A stretch of DNA of 26,863 nucleotides from a virus. Positions 1 to 26,863 of the stretch are shown piece after piece. A program made the translations under genes and the position numbers. Where the stretch lies: positions 1 through 26,863 of the IMG/VR virus record IMGVR_UViG_3300033144_006805; one strand, 5' to 3'. The notes beneath the pieces were generated by a model, which was not told the DNA's origin, ran no database searches, and worked only from the letters and a program-made list of their open reading frames with translations. Each line of letters starts with the position of its first letter. Position 1 is the first letter of the stretch.

Positions 1-1824
1 AGCTTCTAAAACTTCTTCTGTAGTGCCTTTGTAAGTCCCTTCACTATCAACTAAGTATTGTACAGCTTTATCATAATCTTCAAGCGATAATGTTCCCATT
101 TGATAACTTAATTGCAACTCATCCATTATTAAAATTAAATCTTCATTAGCATATCGCCATTCCATTATCTTATCGGTGTTCTCAGCAATTTTGTTAGTAA
201 GTTCAGTTTCAGCATCTTCTAATTCTTCAACTCCTAATGCACCTTCTCTATGCGCCTTAGCCCAATCTTCTAAATCAAATCTACTCATTTTTAAAACGTC
301 AGACCATTCAAGCGTTCCATCCTTTAAACCTTTTATTGCTTCTATGTTTAATTTAATTCCGTGTAATGCTTCACTATGAGGATAAACTATAGACCTTAAT
401 ATTGCCCCGCTATATTTATTCATAGAGCTTGTTGCTCTATCAAGCCCTTCTGCCATTAGCACTTCAGCAGATGCAATAGCTGTAAAAAGTGAAGCTGTCC
501 CTAAAAATGCTTTTGTTGCTACAGAAAGAGCTTTTACTTTTAATACTAAGCTCCAAACTTTAGAACCTATCCATATAAGGGGGCTTGCTACTGCCGCGAT
601 CCCCAACATTGTAAGTATTGTATTCTGTGTTGCATCTGATAATTCACCCCATTTATCTGCTAAATTTCCTATCATCTTAAATAATTTTGTAGCAAGTGGA
701 AGTAGCTTTGTCCCAATTTCAATTCCAGTAGCTTTTAAAGAACTTAAAGCTAAATCAAATTGGAACTGTGTAGTTTCAGCTATCTTAGCAAATGCTTCTT
801 CAGTCGCACCCGCCGCATCTGCTTGGTGTTCTAATTCTTCAGCAAAATTTTCACCTTTGAGCAGTATCATTGCTCCAGTCAACGCTCTAACATTAGGAAA
901 TATTTCTGCAATCTTTTCAGCCGCAAGCCCAGATTTAATTGCTAACTGGTCATATATTTCTGCGTCTGTTAATCCTGATTCACCCATAGCAATTAATTCA
1001 TCTGTAGTAATATCTAATGCTTCAGATAATTCACTTAATACACCTCTTAATCCTTTCGTAGATAACTCAGTAGCAGATAAATTAATCCCCAATTCATCAG
1101 CGGCTTCTATAGCCTGATCGGTAGGCTTTACAAACGATAAAATAGTCTGTCTTAATGCTGTAACAGCTTCATTTGTATCTAAGCCTCCTTTTGTTAATAC
1201 TGCTAAAGAAGCTCCAATTTCTTCAAATGAAATATTTGCAGTTGCCGCAACTGAAGTAACTCTACCAATAGCAGACGCTAATTCTGGAAATGTAGTAACA
1301 CCATATCTAATAGTAGTAAATAGAACATCAGAAACATACTCAGCATTCTCAGCTTCCATTCCATAAGCATTTAGAACTGAAGTTATCGCTTTTACAGAAG
1401 TAGCCGTGTCTGAAAGACCCGCAGTCGCCGCTTTAGAAGCTACTTCTAATACATCCATAGCTTTAGACGCATCTATTCCGGCAGAAACAATATCATATAA
1501 CCCTTTCGCTAAAACATCAGTAGATTGAGGAACTTTCTTACTCAAATCTAAAACTTCTTTTTTCCAATCTCTACTATGAATTGTAGCATCATCCATTAAT
1601 GTGAAAACATTTGCCATTTGTGTTTCAAAATCCATAGCCATCTTAGTAGTAGCAATACCAATTCCAGCTATAGGAAGAGATATCGCCATAGTCATACGTT
1701 TTCCTATAGCTCCCAAATTCTGTGCTAATTTTTGAGCACTTGTTCCAGCACTTTGGATTCCTTGCTTGAATTTAGATGAATCCATAGCAAGTACTGCTAC
1801 AAGTTCAGCTATGGTATGTCTCAT
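1..1824 (-). CDS. Phage tail tape measure protein (N-terminal 608 residues; runs off left edge)
   Basis: This is the scaffold protein that sets tail length and is packed inside the tail tube. The frame is open from an ATG at 1824 to base 1, giving 608 codons with no stop, so the C-terminus lies outside the window. The N-terminus reads MRHTIAELVAVLAMDSSKFK, then a region typical of the TIGR01760/PhageMin_Tail family: a 'DFETQMANVFTLMDD' segment, then 'VPQSTDVLAKGLYDIVSAGI' and repeated Ala/Thr-rich helices. A hydrophobic stretch (TILTMLGIAAVASPLIWIG) at about residue 400 is usual for these proteins. The start is supported by GGTGGAGGT just upstream, inside the preceding gene, and by an ATGA overlap with that gene's stop. 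Its place directly after the tail chaperones and tail tube gene is the canonical one. Confidence 0.93.
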   Translation of the reverse strand, partial: MRHTIAELVAVLAMDSSKFKQGIQSAGTSAQKLAQNLGAIGKRMTMAISLPIAGIGIATTKMAMDFETQMANVFTLMDDATIHSRDWKKEVLDLSKKVPQSTDVLAKGLYDIVSAGIDASKAMDVLEVASKAATAGLSDTATSVKAITSVLNAYGMEAENAEYVSDVLFTTIRYGVTTFPELASAIGRVTSVAATANISFEEIGASLAVLTKGGLDTNEAVTALRQTILSFVKPTDQAIEAADELGINLSATELSTKGLRGVLSELSEALDITTDELIAMGESGLTDAEIYDQLAIKSGLAAEKIAEIFPNVRALTGAMILLKGENFAEELEHQADAAGATEEAFAKIAETTQFQFDLALSSLKATGIEIGTKLLPLATKLFKMIGNLADKWGELSDATQNTILTMLGIAAVASPLIWIGSKVWSLVLKVKALSVATKAFLGTASLFTAIASAEVLMAEGLDRATSSMNKYSGAILRSIVYPHSEALHGIKLNIEAIKGLKDGTLEWSDVLKMSRFDLEDWAKAHREGALGVEELEDAETELTNKIAENTDKIMEWRYANEDLILIMDELQLSYQMGTLSLEDYDKAVQYLVDSEGTYKGTTEEVLEA

Positions 1825-2144
1825 TTTCTACCTCCACCAAATAACTGCACAAGTCGCTCAAAACTACCCTTCTTAGGAAGTTTCTTTTCTTCTGTTTTTA
1901 TTTTCTTATCTATCAAACTAAAATCACCAACTTTATTTAACAACTCCTGTTTTCCATCTTTTGTCAAATAACTTCCAGATACAAAAACAGAAGCAATAAA
2001 CTTTGCTATCACCTCTTTTTTTACTAAATCAAACTTTTCTTCCTTTAGCTTCCTTCTATTTACAGTTTCTATTATCTGACAAAACCTAAAATATGGTAAA
2101 TCTAAAATCACATCATCCGTCCATCCGTATTCTTTTGAAATCAT
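1821..2144 (-). CDS. Tail assembly chaperone, downstream (T-like) part, probably made only as a -1 frameshift extension
   Basis: This 107-residue frame lies between the 186-residue chaperone and the tape measure gene, where phages place the second half of the tail chaperone pair (lambda G/GT arrangement). The ATG at 2144 has no recognisable ribosome binding site. However, the frame stays open upstream through 2177, adding 11 codons (EIATYWQDCFD), and meets an A AAA AAG heptamer in the preceding gene. Reading through by a -1 slip gives a fusion of about 303 residues. The motif 'WTDDVILDLPYFRFCQII' resembles the segment found after frameshifts in many phage chaperones. The C-terminus contains the SD sequence for the tape measure gene and overlaps it by ATGA. 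Family-level homology is inferred from position and pattern. Confidence 0.75.
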   Translation of the reverse strand: MISKEYGWTDDVILDLPYFRFCQIIETVNRRKLKEEKFDLVKKEVIAKFIASVFVSGSYLTKDGKQELLNKVGDFSLIDKKIKTEEKKLPKKGSFERLVQLFGGGRK

Positions 2145-2170
2145 ATCAAAGCAATCTTGCCAATAAGTTG

Positions 2171-2731
2171 CTATCTCTTTTTTGCCATTTGTTCTATTAG
2201 AGGTTTGAGCACGAAATTTACTTTTTTTACCAGCTCGCCAAACCTTTCTTTTTCTTGGTTATACATAATTAACACTACATCTGTTAGCTCTTCAGGTTTT
2301 AGGTCTTTTCTCAAATAATTATTATATTCATCCCTTATTTTTTTGATTTCTTCTTGTGGTAAACTTTCATTATACTGCAATTCCATAACTTGTGCTAAAA
2401 ACTGATAAAATTTGCCCGGCACTACTGGCAATGCAGTTAAAAACATAAGCACCCAAGCTTGAGGGTCTCTTAAATTAAGCCCCATTGTTTGTATATTCCC
2501 AAATACGCTAGAAATAATACCCCAAGCAGATATCATTTCTCTTACATTTATTCTTCTTATTTTTACAAACCATTTACCGCCTACTTTATATAATCCTCTA
2601 TCATCAAGAACCACTTGATAATCATCATTTATAGGCTTTGCTTCTTCTTTTACTTCTTTTACTTCTTTTATCTCTTTTACTTCTTCTTTTATCTCTTTTA
2701 CTTTTTCAACATTGTTGTCATTTGCAATCAT
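2171..2731 (-). CDS. Tail assembly chaperone, upstream (G-like) part
   Basis: This 186-residue protein follows the major tail protein and has an AAAGGAGAG ribosome binding site. Its first 35 residues are an acidic/basic low-complexity run built from repeated KEIKE/KEVKE units, probably a flexible or helical extension. The rest (about 40-186) is mostly helical, with a hydrophobic core 'AWVLMFLTALPVVPGKFYQF'. Its job, binding the tape measure protein during tail assembly, is inferred from synteny: tube, chaperone G, frameshifted T, tape measure. The last in-frame codons GCA AAA AAG contain the slippery heptamer, followed two codons later by TAG at 2171-2173. Confidence 0.72.
   Translation of the reverse strand: MIANDNNVEKVKEIKEEVKEIKEVKEVKEEAKPINDDYQVVLDDRGLYKVGGKWFVKIRRINVREMISAWGIISSVFGNIQTMGLNLRDPQAWVLMFLTALPVVPGKFYQFLAQVMELQYNESLPQEEIKKIRDEYNNYLRKDLKPEELTDVVLIMYNQEKERFGELVKKVNFVLKPLIEQMAKKR
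2177..2183 (-). promoter_or_regulatory. Programmed -1 ribosomal frameshift site, A AAA AAG
   Basis: On the minus strand the zero frame reads ATG GCA AAA AAG AGA TAG, so the heptamer A AAA AAG has the X XXY YYZ phase of the well-known efficient bacterial slippery site. A -1 slip continues as GAG ATA GCA ACT TAT TGG and so on, without a stop, into the 107-residue downstream frame. Position, phase and the open -1 frame all agree with the tail chaperone frameshift that is widespread in tailed phages. I did not identify a defined stimulatory structure. Confidence 0.8.
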
Positions 2732-2746
2732 TTTCTCTCCTTTCTA

Positions 2747-3313
2747 TTAGCTTGAAGCTAATGATATTATTCTTCCAACAGCTTTTTTTGCTAAACTTGC
2801 TCCAGTATGATCAACATCTGAAAGCAATGCTTTCCCGTTGTAATTAATTTTCAATCCATCTTTGTAAGCAGGTCCAACAAAAGTTATTGGAGCAAATTTC
2901 ACCTTATAGAGGATAATATCCAAATTGATAGTATTACTATTACTATCCCTTGAAGGTATCCTAATTCTCATAGGTCTTTCAATTTCGTTAAAGCTTTCTT
3001 CTTGCCATAATTCAATATTATACTGTATGTCTGCGCCTGAACCTGAACTTGATACTGATACCCCAGTAAGCAACTCAATTAACTTAAAACTAACATAACC
3101 GGCTTGAATACTTACTGTAGCATAGTTAACCCAATCCCAAATTGACATTATAGTATTATCACCTTCATTTTCATAAGAGCCTAAACTTACATCTAAGCTT
3201 CCAGAATTAACACCATAAATATCTCCAAAAGTTTCTTCAAGTCCAGTTTCAGCATCAATTATAGCCGCATGACTAATACTAAAGCCTTCAACTGTGGTTG
3301 TTCTATCTGCCAT
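2747..3313 (-). CDS. Major tail (tube) protein
   Basis: This 188-residue protein would form the tail tube. It begins MADRTTTVEGFSISHAAI and is rich in beta-prone Ser/Thr/Gly/Val segments (for example SLDVSLGSYENEG and IELLTGVSVSSSGSG), as expected for a tube protein of siphoviruses. It lies immediately before the tail chaperones and tape measure gene and after the tail terminator module, the canonical place. I prefer the ATG at 3313: AAAGGAG lies 10 bases upstream. An in-frame GTG at 3322 sits directly against that SD and is less likely. The gene overlaps the upstream zinc protein gene by 11 bases. No sheath gene is next to it, so the tail is probably non-contractile. Confidence 0.78.
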   Translation of the reverse strand: MADRTTTVEGFSISHAAIIDAETGLEETFGDIYGVNSGSLDVSLGSYENEGDNTIMSIWDWVNYATVSIQAGYVSFKLIELLTGVSVSSSGSGADIQYNIELWQEESFNEIERPMRIRIPSRDSNSNTINLDIILYKVKFAPITFVGPAYKDGLKINYNGKALLSDVDHTGASLAKKAVGRIISLASS

Positions 3314-3536
3314 TTTCTTCACTCTCCTTTCCTATAATTTTTATCTTTGTTTCAATGAAGCCGCATAAATTGAAATAATGAAATACTTCAACTTTCTGCT
3401 TCATTTTTTTGCTATACATCTTTGAGCACTCCCGGCATTTTACCTCAAAACAATTAGTCTTTTTATCAGCTTTTACAACTTTCCCAAAAAGTCTAAAAGC
3501 GTGTTCTGGACATCTTATTTCTTTAATTTCTTCCAT
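3303..3536 (-). CDS. Small zinc-ribbon-like protein between tail genes
   Basis: This 77-residue basic protein carries CPEH near residue 9 and CREC near residue 34, a spacing that fits one zinc site. It resembles the short Com-type and zinc-ribbon peptides found in phages. There is a further Cys at about residue 58 (NLCGF). Its start overlaps the end of the glycosyltransferase gene (14 bases) and its end overlaps the tail tube gene, so all three are probably translated together. No specific function can be assigned. Regulation of translation, or a structural tail part, are both possible. Confidence 0.55.
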   Translation of the reverse strand: MEEIKEIRCPEHAFRLFGKVVKADKKTNCFEVKCRECSKMYSKKMKQKVEVFHYFNLCGFIETKIKIIGKESEENGR

Positions 3537-4575
3537 TATTTAACTCCTCTAAATATATTATAGCTTTTTTTGCGAAATTCTCAAAACTATAAAGTTCTAC
3601 CATTCTTACTGCATTCTTACTTAATGTAACAAGTTTTTCCCTATTATAATATAAATCTATTAATGCACTGATAATATCATTTTTATTAACTTCTGCCCAT
3701 TTACTATCTTCTTGCACATCATCCCAATGAGTAACTTTTACTAGCTTATAAGGTATGACTTTGCAATATTCGCTATTTACCCAAGTACTATGACCTCCCC
3801 AATTATGAGTTATAACAACTCCTCCTGTAGCTAAAAATTCTACTGCAACCTGATTAAATCCTTCTCCCCTGCTTGCACAAATCATAACATGACATTTATT
3901 ATAAAATTCTTTTATTTTTTCTCTATCCCATACCCCTTCATAAACATGAATATTTGGATTTACTTCTGATATTTTAGGGTGTACTGTTCTCTGACTATTT
4001 TTTAAATAAAATTCAATTGGTAATTTTTTTATCTTTTCATCAAGCATCACATCAGTTAAAATATCAATTCCTTTTCTATAAGTTAATGCACCATTTATAC
4101 AAACTTTTAAAGTTTCATCAAAAAAATCCCTCTCAAACGGAGCATAAAAATCTGTATCTACCCCCAATGGAATAATTTTTATTTTATTTTTATCAAAAAC
4201 TTCTCCAAACGGCTCTAAATTCATTTCACATGGAACAAAAATACTCGTATAATCCACAAAATCATTTTTTTTGAAATTTTTTGTAAGTTTTGTTTGCTCC
4301 CACATTGTAAAAGCAATTTTATTTTTTATAAATTTTAAATTTTTTGGAATCTTTAGGTTATTAGGAGTATCAAAATTAATATAAAAATCAATATATTTTC
4401 CAATAGGATATTTTTTCATTAATAAATTTAAAAATTTTTCAGGCATATCAAAACCTATAGACTTTACTATAGGATATACGTCTACATTTTTATTTTGCAA
4501 TTCTATAGCCAAATTTGTAGCTGTATTGCCGTAACCACTTATTGTATTAAAATTTGCATGTAAAAATATTTTCAT
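3523..4575 (-). CDS. Family 4-type glycosyltransferase next to the tail tube gene
   Basis: This 350-residue GT-B-type glycosyltransferase has an N-terminal sugar-acceptor half with 'TISGYGN' (11-17), and a C-terminal nucleotide-sugar half with 'NGALTYRKGIDIL' (161-173) and the retaining-enzyme signature GEGFNQVAVEFLATGGVVI beginning at 237. Length and motif order fit GT4. It starts by an ATGA overlap with the preceding coiled-coil gene and has a GGAG site. It is not a normal member of a tail module. Its place two genes upstream of the tail tube gene suggests that it modifies a tail protein, but the donor and acceptor are unknown. It shares the GYG element with the first glycosyltransferase domain of the 842-residue protein at 9313-11841. 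Confidence 0.85.
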   Translation of the reverse strand: MKIFLHANFNTISGYGNTATNLAIELQNKNVDVYPIVKSIGFDMPEKFLNLLMKKYPIGKYIDFYINFDTPNNLKIPKNLKFIKNKIAFTMWEQTKLTKNFKKNDFVDYTSIFVPCEMNLEPFGEVFDKNKIKIIPLGVDTDFYAPFERDFFDETLKVCINGALTYRKGIDILTDVMLDEKIKKLPIEFYLKNSQRTVHPKISEVNPNIHVYEGVWDREKIKEFYNKCHVMICASRGEGFNQVAVEFLATGGVVITHNWGGHSTWVNSEYCKVIPYKLVKVTHWDDVQEDSKWAEVNKNDIISALIDLYYNREKLVTLSKNAVRMVELYSFENFAKKAIIYLEELNNGRN

Positions 4576-4889
4576 GCTTTAATTTTCTCCTTAAAATTAT
4601 TTAGATTAATATTAGATTTAGCTACTATCAATCCCTGCTTTTTTCTTTTTAACTTTCTAATCTCTTCTAAAATATTCTTTAAAACATTTTTGACTCTTCG
4701 TAGATACTTTATTTCAAATTCCTCTTCATTTATTATTTTACTTTTAAAAAGTATCTCTTTTATTACTTCTAAATTTGTATCAATTTTTACTAACGCCGCA
4801 TCAAATCTACCGCCTTCTTTTTTAATTTTTTCTTCTAAATTTTTTATTATTTCTTTTTCATAATTAAGTTTTTCTTTAATGCCATCCAT
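4572..4889 (-). CDS. Small coiled-coil protein, unknown function
   Basis: This 105-residue protein is very rich in Lys, Glu, Ile and Leu (for example YEKEIIKNLEEKIKKEGG), predicting long amphipathic helices over most of its length. An AGGGGAAAAAT region precedes the ATG. The gene overlaps the 52-residue gene upstream by 14 bases and the glycosyltransferase gene downstream by ATGA, so it is part of the same translationally coupled group. I do not recognise a family. A role as a small structural or adaptor protein is possible but not shown. Confidence 0.6.
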   Translation of the reverse strand: MDGIKEKLNYEKEIIKNLEEKIKKEGGRFDAALVKIDTNLEVIKEILFKSKIINEEEFEIKYLRRVKNVLKNILEEIRKLKRKKQGLIVAKSNINLNNFKEKIKA

Positions 4890-5034
4890 TATTTTTCCCC
4901 TTTTCTTTTCTTTTAATTTCTCTTTTTAATTTTTTTATTTCTTTCTTATAGCCATTTATTAATCTAACAAAAGCTGGGTTTTCTCTTTCTATTAATTTTT
5001 CTAATCGTTTTATTTTCCTTTCAATCGCATTCAT
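4876..5034 (-). CDS. Tiny basic coiled-coil protein (52 aa)
   Basis: A short frame starts at ATG 5034 with a GGAGAATAA site directly after the stop of the tail terminator gene, and ends inside the start of the next gene. It encodes MNAIERKIKRLEKLIERENP followed by a Lys/Arg/Glu-rich helix. Hydrophobic residues recur at heptad-like intervals. The good SD and coupling support translation. Function is unknown. It resembles the N-terminus of its larger neighbour in composition only. Confidence 0.55.
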   Translation of the reverse strand: MNAIERKIKRLEKLIERENPAFVRLINGYKKEIKKLKREIKRKEKGKNNGWH

Positions 5035-5043
5035 TTATTCTCC

Positions 5044-5499
5044 TTATTTCAAAAGATACTCAAATTCATAATTAACTCTAATAAATGGACATTCTTGTTC
5101 TTCATCATAATCCAGAAAAGGTTCCCCACTTCTAAAAATACCTAAAAGTAAAAAATCAGTTAAATCTTTTGTTTTTCTACTAATGCGATTTAGTACTTTA
5201 TCTATACTGTAATACATGTCCCAGCATTTATCTTCACCATCATCTTTTATTTTCAATCCATTCTCATCAACAGTATTAGAAGCATAATACTTAACTTCTA
5301 AAATTGCATTTTGCTGGCTACTCATCGGATTATTATTAAATCCCGGTAAAACATCTAAAACTAATGCTCTAAGTCCACTAACGCCAAAAATTTTATCATT
5401 AACAGTTCTGCAAGAATACTTCCATATTCTTGTGCTTACAATATCAGTTATAGTTGTTTCTGTTAATAACCATTCTCTTATGTCATTTAATATTTCCAT
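5044..5499 (-). CDS. Tail terminator (tail completion) protein, by position
   Basis: This 151-residue protein begins MEILNDIREWLLTETTITDI. The pattern of short N-terminal helices, then beta strands (ALVLDVLPG, AILEVKYYAS) and a C-terminal strand 'FIRVNYEFEYLLK', is like tail terminator proteins of the DUF3168/gpU-like type. It lies directly after the HK97 gp10-like gene and before the tail tube region, where the terminator that caps the tail and joins it to the head is expected. The AAGGGGATAAT site fits the ATG at 5499. The call rests mainly on synteny. Confidence 0.62.
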   Translation of the reverse strand: MEILNDIREWLLTETTITDIVSTRIWKYSCRTVNDKIFGVSGLRALVLDVLPGFNNNPMSSQQNAILEVKYYASNTVDENGLKIKDDGEDKCWDMYYSIDKVLNRISRKTKDLTDFLLLGIFRSGEPFLDYDEEQECPFIRVNYEFEYLLK

Positions 5500-5500
5500 A

Positions 5501-5866
5501 TTATCCCCTTATTACTCCTGATAATACTTTTATAATGCTGGGTACTGCTTGTTCTACCCCACGAAGCATATAATGTCTATTTTTCCTTGAAGTCAATTCT
5601 ACTTTTACAGCATATTCAACAGCAGTTCCAAAAGTAATACTATTCTTATCTAGTTTGAATACCCCTTCTTTTGTAGGATTACCAATACTTCCTCTAAGTC
5701 TACCAGTAACTACAGGACAAGTTATTTTGCAATATGATACTCCTACATGCCCCGCTTGTTTTAAAACAATTGGAATATTCATATCAGTTCTTTGCGCTAA
5801 TTCTTGCAATGCTTTATTTAATTTTTGCTGATCGCCCGGCCGTAATTTTAATGTAACTGCTTCCAT
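5501..5866 (-). CDS. HK97 gp10-like neck protein
   Basis: This 121-residue protein fits the HK97-gp10-like family of neck/tail completion proteins. Conserved elements are visible: 'CPVVTGRLRGSIG' at about 50-62, 'FGTAVEYAVKVE' at about 79-90 and a C-terminal 'MLRGVEQAVPSIIKVL' helix. Length is normal for the family. It starts on the last base of the preceding head closure gene and sits between that gene and the tail terminator, the standard order. Confidence 0.85.
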   Translation of the reverse strand: MEAVTLKLRPGDQQKLNKALQELAQRTDMNIPIVLKQAGHVGVSYCKITCPVVTGRLRGSIGNPTKEGVFKLDKNSITFGTAVEYAVKVELTSRKNRHYMLRGVEQAVPSIIKVLSGVIRG

Positions 5867-6201
5867 TATGCTTTACCCTCTTTCCAACTTGTTTCTATAG
5901 TTCTATGTTTTACTCTAGTAAAACTTTCAGGTTCTATTATCTTCTCAATTTTATAATACTTAGAATTATAAACTACATGAGTAGCATCTGTTAAATCAGT
6001 ATCAATATCCCTAATAACAAATCTTCTAACTTTATAAGTTATCCAATTTTTATCATCAGTTAATTTATTTAAAACTTTTACAAATGCTCTACATTTTTCA
6101 TCTGTAAGAACATTTACATATGTATAAGTTTTATTTCCATTTTCATCTTCACCAGTTGTTCTAGATTTTACTGTAATTGTTCCATTAAATAATGCTTGCA
6201 T
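5866..6201 (-). CDS. Head-tail joining (head closure) protein
   Basis: This 111-residue protein fits the phage head-tail joining family (SPP1 gp16/HK97 gp7-like, Phage_H_T_join). It has an N-terminal 'ITVKSRTTGEDENGNKTYTY' segment, a central 'AFVKVLNKL', then 'RRFVIRDIDTDLTDATHVVY' and 'KYYKIEKIIEPES' near the end, the pattern of these small beta proteins. It starts by a TAATG overlap with the connector fusion gene. A GGGGG stretch 13 bases upstream is the only SD-like element, so translational coupling to the fusion gene is likely. Confidence 0.82.
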   Translation of the reverse strand: MQALFNGTITVKSRTTGEDENGNKTYTYVNVLTDEKCRAFVKVLNKLTDDKNWITYKVRRFVIRDIDTDLTDATHVVYNSKYYKIEKIIEPESFTRVKHRTIETSWKEGKA

Positions 6202-7817
6202 TATATTTTATAAACCCCCATTAAGTCATATACATATCCATCTAGCTTAACAGCTAATTCATAATCTAATATACTTGACAACCCTTCTGATTTACTATAA
6301 CCATAACCATCTGAAGTTCGTTCACTCTTAAATGGTGTCATCCATTGTCTTATATCAATCCGCTTTATTATTAATCGTTCTACTATTTCCATACAAATAT
6401 TTTTAATATCATCTGGAACTGTTTCCCAACCCCAATTTCCAGTTACTTGAATATTTTCAGAGCCTAACATAAACATTTTTTTATCAGGGTCTAATCTGCT
6501 TCTTACCCTATATCTAGGTCCATAACCATAAACAGGATATTCAGCTTCTAAGTAAGAATAATTATTACCATACTTCAAATTTACTAAACTTGTAAAATCA
6601 TACGAACTATCAACTACAGCAGTAACAGCTGTACATCTTGGATACAAATCTAAAATATCGCTATCATTACCATTAAAATACTTCGTTTCATTTTCTTCAA
6701 AAACATCAAAATCCTGCTTGCAGTATCTTTTTATTAATATTTTAGCATCATTTATTTTTCCTGTAATTACACTATCAGAAGAATTTACAACTTCTGATAT
6801 ATCAGCACTATATTCTTTAATTTCACGATGTTGTAACTTTTTAAAAGCTACTAACTGCTTATTCATTAGAGTTCCCTGACAAGCTACTGGGCATTTACTA
6901 TAATCAAAATTAGTCTGTATCTTCTTCCTATTATATAAGATAGCATTTATATCTTCCCATATCAAATTACCATATTTTGCGGTTTTATCTTTTAGCATTG
7001 TGCAACATATATAAAAATCACCTTTTGTATCTACTGCACCAATAAAATCAGCACCAGGACATCCTAAGTAAGATTTACGATAATTATTTTTTAGCTCTTC
7101 CCATTTATATTGCGTAGTCATTACTTTTATCTTATACTTTGCTCTTCTTACTTCTTCTAATTGTTTCTGTATACAACCCCATTCAGCTTTACTATACTTA
7201 TAATTTTCTATAGGTCTTATCTGACAATAATCTATTCCAGATGTTTCCCAATATTTTATAAAGTTTATAATTTCTCTATAATTAGCTTTAGCAACTACCA
7301 TTTGAACACCAATTGTTACAGATAAATTTTTTCTTGCCTTCTCTGCAACAGCTTTATGTATATTATCATCAACATCTAATAGCATATCTTTGCCCTTCAT
7401 TTCCTCATAGGTAGCTCTATCTGTAGTGTCAACCGAAAATCTAATCCAAGTCAAATACTCTAAAGCATTAGGATATATAATCCCATTAGTAATAAGTCCT
7501 AAATCAAATCCACAATTTCTTTTAGCAAATTTAGCTACTTCATGAAGACTAGAATGACAAGTAGGCTCGCCACCTGTAAATACAATTCCCTTTACTCCCA
7601 TTTTCATTAAGCTACAAAATATAGGGGCAACATCTTCTTTTGCCATTTCTTCTGCATTTATTCTATCTTTATAAACACAATAACCACATTTCAAATTACA
7701 TTTATCAGTCAGATAAACCTTAACTGTGATAGGTCTTACCAGCTTCCCGTTCAAATAGGCTTTAATCCTATCTGGATGATAAAATATTTTATTCGGCATC
7801 ATGTAATCCATATCCAT
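6201..7817 (-). CDS. Radical SAM/SPASM enzyme fused to phage head-tail connector (gp6-like)
   Basis: A single uninterrupted 538-codon frame with GGAG six bases before the ATG. Residues about 25-315 form a radical SAM enzyme: the [4Fe-4S] motif CNLKCGYC (C40, C44, C47), TGGEPT (81-86), and a SPASM-like extension with C253, C271, C272, C309 and C313 that may bind further clusters. Such enzymes often modify peptides or proteins through a 5'-deoxyadenosyl radical. Residues about 335-538 look like a head-tail connector (HK97 gp6/adaptor family): 'KINDAKILIKRYCKQDF', 'ETKYFNGNDSDILDLYP', 'IQVTGNWGWETVPDDIKN' and a C-terminal 'ILDYELAVKLDGYV'. The next genes are head closure, gp10 and tail terminator, so the connector is exactly where synteny requires it, and no other connector gene is seen. 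A possible internal start at M318 (6866) could also release the connector alone. The enzyme's substrate is unknown. Confidence 0.85.
   Translation of the reverse strand: MDMDYMMPNKIFYHPDRIKAYLNGKLVRPITVKVYLTDKCNLKCGYCVYKDRINAEEMAKEDVAPIFCSLMKMGVKGIVFTGGEPTCHSSLHEVAKFAKRNCGFDLGLITNGIIYPNALEYLTWIRFSVDTTDRATYEEMKGKDMLLDVDDNIHKAVAEKARKNLSVTIGVQMVVAKANYREIINFIKYWETSGIDYCQIRPIENYKYSKAEWGCIQKQLEEVRRAKYKIKVMTTQYKWEELKNNYRKSYLGCPGADFIGAVDTKGDFYICCTMLKDKTAKYGNLIWEDINAILYNRKKIQTNFDYSKCPVACQGTLMNKQLVAFKKLQHREIKEYSADISEVVNSSDSVITGKINDAKILIKRYCKQDFDVFEENETKYFNGNDSDILDLYPRCTAVTAVVDSSYDFTSLVNLKYGNNYSYLEAEYPVYGYGPRYRVRSRLDPDKKMFMLGSENIQVTGNWGWETVPDDIKNICMEIVERLIIKRIDIRQWMTPFKSERTSDGYGYSKSEGLSSILDYELAVKLDGYVYDLMGVYKI
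6864..6877 (-). promoter_or_regulatory. Possible internal ribosome binding site and ATG for a separate connector protein
   Basis: Within the fusion gene the minus strand reads AGGGA, six bases, then ATG AAT AAG in the reading frame (codon 318). This lies just after the last SPASM cysteines (C309, C313) and about 17 codons before the connector-like part. The spacing is good for initiation. Starting here would give a 221-residue connector without the enzyme. The AGGGA core is short and could be chance. Confidence 0.35.
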
Positions 7818-8437
7818 AGATATCTCCTCTCATTTGGGTCGTGCCACATCCGATAGCATTTATATCCGCACTTTTCTACTAATTCCCTTAACTCTATAGG
7901 CGTAAACCAATCTCCTGAATACCATTTATCTTGCCTTATAGGTTTTCCTCTCACTTGTATTTTAGCAATTCCATTTTTTAACAAGACCTTGCGCATAGCT
8001 ATCAAATTATCTTCAATCATCTCTTTCTTACAATGCTGAAAAACGGCATAAGAAAAAACTAAATCAGCTCTACAATCAGGAAGATTCCTCCCGTTAGATT
8101 CAAACCATATTATATTACTGCATTTTTTCAATCGTTTCTTACCCTTATCTATTGCTACTTTACTGATATCAACTGCATAAACCTGTTTAAATTCCTCTGC
8201 AAAAAACTCTGTCATTCTCCCATCACCACAGCCAATTTCTACTACTATTTTGTTTTTAAATTCTCCCAGATAATCTTTTAGCGTATTATCTTGTTGCACC
8301 AAGACACGATAATCACGCCACCCTGAATCAGCATACCCAATAGGTTTTACACGACCTTCTCTTGAATCTGAAAATATATATTTCTCTTGATATTCTTTCT
8401 CACTAAGCAATTTATTCCATTTTTCTTTGTGATTCAT
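7799..8437 (-). CDS. Class I SAM-dependent methyltransferase
   Basis: This 212-residue enzyme has the Rossmann-type SAM motif VVEIGCGDGRM (65-75), an acidic residue at the end of strand 2 (AVDIS, D90) and 'FSYAVFQHC' as motif IV-like, as in Methyltransf_11/25 proteins. The C-terminus ends in WIWIT. These enzymes methylate small molecules, sugars or proteins. DNA methyltransferase target motifs (DPPY) are absent. Start at ATG 8437 is favoured by AAGGAG four bases upstream, rather than the longer frame from 8461. It overlaps glycosyltransferase genes upstream and the radical SAM fusion downstream, so it belongs to the cargo cassette. Methylation of a transferred sugar is a plausible role but is inference. 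Confidence 0.82.
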   Translation of the reverse strand: MNHKEKWNKLLSEKEYQEKYIFSDSREGRVKPIGYADSGWRDYRVLVQQDNTLKDYLGEFKNKIVVEIGCGDGRMTEFFAEEFKQVYAVDISKVAIDKGKKRLKKCSNIIWFESNGRNLPDCRADLVFSYAVFQHCKKEMIEDNLIAMRKVLLKNGIAKIQVRGKPIRQDKWYSGDWFTPIELRELVEKCGYKCYRMWHDPNERRYLWIWIT

Positions 8438-9269
8438 ATATCTCCTTAAACAATCTAACATGCCAATCTCTAAAATTATCCCAAGTATTTATTTTAGATC
8501 TTGCTAATTTCTCTAACTTAGATTCTTCTTTTGTTTTGAAATATAATAGTAAATCTTCAAAATCATTATAAACAAAATCTTCAGCAGTTTTAAAGTCATA
8601 GAAAAATCCTATATCTCTTGAAACTATTGGAGTACCTGAATTAATCGCATTTATAATATCCATAGAACCACCTTCTACATAAGAAGTCTGCAAATAATAA
8701 TCTATAGTTTTAAAAAACTTGTCGCTATCTTCAAGTATTATTTCACAATCGCATACCTCTGATAACTGCTTGTAAAAACTTCTAAGCGACTCATCTTTTC
8801 CAAACAAGTAGAACTTAAATATATCTGTATCTAGATTTTTTGCTAATTCAAATAATTCACTTTCACCTTTTCTATTGTTATATAACAACCTCCCAGCAAA
8901 TCCTAACTTAATCTTCTTAAAATACTTAACAGAAGCACCTATACCATCAAATATTCTAACTTTACTTATAGGAATACCTAATCTTTTTAAAGTCAATTTC
9001 CCGTGCTGGCTTTTTGCTATGATTAAATCAGCTCTATTTAATGCTTCAATTTCTTGATATCCGCATAAATGACTAAACCATATGATATCAAATCTAGATT
9101 TCTTTACTTCAGGTGCAAACCTCTGCCAATTAAAATAATAATTAATATCCGCATTATAATCAGGCTCAGCACTTCTCGTTATCTCAATATTATTATTGCT
9201 AACCTCTAAAAGTCTTTTAGATATAATCCCTAAAATCCACTTGCCGTTATTAACTAAATGAACTTTCAT
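8412..9269 (-). CDS. Glycosyltransferase (GT4-like, cargo cassette)
   Basis: This 285-residue protein has a GT-B-like layout: an N-terminal half with 'DIIWFSHLCGYQEIEAL' and 'ADLIIAKSQHGKLTLKRLGI', then 'LGFAGRLLYNNRKGESEL' and the C-terminal donor-binding segment 'EGGSMDIINAINSGTPIVSR', matching the E-x7-E-type region of GT4 enzymes. The start at ATG 9269 is chosen because GGGAGG lies four bases upstream. A TTG at 9281 in the same frame overlaps that SD. It follows the 842-residue glycosyltransferase after a gap of 43 bases and overlaps the methyltransferase gene by 26 bases. It is somewhat shorter than typical GT4 enzymes. Confidence 0.77.
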   Translation of the reverse strand: MKVHLVNNGKWILGIISKRLLEVSNNNIEITRSAEPDYNADINYYFNWQRFAPEVKKSRFDIIWFSHLCGYQEIEALNRADLIIAKSQHGKLTLKRLGIPISKVRIFDGIGASVKYFKKIKLGFAGRLLYNNRKGESELFELAKNLDTDIFKFYLFGKDESLRSFYKQLSEVCDCEIILEDSDKFFKTIDYYLQTSYVEGGSMDIINAINSGTPIVSRDIGFFYDFKTAEDFVYNDFEDLLLYFKTKEESKLEKLARSKINTWDNFRDWHVRLFKEIYESQRKME

Positions 9270-9312
9270 TTTGCCTCCCAATAACCAAATTCACCTATAA
9301 CAGTACTCCTCC

Positions 9313-11841
9313 TTATGGATTAAAATATTTACTCAACTTATTTATTTCTTCATTATCATAAACTTCTGTTAGCACCATTGGTAATATTGTTAATCTAATA
9401 TTGTCATCCTCTAATTTTTTCTTAGTAACTACTAAATTTGATATTATATTGTTATCTCTTTCTACTACTGTGTTTCTGTAATAATTTCTATAATTAAAAC
9501 ACCTAACTGCTTCTATATCTTTTATTTTCATCATCTCTATCATTTTTTCTAAATGCCTTGATTTAAAACATACATTATCTTCTATAAAAGCTATATATTT
9601 TGTTCTGCATTTTTTAACTCCAATATTTCTTGCATTTTCATTAAATTTATCTAAACGGAAATATTTTATTCTATTATCATTAAATCTTTTAACAATTTTT
9701 TCTGTATCATCTTCTGAAGCATTATCTACTATTATCAACTCCCAATTAAAATATGATTGCGTCAGCACTGACTTAATTGTCTTATTTATATTTTCAGCAT
9801 TATTTCTAGCAACATAAACAATACTTATCTTATCTTTAGGTTTCTCTAATATTACATCATTTTCTACATAATAATTTTCAGGATTTTTTTGTCTTTTCCT
9901 AAATATCACATGTCCCTGCTCTGCCATTTCAGCGCCACTAAAACCTAAACTTGCTTTTATTTTACTGTGAAAATGATAAACATAAGCACCTTTAGCCCAA
10001 TAAATTTTATATCCTTTTAATCCTGCTCTCCAGAATAAATCAGTTTCGTTGCTTGCTAATTGGTAGTACCTTTTCCAATCATATACTCCAACATCCTCAT
10101 AAACTTTTCTTTTAACTAAATGACAAAATCCATATACAGTAAATATTTGCCTCTCTTCAAATCCATCTTTTAGTGTCTTTGAAAAATCAACTACATCTCT
10201 AACTATATTCTTACTCTCATCTCTTTTAAAAGGCACATATGCAACATTTTTTGTCAATGCTGATTGACTCGGGACGCATATTCCACAATCCTCATTTTGC
10301 TTCATACAATCTAACATTTTAGTTAACCAGCCAGGAGTTACTATTGTATCTATATCTAACATACAGATATAATCATATTTTGCCAACTTAATCCCCTGAT
10401 TACATCCATAAGCATATCCCATATTTCTTGTATTTGTTAAAACTCTTACATTTTTTACTTTTCTTTTTAACTTCTTTAAAAACTCTTTAACCTCTTCATT
10501 AGAATTATTATCAATCAATATTAATTCAAATTCTTCATCAGTATATTTATAAATACTTCTAACACATTGCCTTAAATATTTTAAATTATCTTTAATTGTC
10601 ATTATTATGCTAACTTTATCTTCATACTGTCTTATACCAAATAAAACTTCTTTTAATCTTTTATCAAAATTTTCAAACCTAAAATACTTATTAACATATT
10701 CAGCAGCCAATTTACCTTTAGCTCTTGCTTCAGCCTGATTATCATAAATATATCTCATTAATTTTCTAATATCTTTAACTTTAACAACAGCCCAATCTCC
10801 TACATCGCCATAATCTTTACTATACATTGCCTCTTCAAGTTTCGTTACTCTAATAGGATAGCAAATATCTTCTCTAACAAATTCTTTACACCCCATCCAA
10901 TCAGTAACTATTGTGGGAAGACCTGTTGCCATTGCTTCAAGTGGTGGTAATCCAAAGCCTTCACCATGTGTTGGAAAAACAAAACAATCAGATAACCTAT
11001 ATAATTTATTCATTTCGCTATAGCTTAATTTTTCTCTAATTATTTTTATCCTTGAATCTTGTTTTATTTTACTTATCATTTCTGTAGATAGTGATAAATT
11101 TGAAGATTTTAAAATAAATCTTACTTTATCATTACCTTTAAATTCTTTCTTAAATGCCTCTACTGCTTCTAAAGCCCCTTTTCTATTTGCAGTAGTAACT
11201 GTTCCAACAAATAAAAAAGTGAAAATATCTCTTTTAGGACGCTCAAAATATTTATATCTATTATCAGCCCATAGTGGCACTACGTTTATAGGAATATTGA
11301 CACCGCAATTTTTAAATACTTTTTTAACCTCCTGCGCTGGTACTATCAGCTCATCACAAGTATTATGTATAAATTCTTTCCAATCTTTTGGTATTTTAGT
11401 AGTTTCAAACATAGTAAAGCCTACTACTTTTTTAAAGCCATTGATTTTTCTAAATCTATCAGGAGAAGTTAGTTGTATGATTATATTTTCAGGTGAAATA
11501 TCGCTTAAATCTTTTTGCTTTGATTTAGAGTAATCTAAGTTATCTCTAGCAGATTGTACTACAGTAGGATACTTTTGCAATATCTTATTACCAACACAAC
11601 CATAACCATCAACTTTAGATATATGTCCAGTTACAAAAGCAAAATTAGATTTCTCTACTTCAGATTCTACAGACTTCTTAGACTTTAGTTCTTTAACTTC
11701 TGTAATTTTAAATTTACCAGTCTTTTTAAACAAATCCACAAGTTCTTTCGGTATAATCTGCGATTTGTTATCTTTAACATCAAAATGGTATCTATCAAAA
11801 CTAAAAGTCTTACCCTTTACTAATGTTGCTTTGTAAGGCAT
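9313..11841 (-). CDS. Three-domain glycosyltransferase (GT4-GT2-GT2) with N-terminal small phage domain
   Basis: This 842-residue protein sits close behind the major capsid gene. Residues 1-52 (KATLVKGKTFSF, then DLFKKTGKFKI) resemble the 58-residue protein encoded immediately upstream. Residues about 65-400 are a GT4 domain: 'SKVDGYG' near 75, 'FLFVGTVTTANRKG' (209-222) and GEGFGLPPLEAMATGLPTI (293-311). Residues about 408-645 are a GT2 domain, starting VSIIMTIKDN with a DID metal motif at 496-498. Residues about 670-842 are a second GT2 domain (ISIVYVARNN, LIIVDNASEDD) whose DxD position reads EDN (754-756), so it may be altered or less active. It starts by a TAATG overlap with the upstream small gene. 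The combination could add several sugars in sequence. Acceptor and donors are unknown, but the place next to the capsid gene suggests a head protein. Confidence 0.87.
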   Translation of the reverse strand: MPYKATLVKGKTFSFDRYHFDVKDNKSQIIPKELVDLFKKTGKFKITEVKELKSKKSVESEVEKSNFAFVTGHISKVDGYGCVGNKILQKYPTVVQSARDNLDYSKSKQKDLSDISPENIIIQLTSPDRFRKINGFKKVVGFTMFETTKIPKDWKEFIHNTCDELIVPAQEVKKVFKNCGVNIPINVVPLWADNRYKYFERPKRDIFTFLFVGTVTTANRKGALEAVEAFKKEFKGNDKVRFILKSSNLSLSTEMISKIKQDSRIKIIREKLSYSEMNKLYRLSDCFVFPTHGEGFGLPPLEAMATGLPTIVTDWMGCKEFVREDICYPIRVTKLEEAMYSKDYGDVGDWAVVKVKDIRKLMRYIYDNQAEARAKGKLAAEYVNKYFRFENFDKRLKEVLFGIRQYEDKVSIIMTIKDNLKYLRQCVRSIYKYTDEEFELILIDNNSNEEVKEFLKKLKRKVKNVRVLTNTRNMGYAYGCNQGIKLAKYDYICMLDIDTIVTPGWLTKMLDCMKQNEDCGICVPSQSALTKNVAYVPFKRDESKNIVRDVVDFSKTLKDGFEERQIFTVYGFCHLVKRKVYEDVGVYDWKRYYQLASNETDLFWRAGLKGYKIYWAKGAYVYHFHSKIKASLGFSGAEMAEQGHVIFRKRQKNPENYYVENDVILEKPKDKISIVYVARNNAENINKTIKSVLTQSYFNWELIIVDNASEDDTEKIVKRFNDNRIKYFRLDKFNENARNIGVKKCRTKYIAFIEDNVCFKSRHLEKMIEMMKIKDIEAVRCFNYRNYYRNTVVERDNNIISNLVVTKKKLEDDNIRLTILPMVLTEVYDNEEINKLSKYFNP

Positions 11842-12017
11842 TATCCATCCTTTTCTTCTAATCTTCTAAATTGGAATAGCCCAGTATTTTTAAGATATCT
11901 TGCAGTCTTTAAATCAACTCGTATAGGTATATCTTTCTCATACTTTGTATGTCCTAAAGTATAAGTTCTTTTCTCCCGCAGGATAGCCCATACAAATTGC
12001 TTCTTTGTCGCTGTCAA
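11841..12017 (-). CDS. Small phage protein downstream of capsid gene, TTG start (58 aa)
   Basis: The start TTG at 12017 is set by a very strong AAAAGGAGGTT site five to six bases upstream. The next gene begins in a TAATG overlap at its stop. The protein reads as a small beta-rich domain: 'VWAILREKRTYTLG' then 'RVDLKTARYLKNTGLFQF'. Similar short proteins with a closing 'L-(K/E)-x-TG-x-F' are often found next to phage capsid genes. The same pattern is at the N-terminus of the 842-residue glycosyltransferase and more weakly in the 84-residue protein at 14920-15174. A minor head-associated or assembly role is inference. Confidence 0.68.
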   Translation of the reverse strand: MTATKKQFVWAILREKRTYTLGHTKYEKDIPIRVDLKTARYLKNTGLFQFRRLEEKDG

Positions 12018-12039
12018 TTTTTAACCTCCTTTTTTTCTT

Positions 12040-13047
12040 TTATGAGGTGGCTAGTTTATGTTTTATATCTTTTGCAACTACAACTGCATCAGTTTCTTCT
12101 ATCTGCCAATCAACATTAATTGTTCCGGTTATTTCTACTTGTCTCTTTCGTGGCTTATTTTCAGAAACAAATTGCATATCCGTCTGAATATATTCAATCA
12201 GATTTTTAGGATTGCATAACATTGCTTTTGAAACATAATAAGCAGGAGAACCAGTAGAAGTTCTTGACAATCTAGGAACTCCAACTACAGGTATTCCCTG
12301 ATAGAATACTGGCGGATTATCAACTAAATAATTCATAGCGCCTGCATGAGTAGCGCCAATAGCAGTTAGCCATCTCCTATATAGCCATTCTATATCTACA
12401 TGCACATAAAATCTCCAAGCTTTTAGGTCTGCACCATCTAAATATTTTTTAGGTAGTGCATCTAACATATCATCAAAAAGCTTAATAGTCTTATCTGCTG
12501 TAGAAGCAAAATTAGCATCAGCCCAATCTACCTCATGATCAGTCGCACCTAACTGGAACCATCCAGCATTATCATCGTATACGCCGCTACCGGTACTGGT
12601 ATTAGAATTAACTGCAACAGCTTCTAAATCAGTTCCAGCTTTTCTTGATATTCTTTTCATTAGATTATTCTCAAATCCAGCTTTTTCTATAGAGTTCCTA
12701 AGAGCACTCCATCCTAAATCAACTGCTATCAAGTATTCAACAGTAGAAATATTAACTTGACTTGTAGAAGGACCAGTCGTAGTAGTATGCTCTGTTCCTT
12801 CTGCTTCAGGAGTTTGAATCAATAAACTGGCAAACTCTATTTTATCTAGATCTACTTTCTTTTCATCTCCAGTTTCTCTTCGGCACTCTGCTCTCATTAC
12901 TGCTCTCTCTAAAGTTTCCTCTATAAATTTATCAAGCTGCCGTGCATTTAACAATCCTCCACTAGCTAAATCTGAATCTGTAAAAATAGTTTTATTCCCA
13001 AAAAACTTCTTATTTAATTCATCTAATAATTGCTCATTCGTTAACAT
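12040..13047 (-). CDS. Major capsid protein (HK97 fold)
   Basis: This 335-residue protein follows the protease and scaffold-like genes, as expected for the capsid subunit. Segments resemble HK97-fold capsid proteins: the long N-terminal helix region (residues 1-60), 'VDLGWSALRNSIEKAGFENN' with 'LMKRISRKAGTDLEAVAVN' (E-loop/spine helix area), 'DDNAGWFQLGATDHEVD', 'WRFYVHVDIEWLYRRWL' and a C-terminal P-domain beta region 'YYVSKAMLCNPKNLIEYIQ'. An AAAGGAG site precedes the ATG. The N-terminal part could be the portion removed by the upstream protease. I cannot identify a cleavage site. Confidence 0.85.
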   Translation of the reverse strand: MLTNEQLLDELNKKFFGNKTIFTDSDLASGGLLNARQLDKFIEETLERAVMRAECRRETGDEKKVDLDKIEFASLLIQTPEAEGTEHTTTTGPSTSQVNISTVEYLIAVDLGWSALRNSIEKAGFENNLMKRISRKAGTDLEAVAVNSNTSTGSGVYDDNAGWFQLGATDHEVDWADANFASTADKTIKLFDDMLDALPKKYLDGADLKAWRFYVHVDIEWLYRRWLTAIGATHAGAMNYLVDNPPVFYQGIPVVGVPRLSRTSTGSPAYYVSKAMLCNPKNLIEYIQTDMQFVSENKPRKRQVEITGTINVDWQIEETDAVVVAKDIKHKLATS

Positions 13048-13068
13048 ATATATTTCAACTCCTTTCTT

Positions 13069-14151
13069 TTAAATATCTCTTATCCTAAAGACTCCGGTAA
13101 AATCAACATCTTCATCATCGCTTTTATTATCTTCAATATCTTTTTTAACTTTCTTCTTATCAGGACTAGGCTTTATCTTAAGCTCTTTTTTAATTTTATC
13201 AACTTCAGACTTTACTTCATTGAACTTCTTATCAACTATTTCAGATATCTTGCCTAGAAAATCATCATTATCTTCATCGGAATCTCTAGAACTTTTCTTT
13301 TTCTTATCATCTAGATTTTTCTTATCATTATCTTTATTATCATCATCTTTAGAATCATCATTCTTTGAGTCATTATCAGCATTATCATTATCATTATCAT
13401 CAGATAACAATTCTTCTAATTTAGCTTCAATGTCCTCTTTGAATGTGTCTATTTTTTCTTCAACAACTTTTTCAACTATATCTTTTACTTCTTTTTCATC
13501 CATATCACTATCCTCCTTCTTAAAAATTTTATTTACAGACGCTAAAACATCCTTAATGGTATTTCCTGCTTTAATGATATCATTTGCCGCATCCATTAAT
13601 TTTGTTTCATTAGCTTTGCTTAATACTCTCCCTACTTTAGTATCAGTAATATTAAGCTTACTTTTTATTTTATCAGCAATCTTATCTATAAAAGATTTGT
13701 CTAATTCATCCAGCTCTTTGAATTCAGGGACTTCTTTTTCAAATTGCTTATAATGTTTAGCTAAATGGTTGTATACTCCCCTTCTGTCAGAAGCAGGCAG
13801 CATAACACCACCTCTCGCACCCATTAAAGCCCCCATTGCCGCTTTTACGCCATTCCAAACAACTGGATATCCTTTTTCAGCTTTATGGTGGGGCAACTTA
13901 TATGAACCTTTTACATCTGGATTTTTTTCATCATACCAAGCACACATAATTTTAAGGTCTTTAGGCTCTGCTTTCTTTATTTCTGCCCCAGCATCCCAAG
14001 GAGTATTCTCTGGAAGTGGAGTAGTCCTCTTAAATGGAATAACATTTTTGTACTCCACCATTTTTATTGCTATAAAACGTTTATCAATCATTGGCCTATC
14101 AACATAGCTGACTTCAAACGGCTTTACATTTTTTAACCAGTTTAATTTCAT
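13069..14151 (-). CDS. Scaffold-like head assembly protein, companion of the XkdF-type protease
   Basis: This 360-residue protein has three parts. Residues 1-30 contain 'EVSYVDRPMIDKRFIAIK', a segment also met in XkdF-type proteins. Residues about 50-142 contain 'GSYKLPHHK', 'VVWNGVKAAMGALMGARGGV' and 'DRRGVYNHLAKHYKQFEKE', a conserved module that often accompanies phage prohead proteases. Residues about 145-360 are highly charged with coiled-coil segments and an Asp/Asn/Lys/Ser low-complexity linker near 250-300, typical of scaffolds. It lies between the protease and the capsid gene. I infer that the charged C-terminal part guides capsid assembly and is digested by the protease. The gene is separate from the protease here, whereas related proteins may join these parts. 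Confidence 0.66.
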   Translation of the reverse strand: MKLNWLKNVKPFEVSYVDRPMIDKRFIAIKMVEYKNVIPFKRTTPLPENTPWDAGAEIKKAEPKDLKIMCAWYDEKNPDVKGSYKLPHHKAEKGYPVVWNGVKAAMGALMGARGGVMLPASDRRGVYNHLAKHYKQFEKEVPEFKELDELDKSFIDKIADKIKSKLNITDTKVGRVLSKANETKLMDAANDIIKAGNTIKDVLASVNKIFKKEDSDMDEKEVKDIVEKVVEEKIDTFKEDIEAKLEELLSDDNDNDNADNDSKNDDSKDDDNKDNDKKNLDDKKKKSSRDSDEDNDDFLGKISEIVDKKFNEVKSEVDKIKKELKIKPSPDKKKVKKDIEDNKSDDEDVDFTGVFRIRDI

Positions 14152-14169
14152 CTCACTCCTCTCCTTTTA

Positions 14170-14913
14170 TTAGATTTCTAGAGGCTCTCGTTCTCCTTCA
14201 TATCCAATACTATAGCCTACTAGTTCACCTTTTTTTATTTTCTCCCATACACTCGGCGATGCTTCAGTAACTAATACCCAGCTTCCTTTCTTTACTTTTA
14301 CACCATTCATTTCAAAATCAACCGGAGCTACATAAGTTTCTAGCATAACTCCTACCCCCAGCTTTCTATGCAGTTCGCCAATATCCTGGAAACTTCTTGA
14401 AAAATTATGTACAGCCTTTTCTACTTCTTCTTCAGTTAGAATATCACCTTCTAAATCTGCTTCCCACGGGACTAAAGCTACTCCATAAACTATTCTTTTT
14501 TCTTTATTAATTTTAAAGAATTTTTTAGCCTGTTCTTCTGGTTGCGGTTCTATGCCTTTGTGCTCGTTATACCACTGTATAGCTTTTCCTTCATCCCATT
14601 TATCTGCATCAAAATAATATTCAATAATTTTCTTACGATTAAATGTATAAAGTGCTTTTATACCCAATCTTTCTGAAATTGTAATAACTTTTGTATTAAC
14701 ATCAACAGACATTCTAGTTTCAACAGGAACTGTTATAATATTCTCATTTATAGCAACCTCATCCATCTTTCCACTTCCTTTCTTCCAATTAGTAAAGCAA
14801 ACAGCTAATCTCTGCTTAATGTCAGGATATTCTTTTTTCATCGTATCATCACTTACACATCTTGAAATAAAGCTATCTTGTGTTTCACCAGTTCTAGGCT
14901 GAGGTATAGGCAT
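14170..14913 (-). CDS. XkdF-type prohead maturation protease (Peptidase_S78_2-like)
   Basis: This 247-residue protein has an N-terminal motif typical of phage proteins of this group (residues 1-43: 'QDSFISRCVSDDTMKKEYPD' and 'KQRLAVCFTNW'), then the putative serine protease domain of the XkdF family from about residue 140: 'RIVYGVALVPWEADLEGDIL', 'GELHRKLGVGV' with H182, and 'KGELVGYSIGYEG' with S235. H182 and S235 are the likely catalytic pair. The enzyme would process scaffold and capsid proteins inside the prohead. GAGGGG lies about 10 bases upstream of the ATG. It is followed by the scaffold-like and capsid genes, the expected order. Confidence 0.85.
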   Translation of the reverse strand: MPIPQPRTGETQDSFISRCVSDDTMKKEYPDIKQRLAVCFTNWKKGSGKMDEVAINENIITVPVETRMSVDVNTKVITISERLGIKALYTFNRKKIIEYYFDADKWDEGKAIQWYNEHKGIEPQPEEQAKKFFKINKEKRIVYGVALVPWEADLEGDILTEEEVEKAVHNFSRSFQDIGELHRKLGVGVMLETYVAPVDFEMNGVKVKKGSWVLVTEASPSVWEKIKKGELVGYSIGYEGEREPLEI

Positions 14914-14919
14914 AATAAT

Positions 14920-15174
14920 TCATCCCCTCTTTATAAAATCTTTATTTCTTCTATTATATTTTCTTTTCTTATTTTTCTTTACTTCTTGCGTAACTTTTAT
15001 AGGATTTTTAATAACATTAATTTCAACATTATTAACATTAGTTTTCTTTAAGCATCTAATAGCTCCGATTTTCTCTAATTTTCTAACATCTTTATTATCA
15101 ACAGTAATTTTACTACCAATTTTATATTGTTTATCTTTATAAATAATGTCATCTAATGTAATAGCTTCTTGCAT
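14920..15174 (-). CDS. Small basic protein opening the capsid module (84 aa)
   Basis: The first 40 residues are a small domain with 'IIYKDKQYKIGSKITVDNKD' and 'LEKIGAIR'. This loosely resembles the small domain found downstream of the capsid gene and at the N-terminus of the 842-residue glycosyltransferase. The C-terminus (60-84) is very basic (KKNKKRKYNRRNK), so nucleic acid contact is possible. GGGAGAG lies five bases before the ATG. It is the first gene after the hairpin and promoter-like sequence at 15194-15298. Function unknown. Confidence 0.6.
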   Translation of the reverse strand: MQEAITLDDIIYKDKQYKIGSKITVDNKDVRKLEKIGAIRCLKKTNVNNVEINVIKNPIKVTQEVKKNKKRKYNRRNKDFIKRG

Positions 15175-15193
15175 TTTATCTCTCCCAATATAA

Positions 15194-15234
15194 AAAGCCC
15201 AGAAATAAAATTTTTTATTTTAAGTCTGAGCTTT
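15194..15234 (-). terminator. Terminator-like hairpin between minor head protein and capsid module
   Basis: On the minus strand, AAAGCTCAGA and TCTGGGCTTT can pair over 10 bp (one G-U pair), enclosing an AT-rich loop that can itself pair in part. The stem is followed by further T residues (GCTTTTTATATT). It lies 74 bases after the stop of the gpF-like gene and 20 bases before the start of the 84-residue gene. It could end the upstream transcript or act as an attenuator in the leader of the next one. Confidence 0.55.
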
Positions 15235-15269
15235 CTTATTATTAAATTATTTTCTTATATATTTATATT

Positions 15270-15298
15270 ATTATATACTAGCTAAATATAAAAGTAAA
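15270..15298 (-). promoter_or_regulatory. Sigma-70-like promoter upstream of capsid module
   Basis: On the minus strand, TTTACT (15298-15293), 17 bases, then TATAAT (15275-15270) match the -35/-10 layout of a housekeeping promoter. The gap between 15175 and 15307 is the only sizeable untranslated stretch in the window. A start near 15263 would place the hairpin at 15194-15234 in the transcript leader. The region is very AT-rich, so chance matches are possible. Confidence 0.45.
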
Positions 15299-15307
15299 AT
15301 TCACTTA

Positions 15308-16225
15308 CTACGCTTTAATAAATTTAGCAATAGGTATCTTAGGATTTTTCTCTATTACTCCCTGTACAATTTCTAATTTAGGCTCTTTTAGTATCGGGTC
15401 TCCTATTACACTAATCCAAGTACATCTACAGCGAGGATGCATTGGCAAACAACTCCTTGCCTCATCTATTGTCATTATAAGCCCGTTTAAAGGTAAACAT
15501 ATTTCACAAGTTAATTCATCCTGTGCAGTTAATATCTGTGCTTTCTTTATCTCAGCAACTTTATATGAATCTATTGTAGAAGTATTAAAAGCCCTTAAAG
15601 TTTCTGTTCTTGCGATAGCTAAAGCCCTTGACTGAGTACAGCCATTAAACACATCACCGACTCTTACTGCTAAATCATCCATAGATTCTAAATTTTCTAT
15701 TCCCTCATAAAGCTGATTATAGATTAATTGCGATGTATAAGAATCTATATTTTTACTTATTTGTTTAGCTTCTTTTAAAAATTCATCATAATTACTCATT
15801 ATGTAATCTTGCGCATCCATAGCAAATTGTGGACTATTAACATATTCTACTACATTAGCTAATGTATCTTTCGCCTGTTTTTTATATCCTTTAATTTTTG
15901 CTACTTGATTTATAAGAGTTATCGCATTTGTTACACCAAAAAAAATTGTGTTCTGATATATAAACTTAAGTATAGTAAGCAAATCATCTTTATATTTTTT
16001 AAAATCATATCCATTAACAAATTCCAATAATAATTTATTTTCAGGTTTATCATCACCCGTTAACTTCTTAGGATTTACAGGTTTAATTTCAATAAAATAG
16101 TCTGTAAAATCATTCTCTTGTCTTCTAAAATAATCTTGAAGCGCCACAATGTAATCAGCTAGCTTACCTTCAGCCGCTTGAGTGTTTAATTCAGCTTCAT
16201 TTGCAAGTGCAGTTAGTGGCTTCAT
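15308..16225 (-). CDS. Mu gpF-like minor head protein
   Basis: This 305-residue protein ends in the Phage_Mu_F signature: 'ALAIARTETLRAFNTSTIDS' (about 205-224), 'DELTCEICLPLNGLIM' with a CxxC, and 'PMHPRCRCTWISVIG' with HPxCRC. The N-terminal 200 residues are helical. These proteins are minor head components encoded near the portal and thought to act in head assembly or DNA delivery. Start ATG 16225 has AAGGAG. It lies between the portal group and the capsid module, as in many phages. Confidence 0.88.
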   Translation of the reverse strand: MKPLTALANEAELNTQAAEGKLADYIVALQDYFRRQENDFTDYFIEIKPVNPKKLTGDDKPENKLLLEFVNGYDFKKYKDDLLTILKFIYQNTIFFGVTNAITLINQVAKIKGYKKQAKDTLANVVEYVNSPQFAMDAQDYIMSNYDEFLKEAKQISKNIDSYTSQLIYNQLYEGIENLESMDDLAVRVGDVFNGCTQSRALAIARTETLRAFNTSTIDSYKVAEIKKAQILTAQDELTCEICLPLNGLIMTIDEARSCLPMHPRCRCTWISVIGDPILKEPKLEIVQGVIEKNPKIPIAKFIKA

Positions 16226-16238
16226 TTACTTCTCCTTT

Positions 16239-16511
16239 TTAATCTTTTTTTAAAGCCTCGTAAATAGCTATACTTGGATTTTCTTTGAGTTCTTCTAATA
16301 AATCCTGTAAATCTGCTATAGTCTTTTTTATTATTAGTGCGCCTATCATATCCCAATTCTTTTCTTCTTCTATTGATTTTGATTCTATATCAACTTTCCC
16401 TACTGTGTTTAAATTTACTATTATTGAGTACATGCTTTTTTTCGGTTTATTTTCTAACTTAAAATTAAAAGCTGGATATTTCTTTTTCATTTTTTCAATA
16501 AACTTTTTCAT
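16239..16511 (-). CDS. Small protein of unknown function (90 aa)
   Basis: The protein has a basic N-terminus (MKKFIEKMKKKYPAFNFKLE), a central beta-like segment 'MYSIIVNLNTVGKVDI' and C-terminal helices 'ADLQDLLEELKENP'. AGGAGG precedes the ATG. It lies between the secreted M23 peptidase and the gpF-like protein genes. I do not recognise the family. Confidence 0.58.
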   Translation of the reverse strand: MKKFIEKMKKKYPAFNFKLENKPKKSMYSIIVNLNTVGKVDIESKSIEEEKNWDMIGALIIKKTIADLQDLLEELKENPSIAIYEALKKD

Positions 16512-16529
16512 ATTTATTTCCTCCTATTA

Positions 16530-16988
16530 TTATGGCAAATAATTAAATGGGTCTTGATTAACCCCATTAAATAATACTTCATAATGTAAATGTGGTCCTG
16601 TACTATATCCCGTATTCCCCATAGTAGCAATTATATCGCCTTTTGTCACTTCATCGCCAACTTCTACAAATATCATATCTAAGTGAGCATAAACAGTACT
16701 ATACTGCTTATTCTCAATTATTATCTTATTCCCAAATCCACCATCCCGATCTGCGAATATTACTACTCCATCCATAGTGGCATTTATAAAAGTGCCAATT
16801 TCATTTGCAATATCCAATCCCATATGAATATGTGTAGCCCGCTTTTCACCAAATAGAGATGTAACTCTACCCCATGTAGGCCATATATCTGGTTTAGTTT
16901 CTATATGCTTTTCTCCATAAGCATAGGCAATATTTGGGATAGATAATAAAATTAAAAATATACATAAAAATAAAATTAACTTTTTCAT
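16530..16988 (-). CDS. Secreted M23-family peptidoglycan endopeptidase
   Basis: This 152-residue protein has a signal peptide (residues 1-23: basic start, hydrophobic LILFLCIFLILLSI, then AYA before the mature part). The mature domain is a compact M23/lysostaphin-type zinc peptidase with all visible ligands: H55 and D59 (HMGLD), H102 (AHLD) and H133/H135 (HLHYE). It would cleave peptide cross-links of peptidoglycan outside the membrane. Unlike many phage lysins it carries its own export signal, and it sits in the portal region rather than after the tail genes. A role in lysis, in entry, or in host envelope change is possible. A one-span membrane peptide (17149-17292) is encoded nearby. Confidence 0.9.
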   Translation of the reverse strand: MKKLILFLCIFLILLSIPNIAYAYGEKHIETKPDIWPTWGRVTSLFGEKRATHIHMGLDIANEIGTFINATMDGVVIFADRDGGFGNKIIIENKQYSTVYAHLDMIFVEVGDEVTKGDIIATMGNTGYSTGPHLHYEVLFNGVNQDPFNYLP

Positions 16989-16991
16989 TTT

Positions 16992-17156
16992 TTATTTCCT
17001 TCTATTAATTCCCCTACCTTGTCCTCCACCAGTTCCATAACCGGAGCTTCCACTTGTTTTTGGTGTTGGGCAAGGCCTAGTATTGGCATTTCTTCTACCA
17101 CCACCGGGCATTCCTACCCCTCTGCCATGTCCATCTCTTGAACCATAGTTAACCAT
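16992..17156 (-). CDS. Small Gly/Arg-rich protein, copy 1 (54 aa)
   Basis: Starts at ATG 17156 after AGGGGG, four bases upstream. The sequence begins MVNYGSRDGHGRG, then GMPGGGRRN, a PCP element and further Gly/Arg repeats. A close relative is encoded at 26692-26859 and shares YGSR, GHGRG, GMPGGGRRN and PC in the same order. It overlaps the membrane peptide gene upstream by 8 bases. Composition suggests a disordered, RNA- or surface-binding peptide, but no function is known to me. Confidence 0.65.
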   Translation of the reverse strand: MVNYGSRDGHGRGVGMPGGGRRNANTRPCPTPKTSGSSGYGTGGGQGRGINRRK

Positions 17157-17292
17157 TGTTCCCCCTTTCTTTCTTTTTAAGCTTCTTTCTAACTTGAATT
17201 CCATATGCTATAGACATTAAGATTACTGATATTATAAATAACCCCACAATAATAGCAAACGCTATAAGAAGCATATTAACAAAAGTTAGCAT
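17149..17292 (-). CDS. One-span membrane peptide (47 aa)
   Basis: ATG 17292 follows GAGGTGTAAAA. The peptide has a hydrophobic span at residues 5-30 (VNMLLIAFAIIVGLFIISVI) and a basic tail (QVRKKLKKKERG), predicting an N-out/C-in orientation. It lies two genes upstream of the secreted M23 peptidase. A holin-like or anchoring role is possible but is only suggested by topology and neighbourhood. Confidence 0.62.
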   Translation of the reverse strand: MLTFVNMLLIAFAIIVGLFIISVILMSIAYGIQVRKKLKKKERGNNG

Positions 17293-17307
17293 TTTTACAC
17301 CTCGCTT

Positions 17308-17475
17308 TTATTTTCTTATTTCTTTCATACCATCTATTATTTTTTCAATATAAGATTTTTTAGCTTTAGAAATAATACCTTTTCTCCTCTCTTCACGTTT
17401 ACGTTTATGCTTTTCTATAGCTTTCTTTAATTTTTTATGACTTCTACTAAATTTTGTTAGTTTCTTTTTACTCAT
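17308..17475 (-). CDS. Tiny highly basic protein (55 aa)
   Basis: ATG 17475 lies inside the last codons of the portal gene (overlap of 8 bases). It encodes MSKKKLTKFSRSHKKLKKAI followed by an Arg/Lys-rich helix. The SD is weak, so coupling to portal translation is likely. Composition suggests nucleic acid binding. Function unknown. Confidence 0.55.
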   Translation of the reverse strand: MSKKKLTKFSRSHKKLKKAIEKHKRKREERRKGIISKAKKSYIEKIIDGMKEIRK

Positions 17476-18970
17476 AATATGTATCCAATTCTTCTTTAAA
17501 CTGTTTTATTTTCTCTTCATATAAAGTATTTACTCGTTTTCCTTTAGCATTTTTAACAGGTACAGTAGCTACTTCTATTGTCCCTGCTTGCGTAAAGATA
17601 TACAATTTATCACCTGCAGAACCTATATTAGGCAGTCCAACTGCTTCTCTAGCTTCGTTGATAGACATGATAGAACCTTTAACATAAGTTGTATTTATTT
17701 TCATGAGCTTTTCTTCATTCTTAATATCTAAATCATTCCACCTAATCATATAATTCGGTGCAAACTCTTTAGTAACCATGTAAATCATATCTTCTACTTC
17801 AGTCTGAAGGGGTTCTATTTCACCATTTGCATAATTTTCTATCAGCTCTTCACCTAAATTACCACCTAAAGTACCTTTGTCGGGAATACCCAATTTATAC
17901 GGTGGTACACCATTAGCCACCAATATTTCTGTTATTAAATCTCTCCTATACAGCCTAAAGCTAGCTTCTTTTTCCCTAACATCTAATTCTTTAAATTCTA
18001 CTTCTATTTTAGGCATATTTATATCAGTACTCGGTATCTCAAAAACCAAAGTACTATGCGGACTTCTCTTTATCTCTCTAGTAAAAAATTCTCTTATTTT
18101 TCTCTTCAAAGCAGTATCTAATCTACCACCTCTTACAATAATCGCATATCTTGGAACAGCATTATTCTGGAAAAACTGCAGATTATAATCTGATTCAAAC
18201 TTACTGCCCATAATTGCCCCCACAGCAGATATAATTTCTGGTATACCGTAATAAGTACTCAATGAAGTATAATTTTGCAATAATAATAATTCATGCGCAC
18301 TAGTATCCCTATTAAAACTAGATTGTTCTCTTCCATCTTTTTTGTTATATTCTTGTTCTATCCCAAATCTCTTAAACCATACAGTTTCTGAGTTTACAGT
18401 ATGACACCATCGCTTATTATCTTCATGAACCCGCAAAGTATAAAATGGAATATGTGCAAATAAAGCAGGTACTCGCTGAATATCACGAGCTATCTCTATT
18501 GCTCCATTACCAGTAGTTAATCTATCTACTACCCAGTTTTTAACTACTTGGCTAAATGTTCTACCCTGTTCTGGAGCTTTTTCTATAAACTCATTCAATT
18601 TCTTAAGTTGACTTTTATCTTCAGGATATCCTTTAATTAACTCTATCCTATATCCTTTGCCTATTACATCGGTGGCTTTTATAGCAATACATTTATTATG
18701 AAAAGTATTTATCAACGGCAGTCTCGTTAAATTCAGCATTGAATACGGTGGAGTAACTAACCCAGAAATATTTTCAAACCTACGTGCAGTTTCTCTTAAC
18801 TTATCAGTATTAATATCGCCAAAACTTTTTATGCCTTTTTTCTTTTCTTTTTCTATTCTTTTATCTATCTCTTCATAAGATTCTATTGTCCCATCTGCAT
18901 ATAATATTCCACCTGTGATTAGAGGAGTTTTTCTAATATTCTCTCTAATATTCTTTCTAGTATTATCCAT
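17468..18970 (-). CDS. Portal protein (PBSX family)
   Basis: About 500 residues, the usual length for a portal, the dodecameric ring through which DNA enters and leaves the head. Segments match PBSX-type portals: 'LVTPPYSMLNLTRLPLIN', 'CIAIKATDVIGKGYRIE', 'SLSTYYGIPEIISAVGAI', 'QFFQNNAVPRYAIIVRGG' and the C-terminal 'LGGNLGEELIENYANGEIEP'. The strong AGGAGG lies 13 bases before ATG 18970 but only 7 before an in-frame TTG at 18976 (two codons earlier), so TTG could be the real start. The frame is open further to 19021 without an SD. It overlaps the 55-residue gene downstream. Confidence 0.9.
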   Translation of the reverse strand: MDNTRKNIRENIRKTPLITGGILYADGTIESYEEIDKRIEKEKKKGIKSFGDINTDKLRETARRFENISGLVTPPYSMLNLTRLPLINTFHNKCIAIKATDVIGKGYRIELIKGYPEDKSQLKKLNEFIEKAPEQGRTFSQVVKNWVVDRLTTGNGAIEIARDIQRVPALFAHIPFYTLRVHEDNKRWCHTVNSETVWFKRFGIEQEYNKKDGREQSSFNRDTSAHELLLLQNYTSLSTYYGIPEIISAVGAIMGSKFESDYNLQFFQNNAVPRYAIIVRGGRLDTALKRKIREFFTREIKRSPHSTLVFEIPSTDINMPKIEVEFKELDVREKEASFRLYRRDLITEILVANGVPPYKLGIPDKGTLGGNLGEELIENYANGEIEPLQTEVEDMIYMVTKEFAPNYMIRWNDLDIKNEEKLMKINTTYVKGSIMSINEAREAVGLPNIGSAGDKLYIFTQAGTIEVATVPVKNAKGKRVNTLYEEKIKQFKEELDTYYE

Positions 18971-19010
18971 TATCAATAACTCACCTCCTTCAGTTATATA
19001 ATATTTTATA

Positions 19011-19292
19011 CTATAACTCAAAAAATTTACAATTAGTTCTCTTTTTAGGCATTCTTGATAATATGCTTCCTATGGTAACTCCATTGCCACATATCGCCTC
19101 ATCACGCATCGCATCTATATTAGTACATTTAGCTCTAAGTTCTAAATATTCTTCCCTTGTAGAAATAGAATAAGTTTTTATTAACTTAAAATAAATACAA
19201 TTTAAACAACAGTTCGTATTGCTATCCATTATAACTTGCATTTTTATTGGTAATATATTCTTCTTTTCTCTATTATAAATTCCTTTGGGCAT
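19011..19292 (-). CDS. Cysteine-rich small protein between terminase and portal (93 aa)
   Basis: The protein has seven cysteines: NCCLNC near residues 27-32, then AKC, AIC and TNC further on (about 55-88), suggesting one or two metal sites. Its start is in a TAATG overlap with the terminase stop. Short Cys-rich proteins in this place are not a well-known packaging component. Function unknown. Confidence 0.58.
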   Translation of the reverse strand: MPKGIYNREKKNILPIKMQVIMDSNTNCCLNCIYFKLIKTYSISTREEYLELRAKCTNIDAMRDEAICGNGVTIGSILSRMPKKRTNCKFFEL

Positions 19293-20713
19293 TACAGCAC
19301 TCCCCCCGTAACAACTTGCGCCATAACTCTGACTGGAACTACCCTCATACCAATATCAATCGCATCTAAAACATCATCTTTGTAATTTTCATCACCATAA
19401 TTTATAAATTCCTCTATCAATTCATGCTGGCTTTCAAGTATTAATATTCTACCACTTTCATAATCTACTGAACGACTTTCTAATCTAAACTGCTTAGATT
19501 TAGTAGATGTTACTCCAACTACAGGAAGCCCCTGTAAAAACAACTGCTGTTTTAACGCTTTCTGATAATAGTTATCTTCAACGCCAATTCTAACTGGCCG
19601 ATATATTTCATAATAATAATGAATTTTTTTAATTTGTTCCGGAAACGACAAAACATCATAATAAGTTTTTAAAACATATACTTTACTGGTTTTAGGTTCT
19701 AATCCTAATACAGCTATTACAAACCAATTATGTTTAGAAGCCTCTAATCTGTTAATATTACTTTCTGCAATATCAGGGTCAACGCCAAAATAAATTTGTA
19801 AATTATTCATATCAATCTCATAATCTTTATAAAAATGCAGCCACTCACTTTTAAATATTCTACCTTCTAATGCTTCTATTCTATTTTGCCATCCTCTTTC
19901 AAAAACTAATGTACCGACATCTTCTCTTTTTTTTCTTAGTACCTCTATTGGAAATTTATCAGGCCATAATGTAATTCCCTTCTCTTCATCAATAATAGCC
20001 TGCTTTCTTATATAATGATAATTTTTCCTCTTCGCTAATCTATTACCTAAATCATCTTTATGTTGCATAGTCCCTATATTAGCTATATGCCCACCTTCAA
20101 CTACTCTAGAAGTTACATCATTTAACCACCAATCTTCAGCTTTATCTCTCAACATTTTAGTATGCATATTTTTTCTATTACATATATCATCACCAATAAT
20201 AAAATCAAACCTACCACCTAATATATCTCCACCCATTCCTACAACTTCTACTGTAGGATCTTTAGATATACTATCTCTCTGCACATAGATTTGATAATCA
20301 GTCCATTTTTCAACTTCTTCATTTTTTTTAAGGTAAGGAAAATCCTCAAGCAATAATTTATTATTAAGCAAATGCCAGCTTATTACTGATAAGCATTTTT
20401 GAACCAATTTAGGTGTAGAAGAAATAAGTAAAATCTGAACATTTGGATTTCTTACGATTTGCCATAATGGAAATACTATAGATATCCAAGTAGTTTTAGC
20501 ATGTTCAAACGGAACATGAATTTGAACTCTCTCATATTTTAATATTGCACCTATCAGCTCATAATGCAGAGGTGCAGTCTTAGAAGTCCACTTTCCATCA
20601 TAGGGCTTTATATATCTCTCGCCAAAATAAATACAATCTTCTAATGATAAACATATATCTTGCTCCCTTACAGACATACTCATATATATTTTAGCAACTT
20701 CATCTATTGACAT
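19292..20713 (-). CDS. Terminase large subunit
   Basis: This 473-residue packaging motor combines an ATPase and a nuclease. The ATPase part has a Walker A-like 'VPFEHAKTTW' (67-76, K73), which is less canonical than GxGKS, a 'LLISST' strand and the Walker B 'RFDFIIGDD' (168-176). The nuclease part begins near 'YFGVDPDIAES' (about 311) with further acidic sites in 'RIGVEDNYYQKA' and 'KDDVLDAIDIG'. It drives DNA into the prohead through the portal. It overlaps the small terminase gene by 14 bases. Confidence 0.9.
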   Translation of the reverse strand: MSIDEVAKIYMSMSVREQDICLSLEDCIYFGERYIKPYDGKWTSKTAPLHYELIGAILKYERVQIHVPFEHAKTTWISIVFPLWQIVRNPNVQILLISSTPKLVQKCLSVISWHLLNNKLLLEDFPYLKKNEEVEKWTDYQIYVQRDSISKDPTVEVVGMGGDILGGRFDFIIGDDICNRKNMHTKMLRDKAEDWWLNDVTSRVVEGGHIANIGTMQHKDDLGNRLAKRKNYHYIRKQAIIDEEKGITLWPDKFPIEVLRKKREDVGTLVFERGWQNRIEALEGRIFKSEWLHFYKDYEIDMNNLQIYFGVDPDIAESNINRLEASKHNWFVIAVLGLEPKTSKVYVLKTYYDVLSFPEQIKKIHYYYEIYRPVRIGVEDNYYQKALKQQLFLQGLPVVGVTSTKSKQFRLESRSVDYESGRILILESQHELIEEFINYGDENYKDDVLDAIDIGMRVVPVRVMAQVVTGGVL

Positions 20714-21191
20714 CTATATTCTCCTGTAATTTCTTTCTTTCTTTTATAGCAAATTCTATAAATCTTCTCTTTTCATCAGGAGTTAATATCTTAAGTTCTT
20801 TCTGAAATTTAACAATATGCTCAGTTTTAATTGGCTTAGGAGTTTCAACTGATATTTTATCTTTTTTACCCCATCTTTCATACTTTACACGCTCTAGCCA
20901 CCATGCGGCAGCTTGCCAGCTCTTTACAGCAGCCGTTTGTATTATAGTAACGTTTCTAACTTCAGCTTCAGCTTTAGCTTTTTTTATAGCTATGTATAAA
21001 TTGCAAAATTTCTCATCATCTTGAGATATTTCTTTACCCTGCTTTTTTAGTTCTAATGCTTTTTCCCCTTTCTTAAGCCAACGCCATAAAGTAGAAACAT
21101 CTATGCCTACAGCATTACAGGCAGTCTGTACATAATTACCAGCCCTTATTAGTTTTATTAACGCATTTTCTAATTCTGGACTGTACTTCAT
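20700..21191 (-). CDS. Terminase small subunit
   Basis: This 163-residue protein has an N-terminal helix-turn-helix ('AGNYVQTACNAVGIDVSTLW', residues 17-36), a helical middle part rich in Ala/Lys, and 'AAWWLERVKYERWGKKD', common in phage small terminases. It would recognise the packaging site and load the large subunit, whose gene follows with overlap. Its start shares a base with the stop of the methyltransferase gene (21191). Confidence 0.87.
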   Translation of the reverse strand: MKYSPELENALIKLIRAGNYVQTACNAVGIDVSTLWRWLKKGEKALELKKQGKEISQDDEKFCNLYIAIKKAKAEAEVRNVTIIQTAAVKSWQAAAWWLERVKYERWGKKDKISVETPKPIKTEHIVKFQKELKILTPDEKRRFIEFAIKERKKLQENIDVNR

Positions 21192-22357
21192 TATATCCCT
21201 TTCTCCCTCTCTGCGTTTTTACCTATATATTTTTCCCATCTTTTTACTATTACATCGCAATAGTACGGGTCAATTTCCATCATATAACATCTGCGTTTTA
21301 GCTTTTCACAAGCTATAAGAGTTGAGCCTGAGCCACCGAATAAATCTATAATTATATTATCTTTGTTACTAAATTTATGAATAAACCATTCGCATAATTG
21401 AATTGGTTTTTGTGTTGGATGAATCCGTTTTTTAATATCTTGTGTTTGAAGTCCCATAACTCCAGCCCACTTAACCATTAAAATTTCTTGTCTATGTTTT
21501 TGTTTACTCCATAACATCTCAAATTCACTTCCAACTACCTGTTGGGTATGACCTGCGGTTTTATCCCAAATAAACCAGCTTCCCCCTACTGGCAATTCTT
21601 TTAAATAATAGTTTGCTCCCCACCAAAATTGTTCCCTGCAATCTAACCAATCAAAATCTTTAAAATTAAAAATTTTATTATCACCAATTATTTTTTTATA
21701 GGTTTTACTATCACAATAAGAAACACGACCTTTCCAATTTTTAGATATTGGCGAATAGTCTGTATCTAAATTTATTCCATATGGCGGGTCTGTAAAAACC
21801 ATATCTGCTTTTTGTCCATTCATTAATTTTTCAACATCTTCAATTTTAGTAGCATCCCCACATAATAACCTATGCTCACCTAGTTTGTATAAATCTCCTA
21901 ATTTGGTTATTGGCTCTTCTGGCGTTTCAGGAGCTTCATCATCTTTTTCATCAGGTTCATAAAACTGTGCCATTAATTCTTCTATATCAGAATGTTCAAA
22001 ACCAGTAATATCTATATTTATATCACCAATATCAAGTTCTTGAAGTAAATCTTTAAGTTTAGGCAAATCCCAATCTGTCTCATCCTGTAATTTATTATCT
22101 GCTATCATATATGCCTCAGCTTTAACACCTCTTAAAGGTAGAAATATTACAGGCACTTCTTTAATTCCTGCTTTTTTAGCAGCCTTTAATCTTGCGTGTC
22201 CCGCTAAAACAAATCCTTCCTCCGAGGCAAGGATAGGATTAGTCCACCCAAATTCTCTCATACTCTTCGCAAGTTTATTAATTGCGCTGTCTGGGTGCAC
22301 CCTAGGGTTTTTTGGATGTAATTTTAAATTTTCTATCGGCACTTTTATTACTTCCAT
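21191..22357 (-). CDS. ParB-like domain fused to DNA methyltransferase
   Basis: This 388-residue enzyme has a ParB/Srx-type N-terminal domain (about 3-90, with 'NPRVHPDSAINKLAKSM' and GHAR at 53-56), then an N6-adenine or N4-cytosine methyltransferase with DPPY at 190-193 and DLFGGSGST at 338-346. The motif order (IV before I) is of the beta group. This fusion is common in phages and often lies just before the terminase genes. It probably protects phage DNA from host restriction. A linker near 133-150 is acidic. No SD precedes the ATG. A TATAAT lies seven bases upstream, so the transcript could be leaderless. Confidence 0.9.
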   Translation of the reverse strand: MEVIKVPIENLKLHPKNPRVHPDSAINKLAKSMREFGWTNPILASEEGFVLAGHARLKAAKKAGIKEVPVIFLPLRGVKAEAYMIADNKLQDETDWDLPKLKDLLQELDIGDINIDITGFEHSDIEELMAQFYEPDEKDDEAPETPEEPITKLGDLYKLGEHRLLCGDATKIEDVEKLMNGQKADMVFTDPPYGINLDTDYSPISKNWKGRVSYCDSKTYKKIIGDNKIFNFKDFDWLDCREQFWWGANYYLKELPVGGSWFIWDKTAGHTQQVVGSEFEMLWSKQKHRQEILMVKWAGVMGLQTQDIKKRIHPTQKPIQLCEWFIHKFSNKDNIIIDLFGGSGSTLIACEKLKRRCYMMEIDPYYCDVIVKRWEKYIGKNAEREKGI

Positions 22358-22358
22358 A

Positions 22359-22372
22359 GCTATTATTATAGC
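22359..22372 (-). promoter_or_regulatory. Inverted repeat and -10-like element at methyltransferase start
   Basis: The sequence GCTATAATAATAGC on the minus strand is an inverted repeat with 5-base arms and a 4-base centre. It contains TATAAT (22370-22365). The ATG follows two bases after the repeat. A transcript starting about 7 bases after the -10 would begin near the ATG. The -35 region is poor (TACAAA). The repeat could be an operator, or chance in AT-rich DNA. Confidence 0.35.
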
Positions 22373-22402
22373 AAATCTATACTTATTTTTGTATAAAAAA
22401 AA

Positions 22403-23053
22403 TTAGAGATTATTCTTGTTCTCTCTTCTGATAACTCTTACAGGGCATCCTTGCACACCAAACATTTCTGCTCTAGTTTTCGTATCAAAATAAATATCTA
22501 TTCTTTTACCTACTATAGCTCCGCCAGTATCTCCAGCAATAAATACTTTTTCATATATAAATCCATCTCCTTCCCAGTCTGCTCTTATTAGTACTATACT
22601 CCCATAAGGTATAACTTCTGGGTCTACTGCGCAAATATTTATATAATCCATATATTGTGCATTAAGTTTAAATCCTATGCTCGTAATATTCGTAGTACCT
22701 TGTTGCCTATCATTTGCTGAATATCCCGTAACAGTAAAAATTTCATAATTTAATTCCTCTTCAGTTATATATTTTGATAATTCTATATAATCTTCTCTTA
22801 AAGACTGGTAATTTTTAAGCCAGTAATTATATTCTGTAACAAATTGACTATTAACATCTTCATACAGCTCTTTATACTTCTCATACCTGTAAACTATTTC
22901 AGTATTATCTTCTTTTAAAATCATATTCTGTACAATCAAAAAAGCGAAAGAGTAAGTAAGTGAAAAAATAAGCAACATAACAAAAAAATTTTTTACGAGT
23001 TCTAATATCTTCTTCTTTGTTTTTCTTTTAATTAATCTTCTTTTTTTAGTCAT
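22403..23053 (-). CDS. Membrane-anchored 3D-domain protein (putative lytic transglycosylase-like)
   Basis: This 216-residue protein has a basic N-terminus, one membrane span (about 22-45: FFVMLLIFSLTYSFAFLIV), a helical stem (50-100), and a C-terminal 3D domain (about 105-210) with the three aspartates in 'AVDPEVIPYGS' (D144), 'IAGDTGGAI' (D175) and 'RIDIYF' (D186). 3D domains resemble the catalytic core of MltA-type peptidoglycan-cleaving enzymes and occur in spore and Clostridia proteins. Placement upstream of the ParB-methyltransferase gene is unusual for a lysis gene. The topology predicts the domain outside the membrane. Start has GGAAGGAAAA. Confidence 0.85.
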   Translation of the reverse strand: MTKKRRLIKRKTKKKILELVKNFFVMLLIFSLTYSFAFLIVQNMILKEDNTEIVYRYEKYKELYEDVNSQFVTEYNYWLKNYQSLREDYIELSKYITEEELNYEIFTVTGYSANDRQQGTTNITSIGFKLNAQYMDYINICAVDPEVIPYGSIVLIRADWEGDGFIYEKVFIAGDTGGAIVGKRIDIYFDTKTRAEMFGVQGCPVRVIRRENKNNL

Positions 23054-23066
23054 TTTTCCTTCCTTT

Positions 23067-23231
23067 CTATCTTCTATTATTAAATTTTAAACATTTTACA
23101 TTGTTTCTCTTCTTTTCATAACAATAACTGCATCTACCAAAAGCATTTTTCTTGTAACTAAGAGGCATATCACAGTTTTTACATTTGTCGGGATAATCTC
23201 TTTTCTTTTCTTTTTCTGTCCATCTTATCAT
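23067..23231 (-). CDS. Zinc-ribbon peptide (54 aa)
   Basis: ATG 23231 follows GAAGGGGGTAAAA. The peptide has CKNC (17-20) and CSYC (34-37), a four-cysteine zinc ribbon, with basic flanks. It ends 14 bases before the 3D-domain gene. Phages encode many such peptides as DNA-binding or regulatory parts. Function unknown. Confidence 0.65.
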   Translation of the reverse strand: MIRWTEKEKKRDYPDKCKNCDMPLSYKKNAFGRCSYCYEKKRNNVKCLKFNNRR

Positions 23232-23273
23232 TTTTACCCCCTTCGTAACTACTCTTAAATTATTAATAAAAAT

Positions 23274-23363
23274 TCAATATTTTCTGCCCTTAAATCCCAT
23301 ATACCACCAGCTAATCAAAATTAAAAATACCATAAAACCTATAAAAGCTATCTGTTTAATCAT
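23274..23363 (-). CDS. Tiny membrane peptide (29 aa)
   Basis: ATG 23363 encodes MIKQIAFIGFMVFLILISWW then a short basic end. Almost the whole peptide is a membrane span. Its ATG overlaps (TAATG) the stop of a 7-codon frame (MIGGAYF, from 23386) that has its own GGAGG site, so translation may be coupled to that leader. The small size makes this a tentative call. Confidence 0.42.
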   Translation of the reverse strand: MIKQIAFIGFMVFLILISWWYMGFKGRKY

Positions 23364-23407
23364 TAAAAATAAGCACCTCCTATCATAATTCTTAAACCTC
23401 CATATTT

Positions 23408-24214
23408 CTAATCGGGTAGCACTTGAGTTCTTTTAATCCATCCCGAATAATACGAATACCTCCTTTCTGTATCATATAGTTGTGCTACCATAAAAAAAAA
23501 AAAAAAATCTCCAATTCCTATGCATTTTCTACCTAAATCTTTGCAGGCTCTCGCTGTAGTTCCTGAACCTAAAAAAGGGTCAAGGATTGTGTCGCTAGGA
23601 TTGCTATTAATCTCAATTAAATGTCTTAATAATTTTAATGGTTTTTCTGTGGGATGTTTTGTTTCCCCATAACTTGATTTATTTGTAGTTATAAAATAAT
23701 TATTCATCTCTTTTTGTAATTTAAAATTCTTTATTCTACTTTCTCCCTTGCTACCAACCCAACAGAACTCTGTAGCTGAAACCCAATTCATTTTTCTAAA
23801 CGACGGAGTAGGATTTGATTTTATCCAAACAAAAATACAACGGGACTTTAGTTTTAATTTAGGAGCAAAAAATAAATCAAAATATCCTATTTTCTGTTTA
23901 TCAAAGAAAATATATATCCAACCCTTATCTTTTAGACATCTTACTGTTTCTCTAAACCATAATTCTGTAAAGTTAAAAAAATCTTTATCGTTCTTAAAAT
24001 GATCCCACTTGCCAAAATCTAGCTTAATATTACTTTCCCTTTTCCAGTTATAATGTTTGTAATTTCTTTTTATTTCCTTATCATTCTGGCTAATTGCATA
24101 TGGCGGGTCAGTTAAAACCAAATCAATACTTTCATCTGGCAATTCCTTCATAACTTCTAAACAATCTCCACAATATATAGTTATATTTTCTTCCTTGTAA
24201 TATGGTTTAATCAT
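23408..24214 (-). CDS. DNA methyltransferase with abnormal C-terminus
   Basis: This 268-residue DNA methyltransferase (beta group) has DPPY at 36-39, 'KHPTEKPLKLL' (186-196), and DPFLGSGTT at 212-220, so the catalytic and SAM-binding parts are complete. After 'GRKCIGIG' (where relatives normally read GIE and an ending helix such as NxxYxxxAxxR), the frame runs through a 16-T tract giving five Phe, then 27 unrelated residues ending VLPD. The normal last helix is therefore missing. ATG 24214 is chosen because AGGAG lies 7 bases upstream and the start overlaps the preceding gene. Activity is uncertain. Confidence 0.8.
   Translation of the reverse strand: MIKPYYKEENITIYCGDCLEVMKELPDESIDLVLTDPPYAISQNDKEIKRNYKHYNWKRESNIKLDFGKWDHFKNDKDFFNFTELWFRETVRCLKDKGWIYIFFDKQKIGYFDLFFAPKLKLKSRCIFVWIKSNPTPSFRKMNWVSATEFCWVGSKGESRIKNFKLQKEMNNYFITTNKSSYGETKHPTEKPLKLLRHLIEINSNPSDTILDPFLGSGTTARACKDLGRKCIGIGDFFFFFMVAQLYDTERRYSYYSGWIKRTQVLPD
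23492..23507. repeat. Homopolymer of 16 A/T inside methyltransferase gene
   Basis: Sixteen A on the plus strand, read as T16 in the gene. Loss of one T gives an immediate TAG shortly after (Phe run, then LW and stop). Gain of one gives a stop six codons later. Length change would therefore alter the C-terminus. It could be phase-variable, a transcription slippage site, or an assembly error. Confidence 0.85.
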
Positions 24215-24854
24215 TTGGAAACTCCTGTATTTTTTCATGCCATTTTAGGTTGTCTTTTATAAAAATTGGCTTGCCCCAAAACCTTGCCTGTTTTATTATA
24301 TTTTCTACCCATTCATCTCTATGCACAGGCTTTGGAGTTAATCCCCCTATGATAATCCAGTCTACTACTGATATATATTGTCTATAATAAACATTGCTGT
24401 TTAGCAGTGGTTCATAGCTTATAAATTTTTTATTATCATTTAGAAATGTAAATCCCAACATATCTCTACCCAATTTTCCTATATTTTCTTCTCCTGTTAT
24501 AGTTACCCCAAGCCAACAGTTTTTAGGAAATTCAAAATGTTTTATTCTTGCGGGGAATTTACTTAGAATTTGAAATATATGCTGTGGGTATTGCTTTATT
24601 TTTAAAATTGTATAGTAAATCCAATCATCGCAAATCCAATCACCAAATAAATCGTGCATTGAGCAAGTAAAAATCTTAGATGGCTTCTTAATACTTCTAA
24701 TTTTGTCAAATTCTTTTTCATCCAATCTGATTTCAGGATTCCACTTAAATCTTTTATACATTTTTCTTGCATAGCAATACCAGCAGTCATTTTTGCATAA
24801 TCCTTTTACAGGGTTTATTGTATAATCGCACCATTCTATTTTTGTTTTATTCAT
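24207..24854 (-). CDS. Phage Gp37/Gp68 family (DUF5131), radical-SAM-like protein
   Basis: This 215-residue protein begins MNKTKIEWCDYTINPVKG and has 'CKNDCWYCYARK' at 20-31, the Cys cluster typical of the Gp37/Gp68 family, which is distantly like radical SAM enzymes. Later segments 'CWLGVTITGEEN' and 'FISYEPLL' and 'VVDWIIIGG' are family features. The biochemical role is not known. These genes occur often in phages near DNA modification genes, as here (methyltransferase directly downstream, overlapping by 8 bases). Confidence 0.82.
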   Translation of the reverse strand: MNKTKIEWCDYTINPVKGLCKNDCWYCYARKMYKRFKWNPEIRLDEKEFDKIRSIKKPSKIFTCSMHDLFGDWICDDWIYYTILKIKQYPQHIFQILSKFPARIKHFEFPKNCWLGVTITGEENIGKLGRDMLGFTFLNDNKKFISYEPLLNSNVYYRQYISVVDWIIIGGLTPKPVHRDEWVENIIKQARFWGKPIFIKDNLKWHEKIQEFPND

Positions 24855-25161
24855 TTTTCCTAACTTTCTTTATGTCAGATTTATCTATAATTTCATTGCA
24901 ATAAGGACAAACATTAAAACTTGTTCTTACTCCACAATCGGGACACTCTTGGAAATAGTCATGTCTTTTTATTTCTATTTTCAAATTTTTAGATAAATCT
25001 TCTATTTTCACTTTTTCGTCTTCTATTTTATCCAATATTTCTTGAGCTATTTTCCCTAAGTTTTTTTCCATAAAAACTATACCTCTTTCATCACAACTAT
25101 AATATAACCAGCCATCTTGATTTATCTTTAATATCTCAACTATCTCATTTTTTGTTATCAT
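24847..25161 (-). CDS. Zinc-ribbon protein (104 aa)
   Basis: The C-terminus contains CPDCG (about 77-81) and CPYC (about 88-91), a four-cysteine ribbon. The first 70 residues have beta then helical segments (EIVEILKINQDGWLYYS, LGKIAQEILDKIEDEK). An AAGGAG site precedes the ATG. The end overlaps the start of the DUF5131 gene. Function unknown. Confidence 0.62.
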   Translation of the reverse strand: MITKNEIVEILKINQDGWLYYSCDERGIVFMEKNLGKIAQEILDKIEDEKVKIEDLSKNLKIEIKRHDYFQECPDCGVRTSFNVCPYCNEIIDKSDIKKVRKNE

Positions 25162-25318
25162 TATTTATTCTCCTTCCTAAACTTTCTCTCAAAATATAAA
25201 TTTTCCTCCTAAAACGCTTAAACACAAAGTTGCTCTCCTTTAAAAAAGAAGGAATAAAAAATAAAAACAGTCTATGATACCACTTCATAGTTTCAATTTT
25301 TATTCCAAATACTTTCAT
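25145..25318 (-). CDS. Small basic protein with hydrophobic segment (57 aa)
   Basis: ATG 25318 comes directly after the stop of the ASCH gene, with GAGGGG three bases upstream. It starts MKVFGIKIETMKWYHRLFLF, continues with a hydrophobic FFIPSFL and ends in a basic helix. It overlaps the next gene by 17 bases. A membrane-associated peptide is possible. Family unknown. Confidence 0.5.
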   Translation of the reverse strand: MKVFGIKIETMKWYHRLFLFFIPSFLKESNFVFKRFRRKIYILRESLGRRINNDNKK

Positions 25319-25696
25319 TCACCCCTCGCTTTCTAAATATTTAAATTCTATTCTATAAACCGACGGTTGGTCTTTCCATCTATAACCCTTTTTATTTATA
25401 CAATCCCAAGTCTTTATAAAATCGGATAAAGTATTAAATCCTTCAAGTTCATACTCATACGTTGCACCTTTAGAATCAGAATAAGTAGCAATAAGAATTG
25501 CACATCCCAACTTTTCTATCCTTATGTTAGTTATCTTTATATATCCTTCTTTTTTGCCATGTCTACCAGCCTTAAAATAATATATATCTCCTACATCTCC
25601 ACTAAAATTTATTCTCCTTGTTACTGTTTTTTTACCAGACTTTATTAGTGGTATAAATTCTGGTAGAAACGATATGCATTTAATTTTATATTTCAT
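25319..25696 (-). CDS. ASCH-domain-like protein
   Basis: This 125-residue protein fits the ASCH (PUA-like) fold: 'ISFLPEFIPLIKSGKKTVTR' at 8-27 with the conserved GKKTxTRR, 'GDIYYFKAGRHGKKEGYIKI' and a late 'FNTLSDFIKTWDCI'. ASCH proteins bind RNA or nucleotides, and phages often encode them. A specific role cannot be read. Its start overlaps the 67-residue gene upstream by 4 bases. Confidence 0.75.
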   Translation of the reverse strand: MKYKIKCISFLPEFIPLIKSGKKTVTRRINFSGDVGDIYYFKAGRHGKKEGYIKITNIRIEKLGCAILIATYSDSKGATYEYELEGFNTLSDFIKTWDCINKKGYRWKDQPSVYRIEFKYLESEG

Positions 25697-25896
25697 TTTC
25701 CCTCACTTTCTTTAATTATTATCTCTATTGCTCGTCTTAATTCAGCTTGATTTCTTTTTAAATCCTTAATTGTTTCCCAAACATATTGCTGGGATTCTGC
25801 ATCTGGATATTGGGTATTAAGTCTCAATATCTGCTCCTCCAATTTCCAGTACTCAATTTCTAAAAATTTTATAGCATAACTAAACTTATCTCCCAT
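25693..25896 (-). CDS. Small helical protein (67 aa)
   Basis: Begins MGDKFSYAIKFLEIEYWKLE and is probably a helical hairpin, with Glu/Lys/Leu-rich segments (QILRLNTQYPD, then ETIKDLKRNQAELRRAIEII). I chose ATG 25896 because GGAGG lies nine bases upstream. The longer frame from 25914 would start over that site. Function unknown. Confidence 0.52.
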   Translation of the reverse strand: MGDKFSYAIKFLEIEYWKLEEQILRLNTQYPDAESQQYVWETIKDLKRNQAELRRAIEIIIKESEGK

Positions 25897-26095
25897 TGTT
25901 CTTTTCCTCCTCAAAAATTTTCTTAAGTTTTTTAAACATTACATCATAATTTAATAGTTTATGATTAACTACTTTTTCCACAAAACTATCTAAAAGTATC
26001 TCCATTTCTCTATATTTCAAATCTTCTCTGTATTGTTTTCTATCAGCTTCTTTCCTCATATCATATATTGTTAAAGACCCGTCTTTCTGTACCAT
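25886..26095 (-). CDS. Small charged protein (69 aa)
   Basis: The protein begins MVQKDGSLTIYDMRKEADRK and is mainly a charged helix ending in KIFEEEKNNGR. Its last codons contain the SD of the next gene, and AGGGGAGCAGTG lies upstream of the ATG. Function unknown. Confidence 0.5.
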   Translation of the reverse strand: MVQKDGSLTIYDMRKEADRKQYREDLKYREMEILLDSFVEKVVNHKLLNYDVMFKKLKKIFEEEKNNGR

Positions 26096-26120
26096 TATTT
26101 TTTCTCACTGCTCCCCTTTT

Positions 26121-26243
26121 CTAATTTCGCTTTTTCTCATTTTCTTCCAATTCTGTTATTAATTCTACCAGTATTTGCATCAATACTTTAATCCTTTTAT
26201 ACTTATATCTTCTCTCTTCTTCATAATCTATTGCTTCTTTCAT
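26121..26243 (-). CDS. Tiny coiled-coil peptide (40 aa)
   Basis: ATG 26243 has a GAGGAGAA site and forms an ATGA overlap with the stop of the upstream gene. The peptide is one charged helix (MKEAIDYEEERRYKYKRIKV, then LMQILVELITELEE). Coupled translation is likely. Function unknown. Confidence 0.5.
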   Translation of the reverse strand: MKEAIDYEEERRYKYKRIKVLMQILVELITELEENEKKRN

Positions 26244-26623
26244 TTCTCCTCACTTTCTAATAATTCTAATAATAATTTTATTTTAGCTACTAAAGGATTT
26301 ATATTATTTTTAGAATGAATAATGTGATAGCCTGTGTAAATTTTATAATTTGTTATTTCCGCATAATATTCTTTAGTCATACCTTGCCGAGTAAATTTAT
26401 AATCAAGATTTTTATTGTTTTTTAATACCTTTATTATCTCCTCATCCAATTGGTCGCCTGTCGGTAGCCAGATAGGAGTACCATTATCAAGTTTTGGATG
26501 CATCACATCAATCTCTCCAGACTTATAATGCATAAAATCCCCCATTTCCCATTCATTACCTCTTAAATTTTGTATTTTTTCATCTTTACATAATTCAATG
26601 TATTCTTTTGTAAAATACTTCAT
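26240..26623 (-). CDS. Phage protein of unknown function (127 aa)
   Basis: Begins MKYFTKEYIELCKDEKIQNL, then 'WEMGDFMHY', 'IWLPTGDQLDEEIIKVL' and a C-terminal helix 'LVAKIKLLLELLESEEK'. The 'WLPTGDQLDEEI' part resembles short phage proteins found in early accessory regions, but I cannot name a family. GTGAGGAAAA precedes the ATG. Confidence 0.58.
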   Translation of the reverse strand: MKYFTKEYIELCKDEKIQNLRGNEWEMGDFMHYKSGEIDVMHPKLDNGTPIWLPTGDQLDEEIIKVLKNNKNLDYKFTRQGMTKEYYAEITNYKIYTGYHIIHSKNNINPLVAKIKLLLELLESEEK

Positions 26624-26691
26624 TTTTCCTCACTTTCACGGTCTTGAAATTTTCCCACATCTCTTACAGGTTCTTCTGCTTGATAAACTTC

Positions 26692-26859
26692 TTATTTCTT
26701 TTTTCTTCTTAGTTTTCTTGACTTACCTTTCCCACGACCACTACCAGCACCATATCCAGGACCACCAGTTTTACAAGGACCACGATTTATATTTCTCCTT
26801 CCACCACCAGGCATCCCAGAACCTCTTCCATGTCCATTCCTGCTACCATACTTTATCAT
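26692..26859 (-). CDS. Small Gly/Arg-rich protein, copy 2 (55 aa)
   Basis: A frame from ATG 26859 to TAA 26692 encodes MIKYGSRNGHGRGSGMPGGG followed by RRNINRGPC, a Gly-rich part and a basic tail (SRKLRRKKK). It matches the 54-residue protein at 16992-17156 through the first 29 residues (22 identical by eye), and lacks four residues after PC. The window edge is only four bases upstream, so its SD is not visible and an upstream extension cannot be excluded. Function unknown. Confidence 0.6.
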   Translation of the reverse strand: MIKYGSRNGHGRGSGMPGGGRRNINRGPCKTGGPGYGAGSGRGKGKSRKLRRKKK

Positions 26860-26863
26860 TTAC

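Follow-up and report, generated by a model that had tools for sequence, protein, structure and literature searches.

The window, that is, the whole 26,863-nucleotide stretch of viral DNA analysed here, contains a gene that joins a radical SAM (rSAM) enzyme to a head–tail connector (Table 1). The gene is known from this one metagenomic contig, IMG/VR record IMGVR_UViG_3300033144_006805. Its strong ribosome site (-9.1 kcal/mol) precedes a frame encoding a chain of 62 kDa. A preliminary description of the DNA had proposed a single in-frame fusion, and this is borne out by the open frame, by Pfam and phrog_442 matches to the two halves, and by a seam that can be mapped against unfused relatives. 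We looked for a stop or frameshift near 6860-6900 that would separate two genes, and none is present in the sequence. The proposal that this is the only connector of the operon also stands: we recognised no other in the window, and the head closure and gp10-like genes come next.

Table 1 Features of the fused gene and its surroundings.
Feature	Position	Strand	Evidence or remark
Gp10-like tail completion/Neck1 protein	5501..5866	-	phrog_5, 8.7e-6
Head closure protein	5866..6201	-	Phage_HCP, 2.5e-5; phrog_793
Fused gene, rSAM enzyme plus head–tail connector	6201..7817	-	538 aa, stop included; uninterrupted 538-codon frame, ATG at 7817, stop ending at 6201
Head–tail connector part, residues 334-538	6204..6818	-	phrog_442; 75% identical to L008/L009 connectors
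Seam, where rSAM tail HREI meets connector KEYSAD	6818..6821	-	comparison with unfused relatives of both halves
rSAM part, residues 1-333, up to the natural C-terminus of the family	6819..7817	-	Pfam PF04055; model; DesII match
Met318 ATG, inside rSAM tail; only common start codon (ATG/GTG/TTG) near connector	6864..6866	-	possible internal start
AGGGA, weak and ribosome-site-like, 6 nt before Met318	6873..6877	-	-5.1 kcal/mol
Auxiliary-cluster-like cysteines C253, C271, C272, C309, C313	6879..7061	-	nearly invariant in alignment
CxxxCxxC (C40, C44, C47), SAM [4Fe-4S] cluster ligands	7677..7700	-	nearly invariant in alignment
Class I SAM methyltransferase, cassette, overlapping rSAM start	7799..8461	-	Methyltransf_25, 2.4e-15
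Glycosyltransferase (GT4-like), cassette	8412..9281	-	Glyco_trans_1_4, 2.2e-7
842-aa glycosyltransferase with one GT4 and two GT2 domains, opening the cassette after capsid gene	9313..11841	-	Glycos_transf_2, 6.2e-51; Glyco_trans_1_4, 7.3e-18
Major capsid protein	12040..13047	-	phrog_1623, 5.7e-56; distant match to annotated capsid proteins

A changeable cassette and the seam

From the capsid gene towards the connector, the cassette runs from the large GT4/GT2/GT2 glycosyltransferase (GT) through the second GT and the methyltransferase to the fused gene, which is last. Scans with the capsid protein found IMG/VR relatives 77-87% identical to it, and these provided the sister phages. In L003, L008 and L009 different enzymes (GTs, methyltransferases and an Asp/Glu racemase-like protein) occupy the same place, so the cassette is changeable; no rSAM gene was found in these three records, which are fragments. 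L002 is 99.5% identical to the window over 4.4 kb, with one gap and no mismatches, and ends in the capsid gene, before the seam.

The first ~60 codons of the large cassette GT contain a KATLxKGKTF...KSQI segment that is conserved in L003, L006, L008 and L009, while the rest of the protein varies. This start matches phrog_10977, which has no assigned function (5.5e-5 in L003), and may derive from a small protein of the head operon that became joined to the GT; that it is a known head protein is unsupported, phrog_10977 being the sole match. In L006 (3217-5211; also L005, 5063-6067) an intein-like segment (CFPSETKINF...VHN) seems, judged by eye, to break into a cassette GT after EAMA, and a LAGLIDADG-like frame (AGFIDGEG, L006 4325-4972, also by eye) lies in a different frame from the interrupted GT. 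A second GT4 gene of the window (3523-4575), inside the neck/tail module, keeps its place in L008 and L009, unlike the changeable cassette. Elsewhere in the window are two DNA-methyltransferase-like genes (21191-22357, by eye with a ParB-like N-terminus, and 23408-24238) and a weak Radical_SAM match (24207-24854; 16.9 bits, below the cut-off) with CxxxCxxC-like cysteines, perhaps Gp37/Gp68-like.

Relatives of the rSAM half share a C-terminal motif, C..C(R)....N......H..F[IL]-stop, which is the end point in 96 of the 98 distinct complete relatives from phages and other viruses, bacteria and archaea; none of the 98 has a C-terminal tail longer than 60 residues. Where these proteins finish with H.xF[IL] and a stop, the fused protein reads HREI-KEYSAD. 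Connector relatives start MSWPT....KAYSAD, and the window can be aligned with them from KEYSAD onward. At the DNA level, alignment with L008 and L009 reveals a 27-nt gap at the seam, and the window is without the stand-alone connector's ribosome site, its ATG start codon and ~8 codons. The compared sequences indicate that the rSAM part lacks nothing except its last residues, and the connector part only its first few. Given the stand-alone connectors of L008 and L009, and rSAM relatives that almost all end at the same motif, we interpret the seam as a clean fusion specific to this lineage. A single frameshift or stop-codon base error is ruled out as its cause, because the frame continues despite the loss of 27 nt and a ribosome site. 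No repeat longer than 13 nt, which could misjoin reads, was found at the seam.

Searches of IMG/VR with the exact junction DNA and with peptide patterns of the window rSAM returned no other contig, and scans with connector, rSAM and capsid profiles gave no second rSAM–connector fusion. The independent homologue with the same fusion that the preliminary description had looked to for support was therefore not found by DNA, peptide or profile scans. A literature search for rSAM enzymes fused to virion proteins likewise found none. Since every relative found of either half keeps the two apart, the fusion is, at the level of sequence, real and recent: a clean, well-delimited, lineage-specific join of two known parts.

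The two halves of the fused protein

Residues 35-170 match the Pfam Radical_SAM family PF04055 (1.2e-14; 55.2 bits against a curated cut-off of 29.5), and a GGEP motif is present at G82-P85. Conservation of the cysteines was assessed in an alignment of 23 rSAM sequences; although the five auxiliary cysteines are conserved, the SPASM family (PF13186) does not reach its cut-off (13.7 against 21.5 bits). In structure prediction of the whole protein, only the rSAM half came out well: the AlphaFold model is confident for residues 10-332 (pLDDT about 74-98), whereas confidence in the connector part is low. The model has the radical SAM barrel fold, matching solved rSAM enzymes with Z up to 26. The best match is DesII (Z 26.3 over residues 7-335; 324 residues, 3.5 Å), followed by BlsE (Z 25.6) and by the peptide-acting SkfB (23.6) and SuiB (22.1). 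The likeness to DesII and BlsE is at only 16-18% identity, with SkfB and SuiB close behind. Against the NCBIfam equivalog cut-offs, the BlsE model scores 36.2 bits where 400 are needed, and the DesII model is not among the 25 matches listed.

In a phylogenetic tree the window rSAM, on a long branch, groups with those of L015, L017, L018, L019 and MW202801, all with glycan-type neighbours, and with that of L016 (support 100/99). The rSAM of MW202801, a podovirus record, lies at 19640-20704, one small gene after the capsid gene, and is followed by GT, PhyH, methyltransferase, NodB-like and GT genes; it is 32-33% identical to the window rSAM. A separate clade includes a member beside a TET-associated glycosyltransferase (TAGT). 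Further relatives are found with a GDP-mannose dehydratase, PIG-L and GT2 in the viral L062, and with NeuB, a DegT aminotransferase and WbqC in the bacterial L118, where the rSAM is itself fused to a CMP-sugar-synthetase-like domain. The bacterial proteins that join a cytidylyltransferase domain to this rSAM family (L118 3269-4984; L098 3245-4981) offer a lead to the family's chemistry. The position in a glycan cassette, the DesII/BlsE-like predicted fold and the neighbours of the bacterial relatives together make a sugar or nucleotide-sugar/glycan-precursor enzyme the most likely identity of the rSAM half.

The connector half matches the phrog_442 head–tail adaptor family over residues 343-482 (9.4e-9 in the full protein, 1.2e-9 for the connector part alone; the best of three members scanned reaches 7.4e-12). 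Its gene occupies the same place between capsid and head closure genes as in L008 and L009, whose connectors stand alone at 215 aa, each preceded by AAGGAGG as its ribosome site (-12.1 and -11.4 kcal/mol). Two structure predictions of this part are of low confidence, with too few relatives, and no solved structure that matches it by sequence was found. As to a fold of the SPP1 gp15/HK97 gp6 type, a helical core into which a hairpin is inserted, the L008 connector has weak matches to YqbG (8.3e-4) and TIGR01560 (8.8e-3). Comparing connector alignments as profiles brought out only a WG..P motif, at 75% probability over 26 columns.

Some members of this connector family carry additional N-terminal sequence. 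TunaTartare gp31 fills the whole phrog_442 profile and has ~95 N-terminal residues with no counterpart in Vibrio and Rhodobacter adaptors; the Trina and Weasels2 proteins are extended likewise. In Streptomyces and Rhodococcus phages, connectors of this family thus have ~95 residues added ahead of the core. Actinophage connectors with an extra N-terminal domain of ~95 aa are encoded at L052 6939-7859, L053 235-1116 and L054 211-1137. By analogy with these proteins, whose N-terminus bears a different added domain in the same position, the connector ring should tolerate the fusion.

Products of the fused gene and their possible roles

The explanation we favour, to which we give about an even chance, is that a recent, lineage-specific fusion yields a chain whose glycan-type rSAM acts in the cell and whose connector domain forms the neck ring, the fusion being tolerated rather than required. 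In this group of phages the space between the capsid and connector genes is taken by a changeable set of genes for glycan-modifying enzymes, and here the last of these, encoding an rSAM whose substrate is probably a sugar nucleotide or glycan precursor, was joined in frame to the connector. By comparison with relatives, what was lost at the join is the stop codon of the rSAM, the connector's ribosome site, ATG and about eight codons, and probably also the last F-[I/L] of the rSAM; loss of the conserved F-[I/L] could impair the enzyme. The chain would fold as two domains, and the rSAM would work in the infected cell, feeding the neighbouring GTs and methyltransferase. In SPP1, gp15 attaches to the portal through its C-terminus and has its N-terminal helix at the periphery (PMC9701221); on this model the connector domain would form the neck ring under the portal, and the rSAM domain would sit on the outside of that ring. 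A minor amount of free connector may also arise from Met318. Counting against the favoured explanation, a neutral fusion would place about 12 x 38 kDa of extra protein on the neck.

Met318 could have a larger part. On a reading that we consider possible but distinctly less probable, one gene gives two products: the long chain, which serves as the enzyme, and a separate connector of 221 aa, translated from Met318, which makes up the ring mostly or entirely. This second product would be close in length to the 215-aa stand-alone connectors, no other common start codon lies near the connector, AGGGA precedes Met318 by 6 nt, and methionine is rare at this place, occurring in one of the 95 relative tails examined. 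Against this, the ribosome site is weak: it is equalled in strength at 20 of 138 internal in-frame ATGs and exceeded at 22 of 28 gene starts. Ile, Leu and Val are common at the same place, so the methionine may be drift.

Other readings are improbable to us. One is that each connector subunit of a 12-fold neck ring covalently carries a working rSAM domain that modifies head or neck glycans or proteins during assembly, or travels in the virion. Such a ring would put the enzyme beside the capsid, whose gene adjoins the cassette, and glycans have been reported on the major capsid proteins of mycobacteriophages (Freeman 2023, as cited in PMC11256854). Sister phages do without the fusion, the searches turned up no second one, and the fold suggests small-molecule substrates. 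Enzymes of the rSAM class depend on a reductant and are sensitive to oxygen, so in a free virion the enzyme would be dead. The earlier suggestion of an enzyme that acts on adjacent virion proteins or travels as part of the virion gained no support from our analysis. Nothing in it hints at a peptide as substrate, whereas the fold, the cassette and the setting of the bacterial relatives all suggest sugars or nucleotide sugars. An active enzyme borne in the virion is possible but unsupported; if the full chain does enter virions, it would represent a natural design for displaying an enzyme on the phage neck. A misassembly, or a defective genome unable to make a working connector, is similarly improbable. 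The fusion comes from a single metagenomic contig with no other in IMG/VR that shares its rSAM or junction, but the kept frame across the missing 27 nt and ribosome site excludes a one-base error, the seam lacks a long repeat, conserved residues are retained in both halves, and the neighbouring head genes are open. Slightly less probable still is that the rSAM hypermodifies DNA bases, as relatives beside a TAGT may do: family members in other phages adjoin ParB-like and TAGT genes (L014 TAGT, 5e-47), but the window rSAM belongs to the other clade, mostly of glycan cassettes, and its own neighbours are GT4/GT2 enzymes and a methyltransferase.

Comparison with known systems

The closest counterparts of the rSAM half are the cassette-borne phage rSAMs of MW202801, L015, L017, L018 and L019, which are of the same family, have the same C-terminal Cys/Asn/His motif and adjoin GT and methyltransferase genes. 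They differ in that all stand alone, end at F-[I/L] and are about 30% identical to the window protein. The fusion contig ties this phage rSAM family to capsid-adjacent glycan cassettes, and makes modification of virion or host glycans by phages testable. The bacterial L118 and L098 proteins share the rSAM family and C-terminal motif and are also fused to another protein, but there the partner is an N-terminal cytidylyltransferase, on bacterial contigs, and no virion protein is involved. Among characterized enzymes, the sugar-acting DesII, described in PMC11434129 as performing a radical deamination in TDP-desosamine biosynthesis, and BlsE give the best matches to the predicted fold, covering almost all of the rSAM half, at the low identity and without reaching an NCBIfam cut-off, as given above.

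For the joining of an enzyme-type domain to a phage head-assembly protein there is a precedent in the MuF polymorphic toxins of temperate phages (PMC5576092). As compared from the literature, these differ in carrying toxin domains, in that MuF is not a connector, and in the position and chemistry of the added domain. Within the phrog_442 family, the L008 and L009 connectors share the operon place of the window protein and have no extra N-terminal part, whereas the TunaTartare gp31 type of Streptomyces phages has an extra domain at the same position, of ~95 aa and not an rSAM. The window presents a neck connector gene that has absorbed a whole metabolic enzyme, at a connector N-terminus that, as in the actinophages, is a site accepting added domains.
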